From: Cytobacillus gottheilii
Lineage (GTDB): Bacteria; Bacillota; Bacilli; Bacillales; Cytobacillaceae
Assembly: GCF_001636345.1 (NCBI RefSeq)
Contig: NZ_KV440945.1
Location: 801,340 to 865,339 of the forward strand
DNA: 64,000 nucleotides
Direction of reading: 5' to 3'
The number at the start of each line of letters is the position of its first letter. The stretch's first letter is position 1. The translations under genes and the position numbers were made by a program. Below are positions 1 through 64,000 of this stretch, piece after piece. The notes beneath the pieces are model-generated. The model was not told the origin of the DNA. It saw only the letters and a list, made by a program, of their open reading frames with translations, and ran no database searches.

Positions 1-329
1 AGGGGTTATATGCACTCATCGGTCTGTATGTTACAAGTAAAACGATCGATCTGGTTCAGGTAGGCTTCGGCAGATCGAAAATGGCTCTTATTATTACAGA
101 AAAACAAGACGAAGTTCGTGAAGGGATTCTGAATAAAATAGACCGTGGTGTGACAAAACTATCTGCATACGGTGGTTATACCGATCATGAGCGTCCTGTT
201 CTCTTATGTGTAGTTGATCAGACGGAGTTCACAAAATTGAAACAACTGGTGAAAACGATTGATCCGTCTGCGTTTATCATTGTAACGGATGCTGCAGAGG
301 TACTTGGCGAGGGTTTCAAAAGGGACTAG
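1..329 (+). CDS. yvjA: YitT-family membrane protein, C-terminal part (partial at left edge)
   Basis: The open frame enters from the left edge (first full codon at 3) and ends at 329, so the N-terminal membrane segments lie outside the window. The visible 108 residues contain the end of the last transmembrane region followed by a soluble DUF2179-type domain (around MALIITEKQDEVREGILNKI), the standard C-terminal half of the YitT/UPF0750 family. Family members are multi-pass membrane proteins of unknown biochemical role. Position directly before cccB and ftsEX matches B. subtilis yvjA. An internal ATG at 81 is not the start, because the conserved family sequence continues upstream of it. Confidence 0.85.
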   Translation, partial: GLYALIGLYVTSKTIDLVQVGFGRSKMALIITEKQDEVREGILNKIDRGVTKLSAYGGYTDHERPVLLCVVDQTEFTKLKQLVKTIDPSAFIIVTDAAEVLGEGFKRD

Positions 330-332
330 TAT

Positions 333-341
333 TGGTATAAT
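333..341 (+). promoter_or_regulatory. Extended -10 promoter for cccB
   Basis: TGG-TATAAT (extended -10, with TATAAT at 336-341) lies just after the yvjA stop and 42 bases before the cccB start. No convincing -35 is seen, which is typical of extended -10 sigma-A promoters. Confidence 0.5.
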
Positions 342-382
342 ATAACTGTATTATGGATTCATTTCCTGAGGGGGAGTTTAAG

Positions 383-730
383 GTGAAAAAGAAGCTATTG
401 GCATTATTATTAGGATCGGCTCTTGTACTTGCTGCATGCGGCGGCGGTGACGACGCTTCTGAGAACACAGGCGGTACCGACACATCTGGTGGAGAAACAA
501 CAACAGCAGATGCCGGCAATGCAGAAAAGCTATACAATCAAAAATGTTCTCAATGCCACGCGCAGGATCTTTCAGGCGGAGCTGGACCTGGTTTGCAGAC
601 AGTCGGGTCTAAACTATCGCAAGAAGAAATTGAAAACATTATTATTAACGGTCAAGGCGCGATGCCTAAAGGCCAGCTGACTGGTGAAGATGCTACCACA
701 GTTGCAGAATGGCTTGCTGCTAAAAAGTAA
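383..730 (+). CDS. cccB: Cytochrome c-551, lipid-anchored
   Basis: Small membrane-anchored c-type cytochrome (115 aa) that carries electrons on the outer face of the membrane, probably to a terminal oxidase. The GTG at 383 is chosen because the strong ribosome site TGAGGGGGAG lies just upstream; the in-frame ATG at 353 has none. A lipoprotein signal ends in LVLAAC, so the mature protein begins with a lipidated Cys. A Gly/Ser/Thr-rich linker follows, then one haem-c motif CSQCH and a likely axial Met in GAMPKGQ. It sits between yvjA and ftsE as in B. subtilis and is followed by its own terminator. Confidence 0.92.
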
Positions 731-742
731 TAATAGAAGAAA

Positions 743-767
743 AACGTCCAGCAGGGCGTTTTTTTTA
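743..767 (+). terminator. Terminator after cccB
   Basis: AACGTCC (743-749) pairs with GGGCGTT (754-760) across a 4-base loop and runs into eight or nine T. Confidence 0.8.
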
Positions 768-802
768 TTGGTTTCTTCTTAATTTTATGTAGTAGCAGCT
801 AA

Positions 803-848
803 CTATCAATCATTCCCAAAGATGATCGATAGTACTAATATCGATCAT
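803..848. repeat. Overlapping inverted repeats able to form alternative hairpins
   Basis: The central segment ATGATCGATAG (822-832) can pair with upstream CTATCAATCAT (803-813, one mismatch) or, through ATGATCGATA, with downstream TATCGATCAT (839-848, perfect 10 bp, 7-base loop). The two pairings exclude each other. A third ATCATT copy is at 865-870. Function unknown. Confidence 0.55.
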
Positions 849-1173
849 TTTAATGACCTATTCAATCATTTCATCGCGTTTTTCAGGCAATTTTAACAGA
901 CAAAATTAAATTTTCCGATGCATTAAATATCAATTTCCCCATAATATGCTTTTCCACTCTACAAAACTCCCATATCTCTATTCCCTTCTCCCTTATAGAT
1001 ATCTCAATTATTTACACCTTTCATCAAAAAATTAAAGAAAAAAGAGGAAGAAAGAAGGAGAATACCGTCGATTTATTGAATCTTTTATTATTAATTTAGG
1101 AAAATAGTAGGAATCCAGGATATAAATGAAAAGAAAATGTAATAATTTTTTCCGTTATTTTGACAAAGTATGA

Positions 1174-1182
1174 TGTTATAAT
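1174..1182 (+). promoter_or_regulatory. Extended -10 promoter for ftsEX
   Basis: TGT-TATAAT (TATAAT 1177-1182) forms a consensus extended -10. A TTGACA at 1160-1165 is only 11 bases away, too close to act as its -35. Confidence 0.5.
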
Positions 1183-1190
1183 GAAGTCTG

Positions 1191-1228
1191 TGAGAAATAG
1201 AACAAGGAATGTGTTCTTTTTTCTCTCA
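1191..1228 (+). promoter_or_regulatory. Hairpin in the ftsE leader
   Basis: TGAGAAATAGAACA (1191-1204) is complementary to TGTTCTTTTTTCTCTCA (1212-1228) with a small bulge. It would be the first structure transcribed from the extended -10 promoter. The T-rich 3' arm resembles an early terminator or a transcript-stabilising stem. Confidence 0.4.
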
Positions 1229-1304
1229 TTATGTCGATAGATGTCGTATTTTGGTGAATTATCTGCAAGAATAATAAAACTAAGACATATTTTAGGTGAT
1301 ATAG

Positions 1305-1991
1305 ATGATTGAAATGCAAGACGTATATAAGAGGTATCCTAATGGTGTAACAGCAGCCAATGGAATAGATGTTCATATAAAGCAAGGCGAATTTGTTTAT
1401 GTAGTTGGACCGAGCGGAGCTGGGAAATCAACTTTTATAAAAATGATGTATAGAGAAGAAAAGCCAACAAGCGGGAAAATTTTTATGAATGGCGTGAACC
1501 TTGGTGAGCTGAAAAATAGTAAGGTTCCGAATTTGCGCAGAGATATAGGAGTTGTTTTCCAGGATTTCAAACTGCTTCCTACATTAACCGTTTATGAAAA
1601 TGTTGCGTTTGCATTGGAAGTAATTGAAGAACAGCCGAAAAACATTAAGAAACGTGTAATGGACACGCTGGATCTTGTGAATTTAAAACATAAAGTTAGA
1701 ATGCTGCCAACTGAGCTTTCAGGGGGAGAACAGCAGCGTGTGTCAATTGCCCGATCAATTGTGAACGCACCAAAGCTAGTAATCGCAGATGAGCCGACTG
1801 GAAACCTTGACCCTGATACATCTTGGGAAATCATGAACATTTTTGAGGAGATCAACACGAGGGGAACGACAGTGGTCATGGCAACTCATAACAAAGATAT
1901 TGTAAATACGATTAAACATCGTGTCATCGCAATTGAGGGCGGAAAAATTGTCCGCGATGAGCAAAGAGGTGATTACGGCTATGAAGTCTAG
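1305..1991 (+). CDS. ftsE: Cell division ABC transporter ATP-binding protein FtsE
   Basis: ATPase of the FtsEX complex (228 aa), which does not transport but uses ATP hydrolysis to drive an extracytoplasmic cell-wall hydrolase. Visible motifs are Walker A GPSGAGKST, signature LSGGEQQRVSIA, Walker B LVIADEPTGNLDP and a switch His in MATHNKD. ATG 1305 follows a TTTAGGTGAT ribosome site and gives the family N-terminus MIEMQDVYKRYPNG. The 3' end overlaps ftsX by 11 bases, so the two are translationally coupled. Confidence 0.95.
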   Translation: MIEMQDVYKRYPNGVTAANGIDVHIKQGEFVYVVGPSGAGKSTFIKMMYREEKPTSGKIFMNGVNLGELKNSKVPNLRRDIGVVFQDFKLLPTLTVYENVAFALEVIEEQPKNIKKRVMDTLDLVNLKHKVRMLPTELSGGEQQRVSIARSIVNAPKLVIADEPTGNLDPDTSWEIMNIFEEINTRGTTVVMATHNKDIVNTIKHRVIAIEGGKIVRDEQRGDYGYEV

Positions 1992-2874
1992 AACATTGCG
2001 CCGTCACTTCCGTGAAAGTTTTAAAAGTCTTGCCCGCAATGGGTGGATGACCTTTGCTTCAGCTAGTGCGGTAACAGTCACTTTAATTTTAGTAGGCGTA
2101 TTTTTCGTCATTATGATGAACCTTAATAATGTAGCAACTTCAATTGAAGAAGATGTAGAAATTCGTGTTCATATTGATGTTGCAGCTACAGAAGAAGATC
2201 AGCAGATTTTAAGGGAACAAATTGAACAAATATCAGAAGTGGGCTCTATTGCTTTTATTCCAAAAGAAGAAGAGCTAGATAACATGATCAATAGTCTTGG
2301 AGAAGACGGGGAAGCTTTTAAACTGTTTGAACAAGACAATCCATTGAATGATATTTTTGTCGTAAAGACGAAAAATCCGACAGATACGATGACAGTTGCT
2401 GAAGAACTTCAAGAACTGCCATATGCATCAAAAGTAAAATATGGACAAGGCGAAGTGGAAAAACTATTCTCGTTCATTAATGTGAGCCGAAATGTCGGCT
2501 TAGTGCTGATTATTGGGCTCTTATTCACAGCAATGTTTTTAATCTCAAACACAATTAAAATTACGATCGTGTCAAGACGACGGGAAATCGAAATTATGAA
2601 GCTTGTCGGTGCAACAAACGCATTTATTCGCTGGCCGTTCTTCCTTGAAGGCTTATGGCTTGGAATACTGGGATCGATCCTTCCGATCGCGTTGATCGCA
2701 ACATCCTATTCCTATGCGTATGACTATATTGCACCAAGGCTGGACGGTCACTTTATCCAGCTCTTAGAATTTAACCCATTTGTATTCCAAGTTTCAGCCC
2801 TTCTAATCTTAATGGGTGCTTTAATTGGTATTTGGGGAAGCTTAATGTCTGTCCGTAAATTCTTAAAAGTTTAA
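1981..2874 (+). CDS. ftsX: Cell division protein FtsX
   Basis: Membrane subunit of FtsEX (297 aa) with four transmembrane helices and a large extracellular loop after the first (about residues 45-165) that contacts the hydrolase. The start is ATG 1981, set by AAAGAGGTGA upstream and giving a mature-looking N-terminus MKSRTLRRHFRESFKSLARN; the upstream in-frame ATG at 1921 lies inside ftsE without a ribosome site. The C-terminal half carries the FtsX/MacB-type permease core (SRRREIEIMKLVGATNAFI). A terminator follows, but the next gene encodes a likely partner hydrolase. Confidence 0.95.
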   Translation: MKSRTLRRHFRESFKSLARNGWMTFASASAVTVTLILVGVFFVIMMNLNNVATSIEEDVEIRVHIDVAATEEDQQILREQIEQISEVGSIAFIPKEEELDNMINSLGEDGEAFKLFEQDNPLNDIFVVKTKNPTDTMTVAEELQELPYASKVKYGQGEVEKLFSFINVSRNVGLVLIIGLLFTAMFLISNTIKITIVSRRREIEIMKLVGATNAFIRWPFFLEGLWLGILGSILPIALIATSYSYAYDYIAPRLDGHFIQLLEFNPFVFQVSALLILMGALIGIWGSLMSVRKFLKV

Positions 2875-2878
2875 TAGT

Positions 2879-2924
2879 GAAGAAGGGATGCGGTTTGTTT
2901 AGAATCGCACTCTTCCGTTTTTTA
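2879..2924 (+). terminator. Terminator after ftsX
   Basis: An imperfect stem between GAAGAAGGGATGCGG and AATCGCACTCTTCC is followed by six T (2918-2923). Confidence 0.6.
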
Positions 2925-3101
2925 CTTTCTGATAGTAAGTGCAGCTAAGTCACTGACAGGCTGCCTTTACATAGAACACTAAAATTCTATGAACATTTTT
3001 CTGGGCTTTTCTAAGAGTATTTGAATCTAGACAAAGACAAATTGTATCTAACTGGCGCGGGACCGATATCATCAGTATTTGTACGAGGGGAGAAAAGAAA
3101 A

Positions 3102-4415
3102 GTGAAGAAAAAACGTCTACTAGTTCTATCAATGGCTGCAATGTTAGGTGCAGGCGGCTTGGCGATAGGCACTCCAGCCAATCAAGCATTTGCAGAAAGC
3201 AAAATTAATAATTTGCAAAAAGAGCAGGAAAAGCTACAGCAGGAACGTTCGGGTGTAGAAACTGACATAAATAAAGCAGGCTCTGAAATTGAACAGTTAC
3301 AAAAGGAACAAAAGGATGTTCAGGCAGAGATTAAACGATTAGATCTTGCCATCAGTGATGCTCAAACAAAAATCACTGAAAAAAATGAACAGATTACGAA
3401 GACAAAAGAAGAGATTGTAAAGCTTCAGGAAGAAATTAAAGTTTTGAAAGAACGGATTGAAAAACGAAATGAACTTCTGAAGGATCGTGCTCGTTCATTC
3501 CAGGAAACGGGCGGTGCTGTCAGCTATATCGATGTTCTCATGGGGGCGCAAAGCTTTAGTGACTTCATTGATCGTGTTGGTGCAGTAGCAACTATCATGG
3601 AAGCTGATCAAAGTATTTTAGAAGAGCATCAGGCAGATAAAGAGCTTTTAGAAGAAAAGCAAAATGCTGTAGAAGAGGAACTTGCTTCACTTGAAAAAAT
3701 GCTTGCAGATCTTAAGCAGCTCCAAAAGGAATTGAACAGCCAAAAAGGTGAAAAGGACAAGCTAATGGCTTCTTTAGAAAAGAAAGAGGAGCAAAAGCAT
3801 GCTGAAATCACTGATCTTGAAGAGCAGAAAGAAATTTTAGCTGCTCAAACGGCAGCTGTTCAAAAAGCAATTAAGCTTGAAAAGCAGCGTCAGGCGGAAG
3901 CGGCAAGAAAAGCAGCTCAGGCCGCTGCTGCAGCTGCTGCTGCTAAAAAGAATAATAGCGGATCTTCTTCATCATCTTCAGGTGGCGGGCAGCAAGTATC
4001 TGCACCACCGGTAGCAGGCGGTGCGTTCACACGTCCATCTGCTGGCCGTTTGTCTTCTGGATTTGGTCCGCGCTGGGGTACATTCCACTACGGAATTGAC
4101 CTTGCTGCAAAAGGAAGTGTTCCAGTTGTAGCAGCAGCTGATGGTGTGGTTATTCGTTCTTATTATTCTTCCAGCTACGGAAATGCAATTTTCGTTGCCC
4201 ATTCGATTGATGGTGTTGTTTATACAACAGTTTACGCTCATTTAAGCAGCAGATCAGTTGGCTCAGGTGCTGTTGTTTCCAAAGGACAGCAGCTTGGATA
4301 TATGGGTAATACAGGCCAATCTTATGGCCAGCATTTGCATTTTGAACTTCACCGCGGTGAGTGGAATGCGTCAAAATCAAACGCTATTAATCCAGTTGGA
4401 ATTGTTCCATTGTAA
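3102..4415 (+). CDS. Secreted coiled-coil M23 (LytM) peptidoglycan hydrolase, PcsB/CwlO-like N-terminus
   Basis: Predicted 437-aa secreted endopeptidase that cuts peptidoglycan cross-links. GTG 3102 is used because GAGGGGAG lies just upstream and the signal peptide (KKKR..., hydrophobic core, cleavage near AFA) starts there. Residues about 35-260 are a long coiled coil with the PcsB/CwlO-type segment YIDVLMGAQSFSDFIDRVGA. An Ala-rich then Ser/Gly linker leads to a LytM domain with zinc ligands in HYGID and HLHFE plus VYAHL. Placement right after ftsEX suggests it is the hydrolase gated by FtsEX, as CwlO, PcsB or EnvC are in other bacteria; that pairing is inference. Flanking terminators indicate it can be a separate transcript. 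Confidence 0.9.
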   Translation: MKKKRLLVLSMAAMLGAGGLAIGTPANQAFAESKINNLQKEQEKLQQERSGVETDINKAGSEIEQLQKEQKDVQAEIKRLDLAISDAQTKITEKNEQITKTKEEIVKLQEEIKVLKERIEKRNELLKDRARSFQETGGAVSYIDVLMGAQSFSDFIDRVGAVATIMEADQSILEEHQADKELLEEKQNAVEEELASLEKMLADLKQLQKELNSQKGEKDKLMASLEKKEEQKHAEITDLEEQKEILAAQTAAVQKAIKLEKQRQAEAARKAAQAAAAAAAAKKNNSGSSSSSSGGGQQVSAPPVAGGAFTRPSAGRLSSGFGPRWGTFHYGIDLAAKGSVPVVAAADGVVIRSYYSSSYGNAIFVAHSIDGVVYTTVYAHLSSRSVGSGAVVSKGQQLGYMGNTGQSYGQHLHFELHRGEWNASKSNAINPVGIVPL

Positions 4416-4427
4416 AAAATACGTTTT

Positions 4428-4463
4428 AACGGAAGAGGCGATGCTTCTTCCGTTTTTATTTTT
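4428..4463 (+). terminator. Terminator after the M23 hydrolase gene
   Basis: AACGGAAGA (4428-4436) pairs perfectly with TCTTCCGTT (4446-4454), followed by a T-rich run. Confidence 0.85.
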
Positions 4464-4634
4464 TAGAGAACTGCTAAAGTCTTAAAACCGCTTTGTATTT
4501 CTACTATTCATTTACCCCCTCTCATCTTTAATAATCATAACTCGTCCTTCTTGTTCATATATTTGGTTGTAGAAAATGCTGCAGAATTACTACTGGCTGA
4601 GTGGCAGCTATTGGACAAGAGAGAGGACGATTAC

Positions 4635-6080
4635 ATGAGAAAAAGATGGGTTGCAGCTATTGTAGCCAGTTCTATGCTTGCTGGTGCAGGAGGAACATAT
4701 ATAGGGATTTCTTATTACGCTGGAGAAGAAATCGATACTGAAAAGTCTAAGACTCATTCCGGAGAAAATGAAAATAGTGCGGTAACGTTTGATATTGAAA
4801 AAATGGAATCTGCTTATCAGTTAATCTTAAATAGCTATGTAGAAGAGGTTGAAAGTGAAGAGCTCGCAGAGGGAGCGATTCAAGGAATGCTCGCTACCTT
4901 AGATGATCCGTATTCTGTCTATATGGACGAGGAAAGTGCACGGCAATTCAATGAAGCCTTAGAATCCTCTTTTGAAGGAATTGGAGCAGAAGTCAGCAAG
5001 GTAGACGGAAAGATCGTCATTGTTTCTCCTTTTAAAGACTCGCCTGCAGAAAAAGCAGGGTTAAAGCCAGATGATGAGATTTTAAAAGTAGATGGCGATA
5101 GTGTTGAAGGCTTAGATCTGAATGAAGCAACATTAAAAATTCGTGGTGAAAAAGGCACAAAAGTGAAGCTCGAAATTGCCCGAACAGGTTTGAACAAGCC
5201 GTTGCAGATTGAAGTGAAAAGAGACGAGATTCCGCAGATCACCGTTTACTCAGAAGTGAAAAAAGAGAATGGAAAAAAGATTGGTTATATGGAGATTACC
5301 TCTTTTTCAGAGGATACAGCCAGTGAGTTTTCCGATCAGCTGAAAAAGCTGGAAAAAGAGGGCGTAGAAGGCCTATTAATTGATGTGCGAGGAAATCCAG
5401 GTGGCTTTTTAACGTCAGTGGAAGAAATATTGGGTGAGCTTGTTACGAAGGAAAAACCATTCGTTCAAATTGAACAGCGCAATGGTGAGCGCTCCACTTA
5501 CTTTTCAGAAAGAGAAGAGGAAAAAGATTACCCGATCGCTGTGTTAATTGATAAAGGCAGTGCTTCTGCTTCTGAGATCCTGGCTGGCGCATTAAAGGAA
5601 GCAGGAGGATACACGCTCATCGGAGAAAAAACATTTGGAAAGGGAACCGTTCAGCAGCCGATGGCAATGGGTGACGGCAGCAACATTAAGCTTACTCTTT
5701 TCAAGTGGCTGACACCAGATGGCAATTGGATTCATAAAAAAGGGATTGAACCAACACTCGAGGTAACTCAGCCTGATTTATACCGGACCCATCCGCTTCA
5801 GCTGGAAGAAACCTTAAAAAAGGATATGAATGCCGAAGAGGTTCAGTTCGCTCAGGAAATTTTAACAGCATTAGGGTTCGAACCAGGCAGAGCGGACGGC
5901 TATTTCAGCACTGAAACAGAGGTTGCTGTCCGGGCCTTTCAGCGTCTGCATGATCTTGAAACGAGTGGAGAGGTCGATGGAAAAACAGCACAAGCCTTAC
6001 AGCAGGCTGTTTTAGAAGAGATTAAAAACGAAAATAATGATCTCCAGCTTCAGGCTGGACTGAAATATTTAGCGCAATAA
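4635..6080 (+). CDS. ctpB: S41-family carboxy-terminal processing protease CtpB
   Basis: Membrane-anchored serine protease (481 aa, close to B. subtilis CtpB). In B. subtilis CtpB acts in the intermembrane space during sporulation, cleaving SpoIVFA and so promoting pro-sigma-K processing. The start at ATG 4635 follows AGAGAGGACG and begins with a Lys/Arg-led signal anchor. Order of domains: anchor, N-terminal helical part, PDZ (about 95-180), S41 protease with catalytic Ser in GSASASEI and Lys in GEKTFGKGT, and a C-terminal peptidoglycan-binding-type repeat (ILTALGFEPGRADGYFS). Located between ftsEX and minJ as in B. subtilis. Confidence 0.93.
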   Translation: MRKRWVAAIVASSMLAGAGGTYIGISYYAGEEIDTEKSKTHSGENENSAVTFDIEKMESAYQLILNSYVEEVESEELAEGAIQGMLATLDDPYSVYMDEESARQFNEALESSFEGIGAEVSKVDGKIVIVSPFKDSPAEKAGLKPDDEILKVDGDSVEGLDLNEATLKIRGEKGTKVKLEIARTGLNKPLQIEVKRDEIPQITVYSEVKKENGKKIGYMEITSFSEDTASEFSDQLKKLEKEGVEGLLIDVRGNPGGFLTSVEEILGELVTKEKPFVQIEQRNGERSTYFSEREEEKDYPIAVLIDKGSASASEILAGALKEAGGYTLIGEKTFGKGTVQQPMAMGDGSNIKLTLFKWLTPDGNWIHKKGIEPTLEVTQPDLYRTHPLQLEETLKKDMNAEEVQFAQEILTALGFEPGRADGYFSTETEVAVRAFQRLHDLETSGEVDGKTAQALQQAVLEEIKNENNDLQLQAGLKYLAQ

Positions 6081-6085
6081 CAACG

Positions 6086-6138
6086 CGACAGGCCTCGCTG
6101 CTTTCCGATATGGGAATGGCGAGGCCTGTCGTATTTTA
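6086..6138 (+). terminator. Strong terminator after ctpB
   Basis: CGACAGGCCTCGC (6086-6098) and GCGAGGCCTGTCG (6119-6131) form a perfect 13-bp stem followed by a T-rich tract. Confidence 0.85.
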
Positions 6139-6292
6139 TACTATCAACAAGAATAAATGAGCAATGCGGAAGAAAATTCGAAGTAGTGGCTCATTCTAGG
6201 AATGTAGTATATGCCTCTTACTGCGTCCTTTCAGGAGCTTGTCAGTCGGGAAGTATTCTTTAATTGCAGATCCATAGAATTATCAATAGGTT

Positions 6293-6320
6293 TTGTCGCA
6301 GCAATTTGGTAGAATATAAT
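6293..6320 (+). promoter_or_regulatory. Sigma-A-type promoter for minJ
   Basis: TTGTCG (6293-6298), 16-base spacer, TATAAT (6315-6320), about 75 bases before the minJ start. The rest of the 6139-6396 gap has no gene; swrA, which occupies this place in B. subtilis, is not present. Confidence 0.55.
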
Positions 6321-6396
6321 ACATATAGAAAAAGATGAAACGTTGAAAAATGTAATGAATAAGCAGTTTATTAAGAATATAGAGGTTGGTGGAACA

Positions 6397-7590
6397 ATGG
6401 CTGAATTATGGCTGATTGAAATAGCAAAAGGAGCGGCCAAGCTGCTATTGAATCCGGTATTTTATTTGCTCTTCTTTTATGCGGCATGGCTTGGGGTTTC
6501 TCGTGTCAAAAAAGAAAGAAGAGATTTTTCAGTCCGTGCCGAAAATGCCTATTTTGAACTGAGGCAGTTATTGCCGCTTGGTTTACTGCTGGGCCTGATC
6601 TTTTCGATCGTTATGGTAGGAGCTGGATTGGCTGTACCTTTTGAAACGATTGTGTTCGCAGCTGCTTTAACCGTACTGCTTTCATTAACAGGGAAGGTAA
6701 GATGGTTATCGCCGGTTTATACACTGGGCTTTGCGTTCTTTCTGACAACGATTGCCGTCCAGCAGGAATGGCCGCTTCCTTCTTGGCTTCAATCCGTTAT
6801 TGAAGGAGATGCTATTATTTTTCCAGCGGTGGCTGTTTTGGCTGGTTTGCTGTTGATCGGAGAAGGAATCTTAATTGCGAGAAACGGCAGCAAAGGCACA
6901 TCACCACGGTTGATGAAGAGTAAGCGCGGTCAGATTGTTGGTGCTCATGAAGTAAAGAGAGTATGGATGGTGCCGTTATTCCTTCTGATTCCAGGAGATG
7001 CCCTGCAGACTTCGTTTGAATGGTGGCCAGTCTTTTCAATCGGAGATAATGTCTATTCTCTGATTCTAGTGCCATTTGCCGTTGGTTTTTACCAGCATAT
7101 CCAAAGCTCACTGCCAAAATTGGCAGTAAAAAATGTTGGCAGAAGAATTACGGTTCTTGGTGCACTTGTGCTGTTAACTTCGATTGCGGCCTATTGGTAT
7201 CCAATTGTGGCGGTAGCGGCTATTACAGGGGCGATCCTTGGCCGAGAAATCCTGGCGCTCCGCAACCGAGTTCACGAAGACAATGCCACATTCTATTTCT
7301 CCAAGCAAAATCATGCGCTCATGATTTTAGGGATCATTCCCAACACTCCAGCAAGCAAAATGGCTCTGCAGGTTGGCGAGATGATCACAAAGGTGAATGG
7401 CGTAAAGGTCTCAAATGAAAATGGCTTTTACGAAGCACTGCAAAAAAACCGTGCCCACTGCAAACTCGAAGTTCTAGACGTCAACGGCGAAGTGCGCTTC
7501 GTCCAGCGCGCCCTCTATGAAGGTGATCACCATGAACTAGGCATTCTGTTTGTGCAGAATGAGAAGAAGTGGGGAAATGAAGCAGTTTGA
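6397..7590 (+). CDS. minJ: Cell division topology protein MinJ (PDZ membrane protein)
   Basis: Polytopic membrane protein (397 aa, same length as B. subtilis MinJ) that bridges DivIVA and MinD to restrict division-site selection. ATG 6397 follows GGTTGGTGG; upstream in-frame ATGs lack a ribosome site. About six to eight hydrophobic helices span residues 10-305, and a C-terminal PDZ domain (about 310-390, GIIPNTPASKMALQVGEMI) faces the cytoplasm. Assigned from PDZ-after-membrane architecture and its place after ctpB. A terminator follows. Confidence 0.88.
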   Translation: MAELWLIEIAKGAAKLLLNPVFYLLFFYAAWLGVSRVKKERRDFSVRAENAYFELRQLLPLGLLLGLIFSIVMVGAGLAVPFETIVFAAALTVLLSLTGKVRWLSPVYTLGFAFFLTTIAVQQEWPLPSWLQSVIEGDAIIFPAVAVLAGLLLIGEGILIARNGSKGTSPRLMKSKRGQIVGAHEVKRVWMVPLFLLIPGDALQTSFEWWPVFSIGDNVYSLILVPFAVGFYQHIQSSLPKLAVKNVGRRITVLGALVLLTSIAAYWYPIVAVAAITGAILGREILALRNRVHEDNATFYFSKQNHALMILGIIPNTPASKMALQVGEMITKVNGVKVSNENGFYEALQKNRAHCKLEVLDVNGEVRFVQRALYEGDHHELGILFVQNEKKWGNEAV

Positions 7591-7662
7591 TGGTGTGATT
7601 TTTTAATTAATAATCGGAAAAGTTTTTAACCTCTCGGAATTACAAACATAATAGAAATTTTT

Positions 7663-7696
7663 GAGCCCCTTCAATTATTGAGGGGGTTCTTTATTT
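7663..7696 (+). terminator. Terminator after minJ
   Basis: GAGCCCCTTCAA (7663-7674) pairs with TTGAGGGGGTTC (7678-7689, with wobble pairs), then a T-rich run. Confidence 0.8.
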
Positions 7697-7862
7697 TAGA
7701 ATATGGGTAGTTGCTGCATCACTTCCAACAAAATAACTACTGAAATAAAGTCAATCTTGGAATATACTATTATTAACGGGTTAATGTTAAAAACATTAAT
7801 TTATCTTATCATTTCAATATTTTTAGAATGAACAACATGAAACTCATAGGAGAATACTAAAA

Positions 7863-8804
7863 ATGAAAACGAATTATTTTATCTTACTTTTAACGGCCAT
7901 CATCATGGTTGGCTGTACGAACCATGATCATGCAGCCACCACAGATATAGAAACAGATCCACAAGAAGTAACAACAGTTGAGACAAATAAACATAGTGAA
8001 AAAGAAGAAATGGTCACTACGGTTGAGGATAAAACAGCAGCAGAAGAAACAGTAACCCAAGTAAATCATGAACAATTCGCAGGTTACGAACTCATGGAAG
8101 TAGATGGGGGGGATTTGTCTGGAAATCGCAAATCGAACGTCGTCGTTGACATTGGTTACGGGGACCGTGAATATTGGGCATTTACGAATGAATATGGACA
8201 ATTAGTGCGTGTAATTGCTGACGAAATCATTCTACAAGATGACAGTAAGGAGCCTGTATTATCGTCTGGCCGCTACTATTCGGATGAAGCAAAGGTTCCT
8301 GGCGTCGAAAGTGACATTTTAGATGAAGGACATGTCATTGCTGATTCTCTCGGAGGGGTATCGAATGCTTATAATATTACACCACAAGACAGTACGCTCA
8401 ACCGACATGGTGACCAAGCTTATTTAGAAGATACGATCCGCAAGGCAGGCGGTGCCACTGATTTCGAAGCGATTATTACCTACCAGGATACAGAAACACA
8501 GATTCCTTCGAGCTATCAGTATACCTATACAATAAACGGAAATGTCATTACGGATTCATTTGACAATGTGAACCCTGATAAAGTAAACGAATCACTTGGA
8601 CTATCTGGAAATAAAGACACCGAGTCCGACTCAGCAAGTTCTTCCGCAAATGAAGGAGATCTTTCTAAGATTGATACAAACGGGAATGGGCAGGTGACAA
8701 TCGCAGAAGCAAAAGCAGCAGGTTTCAGCATGCCAATAATGAGTGATCATTGGTTGTACAAATATATGGATGATCGTGATGGTGACGGTATGGTAGGCGA
8801 GTAA
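7863..8804 (+). CDS. Lipoprotein DNA/RNA non-specific endonuclease with C-terminal EF-hand pair
   Basis: Predicted surface-anchored nuclease (313 aa). A lipoprotein signal ends at IIMVGC, followed by a Thr/Glu-rich linker (about 20-70). Residues about 75-240 fit the Endonuclease_NS_2 type: DEGHVIADSLGG resembles the DRGH catalytic motif, with a downstream Asn-containing segment NAYNITPQDSTLNRHGD and a Glu in YLEDTIR. The C-terminus has two calcium-loop-like motifs, DTNGNGQVTIAE and DRDGDGMVGE. ATG 7863 has AGGAGAA upstream. Likely roles are scavenging nucleic acids or acting on extracellular DNA; substrate is inferred from the family. Arg replaced by Glu in DRGH is unusual. Confidence 0.8.
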   Translation: MKTNYFILLLTAIIMVGCTNHDHAATTDIETDPQEVTTVETNKHSEKEEMVTTVEDKTAAEETVTQVNHEQFAGYELMEVDGGDLSGNRKSNVVVDIGYGDREYWAFTNEYGQLVRVIADEIILQDDSKEPVLSSGRYYSDEAKVPGVESDILDEGHVIADSLGGVSNAYNITPQDSTLNRHGDQAYLEDTIRKAGGATDFEAIITYQDTETQIPSSYQYTYTINGNVITDSFDNVNPDKVNESLGLSGNKDTESDSASSSANEGDLSKIDTNGNGQVTIAEAKAAGFSMPIMSDHWLYKYMDDRDGDGMVGE

Positions 8805-8932
8805 GCCAATAGAACTTGACATTCTCCTTGATGATCAATTCATAACAATTTACCATTGGCAGTCTGTACAGAAATGACTGCAGTATCAAATCATCTGAAT
8901 TCGTATGGTGAAAATATAATACTTCTCACGAA

Positions 8933-8967
8933 TAGGGCTTTCCTTAAAAAGGGATGCTCTTTTTTTC
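8933..8967 (+). terminator. Terminator after the nuclease gene
   Basis: AGGGCTTTCCTT pairs imperfectly with AAGGGATGCTCT and is followed by seven T. The rest of 8805-9057 shows no gene. Confidence 0.65.
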
Positions 8968-9057
8968 ATATGTAGAAATAGGGGCAGTGAGTTTAATAAG
9001 AAGGGGATATGTAAATACATGACGAATTAAAATTATAACGAGATTTGGAGGTAATCT

Positions 9058-9408
9058 ATGAATCCCATATTAAATCAAGTTGGTACAGTTTTTATTCCTG
9101 TAAGTAACATTGAAGAGGCTCGTAATTGGTATTGTGACATATTAGGACTCTCAGCAGATGGAGAAATATTATTCGGCCATTTATATATTGTACCAACGAA
9201 AGGAACAGGCATTGTATTAGATAGCAAGATTTTTTCAGAGGATAATATTTTTAATACTCCACCGTTTCATCTAAATACTAATAATATAGAACAAGCATAT
9301 GAGTTTATGAAAGGTAAGGGTGTCGAATTAACAACAAAAATTGAGAATAATCATTGGTTTAATTTCAAAGATCCTGATGGTAATCATCTAATGGTCTGCA
9401 TGTGTTAA
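9058..9408 (+). CDS. VOC (glyoxalase/bleomycin resistance) family protein
   Basis: Single-module VOC protein (116 aa). The fold is visible as GTVFIPVSNIEEARNWYCDILGL at the N-terminus (EARNWYCDILGL is the classic helix) and FKDPDGNHLMVC at the C-terminus. The family includes metal-dependent lyases, dioxygenases and drug-binding proteins, and no substrate can be read from the sequence. ATG 9058 is preceded by GGAGG. The codon use is AT-rich like the following genes and unlike the flanking core genes. Confidence 0.8.
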   Translation: MNPILNQVGTVFIPVSNIEEARNWYCDILGLSADGEILFGHLYIVPTKGTGIVLDSKIFSEDNIFNTPPFHLNTNNIEQAYEFMKGKGVELTTKIENNHWFNFKDPDGNHLMVCMC

Positions 9409-9465
9409 AGCATTATTAAGCGAAGTTGTAGATTGAAAAAAATCAATTGAATAAAAGGTGACATA

Positions 9466-10092
9466 ATGGATAGAGAACTATTAAAGATTTTTGATGTGAC
9501 AGGAAAATACATAGGAACATCTACTAGAGAGGAGGTTCATAGTAAAGGCTTGTGGCATGAGACATTCCATTGTTGGTTAGTGAGTAAATTAGATCATAAA
9601 TATTTTATTCATTTTCAGTTAAGAAGTAATCAAAAGAAAGATTATCCTAATATGTTAGATATATCTACAGCTGGACATTTAAAAGCAGATGAAAGTGTTT
9701 CTGATGGTATTAGAGAAGTGCATGAAGAGTTAGGTGTAAATGTAACAATAGAGGATTTAATTTCTATCGGAAACATACCTGGTGAAATCATTCAGGATCA
9801 TATAATTGATAGGGAATTTGGACATGTGTTCTTATATATAATCCCAGATGAGTCAGAAATTAAGTATAAATTCCAAATGGAAGAAGTATCCGGAATAATG
9901 ATGATTGAATTAGATTTATTTGAGCAATTATGGTTAGAAAAAATAGATAGTGTTCAAGCTAAAGGTATAGTATTAAATGAAAAAATGGAAAAAGTTGAAG
10001 TAGATCGATACGTGAGTAAAGATGATTTCGTACCTCATGATAGTACCTATATTTCCAAGGTTTTAAAGGAACTAAAAATTTTTCTTACATGA
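9466..10092 (+). CDS. Nudix hydrolase
   Basis: Predicted Nudix pyrophosphohydrolase (208 aa) of the type with an N-terminal DVTGKYIGTSTREEVHSKGL segment found in isopentenyl-diphosphate-isomerase-like Nudix proteins. The Nudix box is GHLKADES...REVHEELGV (about residues 70-92), one residue shorter than the consensus spacing between the first Glu and the REU motif, so catalytic geometry should be checked. ATG 9466 follows AAAAGGTGA. It lies 57 bases after the VOC gene in the same AT-rich block, perhaps in one transcript. Confidence 0.75.
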   Translation: MDRELLKIFDVTGKYIGTSTREEVHSKGLWHETFHCWLVSKLDHKYFIHFQLRSNQKKDYPNMLDISTAGHLKADESVSDGIREVHEELGVNVTIEDLISIGNIPGEIIQDHIIDREFGHVFLYIIPDESEIKYKFQMEEVSGIMMIELDLFEQLWLEKIDSVQAKGIVLNEKMEKVEVDRYVSKDDFVPHDSTYISKVLKELKIFLT

Positions 10093-10370
10093 AGTCTTAT
10101 TAATTGATAGTAAAGAGTTGATCTTCGAACGTGTTAAGAATAAATCTAGGATATACAATGAGTCAATTTCTTATAAGCAGCCTATGGGTGAGGCTATTTA
10201 GATTTTTCTGAGTTGGTTTAAAAAGAGATTAAATTTATCGAGATTGTATTGGAAATGAAATTGCACACAGTGCTGCCACACTAAAGAAGGAGAAACGAAA
10301 TATTTGTAAAATATATACAGTGTTAGAAGGGTTAAATATCAATATATAAAATAAGTAGTGTGGTGTGCGT
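10093..10370 (+). other. Non-coding gap with possible coding remnants
   Basis: Open stretches that lack starts and are interrupted by stops occur here, for example reading DSKELIFERVKNKSRIYNES from about 10108 and IYRDCIGNEIAHSAATLKKE from about 10230. They look like relics of a decayed gene but match nothing I recognise. Confidence 0.25.
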
Positions 10371-11201
10371 ATGACATTAAAGTCTGAACTATCAAATCTA
10401 GAAAAAACTTTACAATCCAGCAATATAGATGATCTTATCGAGAGAATGTTGAATAATATAGGTTCAATCGATGGAGAACTTAGAGATAATCTAATTTATA
10501 CTTCATTTGGAAAACTTATTCTTGAAGACTATTTAACAATAAAACAAATGAATCATATTCTTGAGGTTTGTCTTCACAACCTTTTATTAAATATTGGTCA
10601 AAAAGGAAATGACTCAGTATTTACACGCTCCTTCTCCTCTTTAGTAATTGTATTGGTGTTAAAGAAAGATAGGGAAAAACATTTTTTGTCAGATGAGATT
10701 TTAAAACAAACTATTGTGGATAGTATTAAATATTTGAAACTTGAAGAGGATATTCGTGGCTATGTGACCGGAAAAGGATGGGCACATAGTATAGCACATG
10801 GTGCGGATTTACTAACAGAAGCCATAAGTCACCCTAAATTTAATATTAATCTATCTGACTTGTGCTTGGAAACAGTCAAACTATGTTTGTTTAAAGATTG
10901 CACAATAGAATTTCCATTTGTTGATGAGGAAGAGGAAAGGCTCATTTTTGCAGTAGAAGCACTTCAAGAGAAAGGCGTTACTGAGAGTAAAATGGAAACT
11001 TGGGTAATGAAAATTTCTGATGAACTAAATAATTTATTTGAAGAAGACGGATATAGTTTAGAGTTTTTTAGAAAAAAATCCAATGTAATAAATTTTTTGC
11101 GAGGGTATTATTTCAGATTATTGTACAAAAATAATTGTTTAAAATTACGGGGGAAAATAACATGTATTCTAGAACAGTGGCATAAGAAAATATACAACTA
11201 A
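10371..11201 (+). CDS. DUF2785 family protein
   Basis: Protein of 276 aa resembling the DUF2785 family, an all-helical group of unknown function. Recognisable family stretches are DSVFTRSFSSLVIVLVL, and GYVTGKGWAHSIAHGADLL near residues 135-150, containing a conserved His pair. ATG 10371 is given; a GTG two codons earlier (10365) is equally possible because no strong ribosome site distinguishes them. No signal peptide or membrane segment is seen. It belongs to the AT-rich accessory block; a terminator follows. Confidence 0.7.
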   Translation: MTLKSELSNLEKTLQSSNIDDLIERMLNNIGSIDGELRDNLIYTSFGKLILEDYLTIKQMNHILEVCLHNLLLNIGQKGNDSVFTRSFSSLVIVLVLKKDREKHFLSDEILKQTIVDSIKYLKLEEDIRGYVTGKGWAHSIAHGADLLTEAISHPKFNINLSDLCLETVKLCLFKDCTIEFPFVDEEEERLIFAVEALQEKGVTESKMETWVMKISDELNNLFEEDGYSLEFFRKKSNVINFLRGYYFRLLYKNNCLKLRGKITCILEQWHKKIYN

Positions 11202-11255
11202 CTGATGAGAGTTAAAAGATAGATTCTTAAGCTATAGGTGCATATATTTAAGACC

Positions 11256-11281
11256 AGCTGCCCATTCAGGCAGCTTTTGTT
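11256..11281 (+). terminator. Terminator after the DUF2785 gene
   Basis: AGCTGCC (11256-11262) and GGCAGCT (11269-11275) flank a 6-base loop, followed by TTTTGTT. Confidence 0.7.
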
Positions 11282-11379
11282 ATGTAACAAAAGGGGCAAC
11301 CTTGTTGAAAAAGGAATTCTTACAATGAAACAGAATATTTATAATAAATAAAAGGCTAGCACATTAGGGAGGTTTCTCA

Positions 11380-11529
11380 TTGAATAAGGAAAATAAGAAT
11401 GATGAAAAAAGCAAAATAGAGACAAATGACGGTTGGAATAGGACTGTTTATGGCAGCCCTACAATAGGTGGTCTCATTGTAATTGGTTCAATTATTGCAT
11501 TTATACTTTATAACATTTTCTCCAATTAA
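11380..11529 (+). CDS. Small single-pass membrane protein (49 aa), unknown function
   Basis: TTG start at 11380 with a strong AGGGAGG ribosome site eight bases upstream. The first 20 residues are charged (Lys, Glu, Asp, Asn). WNRTVYGSPTIG is followed by a hydrophobic helix LIVIGSIIAFILYNIF that reaches almost to the C-terminus. The layout is loosely like the DUF6366-type small membrane proteins of Bacillus, but I do not claim the family. The ribosome site, charge pattern and clean helix support a real gene. Confidence 0.6.
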   Translation: MNKENKNDEKSKIETNDGWNRTVYGSPTIGGLIVIGSIIAFILYNIFSN

Positions 11530-11867
11530 CTTGTGTGATTTTGCAATGTGAATGCCCTTTACAAAGCTAATAACAGGGGATTTTTATTGAATAAAACTCT
11601 ACTATCACATTAATTATTGTACAGGAACTTGTCCTAACAAGCCCCTTTTATTATATCTTTTAATAAGTTGGTCCATATTAAGGATTTGTGTATACGGCAA
11701 TGATGAAAACTGTAGAGTTTTTACATCTCAGGCCTTAGCTTAAAATGTACCTCAAGTCTAATAACAAAAATTCAAGGGAACTGTATGATGGAAATATTAG
11801 GAATGAACAAAACTTAAAAAGGAAGAAATGAGGTGATTTTATTTTAGAAAAACTCAGGAAGATGAAT
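11530..11867. other. Non-coding gap after the 49-aa gene
   Basis: About 340 AT-rich bases. A weak hairpin with CTTGT/ACAAG arms near 11627-11640 followed by a T-rich stretch may be a terminator. A GAGGTGA at 11829-11835 has no start codon at the right distance except a rare ATT. Nothing else is recognisable. Confidence 0.4.
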
Positions 11868-12242
11868 ATGAAAAATGCTGTAATTATGGGGATTATTTTT
11901 TACTTTTTGACGATCTTAATCCATTTTCTTATTATTAGCAAAAGCATACCCTTCACATGGGTTAATGGTGGAAGGTCTGAATCATTTGCTGAACAGCTTC
12001 CTATATCTGTTATAAATACCGTTGTTTCGATTATTGGAATGGTTTTTACGTTGTCTGTTGGTGAATTTAAACAATATAAATATAAAAGAGGAATAACCAT
12101 TATATGTTGGTTTTTTGTTGCACTTTGGTCTTTTGGATTTATACAGCAATTGTTTGGAACACCTTTTGAAAGAATGGTTATTTCGTTAGTATTGCTTCTT
12201 GGAGTTATCTCACACTTGCGAATGGCGATTGAAAAAAAGTAG
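11868..12242 (+). CDS. Hypothetical four-helix membrane protein
   Basis: 124 residues with four hydrophobic segments (about 3-25, 46-65, 75-95 and 100-117) joined by short charged loops; the C-terminus is Lys-rich. ATG 11868 is preferred over ATG 11862 because CAGGAAG lies at a better distance. No domain recognised. Codon use is AT-rich, as in the preceding accessory genes. Confidence 0.6.
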   Translation: MKNAVIMGIIFYFLTILIHFLIISKSIPFTWVNGGRSESFAEQLPISVINTVVSIIGMVFTLSVGEFKQYKYKRGITIICWFFVALWSFGFIQQLFGTPFERMVISLVLLLGVISHLRMAIEKK

Positions 12243-12382
12243 TTATAACTATTTAATTTACAAGTTTGCGAATAATACACTTAAACTATAGAGTGCTAGT
12301 ATTTTATCAAAAAAATTAGTCATCTGTACAACAACATTAGATGGAAGCCTGCTAATACTTCAAATTTACTAAAATAGTATCC

Positions 12383-12420
12383 AAGTCCCCTCAAATGATA
12401 AGCTTAAAGGGCTTTTTTTA
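12383..12420 (+). terminator. Terminator after the 4-TM gene
   Basis: AAGTCCC pairs with GGGCTT (one bulge) across an AT-rich loop and leads into seven T. Confidence 0.5.
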
Positions 12421-12507
12421 TGGATCTTTTTGGGCTTGTTCTTGTTATTTGATACAATATAGGCATCAATACAGCTGCTATTTTTGTAAATAGAAGGAGG
12501 AGTCAAT

Positions 12508-12990
12508 ATGAGTGAAAATGGAACATTTCATGAGTCAAACGGACGTTATTCTTTAAGGTTTGAACGTTCTTTTTCTCAAAAAGCAGAAGAGGTTTTTGCC
12601 GTTCTAACTGATCCTGATTCATTCACACAGTGGTACCCTTTTGCAACTGGTGAGATGGATGTTAGGCTTGGCGGTGAAATAGCTTTTGATGATGGAGAAG
12701 GAACAGCATATAAGGGAAGTATTACCGAGTTTGAAGAGCCCTTCCTTTTTGCTTTTCATGAGGGCGGTGCTGATTTAATACGAATCTCATTGCAGGAAGA
12801 AAATAACGGATGCCGAATGACTTTTGTTCATACATTTGAGGATCCTTCATGGGCGGTTCCGACCGCAGCAGGATGGCATCGCTGTCTTGATGCTTTTGGG
12901 CAGATCGTTAACGGAGAGCAGATTAAATGGGAAGAGAATGCAGCTGAGCTCCGTGAAATGTATAGTGAAGCGTTTAAAATGGAGCGATAA
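12508..12990 (+). CDS. SRPBCC / AHSA1-like domain protein
   Basis: 160-aa protein of the START-like SRPBCC superfamily, which encloses hydrophobic ligands. The N-terminal strand and helix YSLRFERSFSQKAEEVFAVL, the motif DPDSFTQWYPF and the Trp-rich C-terminal helix (AAGWHRCLDAFGQIVNG) fit the AHSA1/polyketide-cyclase-like group. ATG 12508 has an excellent AGAAGGAGGAG site. Base composition returns to that of core genes here, marking the end of the AT-rich block. Ligand unknown. Confidence 0.8.
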   Translation: MSENGTFHESNGRYSLRFERSFSQKAEEVFAVLTDPDSFTQWYPFATGEMDVRLGGEIAFDDGEGTAYKGSITEFEEPFLFAFHEGGADLIRISLQEENNGCRMTFVHTFEDPSWAVPTAAGWHRCLDAFGQIVNGEQIKWEENAAELREMYSEAFKMER

Positions 12991-13040
12991 AGGAGAACGG
13001 GATTATCCTTAAGGCGCTTTCAGAACAACCATTATCAAAA

Positions 13041-13085
13041 AAGCACAACATCCTAAAGCAGCTAATACTTTAGAATGTTGTGCTT
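13041..13085. terminator. Bidirectional terminator between convergent genes
   Basis: An 18-base arm at 13041-13058 pairs with 13068-13085 (one mismatch, 9-base loop). The T-run is best on the minus strand (TTTTTT after the stem), serving the copper-binding protein gene, with a weaker T-rich run on the plus strand. Confidence 0.85.
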
Positions 13086-13093
13086 CTTGTATT

Positions 13094-13423
13094 TTAAGCT
13101 GCCATATTACGGCAGACTTCCGCACACTTAAAGCATGCCTCCGCACATTTTTGGCAGTGGTCATGATCATGTTTTTTACATTCGTTTCCGCATCTCTCGC
13201 AGATTTCTGCGCAAAGAGCAAGAATCTGTTTTGCGGCTGGGCTGTTGGTTTGCATTGCTTTCACAGCTAAACCGCATAGATCTGCACAATCACGGTCTAA
13301 CCGGATGCAATCGGCCATCATTTTAACGTTATCTTCCTCTAAACAAGCGTCAAAGCACACATTACATGCTTCCATACATTCTAAACAGGCTTTGATGCAT
13401 TCCTCATATTGCTGCTGGGTCAT
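13094..13423 (-). CDS. Four-helix-bundle copper-binding protein (Csp/YhjQ type)
   Basis: 109-aa Cys-rich protein with repeated CxxC and CxxxC spacings (CIKACLECMEACNVCFDAC, CADLCG, CAEICERCGNEC, CQKCAEACFKCAEVC), the signature of the Csp copper-storage family in which Cys lining a four-helix bundle bind many Cu(I) ions. No signal peptide, so a cytosolic Csp3-like protein. AGGAG lies ten bases upstream of the ATG. It lies 2.3 kb from nosDLYF, another copper-handling cluster, though on the opposite strand and separately transcribed. Confidence 0.85.
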   Translation of the reverse strand: MTQQQYEECIKACLECMEACNVCFDACLEEDNVKMMADCIRLDRDCADLCGLAVKAMQTNSPAAKQILALCAEICERCGNECKKHDHDHCQKCAEACFKCAEVCRNMAA

Positions 13424-13510
13424 AGCGAATACTCCTAACTTTACGTTTTAGTAGTATTGATACCCTGTCTTCTTTGGACAAAACACAATCTTTCTAAAAG
13501 CAGCAAAAAG

Positions 13511-13558
13511 ACCCGAACAATTAGACAGATCATCTACATATCTGCTAATTGTTCGGGT
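13511..13558 (-). terminator. Terminator after the MBL hydrolase gene
   Basis: ACCCGAACAATTAG (13511-13524) and CTAATTGTTCGGGT (13545-13558) form a perfect 14-bp stem; on the minus strand it is followed by CTTTTT. Confidence 0.85.
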
Positions 13559-13580
13559 TTATTTCCCCAGCCTATAAATA

Positions 13581-14342
13581 TTAAAATGTATATGCCTCAC
13601 CGTCATTAGGAACAAATACTCGATCAGAGAAACCTTTCTCTTTTACAAAGCTTTTTAACTCTTCTCTTGATAGTGTCCAGTGGTTAACGGCTTCCATATG
13701 GCTTGCAATAATTTTTGCAGTTGGTGCTGCCTTTTGCACTTCATACACGTCTTCTTTACTCATGACGAGTGATCCGCCCTGAAGGAATTGATTGTCCCCA
13801 GCGTTTACTACAATAATTTCAGGTTTGTGTGTATCAATGGTCTCCTGGACTCCTTCATACCAAACAGTGTCTCCAGCTACATATAATGTTTTTTCACTTT
13901 CGTGGCTAAATACAACTCCGCATACAAGGCCGGCCATTTTTAAAATCTCGTCTCGGCCATGTTCCCCTTTTGTTTTAATTAATGAAATGCCTTCAAATGT
14001 TGTGCTTTCTGTTAATACTTCTACATTTTGAAAGCCGTCACTTTTCATTACTTCTGCATCTTCTTCATTTTGTACAAACATTTTAATGTCCTTTGGCAAA
14101 GCTTCTTTTGCAGCAGGGTCATAGTGATCCAGGTGTAAATGAGTTACAATAACAGCATCTGTCTGATCCAGCAATTCTTCAATAGAAACAGGTAAGTCCA
14201 CTAACGGATTATTCTGATCCTGTCTCGCCGAATTTGGGAACGGCGGGTATGCCCCTTTTTCGCCTAAAAATGGATCGATTAAAAATTTCTTGCCAGCATA
14301 TTCAACAACAATGGTTGCATTTCGAATTTGTTTTATATTCAT
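13581..14342 (-). CDS. MBL-fold metal-dependent hydrolase
   Basis: Metallo-beta-lactamase-fold protein of 253 aa with the metal motif THLHLDHYD, a second Asp in VAGDTVWYEG and a late His in IASHMEAVNHW. It resembles the UlaG/YtkL-like hydrolases. Two in-frame ATGs lie at 14348 and 14342; AGGAG abuts the first (1 base) and is 7 bases from the second, so 14342 is the better start (MNIKQIRNATIVVEYAGKKF). It is divergent from the Lrp-type regulator gene with a 117-base shared upstream region, suggesting possible local control. Substrate unknown. Confidence 0.85.
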   Translation of the reverse strand: MNIKQIRNATIVVEYAGKKFLIDPFLGEKGAYPPFPNSARQDQNNPLVDLPVSIEELLDQTDAVIVTHLHLDHYDPAAKEALPKDIKMFVQNEEDAEVMKSDGFQNVEVLTESTTFEGISLIKTKGEHGRDEILKMAGLVCGVVFSHESEKTLYVAGDTVWYEGVQETIDTHKPEIIVVNAGDNQFLQGGSLVMSKEDVYEVQKAAPTAKIIASHMEAVNHWTLSREELKSFVKEKGFSDRVFVPNDGEAYTF

Positions 14343-14459
14343 GATCATGCTCCTTTTTATATAATGTACTTATAGTTTATAATGTGGACACTTCTGACAT
14401 ACAGAGATAAAATCAAGTCTTTTTGCCATTTCACTTGATTATTGAAAGGATTTGAATAG

Positions 14460-14870
14460 ATGTTAGATCACACGGATTTTAAAATCATTGAGGAACTAGC
14501 TAAGAATAGCCGAATTAAAATGAAAGAGTTAGGGGAGAAAGTCCACTTAACGGGTCAGGCTGCCTCTGCCAGGGTTGCAAAGCTGGAGGATCTTGGCGTG
14601 ATTGAAGGTTATACGATTAAAATAAATGAAGAGAAGCTGGGAAATTCAGTACATGCAATGATAAATATTTTTATGAGCAGTCCTCACCATCAGGCATATC
14701 TTGACTTCTTGAAAGAACAGAAACGCTCGGTCATAAACAACTACAAAACAAGTGGAGAAAGCTGCTATATTCTAGAATGCAAATTTTCATCTAACACTGC
14801 TCTTGATGCGTTTTTAGTAACCTTGAGCAAATATGCGGGATATAAAGTATCGATTGTTATTAATAAATAG
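14460..14870 (+). CDS. Lrp/AsnC-family transcriptional regulator
   Basis: 136-aa one-component regulator. The N-terminal winged helix-turn-helix is clear (LDHTDFKIIEELAKNSRIKM, then LGEKVHLTGQAASARVAKLE), followed by a C-terminal RAM ligand-binding domain (residues about 65-135). ATG 14460 is preceded by GAAAGGA. It is divergent from the MBL hydrolase and 28 bases from ogt, so either could be its target. Effector unknown. Confidence 0.85.
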   Translation: MLDHTDFKIIEELAKNSRIKMKELGEKVHLTGQAASARVAKLEDLGVIEGYTIKINEEKLGNSVHAMINIFMSSPHHQAYLDFLKEQKRSVINNYKTSGESCYILECKFSSNTALDAFLVTLSKYAGYKVSIVINK

Positions 14871-14898
14871 GAAGTCAAATATTTTGGAGGAGATAAGG

Positions 14899-15411
14899 AT
14901 GGAAACGAAAATGATCACGTACCAATCACCACTTGGATTGATTGAAATTACTGGAACAGAGCAGGGGATTGTCTCCATTTTATTCTCTGAAGAGCAAGCA
15001 GGAGATCGTGTCCCTTTGGATTCAGACATTGTTCCAGCAGCAATGAAACAATGTCTGCAGCAGCTGGATGAATATTTTAAAGGAGAAAGAATGGAATTCT
15101 CATTTCCATTTGATTTTGCCGGTACTGAATTTCAAAAGAAGGTGTGGCATGCACTGACAACAATACCTTATGGTAAGACAGGTTCCTATAAACAAATTGC
15201 GGTTGCAATCGGCAACGAAAAAGCTGTGCGAGCGGTAGGGATGGCTAACAGCAAAAACCCAATCAGCATCGCAGTTCCTTGCCATCGAATCATCGGCAGC
15301 AGCGGAAAACTCACAGGCTATGCAGGCGGCTTGTGGAGAAAAGAATGGCTATTGAAACATGAACAGACGATGGCTGAAAAACGGAAAGAGAAAGCTGGTA
15401 TTCTTGAGTAG
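14899..15411 (+). CDS. ogt: Methylated-DNA--protein-cysteine S-methyltransferase
   Basis: Suicide DNA repair enzyme (170 aa) that transfers methyl groups from O6-methylguanine to its own Cys. Active site IAVPCHRII and the downstream Tyr/Gly segment LTGYAGGLWRKEWLL are intact; the helix-turn-helix with the Arg finger is at YKQIAVAIGNEKAVRAVG. ATG 14899 has GGAGGAGATAAGG upstream; the in-frame ATG at 14833 lies inside the preceding gene. Probably co-transcribed with the Lrp-type regulator. No Ada-type N-terminal domain is present. I cannot separate the Ogt from the AdaB subgroup. Confidence 0.9.
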   Translation: METKMITYQSPLGLIEITGTEQGIVSILFSEEQAGDRVPLDSDIVPAAMKQCLQQLDEYFKGERMEFSFPFDFAGTEFQKKVWHALTTIPYGKTGSYKQIAVAIGNEKAVRAVGMANSKNPISIAVPCHRIIGSSGKLTGYAGGLWRKEWLLKHEQTMAEKRKEKAGILE

Positions 15412-15427
15412 AGTACTAGCTTTTTTC
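15392..15427 (+). terminator. Terminator overlapping the ogt stop codon
   Basis: AAGCTGGTATTCT (15392-15404) pairs with AGAGTACTAGCTT (15410-15422) with two wobble pairs and runs into TTTTTT. The TAG stop lies inside the structure. Confidence 0.8.
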
Positions 15428-15487
15428 TTTTTATTCCTTGTCCTAAAAGATTGATTAAAAAGTGGACATTTAAGCACTATGCCTGCT

Positions 15488-15554
15488 GATTGAAACGGAA
15501 GGGTGGTGCGAGACTCCCGCCCTGCCGGAAAGCGAGTACCCTGGAGTGGAAATC
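15488..15554 (+). repeat. Dispersed palindromic repeat, internally deleted copy
   Basis: 67 bases that join the left end (GATTG...GCGAGACTCC) and right end (CGGAAAGCGAGT...TGGAGTGGAAATC) of the 124-base element at 61729-61852, lacking its middle. The only other notable content of 15428-15695 is the nosD ribosome site. Confidence 0.75.
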
Positions 15555-15695
15555 TAACATATCTCCTCATCTTTTTAAAAGTCTTCAAGATAACTTCATT
15601 ATTTCTTCACTTTTCCAGATTATAATGGGAAAAAATCATGTTTTGATAAGGATTCTCTTGTCAATAATGCAATAGAATTGAAAAGGGGGTTATGA

Positions 15696-16976
15696 ATGAA
15701 GATCACCTACATACTTTTCTTATCACTATGTTTATTACTTTTCCCAAATTCAATCTCAGCAGAAAGGCCCTCTTTACAAGCAATGATTAATGAAGCGGAA
15801 GCTGGCGGCACAGTGATGATTCCACCAGGGTATTATGAAGAAAACATTACCATTGATAAACCTTTGAGTTTAATCGGTGAGCGGGATGTCACGATTAACT
15901 CGTGCGAAAATGCTCCGGTTGTAAAAATAAAAAGTGAGGGAGTCCAATTAAGCAACGTCTTGGTTGAACAATGCAATGAAGATAATGGAGATCTGGCTGC
16001 TGTATATGTAACGGGAGATCAGCATCATTTGAGCAATTTGGAGATTCAGTCATCCCAAATGGGCTTGCAGCTGTTTGAAGCAAATCAGATTGTTGTTGAA
16101 GAAAGTACAATCATGGGCACCAGAAAGGAAAACGGCGTTGACCTTTGGAAAACGAATGATACTACCATCAAAGAAGTGAAAATCGATACTATTTTAGATG
16201 GTATTTATATGGAGCAAAGTCATCGAAATACCATTGTACAAAATGTCATTGAGAATGCGCGTTACGGCATTCATTTAATGTTCACGAATGATACAGTCAT
16301 TGAACAGAATCAATCGCAGCATAACTTTACAGGTGCCATGGTGATGGAGGCTCAGAATGTGCTGATCAAGAACAATGATTTCTCCTTTAATAACCAAAAT
16401 GTCAATTCGCAGGGATTATTGCTGTACTTAACTTCGGATGTAGTGGCAGAGAATAACCTATTTGCTTCGAATCGGGTAGGAGTTTTCATAGAGGATTCCT
16501 CAGATGCAGCTATAGCGAATAACATCTTTCAATCTAATACGATAGGCGCGCAATGGAAGAATTCCAGCGACAATTCATTAGTGGGTAATACTTTTAATGG
16601 AAATGTGAATGATACCCAAGCGAATGAAAGCGCTAATAATATCATCAAAAATAATTACTGGGATGCTGCCCTCAAACTCGATATAGACGGAGATGGGGTG
16701 AGTGAACTTCCCCATGCGGCAGACCCATACTTCATGGCGCTTGTTCAAAGAATTCCTGAGTACCAATTGTTTTTCCAGCATCCAGGCATTACTTTGTTAA
16801 AACAAGTTTTCAATGGACCAGAAGATGAATTATTAAGAGATTTAGAGCCTTCTATGGTTTATGCAAGCTCTGAAAATGGTCAAAAAAATGATAAACAAAT
16901 CATTTTGTGGTTTGTCGATGTTGTCTTTATCCTAGTTAGTTTCATATTCATTCAAAAATGGAGGAGAAGTTTATGA
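15696..16976 (+). CDS. nosD: NosD-like beta-helix copper-maturation protein
   Basis: 426-aa secreted protein with a signal peptide cleaved near SISA, a long right-handed parallel beta-helix (repeated Asn-rich turns such as IVVEESTIMG, NTIVQNVIENARYGIHL, AANNIFQSNTIG) and a C-terminal transmembrane anchor (ILWFVDVVFILVSFIFI) before KWRRSL. NosD proteins work with the NosFY ABC transporter in assembling the CuZ centre of nitrous oxide reductase. First gene of nosDLYF, overlapping nosL by four bases. ATG 15696 follows AAAAGGGGG. No nosZ is found in the window, so the actual client is unknown. Confidence 0.85.
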   Translation: MKITYILFLSLCLLLFPNSISAERPSLQAMINEAEAGGTVMIPPGYYEENITIDKPLSLIGERDVTINSCENAPVVKIKSEGVQLSNVLVEQCNEDNGDLAAVYVTGDQHHLSNLEIQSSQMGLQLFEANQIVVEESTIMGTRKENGVDLWKTNDTTIKEVKIDTILDGIYMEQSHRNTIVQNVIENARYGIHLMFTNDTVIEQNQSQHNFTGAMVMEAQNVLIKNNDFSFNNQNVNSQGLLLYLTSDVVAENNLFASNRVGVFIEDSSDAAIANNIFQSNTIGAQWKNSSDNSLVGNTFNGNVNDTQANESANNIIKNNYWDAALKLDIDGDGVSELPHAADPYFMALVQRIPEYQLFFQHPGITLLKQVFNGPEDELLRDLEPSMVYASSENGQKNDKQIILWFVDVVFILVSFIFIQKWRRSL

Positions 16977-17521
16977 AGAAAGTAATCTATTTTTCACTGT
17001 TAAGTGTTGTTATTGGCGTGCTGCTGATGGGCTGCGGCAGTGATGAGGTTCAGCCTAGAGCCATTAATGAGGAAACAGATAAATGTCCAGTCTGCAATAT
17101 GTCAGTCATGGATAACCAATTTGCGACACAAGTTGTTTTGGAAGATGGTTTATCCCATGTATTTGATGACTTAGGCTGTATGTATGTGTGGCTGGATGAA
17201 AACCCAGATGAAGAAATTGCAGCAACATTTGTAAGAGATTATAACAATGAGGAATGGATTCGCTCTGAAGATGCTTTCTATGTGTACAACATGGATGTGA
17301 AGACGCCAATGGCTTATAATATGATCTCCTTTGAAGATCAAGCTTCTGCAGATGAATTTATCGCTGAAAATGAAGGAGAATTAATTGCAGCAGATGCACT
17401 TGCTGATCATGATTGGGAGATGAATCATGAAATGATGGAAGGCCATGGTCACGAAGGTGATCACGGACATGGTGAAATGGATTCAGAAAGCCATACGGAA
17501 GAGGGAGAATCCACTCATTAA
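16973..17521 (+). CDS. nosL: NosL copper chaperone lipoprotein with His/Met-rich tail
   Basis: 182-aa lipoprotein (lipobox LLMGC). The NosL core has the Cu(I)-binding CPVCNM motif near residue 45 and the conserved HVFDDLGCMYVW stretch. NosL delivers copper to nitrous oxide reductase. ATG 16973 overlaps the nosD stop and follows GGAGGAG. The last 40 residues are an added tail with eight His and four Met among acidic residues (for example GHGHEGDHGHGE), which suggests extra metal storage or capture; I do not know it as a standard NosL feature. Confidence 0.88.
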   Translation: MKKVIYFSLLSVVIGVLLMGCGSDEVQPRAINEETDKCPVCNMSVMDNQFATQVVLEDGLSHVFDDLGCMYVWLDENPDEEIAATFVRDYNNEEWIRSEDAFYVYNMDVKTPMAYNMISFEDQASADEFIAENEGELIAADALADHDWEMNHEMMEGHGHEGDHGHGEMDSESHTEEGESTH

Positions 17522-17556
17522 TCTTTCCCGGTTACCCTAAACAAAGGATGGTCTTG

Positions 17557-18369
17557 ATGCAGAATTTCTGTTTATCCGAAATCTATACGACAATCAGGCA
17601 GCGTTCCTATTATTCTTTTAGTATCTTGTGGATTGCTGTTTTGACGTTATTATTTATGCTGCAGAAAAGTGTGCCTGCCCTCACGTTATATACGAATATG
17701 ACGGGCACGGTCATGAATATAGCACTATATATTATTCCGCTGTTTATGCTATTAGCCGGCTCATTTTCCATTTCAGCTGAGATGGAAAACGGGCAGTGGC
17801 GCTTGCTTAGCACCTATCCTATTAATACGCTGGAATATGTACTCGGGAAAATTGCCGGACAGTTTATCTCTCAGATCACTGTTTTTACGTTCAGTTTTGG
17901 CGTCAGTATTGTCATCTCGCTGCTGACGGGCGGGGGAATTACGCTAAAGTGGGTTATGCTGCTCTATGTATTTTCCGCTCTATTAATGTATATCTTTCTA
18001 GTCATTGGATTTACGGTCGGTTCCTTTGTTTCAACAAGGTGGCAATCATTATCGATATCTGTTGGGATTTGGTTTTTCCTGATCATGGTGTGGCCCATCG
18101 CTTGGATCAACGTATTAAGCTTATTTCCCTATCCATGGATTTCGCCGCTGATGAAGATTTCACTGTTTCTTAATCCGGCCGAATTGCTCCGCGTCATCTA
18201 TGTGATTACTTTAGATGGCGGCGCTGTATTTGGGCAGCCATATGACGGTCTCGTGAAATTTTGGGAATCTCCGTTTTCGCTTTTTATGTTATTCAACTAC
18301 TTAATTGTTTTATCTGCAGCGTGTATTTTTACATCTGCATTTGTTTTGAAGCGGAGGAGACAGGTATGA
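17557..18369 (+). CDS. nosY: ABC transporter permease NosY
   Basis: 270-aa membrane protein with six predicted helices, of the ABC-2 permease type, carrying the FSISAEMENGQWRLLSTYPI cytoplasmic loop typical of NosY. Together with NosF it forms the NosDFY transporter. ATG 17557 is preferred since AAAGGATGG then sits at normal distance; ATG 17548 would overlap that ribosome site. Its end overlaps nosF by four bases (ATGA). Confidence 0.85.
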   Translation: MQNFCLSEIYTTIRQRSYYSFSILWIAVLTLLFMLQKSVPALTLYTNMTGTVMNIALYIIPLFMLLAGSFSISAEMENGQWRLLSTYPINTLEYVLGKIAGQFISQITVFTFSFGVSIVISLLTGGGITLKWVMLLYVFSALLMYIFLVIGFTVGSFVSTRWQSLSISVGIWFFLIMVWPIAWINVLSLFPYPWISPLMKISLFLNPAELLRVIYVITLDGGAVFGQPYDGLVKFWESPFSLFMLFNYLIVLSAACIFTSAFVLKRRRQV

Positions 18370-19061
18370 GTCAGTTCATTGTGGATGGCATCAGCAAAGT
18401 GTATAAAGAAAAAGTGGCACTTCATACAACCTCTTTCAAGGCTGAACCAGGAAGCTGTATCGTCTTATGCGGAGGCAATGGGGCTGGAAAAAGCACGATG
18501 ATTAATGTCCTGGCAGGGATTTCAGTCCCTGACGAAGGAAATGTGTATCTGGGGGATGTGAATCCCAATTCGAAGAGAAAAGAATATTTACAGCAAATCG
18601 GTTTTATGCCGGATGATTATCGGGCACAAGATACACTTTCTGTAAAAGAATTTCTCCTGTTTTATGCCTCCATCCGGCGCATTCATAAGGATCGGGTTGG
18701 TGAGGTGCTTGATCAGATTGGATTATCCGATAAAAGTTCCATGCTTGTTAAGAGCCTCTCAAAAGGAATGAAGCAAAGACTTCTATTTGGCCAGTCATTG
18801 CTTTCCAATCCTAAATTACTCATCATGGATGAACCAACAAATGGGCTTGACCCATATTGGGTTGATCAATTTTTAGCTGTCCTCACTGAGCTTAAAAGTA
18901 ACGGTACGATTATTATCTTTTCGACACATATGATGGATGTAGCTGCAGAGATCGGCAGTGAAATTCATTTTATGAAAGAAGGAAAAGTTATTGAAGTTTT
19001 GAACTCAGAGCAGCCGGTGAAGGATAATATTAGTCGTCTGATGCAGCTGCATAGATCATAG
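18366..19061 (+). CDS. nosF: ABC transporter ATP-binding protein NosF
   Basis: 231-aa ATPase with Walker A CGGNGAGKST, signature LSKGMKQRL (rather than LSGGQ, as in many ABC-2 exporters), Walker B LLIMDEPTNGLDP and switch FSTHMMD. ATG 18366 follows GGAGGAGACAGG and overlaps the nosY stop. It powers NosY and is thought to act with NosD. Last gene of the cluster; a strong terminator follows. Confidence 0.88.
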   Translation: MSQFIVDGISKVYKEKVALHTTSFKAEPGSCIVLCGGNGAGKSTMINVLAGISVPDEGNVYLGDVNPNSKRKEYLQQIGFMPDDYRAQDTLSVKEFLLFYASIRRIHKDRVGEVLDQIGLSDKSSMLVKSLSKGMKQRLLFGQSLLSNPKLLIMDEPTNGLDPYWVDQFLAVLTELKSNGTIIIFSTHMMDVAAEIGSEIHFMKEGKVIEVLNSEQPVKDNISRLMQLHRS

Positions 19062-19080
19062 ATTGCCGTTTGCTTGCCGG

Positions 19081-19117
19081 GCTAGTATTCATTCAAGAAT
19101 ACTAGCTTTTTTGTTTT
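19081..19117 (+). terminator. Terminator after nosF
   Basis: GCTAGTATTC (19081-19090) and GAATACTAGC (19097-19106) form a perfect 10-bp stem followed by TTTTTTGTTTT. Confidence 0.9.
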
Positions 19118-19171
19118 AGAATGGAAGCTATTCTGTTCCTTGAAAAAATTCCTGCCACTTCAAAATATTAC

Positions 19172-19198
19172 TCAATTGTTTCCGCTTTCTGCCGATAA
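19172..19198 (+). promoter_or_regulatory. Sigma-D (motility) promoter for the chemoreceptor
   Basis: TCAA (19172-19175), 15-base spacer, GCCGATAA (19191-19198) closely matches the sigma-D consensus TAAA-N15-GCCGATAT, 43 bases before the chemoreceptor start. Confidence 0.8.
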
Positions 19199-19241
19199 TA
19201 AAGATGGAGAAATTTATTCATTTTTCATTAAAGGAGAAACT

Positions 19242-20924
19242 ATGAAAACGATACGCGGGAAGTTAATACTAGGATTTTTAGTTGTTATTGTGCTGAGTAT
19301 CGCACAGTCTGTTTATAATTTTTGGACCGTATCTTCTATGAATGATCGAACTGAAGAGGTCGTTTCAGAAGAGCTTCCGTTATTAATTGCTGATGAGAAT
19401 CTTTTAACAAATATTGCGCAAGGTGTTTCAGCCGTAAGAGGGTATGTGCTATATGGAGATAGTGTGCATAAGGAGGAGTTTTCTTCTTATCACTACAATA
19501 GTATGGAGGAGTTTGATAAAATTCTTAAAATCTCAAATAATCCAAAGGTTGATGAGTTAAGGACAGATTATCAAAATTGGTCAACACTCGTTGAAAATGA
19601 AGTGTTTGCTACATACGATTCTGGTGACAGAGATGGTGCAACACAATTATTAGTGGGGGAAGTTCAGCCTGCAGCCCGTGAACTAACTGAGCAGCTGACT
19701 GAATTGGCTGCACTCAGAGAAGCGGAAATTGTAGAAAGTGGAGATACTCTCCTCTCATATGGAGAAACCATTAATCTGATTGGCTTAGGTGTATCTGCAC
19801 TTATTATCATATTAGGTCTTGTTATTGCGATCGTAACTGCTCAGAATATTTCCAACCCAATCAAACGTGTGGCAGCTCGAATGAAGGCGATTGCAAGCGG
19901 AGAGCTTTCAACGGAGCCTATGTTGACAAGAGACAAAGGCGAGATCGGTCAGCTTGTGGCGTCGATTAATGAAATGAATAACAATCTTAGCTCGATTGTT
20001 GGAAATATAGCATCTGTTTCTGATCAGGTGACAAGTCAAAGTGAAGATCTGCGCCGTTATTCGGAGGAAGTTAAAGCTGGTGGCCAGCAGATAGCGATGA
20101 CGATGGAGGAGCTTTCAAAAGGAGCTGAGGAACAGGCGAACTCTTCAAGCACTCTTAGTGAGAGCATGAATCATTTTGCAACACAGCTGATGGATGCTGC
20201 TTTAAAAGGCGAGGACGCAAGGATCATGACGGACGAAACCATTAAAAGCACAGATAAAAGCAGTGAATATATGGATGATTCTATTAACAAAATGAATGCA
20301 ATTAATGAAAAAATGCTAAATTCTTTGGCGATGGTACAAGGCTTGGATCAGCGCACAAGGGAAATATCGCAAATTGTTCATGTGATTCAGGGAATTGCAG
20401 AGCAGACGAATCTGTTGGCATTAAATGCTGCCATTGAAGCGGCACGGGCTGGGGAAAGTGGCCGCGGCTTTGCGGTGGTTGCTGATGAAGTGCGCAAGCT
20501 GGCGGAACAGGTTTCGCATTCCATTGCCGATATTACCGAAATCGTTGCAGGCATACAGACTGAATCAGAGCTTGTTGTTTCATCTCTGCAGGAAGGCTAT
20601 GACCTTGTAACAGACGGCACAAGCGGCATTGTTGAAACAGGCAAATCCTTTACAGCTGTTCAAGAATCCATTAAAAACACGGGTGTCCAAATTGCGGAAA
20701 TGTCCGCTGTTTTATATGATATCCTTGACCATTCCAGAGGCATAAACGAAGCGATTGAAACGGTCGCGTCGATTTCAGAAGAATCGGCTGCCGGCATTGA
20801 ACAGGTTGCCGCTACAGCACAGCAATCCAGCAGTACGATTGAACAAGTAGCTGGAAGCATCGCTACTTTAGAAGGAAACACGGCTAAGTTAAATAATCTG
20901 ATTTTGGCATTTAAAGTGAAATAA
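19242..20924 (+). CDS. Methyl-accepting chemotaxis protein
   Basis: 560-aa transmembrane chemoreceptor. ATG 19242 follows AAAGGAGAAAC; the 34 codons further upstream contain the sigma-D promoter and are not translated. Layout: TM1 (about 8-28), extracytoplasmic four-helix-bundle sensor (about 35-180), TM2 (about 183-207), HAMP (about 208-260), then the coiled-coil signalling domain with the near-invariant hairpin tip GIAEQTNLLALNAAIEAARA followed by GESGRGFAVVADEVRKLA. Ligand unknown. It stands alone with its own promoter and terminator. Confidence 0.92.
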   Translation: MKTIRGKLILGFLVVIVLSIAQSVYNFWTVSSMNDRTEEVVSEELPLLIADENLLTNIAQGVSAVRGYVLYGDSVHKEEFSSYHYNSMEEFDKILKISNNPKVDELRTDYQNWSTLVENEVFATYDSGDRDGATQLLVGEVQPAARELTEQLTELAALREAEIVESGDTLLSYGETINLIGLGVSALIIILGLVIAIVTAQNISNPIKRVAARMKAIASGELSTEPMLTRDKGEIGQLVASINEMNNNLSSIVGNIASVSDQVTSQSEDLRRYSEEVKAGGQQIAMTMEELSKGAEEQANSSSTLSESMNHFATQLMDAALKGEDARIMTDETIKSTDKSSEYMDDSINKMNAINEKMLNSLAMVQGLDQRTREISQIVHVIQGIAEQTNLLALNAAIEAARAGESGRGFAVVADEVRKLAEQVSHSIADITEIVAGIQTESELVVSSLQEGYDLVTDGTSGIVETGKSFTAVQESIKNTGVQIAEMSAVLYDILDHSRGINEAIETVASISEESAAGIEQVAATAQQSSSTIEQVAGSIATLEGNTAKLNNLILAFKVK

Positions 20925-20937
20925 AGTGGGTTTGGTG

Positions 20938-20968
20938 AAGGACGGCTGAGAGGCCGTCCTTTTTTTTG
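20938..20968 (+). terminator. Terminator after the chemoreceptor gene
   Basis: AAGGACGGC pairs with GCCGTCCTT across TGAGAG, followed by an unbroken T-run. Confidence 0.9.
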
Positions 20969-20987
20969 CAATCGTGGCTGGCGTTTG

Positions 20988-21095
20988 GGGGATAAAATGC
21001 TGTTTTTGGCGGATTTATGAAAATAACGGCGGATAAAAATTTGTAACGGCGGATATATTTTCTGGACGGCGGATATCATCACCTTACAGGATAAA
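20988..21095. repeat. Short-motif array, GGCGGATA at about 20-bp pitch
   Basis: GGAT occurs at 20990, 21011, 21031, 21051, 21071 and 21089; the four inner copies are within GGCGGAT and most continue as ATAAAA or ATAT. Spacing is 21, 20, 20, 20 and 18 bases. The intervening sequence is AT-rich and not repeated. Confidence 0.7.
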
Positions 21096-21238
21096 ATCAG
21101 TGAGGTTTCCAACAGGAATCGCAGCAAATTTCCACTTTTGAAGACAATTCTTCAAAACACACTTTTTTAGAACGAATTCCAAAAAAATTAGCTTTACCCA
21201 TGAAAAATCACCAAGCAACATTATACAAACCGACGATA

Positions 21239-21267
21239 TTGACAGCTTCAACTATCTGCAATATAAT
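21239..21267 (+). promoter_or_regulatory. Consensus sigma-A promoter for the quinone-response operon
   Basis: TTGACA (21239-21244), 17-base spacer, TATAAT (21262-21267): a perfect match to both hexamers, which implies tight repression. Confidence 0.85.
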
Positions 21268-21285
21268 TATCTCATATTCAAGATA
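21268..21285. promoter_or_regulatory. MhqR-type operator
   Basis: TATCTCATATTCAAGATA directly after the -10 has TATCT/AGATA arms and resembles the MhqR box of B. subtilis (TATCTcgaAtTCgAGATA, from memory). It overlaps the transcription start, suiting a repressor. Confidence 0.65.
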
Positions 21286-21318
21286 TTTTAATTAAGTGTA
21301 ATAAAGGAGGCAAGCTTA

Positions 21319-21729
21319 ATGAATGAAGTTTTTGTCTCGATTTTAAAAACATCTAAAGCGATTCAGGATTTTCTAAAGCAATTTTTGCGGGAATTCGCGC
21401 TTACCACGACTGAATTTGCCGTTCTTGAGGTATTATACGAGCATGGAAAACAGACCGTACACCAAATTGCAGGCAAAGTGTATCTTGCTACAGGCTCAAT
21501 GACCTACGTGATCGATAAGCTTGTTGAAAAAGGATATGTCATGCGAAGTGATTGCAAAGAGGATCGCAGAGTCGTTCATGTTGAGATGGCAGCAGAAGGG
21601 CAGCGTCTCATGAATGATTTATATCCTTCCTATAAAAATGCAATAGAGGCGTTATTTGAAGAAGTGACAAAAAGTGAAATGAACAGCACCGCTTCTGCTT
21701 TAGCTAAAATACAATTAAAAACAAAATAA
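21319..21729 (+). CDS. MarR-family regulator, probably MhqR-like quinone sensor
   Basis: 136-aa winged-helix repressor; the HTH is in HQIAGKVYLATGSMTYVIDK and the wing in RSDCKEDRRVVHVEM. ATG 21319 follows AAAGGAGGC. It heads an operon with a ring-cleavage dioxygenase-like protein and MhqD, the same functions that MhqR controls in B. subtilis in response to methylhydroquinone and other electrophiles. The operator-like palindrome over its own start suggests autoregulation. Identity as MhqR is inference from context. Confidence 0.8.
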   Translation: MNEVFVSILKTSKAIQDFLKQFLREFALTTTEFAVLEVLYEHGKQTVHQIAGKVYLATGSMTYVIDKLVEKGYVMRSDCKEDRRVVHVEMAAEGQRLMNDLYPSYKNAIEALFEEVTKSEMNSTASALAKIQLKTK

Positions 21730-21764
21730 AAAAAAGAGTTGTACAGAAAAAGGAGGGAGCAGTT

Positions 21765-22706
21765 TTGAAAAAAGCAACAGCAGGTATTCACCATATTACT
21801 GCCATTGTGGGGCATCCACAGGAAAATGTAGATTTCTATCATGGTGTATTAGGGCTTAGACTTGTTAAAAAGACGATTAATTTTGATGATCCGGGCACAT
21901 ATCATTTATATTTTGGTGATCAAAACGGCAATCCGGGCACCATCATTACTTTTTTTCCATGGGCAAATGCATATCCGGGGAAAATTGGCGACGGACAAGT
22001 TGGCGTAACCAGCTATGCTGTTCCAGCTGGAGCACTGCCATTTTGGGAAGAAAGATTTGCCCGTTTGGGAATTTCCTTTGAAAAGACAGAGCGTTTTGGC
22101 GAAGAGATATTAGCGTTTACGGACCCGCATGGGCTGAAGCTCGAGCTGGTTGAACGTGCAAGCGGTGAACTGAATCAATGGGGAGAGTCTGGCGTTCCGG
22201 CAGATAAAGCTATTAAAGGCTTTGCAGGTGCAATACTTTTTTCAGCATATCCTTTAAAAACAGCTGAGGTGCTTGAAGAAGTCATGGGACTGGAAAAGGT
22301 CGCTGAAAATGATGAATATATCCGTTTTCAATCAAGTGCGGAGATCGGAAATATTGTCGATGTTAAGAAGGTATCCACTGGTAAAGGGCGAATAGGTGTA
22401 GGGATGGTCCACCATATTGCCTGGCGTGCGCAGGATGACGAAGATCAATTAGACTGGAAACAATATATTGAGAATAAAGGCTTAGGAGTGACACCTGTTC
22501 AGGATCGCAACTATTTTAATGCCATCTATTTCCGTGAGTATGGAGAGATTCTTTTTGAAATTGCTACAGATCCGCCTGGTTTTGCACACGATGAATCTTT
22601 AGAAACAATGGGAACAGAACTGAAGCTACCTGAGCAATATGAACAATATAGAAGCAAACTAGAGCAATCACTTATTCCGATTGAAGTAAGAGATCTTAAT
22701 CAATAG
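21765..22706 (+). CDS. Ring-cleaving dioxygenase, VOC superfamily (MhqO/MhqE/MhqA-like)
   Basis: 313-aa protein of two VOC modules (about 5-130 and 150-280). Metal ligands are visible as His in GIHHITAIVGHP, His in MVHHIAWRA and Glu in GEILFEIATD. It belongs to the family of B. subtilis MhqO/MhqE/MhqA, glyoxalase/dioxygenase-like proteins that detoxify hydroquinones. TTG start at 21765, set by AGGAGGGAGC upstream. Second gene of the operon, 35 bases after the regulator and 16 before mhqD. Confidence 0.88.
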   Translation: MKKATAGIHHITAIVGHPQENVDFYHGVLGLRLVKKTINFDDPGTYHLYFGDQNGNPGTIITFFPWANAYPGKIGDGQVGVTSYAVPAGALPFWEERFARLGISFEKTERFGEEILAFTDPHGLKLELVERASGELNQWGESGVPADKAIKGFAGAILFSAYPLKTAEVLEEVMGLEKVAENDEYIRFQSSAEIGNIVDVKKVSTGKGRIGVGMVHHIAWRAQDDEDQLDWKQYIENKGLGVTPVQDRNYFNAIYFREYGEILFEIATDPPGFAHDESLETMGTELKLPEQYEQYRSKLEQSLIPIEVRDLNQ

Positions 22707-22722
22707 AATGGGGGAGAATTTT

Positions 22723-23331
22723 ATGAAGCATATTTTTGAAAAAGGCACCAATCCTAATAAACCAGTTTTACTGCTATTGCATGGCACTGGTGGGAATGAA
22801 TTAGATTTATTACCGCTTGCTGAAAAAATTGATGGAGAAGCTTCAGTGTTAAGTGTACGGGGGAATGTCCTGGAGAATGGCATGCCGCGCTTTTTTAGAC
22901 GCCTGGCTGAAGGGGTATTTGATGAAGAGGATCTGCAATTCCGAACAAAAGAATTATATGAATTTCTGGATGAAGCCTCACAAAAATACGGATTCGACCG
23001 CAAAAATATTATTGCAGTAGGCTATTCAAACGGAGCCAATATTGCCGCTAGTTTAATGTTCCATTATGCTGACAGCTTGAAGGGAGCCATTCTGCATCAC
23101 CCAATGGTGCCAAGAAGAGGCATTCAGCTTCCTGATTTAACAGGAACTTCTGTTTTCATTGCAGCAGGAACAAATGACCCGATCTGCCCATCAAGCGAAT
23201 CAGAAGATCTTAAATCATTGCTTGAAGGAGCTAATGCCTCTGTTGAACTGCATTGGGAAAATAGAGGCCATCAGCTTACATTAGATGAAGTGCTGGCGGC
23301 TGCGAAGTGGTATGAGGAGAAGAACTACTAA
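22723..23331 (+). CDS. mhqD: Alpha/beta hydrolase MhqD
   Basis: 202-aa phospholipase/carboxylesterase-type hydrolase. N-terminal oxyanion motif LLLHGTGGNE, nucleophile Ser in VGYSNGAN, acid Asp in GTNDPICP and His in RGHQLT complete the triad. ATG 22723 follows GGGGGAGA. It matches MhqD, which accompanies the dioxygenase in quinone detoxification in B. subtilis. Third and last gene of the operon; a terminator follows. Confidence 0.88.
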   Translation: MKHIFEKGTNPNKPVLLLLHGTGGNELDLLPLAEKIDGEASVLSVRGNVLENGMPRFFRRLAEGVFDEEDLQFRTKELYEFLDEASQKYGFDRKNIIAVGYSNGANIAASLMFHYADSLKGAILHHPMVPRRGIQLPDLTGTSVFIAAGTNDPICPSSESEDLKSLLEGANASVELHWENRGHQLTLDEVLAAAKWYEEKNY

Positions 23332-23342
23332 GTGTTCAGGGG

Positions 23343-23375
23343 ATAAGGCCTTTTAAAAAGGGCCTTATTTTTATT
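23343..23375 (+). terminator. Terminator after mhqD
   Basis: ATAAGGCC pairs with GGGCCTTAT around a TTTTAAAAA centre and leads into a T-rich run. Confidence 0.8.
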
Positions 23376-23454
23376 GTTAAACCAGTTCTTTACACCAAAT
23401 CTATATTTACAGCTTTTCTTCATACAGCTTTAATGTGCCTTCTCACTGGCATTT

Positions 23455-23463
23455 TGGTATAAT
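23455..23463 (+). promoter_or_regulatory. Extended -10 promoter for the AI-2E-family gene
   Basis: TGG-TATAAT (TATAAT 23458-23463) lies 32 bases before the GTG start; no clear -35. Confidence 0.5.
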
Positions 23464-23494
23464 AGTTCAAAATGCTGCAGAAAAAGGTGAGAAT

Positions 23495-24598
23495 GTGCCA
23501 AAGAAGAAGTTTCAGTTTTGGGCTTTACAGTTTTTAATTGTTTTAACCATTATCTATGTTTCAACTAAGATTTCTTTTTTATTTCAGCCAGTAGGAATCT
23601 TTGTATCTACCTTGTTTTTCCCAATCATCATCTCTGGTTTTCTATTTTTTATGCTCAACCCGCTCGTGCAAAGACTACATAAGTGGAAAGTTCCAAAGGT
23701 TGTTGCAATTCTCCTTATCTATGCAGCGGTGATCGGTGTTGTCGTGCTCGCAGTTGGCAACCTCGTTCCAATGATCTCCAATCAGATCGCTGCACTTGTT
23801 AATGATATGCCAACCTATGTGGAAAAAACGGAGGGATTCTTTGATTCATTATCCGAAACACAAGAATTCCAATGGATTACAACACAGCAATATGTCACAC
23901 AGGAAGAAATCATTAGAAGAATTACAGAGTATGCTAATACGCTTCCTGACCGAATCACTTCAGGGATATCCGGCATCTTCAGTGTAGTTACGAATATAGC
24001 GATTACCATTGTGACTGTTCCATTCCTTCTATTTTATATGATGAAGGACGGAGATAAGTTTCCTGCGGCAATTGCAAAATTCTTTCCTGCCGGCTACCGT
24101 GAAGAAGGAATTAAAACGTTAAAAGAAACAGCTAACACACTGTCTTCTTATATCCAAGGTCAGATTACGGTCGCACTGTTTGTCGGTACACTTTCTCTAA
24201 TCGGTTATTGGATTATTGATTTGCCTTATATGCTAGTCATGGCCTTAATTGTGGCAGTAACAAATATTATTCCTTACGTTGGGCCGTTTTTAGGCGGAGC
24301 TCCAGCTGTTATTGTCGCCCTGTTTGACTCGCCTGGAAAAGCATTTCTGGTGGTGGTCGTGATTGTGGTTGCGCAGCAAATTGAGGGAAATGTACTTTCT
24401 CCTTTAATTCTAGGAAAGAGCTTAAATACACATCCAGCTACAATTATTATCTTGTTGCTTGTTGCAGGTAATTTAGCGGGAATCCTCGGTATGATTCTTG
24501 CGGTGCCAACGTATGCTGTCGCTAAAACCATTTTCGTTAATACAGTGAAATTTTTCCGGACCAGAAAATTGGCCCAATCGGAAATACCGCCTATTTGA
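23495..24598 (+). CDS. AI-2E family transporter
   Basis: 367-aa membrane protein of the AI-2E/PerM family with about seven to eight helices: two near the N-terminus, a soluble helical insert (about 85-165), then five more including the conserved segment TNIIPYVGPFLGGAPAVIVA. Members export autoinducer-2 or cations, or are uncharacterised, so the substrate is unknown. Start GTG 23495 is chosen from AAAAGGTGAGAA immediately upstream; in-frame codons before it include the promoter. Monocistronic, with a terminator behind it. Confidence 0.85.
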   Translation: MPKKKFQFWALQFLIVLTIIYVSTKISFLFQPVGIFVSTLFFPIIISGFLFFMLNPLVQRLHKWKVPKVVAILLIYAAVIGVVVLAVGNLVPMISNQIAALVNDMPTYVEKTEGFFDSLSETQEFQWITTQQYVTQEEIIRRITEYANTLPDRITSGISGIFSVVTNIAITIVTVPFLLFYMMKDGDKFPAAIAKFFPAGYREEGIKTLKETANTLSSYIQGQITVALFVGTLSLIGYWIIDLPYMLVMALIVAVTNIIPYVGPFLGGAPAVIVALFDSPGKAFLVVVVIVVAQQIEGNVLSPLILGKSLNTHPATIIILLLVAGNLAGILGMILAVPTYAVAKTIFVNTVKFFRTRKLAQSEIPPI

Positions 24599-24603
24599 TC
24601 GAA

Positions 24604-24638
24604 GGAGCCTCTGCATGATTGCAGGGCTCTTTTTTTTT
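24604..24638 (+). terminator. Terminator after the AI-2E-family gene
   Basis: GGAGCCTCTGCA pairs with TGCAGGGCTC(T) and is followed by nine T. Confidence 0.85.
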
Positions 24639-24694
24639 CAGAGTTTTAAACGATGTCAATAAAAAGATATGTAAAAAAACAGTGTCATAACCAA

Positions 24695-24714
24695 TTGTTC
24701 ACAAAATGTTCACT
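24695..24714 (+). repeat. 20-bp element, forward copy (candidate operator)
   Basis: TTGTTCACAAAATGTTCACT contains TGTTCAC twice at an 11-base pitch. A 19/20 identical copy lies in inverted orientation at 25671-25690. This copy sits just upstream of the DUF2798 gene promoter (TATAAT at 24738-24743). Confidence 0.6.
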
Positions 24715-24768
24715 TACGAAGAGGATTTCCTTATAAGTATAATCAGAAAGTGTTAAAAAGAAGGGATG

Positions 24769-25257
24769 ATGGAATTGCCAACAACGAAAAAAGAAAGTGT
24801 ACAATTTGGTTTAATGATGTGTTTTGGAATGGTATTGGTTATGACGTTTTATAACTTTTATCTGAATGGCACATTAGGAAAAATGACGTTTATGGATACT
24901 GCTGTTAACTTTGCCATCGGATTTATCATTGCACTAATCCTTGATTTATATTTAGTAGGTCCAATGGCGAAAAGAATTGCGATGAAGCTGACAGCCAATA
25001 CAAACAAAGTCATTTTTAAAGTTCTGGCCATATCGGTTTGTATGGTTTTAGGAATGGCGTTTTTCATGTCCATTTATGGTATCATCATGTCCAGTCTGCA
25101 TAACGGCATTACAGATCATATCTTTATGTCATATCTGGCTGTGTTCGGTAAAAATCTGCTGATGGCATTGCCGCTTCAGATTCTAATAATGGGGCCGCTG
25201 GTTCGTCTAATCTTTGTAAAATTTGTAAAAGCTGAGCCTGCGGTTAGGTCAGTGTAA
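24769..25257 (+). CDS. DUF2798 family membrane protein
   Basis: 162-aa protein with four transmembrane helices arranged as two similar halves (MMCFGMVLVMTFYNF... and ISVCMVLGMAFFMSIYG...), each matching DUF2798. Function unknown. Two adjacent ATGs (24766, 24769) follow AAGAAGGG; the second has the better spacing. It has its own -10 (24738-24743) and shares a bidirectional terminator with the convergent SASP gene. Confidence 0.8.
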   Translation: MELPTTKKESVQFGLMMCFGMVLVMTFYNFYLNGTLGKMTFMDTAVNFAIGFIIALILDLYLVGPMAKRIAMKLTANTNKVIFKVLAISVCMVLGMAFFMSIYGIIMSSLHNGITDHIFMSYLAVFGKNLLMALPLQILIMGPLVRLIFVKFVKAEPAVRSV

Positions 25258-25275
25258 TTGCCAATTTAACATAGG

Positions 25276-25303
25276 AAAGCTGCTGAGGAGATTCAGCAGC
25301 TTT
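25276..25303. terminator. Bidirectional terminator between DUF2798 gene and SASP gene
   Basis: AAAGCTGCTGA (25276-25286) and TCAGCAGCTTT (25293-25303) form a perfect 11-bp stem flanked by T-rich and A-rich tracts. Confidence 0.85.
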
Positions 25304-25318
25304 ATTATTAAAAGTTTC

Positions 25319-25576
25319 TCATTGCTTTTTCTTCAGTTCCTCCTGCGCCAACCGGACGAGTTCTTTTACCATGCTGCCGCCCAGTCTGCCGCCGACCTGT
25401 CCGGCTTCAACAGATGTAAGCCTTCCGTTATAGCCCTTTTGAAGAGGAACACCTACTTCCTTCGCGGCTTCAAATTTTGCTTCTTCTTCGGTTTGTGTAC
25501 CCATCAATTTGCTCTTCAGTCCATCAAGTCCAGACCTCGCTTCAGGTACGAGCGGGCGTCGTCGTCTTCGTGCCAT
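25319..25576 (-). CDS. Alpha/beta-type small acid-soluble spore protein, extended variant
   Basis: 85-aa spore DNA-binding protein. The family signature GQVGGRLGGSMVKELVRLAQ is at the C-terminus, and LVPEARSGLDGLKSKL at the N-terminus matches the usual first helix. Compared with typical 60-72-aa members it has an Arg-rich start (MARRRRRP) and a longer linker. The germination-protease site, usually like E-I/F-A-x-E-F-G, reads FEAAKEVGV here. ATG 25576 has GGAGGG upstream on the minus strand. Such proteins coat spore DNA against UV and heat and mark the organism as a spore former. Confidence 0.88.
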   Translation of the reverse strand: MARRRRRPLVPEARSGLDGLKSKLMGTQTEEEAKFEAAKEVGVPLQKGYNGRLTSVEAGQVGGRLGGSMVKELVRLAQEELKKKQ

Positions 25577-25670
25577 AGATAACCCTCCATCTGAAAGTTC
25601 TTCATTAGTAGCATCTCCAACACCACCATAAAATACTTGTTTTCAAAGAGAACAAGAGCTATTGTAAGAG

Positions 25671-25690
25671 AGTGTACATTTTGTGAACAA
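25671..25690 (-). repeat. 20-bp element, inverted copy
   Basis: On the minus strand reads TTGTTCACAAAATGTACACT, differing at one base from the copy at 24695-24714. It lies between the divergent SASP and csbA genes, 15 bases before the csbA start. Confidence 0.6.
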
Positions 25691-25705
25691 AGAAGGTGTA
25701 GATAT

Positions 25706-25942
25706 ATGGCATTAAAATACTTATCAGCATTTATCCTGCCGGGCTTATTGGTCATATTTTTTACAAGAGTGACATATAATCGCGTCATCGGACTAGTCTT
25801 GACTGTGGCGTTAATTGCAGCTTCTGTGTACAAAGGGTATACAGACTCTTATTGGCTGATTGTCATTGATGCATTTTCACTGACCGTTGGATTTTGGTAT
25901 GCTCAAGTGATGAAAAATAAGTTAAAAAAGTCAACGACCTGA
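25706..25942 (+). CDS. csbA: CsbA small membrane protein
   Basis: 78-aa protein with two or three transmembrane helices, matching CsbA (sigma-B controlled in B. subtilis, role unknown). ATG 25706 follows AAGAAGGTG. It precedes uvrB as in B. subtilis, but a strong terminator separates them. I could not find a convincing sigma-B promoter upstream. Confidence 0.85.
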   Translation: MALKYLSAFILPGLLVIFFTRVTYNRVIGLVLTVALIAASVYKGYTDSYWLIVIDAFSLTVGFWYAQVMKNKLKKSTT

Positions 25943-25952
25943 ACACTTCATG

Positions 25953-26004
25953 CGAACAGAGTGCCTAATCAATCATTTGATTAAGAGCTCTGTTCGTATT
26001 TTTA
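25953..26004 (+). terminator. Terminator after csbA
   Basis: CGAACAGAG (25953-25961) pairs with CTCTGTTCG (25988-25996), extended by an inner TAATCAA/TTGATTA stem, then a T-rich run. Confidence 0.9.
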
Positions 26005-26044
26005 TTGGCTCAAGAGTCAAAAGAACATAAGAATTATAAAAAAA

Positions 26045-26058
26045 CGAATATCCGTTCG
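26045..26058. promoter_or_regulatory. LexA (SOS) box upstream of uvrBA
   Basis: CGAATATCCGTTCG matches the Bacillus LexA consensus CGAACnnnnGTTCG with one change (T for C). It lies 30 bases before the extended -10 TGG-TAGAAT (26088-26096), covering the -35 area. Confidence 0.75.
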
Positions 26059-26219
26059 CATATTATTGGTTTGTATATGAGAGTTTGTGGTAGAATGATG
26101 TTATGGGTATGGAAGTTAAATACTGACAAATGCAGCAGCGTGGTCCTTGTGCAAACAGAAAGCATGTGCATTTGTAAAGTAGATGATTTCAATTACGGAT
26201 TTGAACGGGAGGATTTTGA

Positions 26220-28199
26220 GTGAAGGACCAATTTGAATTAGTATCCAAGTATTCTCCACAAGGAGACCAGCCAGCAGCCATTCAAAAGATCGTTGAAGGA
26301 ATCCGTGCTGGCAAGAAACATCAAACACTGCTTGGAGCAACAGGTACAGGAAAGACATTTACGATTTCAAACGTCATTAAAGAAGTAAATAAACCGACGC
26401 TTGTCATCGCTCATAATAAAACATTAGCAGGACAGCTTTACAGCGAATTTAAAGACTTTTTCCCGAATAACGCGGTAGAATATTTTGTCAGCTATTATGA
26501 CTATTATCAGCCGGAAGCATATGTTCCGCAAACCGATACATTTATTGAAAAAGATGCAAGCATTAATGATGAAATAGATAAACTCCGGCACTCTGCAACC
26601 TCATCCCTATTTGAAAGGCAGGATGTCATTATTATTGCGAGTGTATCATGTATATATGGCTTAGGTTCCCCGGAAGAGTATAGGGAGCTTGTTTTGTCTT
26701 TGCGAACAGGAATGGAAATCGAAAGAAATCAGCTTCTTCATCGATTAGTGGATATTCAATACGAACGTAATGATATCGACTTTAAGCGCGGTACATTCCG
26801 TGTGCGCGGTGACGTAGTTGAAATTTTCCCAGCATCAAAGGATGAACATTGTATTCGCGTTGAATTCTTTGGCGATGAGATTGACCGGATTCGTGAAGTG
26901 GATGCGCTAACCGGAGAAATTATCGGTGAACGCGAGCATGTTGCCATCTTCCCGGCATCTCACTTCGTAACGCGTGAAGAAAAAATGCGCGTAGCGATAG
27001 AAAATATTGAGAAAGAACTTGAGGAGCGCCTAAAAGTCTTAAGAGAAGATGACCGTTTGCTTGAAGCGCAGCGTCTCGAACAGAGAACTCGTTATGACTT
27101 AGAAATGATGAGAGAAATGGGCTTTTGCTCAGGAATTGAAAACTATTCCCGTCATCTGACTTTAAGACCCCCTGGCTCAACACCATATACATTAATAGAT
27201 TACTTCCCGAAGGATTTTCTTCTGGTTGTCGATGAATCTCATGTTACCATTCCTCAAGTGCGCGGGATGTTTAATGGTGACCAGGCCCGTAAAAACGTGT
27301 TGGTTGAGCATGGCTTCCGTCTGCCTTCTGCGATGGATAACAGGCCGCTTACGTTTCCTGAATTTGAAGAGCATATAAATCAGATCGTCTATGTATCGGC
27401 AACACCTGGGCAGTATGAAATGGAACATACACCAGAGATGATTGAACAGATTATCCGTCCAACCGGTTTGCTTGATCCTACGATTGATATCCGTCCGATT
27501 GAAGGGCAGATTGATGATCTGATTGGTGAGATTCATGAACGAGTCGAGCGCAATGAACGCGTCTTAATCACAACACTGACGAAAAAAATGTCCGAGGATT
27601 TAACCGATTATTTAAAGGAAATAGGCATTAAAGTGCAATATCTGCATTCTGAAATTAAAACACTTGAACGAATTGAAATTATCCGTGAACTTCGCCTTGG
27701 TAAATACGATGTTCTTGTGGGAATCAACCTTTTAAGAGAAGGACTGGATATTCCGGAAGTTTCATTAGTGACGATTTTAGATGCAGACAAAGAAGGATTC
27801 CTTCGTTCAGAAAGATCCCTTATTCAAACGATTGGCCGTGCAGCGAGAAATTCAGCAGGCCATGTTATTATGTATGCTGATAAAATCACGAAATCAATGG
27901 ATATAGCTATAAATGAAACGAAGCGCCGCCGTTCTATACAGGAAGAATACAACGAAAAGCATGGCATTACTCCGCAGACGATCCAGAAGGATATCCGCGA
28001 TGTCATTCGAGCTACACATGCGGCAGAAGAAACAGAAGAATACAATGCACCGGCAAAGCTTGGCAAAATGAACAAGAAAGAACGCGACAAGCTGTTAAGC
28101 GAAATGGAGAAAGAGATGAAGGATGCAGCAAAGAACCTCAATTTCGAGCGTGCAGCTGAACTTCGCGATCTAATACTTGAACTAAAGGCGGAAGGATGA
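26220..28199 (+). CDS. uvrB: Excinuclease ABC subunit UvrB
   Basis: 659-aa damage-recognition helicase of nucleotide excision repair. Walker A GATGTGKT, the beta-hairpin region [20 protein letters not shown] that clamps DNA, helicase motif VIMYADKIT with QTIGRAARN, and the C-terminal UVR helix pair ([20 protein letters not shown]) that binds UvrC are all visible. GTG 26220 follows GGGAGGATTTTGA. It overlaps nothing and runs 7 bases before uvrA; transcription is expected to be SOS-induced from the LexA-box promoter. Confidence 0.97.
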
Positions 28200-28206
28200 T
28201 GACCCT

Positions 28207-31086
28207 ATGGCAATGGATAAACTGATTGTAAAAGGTGCCCGAGCACATAACTTAAAAAATATTGATGTCACCATCCCGCGAGATAAGCTTGTTGTCTTAA
28301 CAGGGCTTTCAGGTTCCGGAAAGTCGTCGCTCGCCTTTGATACGATTTATGCGGAAGGACAGCGCCGCTATGTAGAGTCGCTGTCTGCTTACGCCCGTCA
28401 GTTTTTAGGGCAAATGGATAAACCGGATGTTGATGCCATTGATGGTTTATCACCGGCCATCTCAATTGATCAGAAAACCACCAGCCGCAACCCGCGTTCA
28501 ACGGTTGGTACGGTTACAGAAATTTACGATTACTTGCGGCTTCTGTTCGCTCGTGTTGGCCGTCCGACGTGTCCAATCCACGGAATCGAAATTTCTTCAC
28601 AAACCATTGAACAGATGGTTGACCGCATTATGGAGTATCCGGAGAGAACGAAGCTCCAAGTTCTGGCACCACTTGTATCTGGCAGAAAAGGCACACATGT
28701 AAAAATTTTAGAAGAAGTGAAAAAGCAAGGATTTGTCCGTGTTCGTGTTGATGGTGAAATGCGCGACCTTGGGGAAGAGATCGAGCTTGAAAAGAACAAG
28801 AAGCACTCCATTGAGGTTGTAATCGACCGTATCGTGGTGAAGGATGGCGTAACAGCCCGTTTAACCGATTCAATGGAGACTGCATTAAAGCTTGGTTCTG
28901 GAAAAGTACTTGTGGATGTTATTGGAGAAGAGGAATTGCTTTTCAGTGAAAACCATGCTTGTCCGCATTGCGGCTTTTCCATCGACGAACTTGAGCCGCG
29001 GATGTTTTCTTTTAACAGTCCCTTTGGCGCTTGTCCGAAATGTGATGGATTAGGATCTAAGCTTGAGGTCGATCCAGAACTAGTCATCCCGAATTGGGAC
29101 CTTCCTTTAAATAAAGGAGCAATTGCCCCTTGGGAGCCGACAAGCTCACAATACTATCCGCAGCTGTTAGAAGCAGTGTGCAATCATTATGGAATTGATA
29201 TGGGTATTCCTGTTAAAGATTTGCCTAAAGATCAGCTTGAACGGGTTTTATATGGTTCTGGGAAAGATAAAATCTATTTTCGCTATGAAAATGACTTTGG
29301 ACAAATCCGCGAAGGCTATATCAATTTTGAAGGAGTCATTCCCAATATTGAGCGCCGCTACAAAGAAACAAGCTCTGATTTCATCCGGGAGCAGATGGAA
29401 AAGTATATGGCTCAGCATTCATGTCCTTCATGTCAAGGCTATCGCTTAAAGCCGGAAAGTCTGGCTGTCTTAATTAATGGAGAACATGTCGGAAAGGTAA
29501 CAGCTCTTTCCATTCAAGAAGCTTTTTATTTCTTTGAACAACTATCATTAACAGAAAAAGAGATGGCCATTGCCAATCTAATTTTGAGAGAAATTAAAGA
29601 GCGTATTGGCTTTTTAATCAATGTTGGACTAGACTACCTGACTCTCAGCAGAGCGGCCGGAACACTATCGGGCGGTGAAGCTCAGCGGATTCGTCTCGCT
29701 ACTCAAATCGGTTCGAGATTGACAGGAGTACTATATATATTGGACGAGCCATCAATTGGGCTGCATCAGCGTGATAATGATCGTCTAATTGAAACCTTAA
29801 AAAATATGCGTGACATTGGGAACACCCTTATTGTTGTGGAGCATGATGAGGATACAATGATGGCAGCCGACTATTTAATCGATGTTGGCCCTGGTGCTGG
29901 CGTTCACGGCGGTCAAATTGTCTCAGCCGGCACACCGCAAGAAGTCATGGATGATCCAAATTCACTGACAGGTCAATATTTAGCAGGGAAAAAGTTCATT
30001 CCGCTGCCTGCCGAAAGACGAAAAAGTGATGGAAGATACATTGAGGTAAAGGGTGCGAAGGCGAATAATCTTAATAACGTAAACTTTAAGTTTCCACTCG
30101 GCTCATTTGTGGCGGTTACTGGGGTTTCAGGGTCAGGTAAGAGTACACTGATCAATGAAATTCTTCATAAGAGTCTTGCTCAGAAGCTTCATAATGCGAA
30201 AAGCAAACCAGGTGAGCATAAAGAGATTAATGGTGTTGAATATTTGGATAAGGTCATTGATATTGATCAGTCGCCAATCGGCCGGACACCAAGATCCAAT
30301 CCAGCTACCTATACGGGTGTGTTTGATGATATTCGTGATGTCTTTGCCACAACAAATGAAGCGAAAGTGCGCGGATATAAAAAAGGCCGCTTCAGTTTCA
30401 ATGTCAAAGGCGGCCGCTGTGAAGCATGCCGCGGAGATGGAATTATTAAAATTGAAATGCACTTCCTGCCTGATGTGTATGTACCATGTGAAGTGTGCCA
30501 CGGCAAACGATATAATCGTGAAACGCTTGATGTCACATATAAAGGCAAAAACATTGCAGACATTCTAGATATGACAGTGGAAAACGCACTAGAATTCTTT
30601 GAAAATATCCCGAAAATCAGCCGTAAGCTGCAAACCATTTTTGATGTCGGCTTAGGGTACGTCAAACTTGGCCAGCCGGCAACAACCCTTTCAGGAGGGG
30701 AAGCACAGCGTGTCAAGCTTGCATCAGAACTGCATCGCCGCTCAACTGGAAGGTCGCTCTATATTTTAGATGAACCAACAACAGGTTTACATGTTGATGA
30801 TATTTCCAGATTGCTAGTAGTCCTTCAGCGTCTTGTGGAAAATGGCGATACCGTTTTAGTCATTGAACACAATCTTGATGTTATTAAAGCAACTGATTAT
30901 ATCATTGACCTAGGACCAGAAGGCGGAGACAAAGGCGGTACAATTGTTGCTGCCGGAACGCCGGAAAAAGTAGCAGAAGCTCCTGGTTCCTATACAGGCA
31001 AATATTTAAAGCCAATTCTCGAACGTGATCGGGAACGAATGAAAAAAGAAATTCAAGAAAAAGAAGCAAGTGCAGCAAATGCATAA
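28207..31086 (+). CDS. uvrA: Excinuclease ABC subunit UvrA
   Basis: 959-aa dimeric ABC ATPase that scans DNA and loads UvrB. Two ATPase cores: Walker [11 protein letters not shown] and [10 protein letters not shown], signatures [12 protein letters not shown] and [12 protein letters not shown], and zinc-binding Cys clusters CPHCGF...CPKC and CEACRGDG...CEVCHG. ATG 28207 gives the conserved N-terminus [28 protein letters not shown] is upstream. Forms an operon with uvrB. Confidence 0.97.
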
Positions 31087-31090
31087 AAAA

Positions 31091-31122
31091 ATCAGCTAGG
31101 CGATTATCGCCTAGCTGATTTG
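31091..31122. terminator. Bidirectional terminator between uvrA and treP
   Basis: ATCAGCTAGGCGA (31091-31103) and TCGCCTAGCTGAT (31107-31119) form a perfect 13-bp stem with a 3-base loop, with A-run before and T-run after. Confidence 0.92.
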
Positions 31123-31147
31123 GGTTTACCGCCAAAGCTTTTCTTTC

Positions 31148-32581
31148 TTATGCTCTCTTTTGGAAAGGAACCTTTCCAAAGTTCATTTTTGAGAATACAA
31201 CCGTTAAAATGAATGGAATCACGATTGCGACAACCATTGCGACAGCAAACATCACCATGTGGAGAGGCTGGATGGAAAGAATTCCAGGCAATCCGCCGAC
31301 ACCGATCGAGTTTGCCATTACGCCGCTACCAACGGAAATAACTGCTGCTACCATGGAACCAATCATCGCTGCTAGGAACGGGAAGCCATATTTCAAGTTA
31401 ATACCGAACATGGCCGGTTCTGTTACTCCTAAATAACAGGAAATGGCTGCTGGTACGGAAACCTGTCTTTCTTCTTTGTTTTTACGGTTAATATAAATGA
31501 TCGCCAATACAGCTGAACCTTGCGCAATATTAGATAGAGCAATCATAGGCCATAATGGTGTACCGTCTAACGCATTCATAAGCTGAAGGTCGATCGCATT
31601 TGTCATATGATGCAAGCCTGTGATAACTAATGGTGCATAAACAAATCCAAATAGTGCTGCAAACAGCCAGCCAAATGCCGATGTTAATCCACCGTACACA
31701 ACATCAGAAATAAAGGTACCGATCTGCCAGCCGATAGGACCTAAAACGGTATGTGCCAATAATACAGTCGGCACTAAAGATAAAAATGGTACAAAAATCA
31801 TTGAAATGGCATTTGGTATAACTTTTCTTAAATTAATTTCCAATACGGAAAATAGAAGTCCGGCTAAGATCGCAGGAATTACCTGAGCCTGATAACCGAT
31901 CATTTCAATTTGGATGAAGCCGAAATCCCATACAGGAATATCCCCGGACTCTGCACCTGCCACACCGTAGGCATTAAGAAGCTGCGGAGAAACGAGCGTA
32001 ATCCCCAGCACAATCCCGAGAATTTGGGATGCCCCCATTTTACGGGCAACAGCCCATGTGATACCGACAGGAAGGAAATGAAAGATTGCTTCACCAATTA
32101 ACCAAAGGAATGAGTGCACGCCTGCCCAAAATTGGGAAGACTCAACGAGAGTCATTGTTCCATCTTCGAGTAAATCAATTTCCATAAGATTACGGAAACC
32201 TAAGATTAATCCCCCTACAACAAGTGCGGGAATTAAAGGAGTGAAAATATCAGCTAGATGAGCAATCATGCGCTGCAGGAAATTCATATTCTTTTTCGCA
32301 GCATCCTTCGCATCATCTTTTGAAGTGTCACTTACACCGGCCATTTTCACAAACTCATTGTAAAACGTCGAAACTTCATTACCTACGATAACTTGGAACT
32401 GACCAGCTTGTGTAAAAGTACCTTTTACAATTGGGATTGCTTCAATTTTTTCAACATCCGCTTTCTTTGGATCAACGAGCACAAATCTCATCCGAGTTGC
32501 GCAGTGGGTAACAGCTGAAATGTTTTCGCTTCCGCCGATTTCGTCTAACAGCCGTTTAGCAGGTTCGCTGTACTTGCTCAT
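31148..32581 (-). CDS. treP: PTS trehalose transporter, EIIBC component
   Basis: 477-aa sugar permease: an EIIB domain (about 1-85) with the phosphorylated Cys in SAVTHCATRMRF, and an EIIC membrane domain with the conserved GITEPA-type motif CYLGVTEPAMFGIN and GLHHMTNAID. No EIIA domain. The EIIC segment IPVWDFGFIQIEMIGYQAQV is the form seen in trehalose permeases. ATG has AGGGGGAG upstream on the minus strand. Two TreR-type boxes precede it. Neither treA (phosphotrehalase) nor treR is adjacent, unlike the B. subtilis treP-treA-treR operon. Confidence 0.88.
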   Translation of the reverse strand: MSKYSEPAKRLLDEIGGSENISAVTHCATRMRFVLVDPKKADVEKIEAIPIVKGTFTQAGQFQVIVGNEVSTFYNEFVKMAGVSDTSKDDAKDAAKKNMNFLQRMIAHLADIFTPLIPALVVGGLILGFRNLMEIDLLEDGTMTLVESSQFWAGVHSFLWLIGEAIFHFLPVGITWAVARKMGASQILGIVLGITLVSPQLLNAYGVAGAESGDIPVWDFGFIQIEMIGYQAQVIPAILAGLLFSVLEINLRKVIPNAISMIFVPFLSLVPTVLLAHTVLGPIGWQIGTFISDVVYGGLTSAFGWLFAALFGFVYAPLVITGLHHMTNAIDLQLMNALDGTPLWPMIALSNIAQGSAVLAIIYINRKNKEERQVSVPAAISCYLGVTEPAMFGINLKYGFPFLAAMIGSMVAAVISVGSGVMANSIGVGGLPGILSIQPLHMVMFAVAMVVAIVIPFILTVVFSKMNFGKVPFQKRA

Positions 32582-32633
32582 TTTTTCTCCCCCTAACTTT
32601 TTATAAAAATGTTTTCCTCTTAAAAAACTAAAC

Positions 32634-32645
32634 TTGTATATACAA
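32634..32645. promoter_or_regulatory. TreR operator, downstream copy
   Basis: TTGTATATACAA is a perfect 12-base palindrome matching the Bacillus TreR box, located just after the treP transcription start. Confidence 0.8.
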
Positions 32646-32662
32646 ATTATGATTACGGTTTC

Positions 32663-32691
32663 ATTCTAACTTGTATATACAGATTTGTCAA
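32663..32691 (-). promoter_or_regulatory. Sigma-A promoter of treP with TreR operator in its spacer
   Basis: On the minus strand TTGACA (32691-32686), 17-base spacer, TAGAAT (32668-32663). The spacer contains a second TreR-type box, TTGTATATACAG on the plus strand (32671-32682), 37 bases centre to centre from the downstream box, which suits cooperative repression by TreR. Confidence 0.85.
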
Positions 32692-32811
32692 CGAGAAATA
32701 AATCGCTTTCAGATCCCTGTCCCAATAGGCCATTACACCTTTTTACCCTACCCTGTTTTTAAGAAATTCACTCGTAAAAAACAGGAAAAATGTCATGGAA
32801 ATGAAAAAGCC

Positions 32812-32837
32812 TGAAACTTTTTTGAACCTATGCCGTA
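32812..32837 (+). promoter_or_regulatory. Sigma-W-type ECF promoter for yvlA-yvlB-yvlD
   Basis: TGAAAC (32812-32817), 16-base spacer, CGTA (32834-32837) exactly matches the sigma-W consensus. The yvlABCD operon is in the sigma-W regulon of B. subtilis. Confidence 0.85.
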
Positions 32838-32863
32838 CAAAGAGATAAAGGGAGTTGAACGTA

Positions 32864-33181
32864 ATGGATACCGATAAAATTCTTTCAGCCTTAGGCTATT
32901 TTAGTATTTTCTTTGCTGGATTTATTTTTCCGCTCATTTTATTTTTTGCAACAGACAGCGAAAGTGTAAAAGAGCATGCCAAAAAAGCGTTTATATCACA
33001 TATCATTCCGCTTCTCTCATTGCCGCTTTTAATCTTTGCAGTATTCATGGAGCCGACGTTTATATCAGGTACTAATGAAATTCCGTTCTTTTTTCTAGGA
33101 GCACTGCTGCTAAGTCTTCTATTATCTTTTATTGTAGTTATTTGGAATATCATTAAAGGAATTAAAGTCTTTACTGTTTAA
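32864..33181 (+). CDS. yvlA: DUF4870-type membrane protein YvlA
   Basis: 105-aa protein with three transmembrane helices and the DUF4870 pattern (LSALGYFSIFFAGFIFPLIL, EHAKKAFISHI). ATG 32864 follows AAGGGAG; the in-frame TTG at 32855 touches that site and is not used. Function unknown; in B. subtilis the yvl operon belongs to the cell-envelope stress response. First gene after the sigma-W promoter. Confidence 0.8.
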   Translation: MDTDKILSALGYFSIFFAGFIFPLILFFATDSESVKEHAKKAFISHIIPLLSLPLLIFAVFMEPTFISGTNEIPFFFLGALLLSLLLSFIVVIWNIIKGIKVFTV

Positions 33182-33343
33182 TAATATAGAAGATTGTTGT
33201 CTAAATTAGCGTATTTATAAAAGCTCATATCAGAGAAATGTGATTGAAATACATGACTTCACACTGAGAGAGAGTACCATGAAGTTGAAACCACACTAAC
33301 CTTATTTAAAGAATAAAAGTTTATAAAATATGGAGGGATTCCT

Positions 33344-34453
33344 ATGCAAGAAGAAAGAAAACGTATATTAAAAATGGTTGAGGATGGAAAATTAAAGGTT
33401 GATGAAGCACTTATTCTTCTTGAAGAGCTTGAAAAATCAAGCAAAACAGCACAAGAAAAAGAACAGAACATGTTCCCGGAATTAAGCAATAAAGTCCATT
33501 TTGAAGAAGCAAAAAAAGAAGACCCATTAAATGAAAAGTTTAATAGCGCGAAAGTGAAAATCATTGATTTTGTCGATTCAGCTCTAAAGAAAATTAAGGA
33601 TGCAGATTTTGATTTGAATTTTGGCCAGTCCGTTGATATTACGCATATTTTCCAATATTCGAATGTATATTTAAAGAACATAGACATCGATGTAGCGAAC
33701 GGGGGTATTAAGTTAATTCCTTGGGAGCAGCAGGATGTTAGGATCGAGTGTAACGCAAAGGTTTATCGAGTTGAAACACAGGAAGAGGCCCGCCAGAAAT
33801 TCTTAAAAGACGTACTATTTGCTGTTGAAGGAGAGAAGCTTCGCTTTTCAGCGCAGCAAAAATGGATGAAGCTTGAAGCTTCCATTTATGTTCCTCAATC
33901 ACAATATGAAAACATTAAAGTGCGCATGTTTAATGGACCGATAGATGGTGAAAACTTATATGCGGAAAGCTTTAAAGCAAAATCAGCGAATGGTAAAATT
34001 AATGTAGCAGGTCTGCAGGGGAAATATGCAGAGGTTGAAACAGCAAATGGCCAAATCAATATTTCGAATAGTACAGTAGACGAATTTGAAATTGAAACGA
34101 TTAATGGAGTGGTTCATGTTGAAGGAAGCTGCAAAAAAGCAGATATTCAAACCTTCCATGGAGATATTCATTGCACAATAAAAGGAACAGGCTGTGAGCA
34201 GCTTGAAGCAAAAGTTACGACAGGAAATATTGAGTTATTTGTTCCAGAATTTACTGCTGTAAATGGAGAATTAAAGACAAATCTGGGCAGCTTTAATGTA
34301 GAGCTGGATGGCATTGAAGTCATTGAAGAGAAGAGCGAAGTCATTCAAAAGAATCTGCGCTTTCGCTCATTGAAGGATCCTGTCAGCGGATTAAGGCTAC
34401 TTGCTGATTCAAAAACAGGTTCTATATCTGTAAAAAAATCCGCGATTATATAA
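33344..34453 (+). CDS. yvlB: YvlB, SHOCT-like plus DUF4097 beta-repeat protein
   Basis: 369-aa protein. Residues 1-35 form a SHOCT-like helical module (RKRILKMVEDGKLKVDEALI), a linker follows, and residues about 110-340 are a DUF4097-type beta-solenoid with repeated GxIxV strands (SANGKINVAGLQGKYAEVET, ANGQINISNSTVDEFEIET). No signal peptide or membrane helix, so cytoplasmic. ATG 33344 has GGAGGGATT upstream. Part of the yvl envelope-stress operon; its molecular role is unknown. Confidence 0.85.
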   Translation: MQEERKRILKMVEDGKLKVDEALILLEELEKSSKTAQEKEQNMFPELSNKVHFEEAKKEDPLNEKFNSAKVKIIDFVDSALKKIKDADFDLNFGQSVDITHIFQYSNVYLKNIDIDVANGGIKLIPWEQQDVRIECNAKVYRVETQEEARQKFLKDVLFAVEGEKLRFSAQQKWMKLEASIYVPQSQYENIKVRMFNGPIDGENLYAESFKAKSANGKINVAGLQGKYAEVETANGQINISNSTVDEFEIETINGVVHVEGSCKKADIQTFHGDIHCTIKGTGCEQLEAKVTTGNIELFVPEFTAVNGELKTNLGSFNVELDGIEVIEEKSEVIQKNLRFRSLKDPVSGLRLLADSKTGSISVKKSAII

Positions 34454-34510
34454 AATAGACAGCTGCGAAGAGTGCTGTCTGCAGCAATGCTGTTAAAAGA
34501 GGTGTAGCGA

Positions 34511-34858
34511 ATGAAATGGTTAGTAGGAATTCTCATAAATGCTGTTCTATTTATCGCGTTGGGTGGCTTTTTTGGAGACTCCTTTTATTTATCGGGATTT
34601 GGAGCAGCGGTCATTGCAAGTGTGGTGCTATCGATTCTAAACATTCTGGTCAGACCGATTTTAATTATCCTGACACTGCCGATTACGTTTCTCACACTTG
34701 GATTATTCCTATTTGTCATCAATGCGGTTACACTGCTTATAACGGATGGCATTATGGGCAGCTCATTTGAACTGGCAGGCTTCGGAACCGCCTTTATCGT
34801 CAGCATCATCATGTCCATCGCAAATATTATCATCCAAAGCACATTTGCAAAAGACTAA
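34511..34858 (+). CDS. yvlD: Phage holin family 4 / YvlD membrane protein
   Basis: 115-aa protein with four transmembrane helices and the conserved LNILVRPILIILTLPITFLT segment of the YvlD/holin-4 family. ATG 34511 follows AGAGGTGTAG. In B. subtilis yvlC (PspC-like) accompanies it; here it directly follows yvlB and no PspC gene is present. Function unknown, expected envelope-stress role. Confidence 0.85.
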   Translation: MKWLVGILINAVLFIALGGFFGDSFYLSGFGAAVIASVVLSILNILVRPILIILTLPITFLTLGLFLFVINAVTLLITDGIMGSSFELAGFGTAFIVSIIMSIANIIIQSTFAKD

Positions 34859-34883
34859 CAAACGAAGCATTTCAACCAAAAAA

Positions 34884-34935
34884 AACCCGGACTGTTAGCA
34901 GAGTTACATGAATCTGCCTGATGGTTCGGGTTTTT
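34884..34935 (+). terminator. Terminator after yvlD
   Basis: AACCCGG...CAGA pairs with TCTG...TTCGGGTT in a long imperfect stem followed by TTTTT. Confidence 0.75.
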
Positions 34936-34954
34936 GTGTTTTTAAAATCTCTTG

Positions 34955-34984
34955 CCGCGGAAAGCGACTGCCATGGAGTGGAAA
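34955..34984 (+). repeat. Dispersed palindromic repeat, right-end fragment
   Basis: 30 bases nearly identical to the right end of the 124-base element at 61729-61852 (CCGCGGAAAGCGA..TGCCATG.AGTGGAAA). The left end and middle are absent. Confidence 0.7.
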
Positions 34985-35048
34985 CACACTCTCTTCTTTA
35001 ATAAGGCAACAAAGTATGCAAAAACACCCAAAAAACAATCTCAGCGAT

Positions 35049-35076
35049 TTGGTTCTTGTGAAAAAAATGCTAAAAT
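35049..35076 (+). promoter_or_regulatory. Promoter for hprK-lgt-yvoD-ppaX-yvoF
   Basis: TTGGTT (35049-35054), 16-base spacer, TAAAAT (35071-35076) with an upstream TG (extended -10). Confidence 0.6.
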
Positions 35077-35140
35077 AGATTGATGCATAATAACCGTTAA
35101 GAACGTGTTAAAGGCTAGCGAGATAAAAGGAGGCGTTTTT

Positions 35141-36076
35141 ATGCCAAAGGTTCGCACGAAAGAAGTTATTGAAAAATTCAATTTAGAATTAATTAGTGGT
35201 GAGGAAGGCATTAACAGACCCATCACGACGACTGATATTTCAAGACCAGGAATTGAACTTGCCGGATTTTTCGACTATTATCCAGCTGAGAGAATCCAGC
35301 TGATCGGAAAAACGGAATTGACGTTTGCTAAAAAACTAAATAAGTCAGAACGTGCAGGCAGACTGGAAAGACTATGTTCAGATATAACTCCGGCGATCAT
35401 TGTAACAAGAGAAATGGAAATTCCGGAAGAATTAATAGAGGCATCTGAAAGAGAAGCAGTTCCTTTATTGCGGACAAAGCAAAAAACCACACGTTTCTCC
35501 AGTATGCTGACAAACTTCTTAGAAAGTAAACTTGCTCCAACCACGGCCATTCACGGAGTACTAGTGGATATATATGGTGTGGGTGTTCTAATTACGGGGA
35601 AAAGTGGTGTTGGAAAAAGTGAAACCGCCCTGGAGCTTGTGAAGAGAGGGCATCGCCTTGTGGCGGATGACTGCGTGGAAATTCGCCAGGAGGATGAAGA
35701 TACACTTGTCGGCAGTTCCCCGGAGCTTATTGAACATTTACTCGAGATTCGCGGACTTGGCATTATCAATGTCATGACCTTATTTGGAGCAGGTGCGGTT
35801 CGCAGCTATAAAAAAATTGCCCTTGTGATGGACTTAGAAATATGGGATCCGAAAAAACAATACGACCGTTTAGGGCTCGATGAAGAAAAAATGAAAATCA
35901 TCGATACCGAAGTGACAAGATTAACAGTCCCAGTTCGACCAGGGCGAAATTTAGCTGTTATTATCGAAGTGGCAGCCATGAATTTCCGTCTGAAAAAAAT
36001 GGGGGTAAATGCTGCACAGCAATTTACGGATAAACTGTCAGATGTTATAGAAGACGGAGACCATGAAGATCGTTAA
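35141..36076 (+). CDS. hprK: HPr kinase/phosphorylase
   Basis: 311-aa bifunctional enzyme that phosphorylates HPr and Crh at Ser46 and also removes that phosphate, setting CcpA-mediated catabolite repression. The P-loop [20 protein letters not shown], the capping/catalytic segment [11 protein letters not shown] and the HprK signature [10 protein letters not shown] are intact. ATG 35141 follows AAAAGGAGG. Its substrate paralogue Crh is encoded in this window at 54266-54523. Heads a five-gene operon. Confidence 0.95.
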
Positions 36077-36126
36077 GGGTCTCTTTACATAAAAAGCAGG
36101 AACAGATAAGAGGAGGAGAATACAGA

Positions 36127-36945
36127 GTGGAGCGAAATATAGAACCGCTTAATCGAGTGGCCTTTGAAATAGGGCCGCTCACGGTCAATTGGTATGGCTT
36201 AATTATTGGTATTGGAATTGCCCTTGCGTTAGTGATCGCAATGCGCGAATCCGACCGCCGCGGATTGGATAAAGAGATCTTCGCTGACTTAATGTTATGG
36301 GCGATTCCAATTGCGATTATTTCAGCAAGAATTTATTATGTTATTTTTCAATGGGACTATTATTCACAAAATCCAGGTGACATTATTAAGATCTGGAATG
36401 GCGGTATTGCCATTCACGGAGCCCTCATTGGAGCCGTCATTACAGCGTACATCTTTACAAGAATAAAGAAAGTTTCTTTCTGGAAAATTGCTGATATTGC
36501 TGCTCCAAGCATCATCCTTGGGCAAGCCATTGGCCGCTGGGGGAACTTTATGAACCAGGAAGCACATGGCGAAGAGGTTACACGTCAATTCTTGGAAAAT
36601 CTTTATTTGCCTGATTTTATTGTAAATCAAATGTATATCAATGGAACTTATTATCATCCAACATTTTTATATGAATCGCTCTGGAATTTTGCGGGCTTTA
36701 TCCTTTTAATTTTGCTCAGAAGGGTAAATCTTCGCCGCGGTGAACTGTTCTTAACCTATGTCATTTGGTATTCCATCGGAAGATTCTTTATTGAAGGAAT
36801 GCGTACAGACAGCCTAATGGTTACCGATTTCTTGCGTGCTGCCCAATTGCTTTCGGTTGCTCTCATTGTTGGTGCAATTGCGCTGATCATTTTTAGAAGA
36901 GTTAAAGGCTATGCAAACGCGCGCTATCTCGACAAAGGTGTGTAA
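36127..36945 (+). CDS. lgt: Prolipoprotein diacylglyceryl transferase
   Basis: 272-aa polytopic membrane enzyme that attaches diacylglycerol to the lipobox Cys of prolipoproteins. The Lgt signature is [14 protein letters not shown]; other conserved parts are [14 protein letters not shown] and [19 protein letters not shown] 36127 follows AGAGGAGGAG. Clients in this window include CccB, NosL and the nuclease lipoprotein. Second in the hprK operon. Confidence 0.95.
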
Positions 36946-36951
36946 AATCGT

Positions 36952-37896
36952 ATGCTGCAATCTGTACAAAAAGGTTTTCTTGTTGGTTTAAAGACAACAT
37001 GGACATTAGGAAAGGTCATCTTTCCAGTCACATTAATTGTTTCACTGCTGCAATACACCCCGGTGCTTCCATGGGTGATTTCCTTGATCACCCCGCTGAT
37101 GAATATCATCGGATTATCAGGTGATGCAGCCATTCCGATCGTATTAGGAAATTTGCTGAATTTATATGCTGGAATCGGTGCGATCTTAACATTGGATCTC
37201 ACGGTAAAAGAAGTATTTATTATTGCCGTGATGCTGTCCTTTTCACATAATCTTCTGATTGAATCAGGAGTAGCATTAAAGGTTGGTGTTAAGCTGTGGG
37301 TCATTCTTGCTGTCCGGATTGGTCTCGCGTTTTTCTCAGCACTGATTATCAATCTTGTTTGGAAGGGCGGCTCGGAAATGGCCCGTTATGGGTTTATTCC
37401 CCAAAATGAGACCGAATTAACCGGCTGGGGCGCCATGTTACTGGACGGTCTGCAAAAGGCTGCTTTAGGGATTTTTCAGCTGGCGTTAATCGTTATTCCG
37501 TTAATGATTGCCATTCAGATTTTAAAAGATTTAAAGTGGCTTGCTGTCTTTTCAAAATGGATGGCACCTGTGACAAGAATGTTAGGGATGAAAGAGAATA
37601 CATCGACAACTCTTGCAGCAGGTCTGCTGTTTGGTCTGGCATTCGGTGCAGGTGTAATGATTCAAGCTGTAAAAGAGGATGGCGTCAGCAAAAAGGATGT
37701 CACCCTTGCGTTTATATTCCTAGTTGCGTGCCACGCAGTTGTTGAGGATACATTGATTTTTATTCCGCTTGGAATCCCTGTGCTGCCGCTCTTGCTTATC
37801 CGGCTTGGGGTCGCCATTGTGCTTACACTCGCTGTAGCGTATTTTTGGAGAAGGGCGGACTTGTCAAAAAGAAAGGAAGCAACTTATGAACACTAA
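36952..37896 (+). CDS. yvoD: Nucleoside-recognition (Gate) domain membrane protein YvoD
   Basis: 314-aa protein with about eight helices containing two Gate-type segments (residues about 15-145 and 165-290). The family is found in transporters and spore-maturation-like proteins; the function of YvoD is unknown. ATG 36952 comes six bases after the lgt stop and its end overlaps ppaX by 11 bases, indicating translational coupling. Confidence 0.82.
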
Positions 37897-38539
37897 GATA
37901 AATACCATTCTATTTGATTTAGATGGAACACTCATTAATACAAATGAACTGATTATTTCTACCTTTTTGCATACATTGGAACAATATTATCCGGGAAAAT
38001 ATAGCCGTGAAGATGTTCTGCCATTCTTAGGGCCGACTTTGCATGAAACGTTTCATAAATTGAATCCTGAGAAGACGGACGAAATGATTGCTGTCTATAG
38101 AAGCTTTAACATCGCCAATCATGATCTGCTCGTAACAGAGTTTGAAGGTGTTTTTGAAACAGTTAGGACCTTGAAGGAGTCAGGCTATAAGCTGGCGATC
38201 GTAACAACGAAGATCTTAGATGTTGTAAAAAAAGGACTTGTTTTAACCAATCTGGATCAATTTTTTGATGTTGTGGTAGCTTTGGATCATGTTGAAAATG
38301 CCAAACCAAATCCAGAGCCGCTGCTGAAAGCATTAGATCAGCTGAATTCAAAGCCGGAAGAGGCAATCATGGTGGGAGATAATCATCATGATATTTTAGG
38401 CGGCAAAAATGCAGGCACAAAAACAGCTGCCGTTGCCTGGTCTGTGAAAGGCAAAGATCATCTCATGACTTATCAACCTGACTATATGTTAGAAAATATG
38501 GCGGACTTACTGGATGTTTTAGAGGCAGAAAACAAATGA
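37886..38539 (+). CDS. ppaX: Pyrophosphatase PpaX (HAD superfamily)
   Basis: 217-aa HAD hydrolase with motif [11 protein letters not shown], motif II VTTK, and motif [16 protein letters not shown]...MVGDNHHDI. PpaX hydrolyses the pyrophosphate produced when HprK dephosphorylates P-Ser-HPr, which explains its place in the hprK operon. ATG 37886 follows AGAAAGGAAG and overlaps yvoD. Confidence 0.92.
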
Positions 38540-39069
38540 GAAGAACGACAAGGTATCCTGTAACAGGAGGCAATTCACTTTGGCATGTATACAAAACCGT
38601 GCCATTTCTCAAGGTTGTGAAAAACTTTGTCGTCATTCAGCTTGCTCGATATACACCGATATTAGGTTTGAAAAACTGGCTTTACCGTACATTTTTAAGA
38701 ATGAAGGTTGGCGACCAGACCTCATTTGCGTTAATGGTCATGCTTGATGTGATGTTTCCGGAAAAAATAAGCGTCGGCCGAAACACCGTGATTGGCTATA
38801 ATACAACCATTCTTGCACATGAGTATTTAATCAAAGAGTACAGATTGGGAGAAGTCGTCATTGGTGATGAAGTGATGATTGGCGCCAACACAACTATTCT
38901 TCCTGGAGTGAAAATTGGGGATGGCGCTATCGTCTCAGCCGGTACGCTTGTTCATAAGGATGTGCCAGATGGCGTTTTTGTCGGCGGCAATCCGATGCGG
39001 ATTATTTACACAAAAGAACAGCTGGCAGAACGCTGGGCAAACGATGAGATTTATGGAAATGGATCTTGA
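38536..39069 (+). CDS. yvoF: Hexapeptide-repeat acyltransferase YvoF
   Basis: 177-aa left-handed beta-helix acyltransferase. The hexapeptide repeats are visible in [16 protein letters not shown] and [20 protein letters not shown], with the closing [20 protein letters not shown]. Resembles maltose/galactoside O-acetyltransferases; acceptor unknown. ATG 38536 overlaps ppaX by four bases. Last gene of the operon. Confidence 0.88.
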
Positions 39070-39073
39070 TTGA

Positions 39074-39104
39074 AACCCTCTTCCTTTTGGGAGAGGGTTC
39101 TTTT
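39074..39104 (+). terminator. Terminator after yvoF
   Basis: AACCCTCTTCC pairs with GGGAGAGGGTT around TTTT, then CTTTT. Confidence 0.85.
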
Positions 39105-39166
39105 GCGTATTCTAATAGATTACTCACACTCCTAGTCTTATTTTTCCGAAAACAAAGAGTTTTTCA

Positions 39167-39195
39167 TTGACGCTTCACACTTTCAGATGTAAACT
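39167..39195 (+). promoter_or_regulatory. Promoter of the his operon
   Basis: TTGACG (39167-39172), 17-base spacer, TAAACT (39190-39195). No T-box or His-codon leader peptide is seen between it and hisZ. Confidence 0.65.
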
Positions 39196-39197
39196 AA

Positions 39198-39218
39198 CTA
39201 ATAACTTCACTTTATTAG
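39198..39218. promoter_or_regulatory. Palindrome at the his operon start, candidate operator
   Basis: CTAATAA (39198-39204) and TTATTAG (39212-39218) form a perfect inverted repeat with a 7-base centre, lying over the expected transcription start. Confidence 0.5.
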
Positions 39219-39260
39219 CATGGTAGCGAACTAAAGGATTTGACAGAGGTGACGAACAGA

Positions 39261-40445
39261 ATGAGTCCATTATATATGTTTGAAAAGCCATTAGGCATGA
39301 GAGATACCTTGCCTGAGCTTTATGAAATAAAACGAAATGTCCGTGCATCAGTTGAAAATGAAATGAGAAGCTGGGGCTATCAATTTATTGCTACACCAGC
39401 ACTGGAATATGATGAAACCGTAGGAGCTGCATCGGCGATTATGGAGCAGCAGCTGTTTAAACTTCTTGATCAGCAGGGGCGCACCTTGGTGCTGCGTCCG
39501 GATATGACCGCTCCAATTGCGAGAGTAGCAGCTTCGAAACTGTTAAAAAGAAATATCCCGATTCGGCTGGCATACTCGGAAAATGTTTACCGCGCACAGC
39601 AAAGAGAGGGCGGCAGACCGGCTGAATTTGAACAAATCGGGGTTGAGTGTATAGGAGACTCTACCATTAGTGCGGATGGAGAAGGAATCGCCCTTATGAT
39701 TTCTGCTCTTAAAGCAGCGGGATTGCAGGAATTCCAATTATCTGTTGGGCACATCGGATTTGTCCGTAAGCTGTTTCAGCAAATAGTAGGTACAGATGAA
39801 AGAGTTGAGGCACTGACCAGGTTCCTATATGAGAAAAACTATGTGGGCTTTAAGATGCATGTTGAAAATCTATCTCTATCATCCATCGATAAGCAGCGCC
39901 TTCTTCGTTTTCTTCATCTAAAAGGGCAGGATGAAACCATTCCTGCAGCTTTTGACATCCTCGAAAACGGGCAGGGAGCAGAAGAAGTTGAGGAATTGCG
40001 ACAGCTTTGGGATATCATAGCCGATTATGGCTATGAGGATATCGTGAAGTTCGATTTAACGCAAGTCAGTCATATGAGCTATTATACAGGGATTGTCTAT
40101 GAAGCGTACGCCGAAAAGGTGGGCTTCCCGATTGGCAATGGCGGCAGATACGATGGACTGCTGGGTAAGTTCGGCAAAAATACGGGTGCAACAGGGTTTG
40201 CGATTCGTTTCGATCGGCTGCTCGAAGCGTTAGAAGAGACAAAAGCGGCTGAACCTCTTTACGCCATCTTTTTTAGTGCAGAAAGAAGAAAAGAAGCCTT
40301 TCAGCTTGCAGGTGAACAAAGAGCATCCGGGAAAAAGGTCGTGCTGCAGGATATAAGCGGTGTTCACGATCTGGATGCCAACACAAAGCAATATGAAGAT
40401 ATAGTGTATTTATTAGGAAAGAGCGGAAAGGAGTCAATGCAATGA
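39261..40445 (+). CDS. hisZ: ATP phosphoribosyltransferase regulatory subunit HisZ
   Basis: 394-aa histidyl-tRNA-synthetase paralogue that lacks aminoacylation activity and forms a complex with the short HisG, providing histidine feedback control. Class II motifs remain ([47 protein letters not shown]). ATG 39261 follows AGAGGTGA; the in-frame TTG at 39240 has no ribosome site. First gene of an eight-gene his operon with overlapping or touching genes. Confidence 0.93.
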
Positions 40446-41086
40446 ATAATCTGCTGACGATTGCGATGCCAAAAGGGAGAATCTTCACAGAAGCGGCAGA
40501 GCTCCTCAGAAAAGCAGGCTTCCCTTTGCCGCCAGAGTTTGATGATTCCAGGAAACTCATTATTGATGTTCCTGAGGCTCAATTCCGCTTTATTTTAGCA
40601 AAGCCAATGGATGTGGCGACATATGTGGAGCATGGAGTAGCTGACCTTGGGATTGCAGGTAAAGATGTTATGCTCGAAGAAGAGCGTGATGTATATGAGC
40701 TGCTGGATTTGAAAATAAGCGCCTGCTACCTGGCTGTAGCCGGTCTTCCGAATACCAAAATGAACGAAGTGGCGCCAAAGGTGGCAACAAAATATCCGCA
40801 TGTAGCGGCAGCCTATTTCCGTCAGCAGGGAGAGCAGGTTGAAATCATTAAGCTGAACGGCTCGATTGAACTTGCACCATTGATTGGTCTTGCAGACAGA
40901 ATTGTGGATATCGTTTCCACAGGCAGAACGTTAGTTGAGAATGGTCTAGTTGAGTATGAAGTGATAGAACATATTACATCGAGATTAATTGTCAACCGCG
41001 TAAGCTATCGGGTGAAGGACGAGCGCATTACAGAAATCGTTGAAAAGCTAAGCGAGGTTATTAAGCAAAAAGGAGAGCTCGCATGA
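40442..41086 (+). CDS. hisG: ATP phosphoribosyltransferase HisG, short form
   Basis: 214-aa catalytic subunit for the first step of histidine synthesis (ATP plus PRPP to phosphoribosyl-ATP). The short form lacks the C-terminal regulatory domain and needs HisZ, encoded immediately upstream with a 4-base overlap. PRPP loop [16 protein letters not shown] and N-terminus [11 protein letters not shown] are visible. The 3' end overlaps hisD by four bases. Confidence 0.96.
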
Positions 41087-42354
41087 TGAAACTATTAAAA
41101 GCAACGGCAAACCTTTCTATTCAGCGTTCTGTTGATGGCGGAACGGACGAGCAGCGTGCTGCCGTTCAGAGCATCATAGCTGATGTACGGAAAAATGGCG
41201 ATGCAGCTGTCCTAAAGTATACAGAAAAATTTGATGGCATAACGCTGTCCTCTATTATGGCAACAGCTGAAGAGATTGAAGAGGCCTACACTCTTCTGGA
41301 GGAAGAGCAAAAGGAGATCATCCAGCGGGCTGCAGCTAATATTCGTGCTTTCCACGAGAAGCAGCAAACTCAATCTTGGATCACAACAGATGCCGATGGA
41401 ACGACACTTGGACAAAAGGTAACACCGCTCGATTCAGCTGGCTTATACGTGCCAGGCGGAACAGCAGCCTACCCGTCATCAGTGCTGATGAATGTGATTC
41501 CTGCCCAGGTTGCCGGTGTCAGTAAAATCGTGATCACTTCTCCTCCTGATCGCACGACAGGCAAGCTGCCTCCTGCTGTTTTAGTCGCAGCCAATGAAGC
41601 AGGTGTCACGGAAATATACAAAGTTGGCGGAGCACAGGCCATTGCAGCACTTGCGTACGGAACAGAGACCATTCCTAGTGTTGATAAAATCACAGGACCA
41701 GGCAATATATATGTCGCTCTTGCCAAGCGGGAAGTGTACGGAGATGTGGATATTGATATGATTGCCGGACCGAGTGAAATTGTTGTTCTTGCAGATGAAA
41801 CAGCCCTTCCCAATGAGGTGGCTGCAGATCTTTTATCACAGGCTGAGCACGATGAACGCGCCTGTGCCATTCTCGTTACAGACAGCATGATGTTAGCGGA
41901 AAACGTAAAGCTGGAAGTAGAAAAGCAGCTCAAAACCCTGCCGCGCAAAGAAATCGCCGCATCATCGATTGAAAACTACGGTGCCATTTATGTTACAGAT
42001 TCAATGGATGAAGCAGTAGATTTGGTGAATCAGCTTGCTCCTGAGCATCTGGAACTGCTGACGGCAGAGCCGATGACACTATTGGGGAGCATTCGCCATG
42101 CTGGTGCCATTTTTATGGGACGATACAGCTCAGAGCCTGTGGGTGATTATTTTGCCGGACCCAATCATGTACTGCCGACAAATGGAACAGCGCGATTCTC
42201 TAGTCCATTAAGTGTCGATGACTTTGTGAAAAAATCGAGTATTATCTACTACAGTGAAAAAGCATTGCGGAAGAATGCGGAAGATATTGCTGCTTTTGCC
42301 AGAATGGAAGGCCTTGAAGCACATGCTCGTGCCGTTGAATCGCGGTTTAAATAG
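41083..42354 (+). CDS. hisD: Histidinol dehydrogenase
   Basis: 423-aa zinc enzyme for the last two oxidations from histidinol to histidine. Conserved segments: [52 protein letters not shown], the catalytic [11 protein letters not shown] and the zinc-binding region APEHLEL...[11 protein letters not shown] 41083 follows AAAAGGAGAGC; an adjacent ATG at 41086 is possible. Confidence 0.96.
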
Positions 42355-42366
42355 GAGGAAAATAAC

Positions 42367-42954
42367 ATGACTCGTACAGCAGAAATCACTAGAAATACAA
42401 ACGAAACCAAAATTCAATTGTCATTAAATATAGATGGAGAAGGCAAAAGTGATTTACAAACAGGCGTGCCTTTTTTAACCCACATGCTGGACCTTTTTGC
42501 CAAACACGGCCAATTTGACTTGACTGTTAATGCTGATGGCGATACCGAAGTAGACGATCACCATACGACAGAGGACATTGGAATCTGCCTTGGTCATGTA
42601 CTGAAGGAAGCTTTAGGTGATAAAAAAGGAATTAAGCGCTATGGAAATGCTTTTGTGCCAATGGACGAAGCGTTAGCGCAGGTAGTGGTTGACTTGAGCA
42701 ACCGCCCACACTTAGAAATGCGAGCAGAATTTCCGAGCCAGAAGGTTGGCACATTTGATACCGAACTGGTTCATGAATTTCTCTGGAAGCTTGCATTAGA
42801 GGCAAGAATGAATTTGCATGTGATCGTACATTACGGACAAAACACGCATCATATTATAGAAGCTATTTTTAAAGCACTGGCACGTGCTCTTGATGAGGCA
42901 ACGACCATTGATCCTCGTATAAAAGGAGTTCCATCCACGAAAGGAATGTTGTAA
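42367..42954 (+). CDS. hisB: Imidazoleglycerol-phosphate dehydratase
   Basis: 195-aa manganese-dependent dehydratase. Repeated metal motifs [14 protein letters not shown] and [18 protein letters not shown], and [13 protein letters not shown], are all intact. ATG 42367 follows AGGAGGAAA. Monofunctional (no phosphatase domain). Its stop codon touches the hisH start codon. Confidence 0.96.
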
Positions 42955-43617
42955 ATGATCGGCATCATTGATTATGGCATGGGCAATTTGTTCAGCGTTG
43001 AAAAAGCGCTGGAACGGTTAGGTGTTGAAGCTTTTATTTCAGACGATCATGAGAGATTAAGGCAGGCTGATGGCCTCATTTTACCTGGTGTCGGTGCATT
43101 TAAAGATGCGATGGATCTCCTGAACGAAAACGGATTAACGAAAATGATTCACGAGTATGTACAAACAGGTAAGCCGTTTCTGGGCATATGCCTTGGCATG
43201 CAGCTGCTGTTTGAGAGCAGCGAGGAGAACGGATTAACGAATGGTCTTTCACTGCTGCCGGGAAAAGTCATCCGTTTCTCAGGTGTAGATCGCAAAGGAG
43301 AATCTTATAAAGTGCCTCACATGGGCTGGAATAAGCTTCGTTTTGATCAAGATTCTCCGCTTTTGCAAGGTGTAGATGAAGACTATGTTTATTTTGTGCA
43401 TTCCTTTTATGTGGATGCTGATCAGTCGGATGTTGTGCTTGCTGAAGCAAACTACGATGTGAATGTTGCCGCAGTAGTGGGCAAGGAAAATGTATTCGGC
43501 ATGCAGTTCCATCCGGAGAAAAGCAGTGTGATGGGCATGCAGTTATTGCGTAATTTTACAAAGCTGACAGAGAAGGGAAGTACCGCAGATGAGTTTTACA
43601 ATTTATCCCGCAATTGA
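42955..43617 (+). CDS. hisH: Imidazole glycerol phosphate synthase, glutaminase subunit HisH
   Basis: 220-aa class I glutamine amidotransferase that feeds ammonia to HisF. Nucleophile Cys in [13 protein letters not shown], His and Glu in [11 protein letters not shown], and the start [16 protein letters not shown] are present. ATG 42955 immediately follows the hisB stop. The end overlaps hisA by 29 bases, a long overlap for this operon. Confidence 0.95.
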
Positions 43618-44314
43618 TATGCGTGCCGGCAAATGTGTGCGCCTGCTGCAAGGAGACTACGATCAGGAAACGGTATACGGTGATTCACCCTTTGACATGG
43701 CGAAAGCATTTGCTGATGCTGGGGCAGAGTGGATTCACATGGTTGATCTTGATGGAGCAAAAGACGGCAAAAGAATCAATGATCGTTTTGTTGTAGAAGC
43801 GGCACAGAATCTGCACGCAAAAGTGCAAATTGGCGGTGGAATCCGTACAGAGGAAGACATCGTTCATTACCTGGATCGCGGAATTTCCCGCGTCATTATC
43901 GGGAGCATTGCTGTCAGCAACCCTGAGTTTGCGGTTGAAATGATCCGTAAATATGGAGAAAAGATTGCTGTCGGACTTGATGCGAAAAATGGCTATGTAG
44001 CTACACATGGCTGGCTGCAAACTTCAGAAGTAAGAGCAGTTGAGCTTGGAAAAACCTTCGCTGAAGCCGGAGCGGAAACATTTATATTTACTGATATTGC
44101 TACTGACGGCATGCTGTCTGGACCAAATGTGGAAGCTGTTGTTGAACTGGCAGCGGAAACCGGCAAAAATGTAATTGCTTCAGGCGGAGTCAGCAGTCTT
44201 GCAGATCTTGCTGCTTTAAAGAAGCATGCAGATCAGGGAGTCGCGGGTGCTATCGTTGGGAAAGCGATATATGAAGGGCGGTTCTCAGTGAAAGAGGCGG
44301 TGGCGTTATGCTGA
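43589..44314 (+). CDS. hisA: ProFAR isomerase HisA
   Basis: 241-aa TIM-barrel isomerase. Catalytic Asp in [15 protein letters not shown] and Asp in [14 protein letters not shown]; phosphate-binding [10 protein letters not shown] and [14 protein letters not shown] 43589 follows AGAAGGGAAG inside hisH. The end overlaps hisF by seven bases. Confidence 0.95.
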
Positions 44315-45066
44315 CAAAAAGAATCATTCCCTGTCTTGATGTAAAGGAAGGAAGAGTCGTAAAGGGAATTCAATTTGTGGAGCTCCGCGATGCTGGCGAT
44401 TCAGTTGAACTCGCTCGTTTTTACGATGAACAGGGAGCCGATGAGCTTGTCTTTTTAGATATTTCAGCTTCACATGAAGGGCGTAAAACAATGGTGGAGG
44501 TAGTAAAAGCTGTTGCTTCTGAGCTTGCCATTCCGTTTACCGTCGGGGGCGGCATCAACTCGCTTGAAGATATGAAGCGCATTTTACGAGCAGGAGCTGA
44601 CAAGGTTTCATTAAATACAGCAGCTGTTCTGCGTCCAGAGCTGATTACAGAAGGAGCCAACTTTTACGGTTCACAATGCATCGTCGTTGCCATTGATGCC
44701 AAGTATGATGAAGAGATTGGCACTTGGCGGGTGTACACACACGGCGGCCGCAAAGCGACAGAGCGGGATGTCATCTCATGGGCAAAAGAAGCGGTCGAAA
44801 GAGGTGCCGGCGAACTGCTGCTGACAAGCATGGATGCAGACGGTGAAAAGAAGGGCTTTAACATTGCTTTAACTAAAGCAGTCAGTGAGGCCGTTTCCGT
44901 GCCGGTTATCGCTTCAGGCGGTGCAGGAAACGCTGACCATTTTGCGGAAGCATTCCTGGACGGCAAGGCAGATGCCGCTCTGGCAGCTTCTATTTTTCAC
45001 TATAAAGAAACCTCTGTAGCAGAAGTGAAGGAAAGTGTGAAACAAAGAGGAGTGTGTATCCGATGA
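44308..45066 (+). CDS. hisF: Imidazole glycerol phosphate synthase, cyclase subunit HisF
   Basis: 252-aa TIM-barrel cyclase producing imidazole glycerol phosphate and AICAR with ammonia from HisH. Catalytic Asp in [15 protein letters not shown] and in [15 protein letters not shown]; phosphate sites [13 protein letters not shown] and [14 protein letters not shown] 44308 overlaps hisA, and the end overlaps hisI by four bases. Confidence 0.96.
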
Positions 45067-45695
45067 ATATTGAATTTGATGGCAATGGACTCATCCCGGC
45101 AATCGTTCAGCATGCCGAGACAAAAGAAGTGCTGACCCTCGCATATATGAATGAAGAATCCTACGGGAAATCGCTTGAAACAGGTGAAACCTGGTTCTAT
45201 AGCCGCTCCAGACAAGAGCTTTGGCACAAAGGCGCAACAAGCGGAAATACTCAAAAAATCGTAGAAATAAAACTCGATTGCGACAGGGATGCAATAGTCG
45301 TACTCGTTCAGCCTGCTGGACCTGCTTGTCATAAAGGGACAGAAAGCTGCTTTGAGGAGAGTGTTTATAAGGGAGAAGCTTTGGGAGATGCCCCCGCAGA
45401 TTACAGCATTTTAGGAAAACTTGAAAAAGTGATTCGTGATCGCGAAGCTGAACGCCCAGAAGGCGCTTATACCACGTATTTATTTGAAAAAGGCGTCGAT
45501 AAGATCTTGAAAAAAGTGGGCGAAGAAGCCTCCGAAGTCATTATCGCTGCTAAAAACCGTGACAAGGAAGAATTAAAATGGGAATCAGCAGATCTGCTGT
45601 ACCACCTGCTTGTCCTATTGCGTGAACAAGACCTTCCATTTGGAGACGTATTGAAGGTATTGGAGAAAAGACACGAGAAACCGGCCGCTGAGTAG
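45063..45695 (+). CDS. hisI: Bifunctional phosphoribosyl-AMP cyclohydrolase / phosphoribosyl-ATP pyrophosphatase
   Basis: 210-aa fusion of HisI (about 1-105; [19 protein letters not shown] and zinc Cys in DCDRDAIVV...GPACHKG) and HisE (about 115-205; [26 protein letters not shown]). Catalyses steps two and three of histidine synthesis. ATG 45063 is used, with AGAGGAGTG upstream; GTG at 45054 overlaps that site. Last gene of the operon. Confidence 0.95.
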
Positions 45696-45711
45696 AGTGG
45701 GCGGTTTTTTT
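45678..45711 (+). terminator. Terminator of the his operon
   Basis: AAACCGGCC pairs with GGGCGGTTT across a 12-base loop that contains the hisI stop, followed by a T-run. Confidence 0.75.
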
Positions 45712-45756
45712 ATTGTTGAGGGGAGCTGCTGTTTGATCGGAAAGAGCGGGATTTTA

Positions 45757-46467
45757 AACTAGAATAGGTAGTTTTGCGTCTGTAAATTCGATTTGATAGG
45801 AAAAGCGGAAATTTTGATAGGAAACTTAAAAAATTTGATAGGAAACCATGCAATTTTGATAGGAAAAAGAGATATTTTGATAGGAACCGCAGAAAATTTG
45901 ATAGATATCCCCCATCTGAAGAGAAAAACGGACTAAATAAAGGGGCAAAAAGTCCGAAATTATGCAGATACCAGGTGAAAAGGCAGAAATCAGAACTAAA
46001 AAAGGTAATTTTGTATTTGTAAATTCGATTTGATAGGAAAAGCGGAAATTTTGATAGGAAACTTCAAAAGTTTGATAGGAAACCATGCACTTTTGATAGG
46101 AAAGAGAGATATTTTGATAGAAACCGCAGAAAATTTGATAGATATCCCCCACCTGAAGAGAAAAACGGACTAAATAAAGGAGCAAAAAGTCCGAAATTAT
46201 GCAGATACCAGGTGGGAAGGCAGATATCTGAACTAAAAAAGGTAATTTTGCGTCTGTAAATTCGATTTGATAGGAAAACCCGAAATTTTGATAGGAAACT
46301 TCAGAAATTTGATAGGAAACCAAGCAATTTTGATAGGAAAAAGAAATATTTTGATAGGAACCGCAGAAAATTTGATAGAAATCCCCCATCCCAAGAAAGA
46401 AATAGACTAAATAAAGGAGCCAAAAGCTCGAAAAAGTGCAGATTTCAAGCAAAGAAGCATAAATCTA
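45757..46467. repeat. Three 237-bp tandem units, each with six TTTGATAG motifs at 21-bp pitch
   Basis: TTTGATAG starts at 45792, 45813, 45834, 45855, 45876, 45897; 46029, 46050, 46071, 46092, 46113, 46134; and 46266, 46287, 46308, 46329, 46350, 46371. Pitch is exactly 21 within units and 237 between units. Nearly all of the first five motifs per unit read TTTGATAGGAAA; the sixth always lacks GGAAA. The rest of each unit holds a CGGACT/AGTCCG inverted repeat and a CCCACCTG/CAGGTGGG inverted repeat (clearest in unit 2). A stray TTTGATCGGAAA lies just before, at 45732. The third unit diverges towards its 3' end. Confidence 0.92.
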
Positions 46468-46689
46468 GTTCATGAAAAACCATTCCAGAGCTCGAAAAAG
46501 GGTTAAAAGATGAAATCACACGTATTTTGATCAGTTTTACAAATAAACGAATCAGGAAATCAAAATATGAGTTAAAAAAACAGTCTCCCACCCAAGACTA
46601 ACTCATTTTTGAACTTTCTGTGAGGATTTATCCCAAAGGAAGGATACTTCAAGCCAATAAGCAAATATAACCTTAAAGGAAGTGATGAT

Positions 46690-47646
46690 TTGATTATAAA
46701 AGAACGGGAAATACCCATTCGGATTCTTAAAATTCAAGCCTTATTAGACAGAGTAACCCTGCCTCCTGAAAAAAGAGCAATATTAGATGGGGAGTTAAAA
46801 TCGAGGCTAGCTGGTTATTATGGAGAAAAGGCGATTGATTATTATTTGAGGAAATTACCCGAAAATGATTACTGCATTCTCCACAGTTTAAGATTGAAAA
46901 TGAACTCCGATTACTTTCAGATTGACACGCTGTTATTAACAGATAAGTATGCCTTAATTATTGAAGTGAAAAATCTGGCAGGTGAACTTTTTATCGATGT
47001 TAATTGTAATCAGCTGATTCAAACAACACCGGAAGGAGAAGTGAAAGGCTATCAAAATCCAGTACAGCAGGCGAAGTATCAAAAGCAAGATTTAGATAAA
47101 GTATTTCAAACTAAAGCAATCCACCTTCCCATTGAGTACCTCGTAATAATCAGCAAGCCCTCTACCATTCTGAAAACCAATTCCAAATATGCGATCTCCA
47201 AAATAATTCATGCACAATATCTAATTGAAGAGATTGAACGCCTAAATAAGAAGTATCACATGGTCATTCATGAACAGAAAGCAGTGAAGAAAATGGCAAA
47301 AATGCTGTCAAAATTTCATTGTCGGGAAACATATGATGTTTTAAAGGCCAATCAGTTCACCCATGAGGATGTACAGAAGGGCGTACGCTGTTCTGATTGT
47401 GGTCACACGCCAATGCAGCGCAAGCATGGAACATGGAAATGCACGAATTGCTGCAAGATAGATCTAAACGCGCATGTCAAAGCAGTGGAGAGTTATTTCC
47501 TTTTATTCGATTCACCACTGACAAATCAAAAATTTCGTGACTTTACTTACATGGATTCTGAGCAGACAGCAAGTAGACTTCTGAAAAAGATGAATCTTCC
47601 TCATTCTGGTAATGGGAGAAGTCGTGTGTACTATAGTTTACACTGA
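46690..47646 (+). CDS. NERD-domain protein with C-terminal zinc ribbon
   Basis: 318-aa protein with a nuclease-related NERD domain (about 40-150). The restriction-like core is visible as GYYGEKAIDYYLRKL, then FQIDTLLLTDKYALIIEVKN, which holds the D...E-x-K catalytic pattern. A zinc ribbon CSDCGHTPMQRKHGTWKCTNC (residues about 235-256) and a helical tail follow. TTG start at 46690 with AAAGGAAGTGATG upstream. Predicted cytoplasmic. NERD proteins are suspected nucleases of unknown purpose; there are no obvious defence genes beside it, only the 237-bp repeat array upstream. Confidence 0.8.
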   Translation: MIIKEREIPIRILKIQALLDRVTLPPEKRAILDGELKSRLAGYYGEKAIDYYLRKLPENDYCILHSLRLKMNSDYFQIDTLLLTDKYALIIEVKNLAGELFIDVNCNQLIQTTPEGEVKGYQNPVQQAKYQKQDLDKVFQTKAIHLPIEYLVIISKPSTILKTNSKYAISKIIHAQYLIEEIERLNKKYHMVIHEQKAVKKMAKMLSKFHCRETYDVLKANQFTHEDVQKGVRCSDCGHTPMQRKHGTWKCTNCCKIDLNAHVKAVESYFLLFDSPLTNQKFRDFTYMDSEQTASRLLKKMNLPHSGNGRSRVYYSLH

Positions 47647-47766
47647 ATTGAATCAGTTATTATTCTTTTCTGATCCCCCAAACCAAATTACATCCCCACA
47701 AGCCCTTCTCCTAATGCTTGTACATATGATATACTACTACAGTTAATATGTATGATGGAGGATTTC

Positions 47767-49260
47767 ATGAGTAAAGACTCTAAAGCGAGACATCAGATGG
47801 GAAAGTTATTGTCGTTTAATCCTTCGGGTGAGTATTACTTTTCAAAAGGAGTAAAGGCTTATCATCGCAGGGATTTTTATAAAGCAACAAAGTATTTACA
47901 GCGTGCCATGCAGCTGGAGCCGGGTGAGCCGATGATTGTGTGTCAGCTTGCGATTGTTTATTCAGAGATGGGTGAGCATCAGCAGTCGAATCGTCTGCTT
48001 CATATGATTCTGGAAGAGCTGGATGAGGACATGAGTGAGTGTCATTATTTTTTAGCTAACAATTATGCTCATATGGGCTTTTTTAAGGATGCGTATCAGC
48101 ATGCGAATCTTTATCTGGAGTTAAATGATGATGGGGAGTTTTCTGATGATACAGAGGATTTGCTTGATTTATTAACACTGGAGGCTGAGGAGAATGATGA
48201 GGATCTCTATGAGCAGGATGACCTGATTATTAAGCAGGAGCAGGCTAGGGAATTGCTCGAATCGGGCCATTTTCCAAAGGCGGTAGAAATCTTAACGTCT
48301 GTTATTGAAGATTATCCGGAATATTGGTCGGCTTACAATAATTTGGCGCTTGCGTATTTTTATTTAGGGGAAGTGCAGAAGGCTTCCGAAATTTTAAATA
48401 AAGTGCTGGAAGAGAATCCAGGGAATTTGCATGCGTTATGCAACAGGCTTGTTTTTGCCTTTTATCAGCGCAGTTTTGCAGAGATCAAGCTGTTAAAAGA
48501 AACATTAAAGAAAATTAAGCCGATGTCTGCTGAGCATCAGTTTAAGCTTGGTGCAACGTTTGCGTTGACTGGGGAGTATGAAGCGGCGTTTCAATGGCTT
48601 CGGAAGCTGCAGAAATCAGGATTTGACGGTGATGGGCCATTCTATTATTGGCTGTCGTATGCGGCTTATTTTACCGGGAGAGAGGATATTGCCCGCTCTA
48701 CTTGGAAAAAAGCAGTCGAAATGAATCCTGATAAAGAGGGCTTCGAGCCGTGGAACGAAGAGAAACAGGAGCAAAATGGTTTTGAAGATCATCCTTCTTC
48801 TATTCTAAAAAAGCTGAAGAGTGATTATAAAGAGGAAAGAATGTTTGCTCTATTCCTGATTTCGGTTTCGAGTAAGCAGGATGAACTGCTTTTATCGGAA
48901 GGCATTAAGAAAAACCATAAATTATCTGCGCTTGAACAAGAGTATGTGTCCTACATTACAACAGGTTCAGCGAAGAGCACAGCAGTAGGCGCGCATGAAA
49001 TTGCCCAGCTTTTATATGAAAATCATCATCCGATTGGCACAACGGAAGCTGGTCTTTATCTGCTGTGGTTTACTGTATTTATTGAAATGGAAAAGAACAG
49101 TGTGCTTATTAAAAATAAGTTAGCCTGGGCAGCTGCGCTTGAGTATGTTTGGAAAAAGATGCGCAGTGAAAAGGTTCCACAAGCACAATTGGCTGGACAG
49201 TACGGCATTTCCGTTTCTACTTTAGGAAAATACATTAAATTGGTAAATAATTTCCTTTAA
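47767..49260 (+). CDS. yvcD: Tetratricopeptide-repeat protein YvcD
   Basis: 497-aa cytoplasmic protein with at least six TPR-like helix pairs (YFSKGVKAYHRRDFYKATKY, MIVCQLAIVYSEMGEHQQSN, YWSAYNNLALAYFYLGEVQK) in residues 20-320, and a C-terminal DNA-binding-like HTH (QAQLAGQYGISVSTLGKYIK). ATG 47767 is set by GGAGG six bases upstream; ATG 47752 has none. An extended -10, TGA-TATACT, lies at 47727-47735. Function unknown; it stands between his and trxB genes as in B. subtilis. Confidence 0.82.
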   Translation: MSKDSKARHQMGKLLSFNPSGEYYFSKGVKAYHRRDFYKATKYLQRAMQLEPGEPMIVCQLAIVYSEMGEHQQSNRLLHMILEELDEDMSECHYFLANNYAHMGFFKDAYQHANLYLELNDDGEFSDDTEDLLDLLTLEAEENDEDLYEQDDLIIKQEQARELLESGHFPKAVEILTSVIEDYPEYWSAYNNLALAYFYLGEVQKASEILNKVLEENPGNLHALCNRLVFAFYQRSFAEIKLLKETLKKIKPMSAEHQFKLGATFALTGEYEAAFQWLRKLQKSGFDGDGPFYYWLSYAAYFTGREDIARSTWKKAVEMNPDKEGFEPWNEEKQEQNGFEDHPSSILKKLKSDYKEERMFALFLISVSSKQDELLLSEGIKKNHKLSALEQEYVSYITTGSAKSTAVGAHEIAQLLYENHHPIGTTEAGLYLLWFTVFIEMEKNSVLIKNKLAWAAALEYVWKKMRSEKVPQAQLAGQYGISVSTLGKYIKLVNNFL

Positions 49261-49261
49261 T

Positions 49262-49297
49262 GAGCAGATTTTTGGACGAAATCTGCTCTTTTTTATA
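49262..49297 (+). terminator. Terminator after yvcD
   Basis: GAGCAGATTT (49262-49271) and AAATCTGCTC (49279-49288) form a perfect 10-bp stem followed by TTTTTTAT. Confidence 0.9.
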
Positions 49298-49369
49298 TGA
49301 TTAAGAAAAATAATCAGCAGTGAAATTTACTGCCGAAATGCTTGATATCAGCCATTTGGACTGATTAAG

Positions 49370-49480
49370 AAATGTGCAAACTGATTTTTTATAGGATCAT
49401 GTTAGATGGAGAAGATAATAAATGGGTATGGAAATAAGAAGCGCAGCATAAACTGCGGCTGGGTAATCTCCTGCACATTT
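49370..49480 (+). promoter_or_regulatory. Possible structured leader of trxB
   Basis: AAATGTGCA (49370-49378) is perfectly complementary to TGCACATTT (49472-49480) close to the ribosome site, and encloses a CGCAG/CTGCG hairpin (49441-49459). Seen directly; function is speculative. Confidence 0.3.
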
Positions 49481-49487
49481 TATATAA

Positions 49488-50453
<966 letters not shown>

Positions 50454-50867
50454 TCTGTGTAATTTTGCTCAGCACGTTAATAAGCATAAATTCAAATGTT
50501 AGATTAGACTTTACAAAAAGTCATTATGTTTTAACTGTGCTGTAACGTTAGTGAAACAAATTTCGGGTAATATAAGAATAGAAATTGACCCCCTTTTTAA
50601 GATATAAATCTTGTTGAGCACAGTGAGAGCTGGGCTCCTTTTTTTTGCGTTCAAATGATTTGGTATAAAATACAAATAAAAAGAAACCTTTGTCTAGAGC
50701 TGTCTGTTTTAGGACAAGACCGATTAGCTGAAATTGGATAAAAGCTGTGGCAGCGGCAGTCAATCGTTGTCGCTGTCCTGCAAACATAGTATAATATAAG
50801 GAATATAAAAACGGCATAACGTGGGCTTCGGGTAATGCGGCCCGGTCATAAAGGTCAGGTGAAAGTA
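50454..50867. other. Intergenic region trxB-yvcI
   Basis: About 410 AT-rich bases with no gene. A terminator-like hairpin is at 50616-50647. TTCGGGTAAT occurs twice (50561-50570 and 50828-50837), the -10-like half of a sigma-B promoter, but without a good -35 partner. The cwlO gene found near trxB in B. subtilis is absent. Confidence 0.5.
50616..50647 (+). terminator. Terminator downstream of trxB
   Basis: GAGCACAG (50616-50623) pairs with CTGGGCTC (50630-50637, one mismatch), followed by an unbroken T-run. Confidence 0.65.
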
Positions 50868-51326
50868 GTGCAAAGAGTCACCAATTGTGTATTGTTAAAA
50901 GAGAATAAAGTGTTGCTTCTTCAAAAACCGAGACGCGGCTGGTGGGTTGCGCCTGGCGGAAAAATGGAGCCGGGAGAATCGGTTAGAGATTCTTGCATTA
51001 GAGAATTTCGGGAGGAAACAGGTATTTACTTGCGCAATCCGAATATAAAAGGCATTTTCACTTTTATTATGAAGGATGGCGATAAGGTGCTGTCTGAATG
51101 GATGATGTTCACCTTTATGGCGCAGGAATCTGATGGACTTAATGTGGATGAGTCTGAGGAAGGAAAGCTTTCATGGCATAAGCTTGAGGAGATAAAAGAT
51201 TTGCCGATGGCAGCTGGTGATTATCACATTTTGGACTACATGATTCATGGAAATGGTATGATTTACGGCACATTTACGTATACACCAGATTTTGAACTGA
51301 TCAGTTATAGGCTCGATCCTAGTTAA
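50868..51326 (+). CDS. yvcI: Nudix hydrolase YvcI
   Basis: 152-aa Nudix pyrophosphohydrolase of the 8-oxo-dGTPase-like type. Nudix box GGKMEPGESVRDSCIREFRE followed by ETGI matches consensus fully. Start GTG 50868 is chosen from AGGTGA five bases upstream and because the conserved sequence begins at QRVTNCVLL; the ATG at 50835 would add 11 unconserved residues. Substrate not determined by sequence. First gene of yvcI-yvcJ-yvcK-whiA-crh. Confidence 0.88.
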   Translation: MQRVTNCVLLKENKVLLLQKPRRGWWVAPGGKMEPGESVRDSCIREFREETGIYLRNPNIKGIFTFIMKDGDKVLSEWMMFTFMAQESDGLNVDESEEGKLSWHKLEEIKDLPMAAGDYHILDYMIHGNGMIYGTFTYTPDFELISYRLDPS

Positions 51327-51363
51327 TGTTCTATAAAAATCGAAGCAGTTTCGGGGGGAAATA

Positions 51364-52260
51364 ATGATGAGTACGGGTTCAATAAATGAAACACAAATGG
51401 TTATTATTACAGGTATGTCTGGAGCAGGAAAAACAGTAGCAATTCAAAGCTTCGAAGATCTCGGGTTTTTCTGTGTTGATAACTTGCCCCCAACTCTTCT
51501 GCCAAAATTTCTTGAACTGATGAAGGAATCCGGGAATAAGATGAATAAGGTTGCGCTGGTAATGGACCTTCGCGGCCGTGAGTTTTTTGATCACCTTTTT
51601 AAAGCGTTAGACGAGCTGGCTGAAAAATCATGGGTCACACCCAAGATTCTTTTTTTAGACGCTGATGATTCGACGCTCGTAAGCAGGTATAAGGAAACGA
51701 GAAGGTCTCACCCATTGGCGCCATCAGGGCTGCCTCTTGAAGGCATTAAGCTTGAGCGCGAGCTGCTTGAAGAACTGAAGGGAAGAGCACAGCTTATTTA
51801 TAAAACCTCTTCTATGAAGCCAAGGGAACTTCGTGAAAAAATACTAATGGAATTTTCAGTGAATAAAAAAACCATTTTTACTGTCAATGTCATGTCTTTT
51901 GGCTTTAAATATGGCCTTCCAATCGATGCGGATCTTGTGTTTGATGTTCGCTTTTTGCCTAACCCGCACTATATCGACCATATGCGTCCTAAAACAGGGT
52001 TAGATGAAGAGGTTTCAAGCTATGTGCTTAAATGGACTGAAACAACGAAATTTCTTGAAAAAGTGACTGAATTGCTGAGTTTTATGCTTCCTCATTATAA
52101 AAGAGAAGGAAAATCACAGCTTGTCATTGCCATTGGCTGTACAGGCGGCCAGCACCGTTCTGTTGCGCTTGCTGAATATTTGGGGCACTTCTTTCAAGAG
52201 GATTATCATACGAAAATTACGCATCGTGACATTGAGAGGAGAAAGGAAAAGACAAAATGA
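51364..52260 (+). CDS. yvcJ: RapZ/YvcJ-family nucleotide-binding protein
   Basis: 298-aa protein with P-loop [19 protein letters not shown] and the C-terminal RapZ-type domain ([19 protein letters not shown]). Binds and hydrolyses GTP/ATP; in B. subtilis linked to competence, in E. coli RapZ senses glucosamine-6-phosphate metabolism. ATG 51364 follows GGGGGGAAA; it overlaps yvcK by four bases. Confidence 0.93.
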
Positions 52261-53234
52261 ACAGACAGCCGAGGATTGTCATCATTGGCGGCGGCACAGG
52301 ACTGCCAGTCCTCTTAAGAGGATTGAAAAAGTATCCTGTTGATATTACAGCCATTGTAACCGTAGCTGATGATGGCGGCAGTTCAGGCAGGCTTAGAGAT
52401 GATTTAAATATTCCGCCTCCTGGTGATATTCGCAATGTGTTAGCGGCGCTTTCTGATGTTGAACCGCTGATTGAAGAAATGTTTCAGCACCGATTTTCAA
52501 CGAGCAATGAACTTGCAGGTCATTCATTAGGGAATTTAATATTGGCTGCCATGACATCGATTACAGGAAATTTTGTTCATGCCATACAAGAGATGAGTAA
52601 AGTTTTAAATGTACGAGGCAAAGTGCTTCCGGCGGCCAATCAGAGTGTAGTTTTGAAAGCGGAGATGGAGGACGGCACGATTGTGACAGGTGAGTCCAAA
52701 ATTCCGTACTCTGGAAAAAAGATTAAGCGGGTTTTTCTTGAACCTAAGCAAATCCAGCCTTTGCCTGAATCGGTTCATGCTATAAGACAGGCAGATATGA
52801 TTATTATTGGTCCAGGCAGTTTATATACAAGCATCCTGCCTAATCTGCTTGTGCCGAAGCTTGGCAATGAGGTGCGCCGTTCACGAGCAAAAAAAGTTTA
52901 TATATGCAACTTAATGACTCAGGCTGGTGAAACTCATAATTACACGGCAAGTGATCATGTTAAAGCCATATATGATCATATGAATGCAGCATTTATGAAT
53001 ACCATTCTCGTTAACAAGGAGAATATACCGGCACACGTGCAGGAAAAATATATTGAAGAAATGGCGAAGCCTGTTTTTTACGATGTAGATCGGCTTCATG
53101 AGTTGGGACTTGAGGTAATACCAGGTGAGATCGTCAGCTATGAAGGCGGAATCATCCGCCATGATACACAGGAAGTGGCAGATATTCTTTATCATTTGCT
53201 TTTAGCTGAAACCAAAAAGCGTTTTGAAGCGTAG
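52257..53234 (+). CDS. yvcK: YvcK gluconeogenesis factor, CofD-like
   Basis: 325-aa protein of the YvcK/CofD-like fold with [20 protein letters not shown] and the conserved [26 protein letters not shown] and [16 protein letters not shown]. In B. subtilis it binds UDP-GlcNAc and is needed for cell shape on gluconeogenic carbon sources. Start ATG 52257 overlaps yvcJ (ATGA). Confidence 0.93.
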
Positions 53235-53290
53235 TATATACAGTGCCAATGTTTATATCTAGAACATTGTGCCAGGTAGGGGGTGAAGGA

Positions 53291-54241
53291 ATGTCTTTCG
53301 CTTCAGAAACAAAAAAAGAACTTACCAATATTGAAACAAAGGGCTGCTGCAGTATATCTGAACTCTCTGCCTTAATCCGGATGAATGGTTCCTTATCCTT
53401 TTCCAATCGTAAATTGGTTGTTGACATACAGACGGAAAATGCAGCGATTGCCAGAAGAATCTATACGCTAATTAAAAAGAATTATAGTGTTCAGGTAGAG
53501 CTGCTTGTTCGTAAAAAAATGAGATTAAAGAAAAACAATGTCTATATTGTCCGTCTTGCTGAAGGGGCAAGTACAATTCTTGATGATTTAAAAATCCTAA
53601 GTGAAGGCTTTGTTTTTACACATGATATCGCCCAGGAGCTTGTAAAAAAGAAATGCTGTAAGCGTTCTTATCTTCGCGGAGCTTTTCTTGCCGGCGGTTC
53701 TGTCAATAATCCGGAAACATCGTCGTATCACCTTGAAATTGCTTCTTTATATAAGGAACACAATGATGCATTATGCGAGCTTATGAACACATTTGGCTTA
53801 AACAGCAAAACACTGGAACGAAAAAAAGGGTTTATAACGTATTTAAAAGAAGCAGAAAAAATAACCGAATTCTTAAATATTATTGGCGCTCATGCTGCTT
53901 TGCTGCGGTTTGAGGATATCAGGATTGTCCGTGATATGCGAAACTCGGTTAACCGTCTTGTAAATTGTGAAACTGCGAACTTGAACAAAACGATTGGTGC
54001 AGCACTGCGCCAAGTCGAAAACATAAAATATATTGAACAAACGGTAGGGCTGCAAATTCTTCCAGATAAATTACGGGAAATTGCAGAACTGCGTGTAGCT
54101 TATCAGGATGTAACTTTAAAAGAGCTTGGGGAAATGGTGTCTGGTGGAAATATCAGCAAATCAGGCATTAATCACCGACTTCGTAAAATTGATGAAATTG
54201 CAGAAAAGCTAAAAGCGGGTGATATTACAATCCCCCAGTAG
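53291..54241 (+). CDS. whiA: WhiA DNA-binding protein
   Basis: 316-aa protein with an N-terminal LAGLIDADG-type homing-endonuclease-like fold without nuclease function ([25 protein letters not shown] region) and a C-terminal helix-turn-helix ([20 protein letters not shown]). Needed for sporulation in actinomycetes and for division and chromosome segregation in Bacillus. ATG 53291 follows AGGGGGTGAAGG; the longer in-frame start at 53243 lacks a ribosome site. Confidence 0.94.
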
Positions 54242-54265
54242 CGAGCAATAGGAGGATTGATTTTT

Positions 54266-54523
54266 ATGGTGGAGAAACAGGTTGAGGTAAAATTAAAAAC
54301 AGGCTTACAGGCACGGCCAGCGGCATTATTCGTTCAAGAAGCAAATCGTTTTTCATCTGATATTTTCTTAGAACGAGATGGAAAAAAGGTAAACGCGAAA
54401 AGTATAATGGGCTTAATGAGCCTGGCTGTCAGCACGGGTGCCACAATCACATTAATGGCAAGCGGCAGTGATGAACAAGAAGCGCTAGAACAATTGGCTA
54501 AATACATTCAACAAGAACAATAG
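54266..54523 (+). CDS. crh: HPr-like catabolite repression protein Crh
   Basis: 85-aa HPr paralogue. The residue matching the PTS phosphorylation site His15 is Gln (TGLQARPAALF), so it cannot work in sugar transport, while the HprK target Ser46 is kept (NAKSIMGLMSL). P-Ser-Crh acts as a CcpA co-repressor. ATG 54266 follows ATAGGAGG. Its kinase HprK is encoded at 35141-36076. Confidence 0.95.
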   Translation: MVEKQVEVKLKTGLQARPAALFVQEANRFSSDIFLERDGKKVNAKSIMGLMSLAVSTGATITLMASGSDEQEALEQLAKYIQQEQ

Positions 54524-54529
54524 AAAGAA

Positions 54530-54560
54530 AGGGCACATTTTTAGGAATGTGTCCTTTTTT
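54530..54560 (+). terminator. Terminator after crh
   Basis: GGGCACATT (54531-54539) pairs with AATGTGTCC (54546-54554), then TTTTTT. Confidence 0.85.
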
Positions 54561-54637
54561 CTTGGGGAGCTATGCGAACTAGAAGCTGAGGAGTAGTCTC
54601 AGTACAACTGCCAAGTTATGAATTTAATTTCAGGAAC

Positions 54638-54669
54638 AAAAAAAGCGAGGCACATGTTAGTGCCTCACT
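54638..54669 (-). terminator. Terminator after clpP
   Basis: On the minus strand GTGAGGCAC and GTGCCTCGC form the stem (arms at 54660-54668 and 54645-54653), followed by seven T. Confidence 0.85.
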
Positions 54670-54677
54670 CTGAACCA

Positions 54678-55274
54678 TTATTTTGCTTCGTTTGGATTGC
54701 GGGAAATGATTTTGTCGATTAAGCCGTACTCTAATGCTCTTTCAGCTGTCATAAAGTTATCGCGATCTGTATCCTTTGCAATCACTTCAAGCGGCTGACC
54801 AGTGCGCTCAGCAAGAATCGTATTTAATTTTTCGCGAAGGAAAAGAATACGTTTTGCAGCAATTTCAATTTCAGTTGCCTGCCCTTGAGCACCGCCAAGT
54901 GGCTGGTGAATCATCACTTCACTGTTTGGAAGTGCGAAGCGTTTTCCTTTTTCACCGGCAGCTAGAAGGAATGCCCCCATAGAAGCAGCCATACCTGTGC
55001 AGATTGTAGAAACGCTAGGCTTGATGTATTGCATTGTATCGTAAATCGCCATACCAGCCGTGATGCTTCCGCCTGGAGAGTTGATGTATAATGTAATATC
55101 TTTCTCAGGATTTTCAGCCTCTAAAAATAGCAATTGAGCTACAATTGAGTTGGCAACATTATCATCAATTGCACTGCCAAGCATAATAATACGGTCTTTT
55201 AAAAGGCGGGAGTAAATATCATAAGCACGTTCCCCGCGGTTTGTTTGTTCGATAACTGTAGGGATTAAATTCAT
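54678..55274 (-). CDS. clpP: ATP-dependent Clp protease proteolytic subunit ClpP
   Basis: 198-aa serine protease forming the tetradecameric chamber used with ClpC, ClpX and ClpE. Catalytic Ser in [12 protein letters not shown], His in [12 protein letters not shown] and Asp in DTDRDNFM. The start is the ATG at 55274 ([20 protein letters not shown]) with AAAGGAGGA upstream; the longer frame to 55328 runs into the leader. Controlled by a CtsR box over its promoter. Confidence 0.97.
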
Positions 55275-55349
55275 TCTAATTCCTCCTTTAAAATTAAGGG
55301 ATAGTGCAGACTTCATTCTGTAAGACATACACCATTTTTATGTAGTTTT

Positions 55350-55378
55350 ATCATACACTAATGGTCAATAAAGGTCAA
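55350..55378 (-). promoter_or_regulatory. Sigma-A promoter of clpP
   Basis: On the minus strand TTGACC (55378-55373), 17-base spacer, TATGAT (55355-55350). Confidence 0.85.
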
Positions 55379-55379
55379 A
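55363..55379. promoter_or_regulatory. CtsR operator
   Basis: GGTCAATAAAGGTCAAA is a heptad direct repeat matching the CtsR consensus (GGTCAAAnAnRGTCAAA) at all but one of the fixed positions. It overlaps the clpP -35, so heat stress should relieve repression. Confidence 0.88.
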
Positions 55380-55570
55380 AGAATCGCACCTTTAGGAAAG
55401 CGAAATCGTTCGACAGATTTTGATTGACCTATTTCTAAATACTTTTTGTGAACATTCCACTTTATATTTTACCCAACCTGCATATTTTTAACACCTTGTG
55501 GGAAAATAAAAAATTGCTTGCCTGCTTTCAGAGGAGTAAAGCAGAAAATGGAACGAACCTTCTAAACAAG

Positions 55571-55604
55571 AAAAGGCCATTGCTTCAATCAGCAATGGCC
55601 TTTT
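55571..55604 (-). terminator. Terminator after tRNA-Arg
   Basis: AAAAGGCCATTGCT and AGCAATGGCCTTTT form a perfect 14-bp stem with a TCAATC loop, directly downstream of the tRNA on the minus strand. Confidence 0.9.
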
Positions 55605-55608
55605 CATA

Positions 55609-55680
55609 CACCCTCGGAGGGAATCGAACCCCCATCTCAAGAACCGGAATCTTACGTGCTATCCGTTGCACCACGAGGGC
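55609..55680 (-). tRNA. tRNA-Arg (anticodon CCG)
   Basis: The minus strand folds as a complete cloverleaf: acceptor GCCCTCG/CGAGGGT, D arm GTGC/GCAC, anticodon arm TAAGA-TTCCGGT-TCTTG with anticodon CCG (reads CGG), and T arm with TTCGATT loop. CCA is not encoded. A single tRNA near clpP corresponds in position to trnQ-Arg of B. subtilis, as I recall. Confidence 0.95.
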
Positions 55681-55820
55681 AGAATATCAAGTGCTGTAAA
55701 CGCTCCAATTCCTTAAGCGTTACGAATACTAATTATAGGATAATATGAACAACAATGCAACAATCTTTTAACTTGTCTACGAGTTTGCTGGAATTGAGCC
55801 GAAAGAAAATGGCAGGAAGC

Positions 55821-55857
55821 AAAAATGCCGGCCCATCATTCAATGATGGATCGGCAT
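55821..55857 (-). terminator. Terminator overlapping the end of the zinc-ribbon gene
   Basis: ATGCCGGCCCATCATT and AATGATGGATCGGCAT form a long stem with two internal mismatches; on the minus strand it runs into TTTTTGC. The stop codon of the 61-aa gene lies inside. Confidence 0.8.
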
Positions 55858-56021
55858 GCTCGACAGGTGATAACTTCATTCTTTCTGAACTGAATCTTCT
55901 TGAAATCGTTCTTGGTGAAAGTCGTAAAGACATTGTACTTGTGTCCGCATAAGCATGTGTGCTGGTCCTTGACGACGTGTCTAGTTTCTTTGTCTTTGCT
56001 GAGTACTGTTGGAAAAATCAT
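55836..56021 (-). CDS. Small zinc-ribbon protein (61 aa) under c-di-GMP riboswitch control
   Basis: Unknown 61-aa basic protein with two Cys pairs, CLCGHKYN (about residues 23-30) and CRACRS (about 53-58), spaced as a zinc ribbon; the middle is Lys/Phe-rich (FTKNDFKKIQFRK). No signal peptide or membrane helix. The ATG at 56021 has AAGAAGGGTGA upstream on the minus strand, and a terminator overlaps the stop, so it is a genuine monocistronic gene. Its leader contains a c-di-GMP-I riboswitch, tying expression to the motile/sessile second messenger. Possible roles (nucleic-acid binding, adaptor) are speculative. Confidence 0.75.
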   Translation of the reverse strand: MIFPTVLSKDKETRHVVKDQHTCLCGHKYNVFTTFTKNDFKKIQFRKNEVITCRACRSIIE

Positions 56022-56078
56022 TGTTCACCCTTCTTAAAGTTGTATTAGGCAAATTAAAAAGGAATGATCGACTTATAT

Positions 56079-56162
56079 GCAACCCGGCTGCCATGGCATG
56101 TGTACAAGCACATACTTTAGGCCCGTGGCTTTGCGTCTTTTACTTTCGTAAAATTTGCCCAA
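56079..56162 (-). ncRNA. Cyclic di-GMP-I (GEMM-I) riboswitch
   Basis: Read on the minus strand: GGGCAAA, a TTTTAC-GAAA-GTAAAA hairpin with a GNRA tetraloop, then GACGCAAAGCC, CGGGCCTAAAG, a second hairpin (GTATGTGC...ATGCC), and GGCAGCCGGGTT. This follows the GEMM-I layout (GNRA-capped P1, ACGCAAAGCC core with the ligand-binding bases, CCTA, tetraloop-receptor side, GCAGCCGGGTT). It ends about 58 bases before the start codon of the 61-aa zinc-ribbon gene. A segment AATTTGCC (56055-56048) downstream can pair with the riboswitch 5' end GGCAAATT, a possible switch. Confidence 0.88.
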
Positions 56163-56345
56163 TGGAATAATACCATAAAATGAAAGATATATCATTGTAA
56201 AATTTTGATTTGTAACAAAATAGAAATAAAGGCATCTATTTCAGATTTAGAATTAAACCGTTTTCATGTGCTTTTCCGCTGACAGAATTTCTCCATACAA
56301 TAATCATTCATATTACGGTAAAATAGGAATGAAGGGGGAAGCAGA

Positions 56346-57677
56346 ATGGATTTAAAAGCAGGTTTATGGCAGCAGCAAACCTTGAAGTTAGCAATGACTC
56401 AGGAGCTAAAGCAGTCTATTGAGCTATTGCAGTTTAACTCCCAGGAGCTCACTGCCTTTCTGGAAGAAAAGGCTCTGGAAAATCCCCTGATGGAGCTAAA
56501 CTCAAACTTTGTGAAAACAATGGATCCCCGTGCACAGCGAATTAAAAAATCAAAGCTTAAACAAAATCAAGATAAAGAGAATTGGATTGAACAGCTTGCT
56601 GTAAGTGTTCAGCAATTGGATGATTATCTGATTCAGCAGCTTCCGGCCGATCTGACAGAACCGGAGAAAAAAATCATTCTTCATTTTATATATAGCCTTG
56701 ATGAAAACGGTTACTTATATAATATCGATTTGCGGCAGGTCGCACAGCTTTATGGAGCTGATGAAGAAACTGTGGAAGAGCAGCTCGACGTCCTGCAGCA
56801 TTTAGAACCAGCAGGGATTGGTGCGCGCAGTTTGCAGGAATGTTTATTATTGCAGCTGGAGCGTCTTGTGCCAGCCAACGAAAGGGCTGAAGAAATTATC
56901 CGCCAGCACTTTCAGTTGTTTGCGGATAAAAAGTGGAAACCGTTAGCGAGGGAAATCAGAGCAGATGTAAAAGAAATTCAAGCAGTCTATGATCTGGTGC
57001 AAACGTTAAATCCGAAACCGGGAGCAAGCTTTGCCTCCGAAAAGCCAGCATATATCATACCTGATGTCATCGTGTATACAGAACAAAACGGCCTTCATAT
57101 CCAGCTTTATGATGAAAGCGTACCTAGTATTTCCTATAATGAAGGATATGCAAAGAAACTTCACAGTGCAGGTGATCAGCAGGTGGAACGTTACCTGCAG
57201 AACCGGCAGCAGGATTACCAATGGATTAAACGCTCAATTGAACAAAGGAAAGAAACAATTTTAAAAGTTACAAAAAAGATCGCAGAGCGCCAGCCGCAAT
57301 TTTTTCAAAAGGGACCAGCATTTATAAAGCCAATGACGATGAAGGAAATTGCGGATGAACTTGAAATCCATGAATCAACCGTGAGCAGGGCGGTTAGAGG
57401 GAAATATATGCAGACTCCGTTTGGAACATATGAACTGCGTACCTTTTTTGTCAGTATGATTAAGACGGCAGGCAATGCTGATGCGTCATCTGAAGAGGCA
57501 AAAGCGGCGATTCACAAGCTTATCTCCTCAGAAAATAAACAAAAACCACTTTCAGATCAGGAGATTGCCAATTTGCTGAAAACAGAGTCTGGCTTTGTCA
57601 TTTCACGAAGGACAGCAGCTAAATATCGAGAACAGCTTGGGATTCCTTCCTCTTCTAAACGAAAAAGATATGATTGA
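56346..57677 (+). CDS. sigL: RNA polymerase sigma-54 factor
   Basis: 443-aa sigma-54 (SigL/RpoN). N-terminal activator-interacting region is Gln/Leu-rich (MTQELKQSIELLQFNSQELT), core-binding domain in the middle, an HTH (MKEIADELEIHESTVSRAVRG) and the C-terminal RpoN box SRRTAAKYREQLGIP. Used for amino-acid, levan and acetoin catabolism genes with enhancer-binding proteins in Bacillus. ATG 56346 follows AAGGGGGAAG. A ribosome site at the end of the gene leads directly into the glutaredoxin gene. Confidence 0.95.
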   Translation: MDLKAGLWQQQTLKLAMTQELKQSIELLQFNSQELTAFLEEKALENPLMELNSNFVKTMDPRAQRIKKSKLKQNQDKENWIEQLAVSVQQLDDYLIQQLPADLTEPEKKIILHFIYSLDENGYLYNIDLRQVAQLYGADEETVEEQLDVLQHLEPAGIGARSLQECLLLQLERLVPANERAEEIIRQHFQLFADKKWKPLAREIRADVKEIQAVYDLVQTLNPKPGASFASEKPAYIIPDVIVYTEQNGLHIQLYDESVPSISYNEGYAKKLHSAGDQQVERYLQNRQQDYQWIKRSIEQRKETILKVTKKIAERQPQFFQKGPAFIKPMTMKEIADELEIHESTVSRAVRGKYMQTPFGTYELRTFFVSMIKTAGNADASSEEAKAAIHKLISSENKQKPLSDQEIANLLKTESGFVISRRTAAKYREQLGIPSSSKRKRYD

Positions 57678-57690
57678 AAGGAGGCTATCC

Positions 57691-57930
57691 ATGAATAAGA
57701 CGTTAACCTTATATACTCGAAATAAATGTCCACTATGCGATAAAGCGAAACAAATCATTATGGAATTAAAAGAAGAATTCAACTTTCAATATATTGAATA
57801 TGATATTGATGATCGTGATGAGCTGACCGAACGATACGGCCTAATGATTCCAGTTGTCCATGTCGATGGAGAAGAGATTCAGTATGGCCAAGTGGATCGT
57901 TTTACAGTAGAGGAAGCTCTAGTTAAATAG
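57691..57930 (+). CDS. Glutaredoxin-like (DUF836) thiol protein
   Basis: 79-aa thioredoxin-fold protein with redox motif CPLC near the N-terminus (LYTRNKCPLCDKAKQI), cis-Pro in MIPVVHVDGEE and a short C-terminal helix. ATG 57691 follows AAAGGAGG. It starts 13 bases after the sigL stop, so probably co-transcribed, and is followed by a terminator. Partner unknown; could be a general reductant. Confidence 0.82.
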   Translation: MNKTLTLYTRNKCPLCDKAKQIIMELKEEFNFQYIEYDIDDRDELTERYGLMIPVVHVDGEEIQYGQVDRFTVEEALVK

Positions 57931-58011
57931 GCAGAAGCTGCAGCTGCTACAACAAAAATAGCCACTGAATTTATTTCTAAAAAAATAGGCTTGAAAATAA
58001 GACAATATTAG

Positions 58012-58040
58012 TTGCATTCAAGAATCATTCTTGCTAAAAT
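58012..58040 (+). promoter_or_regulatory. Likely promoter of the cggR-gapA operon
   Basis: TTGCAT (58012-58017), 17-base spacer, TAAAAT (58035-58040); its start point would lie about 30 bases before the CggR operator, the arrangement known in B. subtilis. It overlaps the upstream terminator. Confidence 0.5.
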
Positions 58041-58071
58041 TCAAATTATAGCAAGCGTGATTTTTTTTTTC
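58023..58071 (+). terminator. Terminator after the glutaredoxin gene
   Basis: AATCATTCTTGCTA (58023-58036) pairs with TAGCAAGCGTGATT (58049-58062), followed by a long T-run. Confidence 0.8.
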
Positions 58072-58077
58072 AGTCGG

Positions 58078-58113
58078 TGGGACATAATATGTCTATGCGG
58101 GACTAAAATTGAC
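58078..58113 (+). promoter_or_regulatory. CggR operator
   Basis: Two tandem half-operators: TGGGAC-N6-TGTC (58078-58093), four bases, then CGGGAC-N6-TGAC (58098-58113). This matches the B. subtilis CggR operator layout (CGGGAC-N6-TGTC twice) with two base changes. Confidence 0.88.
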
Positions 58114-58140
58114 CAACAGGTGATTGTAAGGAGCTGCGAG

Positions 58141-59163
58141 ATGTACTCACTAATTGATATCCAGAAAAAATTATTGCCAGATTTGCTTGCTGTTATGCAG
58201 AAACGCTACCACATTCTTGAGTACATAAACCAAATGCAGCCTGTGGGCAGAAGGAGCTTGGCAGTGAGTCTTGGGCTTACTGAACGAGTACTTCGCAGTG
58301 AAGTAGATTTTCTGAAAACACAGGACTTGATTACCGTTGCCAGCTTAGGAATGAGCGTTACGGAAGATGGTCGAAAATTACTTGTCGAACTTCGCAGCAT
58401 AATGAGAGAAATTTCGGGTATAGTGAAAATGGAACAGCAGCTGGCCGATAAATTGGGCATTCAAAGAGCCATTATCGTTTCCGGAAACGCGGACGAGGCT
58501 CCTTGGGTTAAAAATGAACTCGGCAGAGCAACGGCACAATGGATGAAATCCTCCTTGCATGGAGAGAATATCATCGGTGTGACTGGTGGAACAACCATGT
58601 CAACTGTGGCAAAAATGCTGACGCCAACGAAACCTGATCAGGATTGGCTGTTTGTACCTGCCAGAGGCGGTATTGGGGAGGATGTCAAAAATCAGGCGAA
58701 TACGATTTGTTCACAAATGGCAGAAAATACAGATTCAAAACATCGAGTCTTGTACGCGCCAGACGAAGTGAGCAAGGAAATGTATGAGTCTATGATTAAG
58801 GATCCAAACTTTACTGAAGTTCTTCATTTGATTAAGTCTGCATGCATGGTTCTCCACGGAATTGGAGATGCTATTACAATGGCGGAACGCCGTAAAACCA
58901 GCAGTGAGAATGTGGAAAAGCTTATTGCAGCAAATGCAGTGGGCGAAGCGTTTGGTTATTATTTTAATGAAGCCGGTGAGATCGTTCATAAAATTCAAAC
59001 GGTCGGCCTGCAGCTCGCAGACTTGACTGCTATTCAGCATGTCCTAGCTGTTGCCGGTGGAGGCTCAAAGGCAAAAGCCATTGCTGCTTATATGAAAAGA
59101 GCTCCGAAATCCACTATTTTGATCACGGATGAAGGTGCAGCAAATCAGTTGTTAAAAGGGTAA
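58141..59163 (+). CDS. cggR: Central glycolytic genes regulator CggR
   Basis: 340-aa SorC/DeoR-family repressor, same length as in B. subtilis. HTH at GRRSLAVSLGLTERVLRSEV, then a sugar-phosphate-binding domain (VTGGTTMSTVAKMLTP, FVPARGGIGEDVKNQANTIC, AVAGGGSKAKAIAAY). Fructose-1,6-bisphosphate releases it from the operator upstream of its own gene. ATG 58141 follows TAAGGAGC; a longer in-frame start at 58012 would run through the operator. Leads the cggR-gapA-pgk-tpiA-gpmI operon. Confidence 0.95.
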   Translation: MYSLIDIQKKLLPDLLAVMQKRYHILEYINQMQPVGRRSLAVSLGLTERVLRSEVDFLKTQDLITVASLGMSVTEDGRKLLVELRSIMREISGIVKMEQQLADKLGIQRAIIVSGNADEAPWVKNELGRATAQWMKSSLHGENIIGVTGGTTMSTVAKMLTPTKPDQDWLFVPARGGIGEDVKNQANTICSQMAENTDSKHRVLYAPDEVSKEMYESMIKDPNFTEVLHLIKSACMVLHGIGDAITMAERRKTSSENVEKLIAANAVGEAFGYYFNEAGEIVHKIQTVGLQLADLTAIQHVLAVAGGGSKAKAIAAYMKRAPKSTILITDEGAANQLLKG

Positions 59164-59184
59164 AACCTTTAAATAAAAAAATGA

Positions 59185-60216
<1,032 letters not shown>

Positions 60217-60292
60217 TTTTACCGATATTAACGCTAATTTAACCTCATCATAATGGATATAACATATGTGAATGTCTATAATGATAAATGGG

Positions 60293-60336
60293 AACGGGGG
60301 AGCAGGGAACATATCCCTCTCCCCCGTTGTCTTTTC
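60293..60336 (+). terminator. Intercistronic stem-loop after gapA (partial terminator)
   Basis: AACGGGGGAG (60293-60302) and CTCCCCCGTT (60319-60328) enclose an inner GGGA/TCCC stem and are followed by GTCTTTTC. The weak T-run suggests partial termination or transcript stabilisation inside the operon. Confidence 0.7.
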
Positions 60337-60483
60337 ATGGGCATATGGCTTATGAAAAGCAGTTAGCGCAAACTGCGTCCCAGGCATGCTTTTTTAGGCT
60401 TGCCAGTGTACGAGTTTCTTATTGGCAAAGCAAATATTATATTTAGAAGATCAGCAAATCTTCTAATAGGAGGTTCTTTTGCT

Positions 60484-61668
60484 ATGAACAAGAAAAGCGT
60501 CAAAGATGTTGATTTAAAAGGCAAACGTGTATTTTGCCGTGTAGACTTTAACGTTCCAATGAAGGACGGTCAAGTTACAGACGAAACACGTATACGTGCA
60601 GCATTGTCTACGATTAATTATTTAACAGAGCAAGGAGCAAAAGTTATTCTTGCAAGCCACCTTGGCCGTCCAAAAGGAGCTGTTGTTGAAGAACTTCGTT
60701 TAACTCCTGTTGCAAAACGTCTTTCAGAGCTTCTTGGCAAAGAAGTGAAAAAGGCAGATGAGGCATATGGTGATTCTGTTAAAGAATTAGTAGGAACAAT
60801 GAATGAAGGCGATGTTTTATTATTAGAAAACGTTCGTTTTTATGCTGGTGAAGAAAAGAATGATCCTGAATTAGCGAAAGCTTTTGCTGAACTTGCAGAT
60901 GTTTATGTGAATGATGCATTTGGAGCAGCACACCGTGCGCATGCTTCAACAGAAGGAATTGCACACCATCTTCCAGCTGTTTCCGGATTGCTAATGGAGA
61001 AAGAATTAGCTGTACTTGGAAAAGCAATGTCCAATCCTGAGCGTCCTTTCACTGCAATCATTGGCGGAGCAAAAGTAAAAGATAAAATCGGTGTTATTGA
61101 AAACCTTCTTGATAAAGTAGATAACCTAATCATCGGCGGCGGACTTGCTTACACATTTGTAAAAGCTCAAGGCCATGAGATCGGAAAATCTCTTCTAGAA
61201 GAAGACAAAATGGATTTAGCTCTTTCTTTCATTGAAAAAGCGAAAGAAAAAGGCGTTAAATTCTATATGCCAGTTGATGTAATTGTTTCTGATGATTTCT
61301 CAGAAGATGCAAATACAAAAGTAGTATCCATTGAAGAAATCCCTGCAGATTGGGAAGCATTAGATATTGGACCGAAAACAGCTGAAATTTACAGCGAAGT
61401 TATTCAAAATTCTAAGCTTGTGATCTGGAACGGACCAATGGGTGTATTTGAACTAAACAAATTCGCTGGCGGAACAAAAGCTGTTGCAGAAGCACTTGCT
61501 GAAGCAAACGATACATATTCAGTCATCGGCGGCGGAGACTCTGCAGCTGCAGTTGAAAAGTTCCACTTAGCAGACAGAATGAGCCACATCTCTACAGGCG
61601 GCGGTGCTTCCCTTGAATTTATCGAAGGAAAAGAACTTCCTGGAGTAGTAGCGTTAAACGATAAATAA
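60484..61668 (+). CDS. pgk: Phosphoglycerate kinase
   Basis: 394-aa kinase making ATP from 1,3-bisphosphoglycerate. N-terminal signature [17 protein letters not shown], substrate Arg in HLGRPKG and [12 protein letters not shown], and nucleotide loop [27 protein letters not shown] 60484 follows AGGAGGTTC; the in-frame stretch back to 60400 has no ribosome site. About 270 bases separate it from gapA. Confidence 0.97.
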
Positions 61669-61728
61669 GGTTGGAAACTGATTGTTGTTTATTAACTTTT
61701 GAACAGAATTATTTTGAGTATTCTAGTT

Positions 61729-61852
61729 GATTGGAGCGGAATGGCGCGAGACTCCTGCGGGAGAAGTGAGAAAGCTGAGACCCCGCAGGTGCGAAAGCGC
61801 CGAGGAGGCTCAGCTCTCACCCGCGGAAAGCGAGTGCCATGCAGTGGAAATC
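61729..61852 (+). repeat. Dispersed palindromic repeat, full-length copy inside the glycolytic operon
   Basis: 124-base GC-rich element bounded by GATTGGAGCGGA and AGTGGAAATC. It can fold on itself: CTGCGGG/CCCGCAG, GTGAGAAAGCTGAGACC with GGCTCAGCTCTCAC, and a small GGTGCGAAAGCGCC hairpin. Two shorter relatives lie at 15488-15554 and 34955-34984. It lies between pgk and tpiA, 84 bases before the tpiA start, and contains no ORF. Confidence 0.85.
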
Positions 61853-61920
61853 ACGCTACTCTTGTTTGAAATAAGATGGCAATAAGATCTGTGAAACAGC
61901 CTAAATGAAAGAACGAATGA

Positions 61921-64000
<2,080 letters not shown>

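Follow-up and report, generated by a model that had tools for sequence, protein, structure and literature searches.

To our knowledge, the roles of c-di-GMP in many Bacillaceae have been only partly worked out, and one locus of Cytobacillus gottheilii poses the question in compact form: what does the signal control when a c-di-GMP-I (GEMM-I) riboswitch stands before a single gene for a 61-amino-acid (61-aa) protein of zinc-ribbon type? Here we analyse this locus within the window, that is, the whole 64-kb stretch of DNA under study (part of a 4.59-Mb genome assembled as 3 contigs), and in related genomes. The aptamer and the gene recur together in many related bacteria, a recurrence that makes the protein a likely new output of c-di-GMP. 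The riboswitch class is ordinary; the interest lies in the family of the output protein, of which we found no description in the literature searched, and among the matches listed no title or abstract opening connected zinc-ribbon proteins with c-di-GMP riboswitches.

Aptamer and gene in the window and in related genomes

The first-pass annotation had placed a c-di-GMP-I aptamer upstream of the 61-aa gene on the minus strand, and had proposed a covariance-model search as a check. The search gave a strong match (75.6 bits against the RF01051 gathering cut-off of 35 bits) that covers the full length of the model (positions 1–87), and the open reading frame (ORF) is present 3′ of the aptamer, after a gap of 53 nt. 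Across the whole 64-kb window, Rfam cmscan reported two matches above gathering, RF01051 and a tRNA (Table 1). The divergent gene that begins at 56346 is, judged by its sequence, presumably rpoN-like.

Table 1. Features of the locus, in window coordinates.
Feature	Position	Strand	Basis or remark
c-di-GMP-I (GEMM-I) riboswitch aptamer	56169-56075	minus	RF01051, 75.6 bits, E 4.8e-13
61-codon ORF, zinc-ribbon-type protein	56021-55836	minus	ORF list
Extended -10 element TGGTATTAT	56167..56175	minus	promoter scan, predicted
E1, GGCAAATT, 5′ end of aptamer	56159-56152	minus	proposed to pair with E2 when no ligand is bound
Anti-Shine-Dalgarno TTCCTTTTT	56056..56064	minus	partner of the Shine-Dalgarno region in the downstream fold
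E2, AATTTGCC, between anti-Shine-Dalgarno and Shine-Dalgarno	56055-56048	minus	complement of E1
Shine-Dalgarno region AAGAAGGGT	56027..56035	minus	downstream fold
Terminator-like hairpin and T run	55857-55821	minus	overlaps the gene at its 3′ end and stop codon
tRNA	55680-55609		Rfam match

Homologues were sought at three levels: in 36 genomes of the genus by protein search (23 with a match), in 193 genomes of the family by profile search (60 with a match, spread over 12 of 25 genera) and in 397 genomes of the order (16 with a match, two of them already known). An upstream aptamer was counted where RF01051 matched on the same strand as the gene with a gap of 30–140 nt. Within the family, the Rfam scan found such an aptamer at 42 of 74 homologous loci, a c-di-GMP-I-type aptamer downstream at 7 and none at 25; with 32 of the 74 loci lacking the upstream aptamer, the zinc-ribbon protein is thus often present without it. 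Among the 25 are L031, whose reading frame is broken by a stop, the divergent or truncated L100 and L101, and L087, where the available DNA reaches just 158 nt upstream. L031 is a second, aptamer-free copy of the gene in one genome of the genus and, given its in-frame stop, apparently a pseudogene. Elsewhere in the order, 8 of 15 further scanned loci (L105–L119) carry the upstream aptamer. Pooled, the aptamer lies 5′ of the gene at 50 of 89 scanned loci in 11 genera of two families, so the pairing that the annotation had suggested looking for in related genomes does recur. Left out of these counts were L029 (a weak match in the protein search with no profile match), the weak G024:C6 row of the genus protein search, L120 (internal stop, unscanned), the incomplete second copies at L086 and L102, and L045–L057, L064 and L104, which repeat places already scanned.

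The 36 genomes of the genus hold 150 RF01051 matches, 149 of them over the cut-off, and 20 of the 150 precede the zinc-ribbon gene. In two genomes (G012 and G035) the aptamer before this gene is the only c-di-GMP-I match, and RF03167 matches there at the same place only. On a tree of 78 proteins, weakly resolved owing to few alignment columns, the aptamer label changes 9 times, compared with 25.3 times in shuffles; going by these sequences, the link between aptamer and gene may conceivably have had a single origin. The protein family looks narrow in distribution, since among 398 genomes sampled across the phylum it was met only in the genome of the window. Named relatives with a homologue are mostly Cytobacillus or unplaced Bacillus, and the homologue of C. 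gottheilii Marseille-P3555 (L008 and L042 denote this same place) is 95% identical to the window protein.

No neighbouring gene is conserved across the loci. This variation, together with the 25 of 74 family loci at which no aptamer was found nearby, would suit a housekeeping protein unrelated to c-di-GMP, to which the riboswitch is linked incidentally in many lineages. We consider that improbable: the aptamer has been kept in 11 genera despite the varied neighbours, the expression platform is conserved, and some copies without an upstream aptamer adjoin c-di-GMP genes (L103 and five loci of genus g18, described below).

The leader and the direction of control

The promoter scan gave 3 matches in total, near the shuffle mean of 2.2; one of them is a TATTAT that ends at 56167 with TG in front, which predicts that transcription begins near 56160, with the first G of GGGCAAATT. 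A TGnTAnn(n)T motif lies 7–11 nt 5′ of the aptamer’s GGCAAA in 47 of 50 leaders, compared with 10% of letter-shuffled segments, and by this placement the mRNA probably starts at or near the first G of the aptamer. At the other end of the gene, the hairpin at the stop codon has a minimum free energy of -22.1 kcal/mol, and its 5′ arm is built partly from the last codons of the zinc-ribbon gene. Similar hairpins lie at the stop codon in several relatives’ loci and are absent from others; the simple terminator scan did not list the one found here. Nor did that scan list a minus-strand terminator between the aptamer and the start codon, in agreement with the annotation, which had seen no clear one and had therefore suspected translational control.

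The annotation had also pointed to a short element downstream of the aptamer as the complement of the aptamer’s 5′ flank. The two elements, E1 and E2, are exact complements in the window. E2 is conserved: 46 of 50 leaders have TTTGCC or a one-letter variant 30–40 nt 5′ of the start codon (exactly TTTGCC in 44), and four lack it (L062, L075, L083 and L084). None of the five other RF01051 leaders of the same genome has the exact TTTGCC. In most E2-bearing leaders, a pyrimidine stretch just 5′ of E2 pairs with the Shine-Dalgarno sequence (SD). Two alternative folds of similar energy are present, and the SD is masked in the one that is compatible with ligand, according to a folding model that admits no pseudoknots. 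In the window they come to -41.2 kcal/mol with E1:E2 and -42.0 kcal/mol with the aptamer; the means are -39.4 and -40.7 kcal/mol, so that the aptamer fold is better by 1.3 kcal/mol even without ligand. Over the 46 leaders, the mean cost of opening the SD is 8.7 kcal/mol if the aptamer is sealed and 5.8 kcal/mol if E2 is occupied, a drop that exceeds 1 kcal/mol in 36 of them. When E1:E2 is enforced, the SD becomes freer in 39 leaders, less free in 3 and stays unchanged in 4; when only E2 is blocked, it is still largely paired in many. Judged by folding and conservation, translational control and a role for the E2 element thus fit 46 of the 50 leaders.

Among 18 representative leaders, the anti-SD pairs better with its own SD than with swapped partners (p=0.017), which lends this pairing modest comparative support. 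Masking of the SD in the same set exceeds that in dinucleotide shuffles (mean z 0.9, Wilcoxon p=0.002); the exceptions are L017 and L089, which mask the SD less than their own shuffles do, and L060, which masks it no more. An extended E1:E2 pairing was set aside as a covarying helix, the flanks beyond the core showing no covariation and pairing no better with their own than with swapped partners (p=0.93). In the core itself the aptamer dictates GGCAAA, so that this helix gains no compensatory support. The flanks would stay outside the transcript if its first letters are GGG, which would explain why they do not covary; conservation is then the one argument for the E1:E2 helix. The anti-SD:SD and E1:E2 pairings could also coexist as a pseudoknot, an arrangement beyond the reach of the folding model.

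The best explanation of these features is a self-contained cassette comprising a promoter, an aptamer that begins at about +1, a translational platform, a single gene of 61 codons and, overlapping its stop codon, a terminator. We think it likely that this cassette works as a translational OFF switch in which c-di-GMP shuts off the zinc-ribbon protein. At low c-di-GMP, the 5′ end of the mRNA, GGGCAAAUU, would come away from the aptamer and base-pair with AAUUUGCC, where the UUUGCC element lies; this pairing would disturb the anti-SD hairpin and let ribosomes start. With c-di-GMP bound, the aptamer would hold GGCAAA and set AAUUUGCC free, whereupon the adjacent anti-SD hairpin would mask the SD and turn the protein off. 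The protein would be made in cells with little c-di-GMP, either planktonic or motile. Both the ligand and the OFF direction are our inference, and repression of translation, as in Vc2 of Vibrio cholerae, is the most likely effect.

The same riboswitch and gene might instead form an ON switch, with c-di-GMP raising translation of the zinc-ribbon protein. A precedent for that direction is Bc3-5 of Bacillus thuringiensis, described as ON in the relevant passages of one study (PMC4759541), and two features of the leaders lean the same way: the E1:E2 helix lacks covariation, which leaves the OFF logic to folding, and three leaders have a less accessible SD when E1:E2 forms. We nonetheless regard an ON switch as unlikely, because the E1:E2 fold frees the SD in the large majority of the 46, the SD is more masked with the aptamer locked, and the window leader has no minus-strand terminator in the scan.

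GGCAAA lies inside the aptamer in all 50 leaders, so that a G and not an A precedes CAAA, and we take this G to be G20, the position that specifies the ligand. The genome of the window also has 15 GGDEF and 9 EAL matches. Both observations speak against an aptamer that senses 3′,3′-cGAMP and would put the gene in the regulon of another signal. That reading takes its plausibility from reports, in the passages concerned, that the GEMM-I G20A variant binds cGAMP (PMC6274999) and that rare natural variants sense c-AMP-GMP (PMC7266159); for the aptamers described here we hold it to be very improbable.

The 61-aa protein and its c-di-GMP surroundings

The 61-codon ORF is under purifying selection, with dN/dS of 0.00–0.54 in 14 pairs of homologues (a fifteenth pair, misaligned by an indel, was excluded). 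Across 44 aligned homologues, P4, C25, I43, F45, C53 and C56 are invariant, and H15 and G26 are conserved in at least 90% of the rows; H15, C25, C53 and C56 are all invariant in an alignment of 26 homologues. The annotation had read the protein as having two cysteine pairs, a reading that holds for C25, C53 and C56 but fails for C23, which is not conserved among homologues, and H15 would take its place as the fourth ligand. The likely zinc ligands are therefore H15, C25, C53 and C56, kept across the family as the two pairs H15/C25 and C53/C56. In L080 a cysteine replaces H15, a swap expected of a zinc ligand. The net charge of the window protein is +6, equal to the family median (range +2 to +11, n=73).

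The window protein matches no Pfam family over its cut-off (best, DUF678, 21.1 bits versus 24.1), has no NCBIfam match up to E 1 and no match better than E 0.39 in a PDB sequence search. Matches of the 44 members are likewise weak and scattered, the best at E 0.00035 in Pfam and 0.0014 in NCBIfam, with none over a cut-off; DUF678 and Zn_ribbon_CSL were rejected as family identities because they fall below their cut-offs and differ between members. The best match among phage families is PHROG 15583, of unassigned function (E 5.4e-5), which 20 of the 44 members match weakly. A phage origin was unsupported in a tblastn search with the window protein only, which had no match in 50,697 phage and 72,556 plasmid records.

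The zinc-ribbon gene is one of several c-di-GMP-I targets in its genome, given five further c-di-GMP-I aptamers. Two of these five stand before small ORFs that have no Pfam match; the other three precede genes for a SinI anti-repressor, a transglutaminase-like protein and a response regulator. The SinI anti-repressor is a 45-aa protein (PF08671, E 3.6e-10) preceded by the RF01051 match at L005 (G000:C1:3900336-3900477, minus). An apparent hairpin and T run come after the best RF01051 match of the genome (L001, G000:C1:4303459-4303545, 89.7 bits), and the L001 switch therefore looks transcriptional. The aptamer at L002 (G000:C1:3388199-3388285), in a leader without TTTGCC, precedes what Pfam identifies as a stand-alone response-regulator receiver protein.

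Some relatives show c-di-GMP genes on the other side of the zinc-ribbon gene. In L070, an aptamer (L070:3802-3884) lies 56 nt downstream of the gene and before an ORF that resembles the L002 response regulator; upstream of position 3560, TTTGCC is kept and no aptamer was detected even at E 0.1, a combination suggesting that the L070 riboswitch may have decayed. In one genus of the family (g18; L092, L093, L096, L097 and L099), the zinc-ribbon gene has no aptamer of its own and stands 122–131 nt before a c-di-GMP-I or c-di-GMP-I-GGC aptamer, which is followed by a SinI-like ORF, with a Pfam match in L092 and L093. A prediction of ON switching for five SinI leaders came out mixed (clear in 2 of 5) and was not used. 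In L103 (L103:2728-3701), an EAL-domain gene lies 33 bp downstream of an aptamer-free zinc-ribbon gene. In L059, the zinc-ribbon gene sits on the opposite strand between genes with helicase and phosphoribosyltransferase domains (Pfam), presumably comFA and comFC.

The SinI, EAL and response-regulator links suggest a role in a c-di-GMP lifestyle switch, and the protein is plausibly an output effector of c-di-GMP. From its conserved residues the protein would bind zinc, and we picture it as a small regulatory adaptor that may contact nucleic acid or protein and that putatively regulates motile or planktonic life. More tentatively, and with considerable doubt, it could be the first member of a novel family of c-di-GMP output effectors: basic HCCC zinc-ribbon proteins, made only at low c-di-GMP, that bind RNA or protein and oppose biofilm formation on the side of SinI. 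A cassette kept in 11 genera, and an aptamer that is the sole one of its class in two genomes, indicate that the protein matters for the response to c-di-GMP; a protein tied to that response nevertheless falls below the cut-off of every domain family.

Comparison with known systems

The switch shares its aptamer class with Vc2 of V. cholerae, whereas the target here is a zinc-ribbon protein. Vc2 is presented as a translational OFF switch in the passages concerned of one paper (PMC9262584), among whose references is a title that describes repression by masking of a distant ribosome-binding site. Bc1, Bc2 and Bc3-5 of the Bacillus cereus group are of the same aptamer class and come from Bacillaceae, as far as excerpts of the published accounts show (PMC4759541, PMC4933901, PMC11218506). 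Bc3-5 is reported to control transcription through terminators (PMC4759541), and Bc2, by its entries in a search listing, a collagen adhesion protein (PMC4933901, PMC11218506).

For the protein, a parallel in size and zinc finger is offered by Haloferax volcanii, in which one-domain zinc-finger proteins of less than 70 aa, each with a single zinc finger, are reported to affect swarming and biofilm formation, and five deletion mutants indicated counter-regulation of sessile and motile life (PMC6562870). Those proteins are archaeal, and the abstract of that work mentions no riboswitch.

A parallel to the whole arrangement is found in Bacillus methanolicus MGA3, for which the pertinent passages report a c-di-GMP riboswitch before sinI and, for the species, two c-di-GMP riboswitch targets without an assigned function (PMC4342826). 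There, as here, a c-di-GMP riboswitch precedes the gene of a tiny protein, which is regulatory in the case of sinI; SinI is a known anti-repressor, whereas the window protein has no SinI match and belongs to no named family. If the effector reading is true, one signal would set two tiny regulators through riboswitches.
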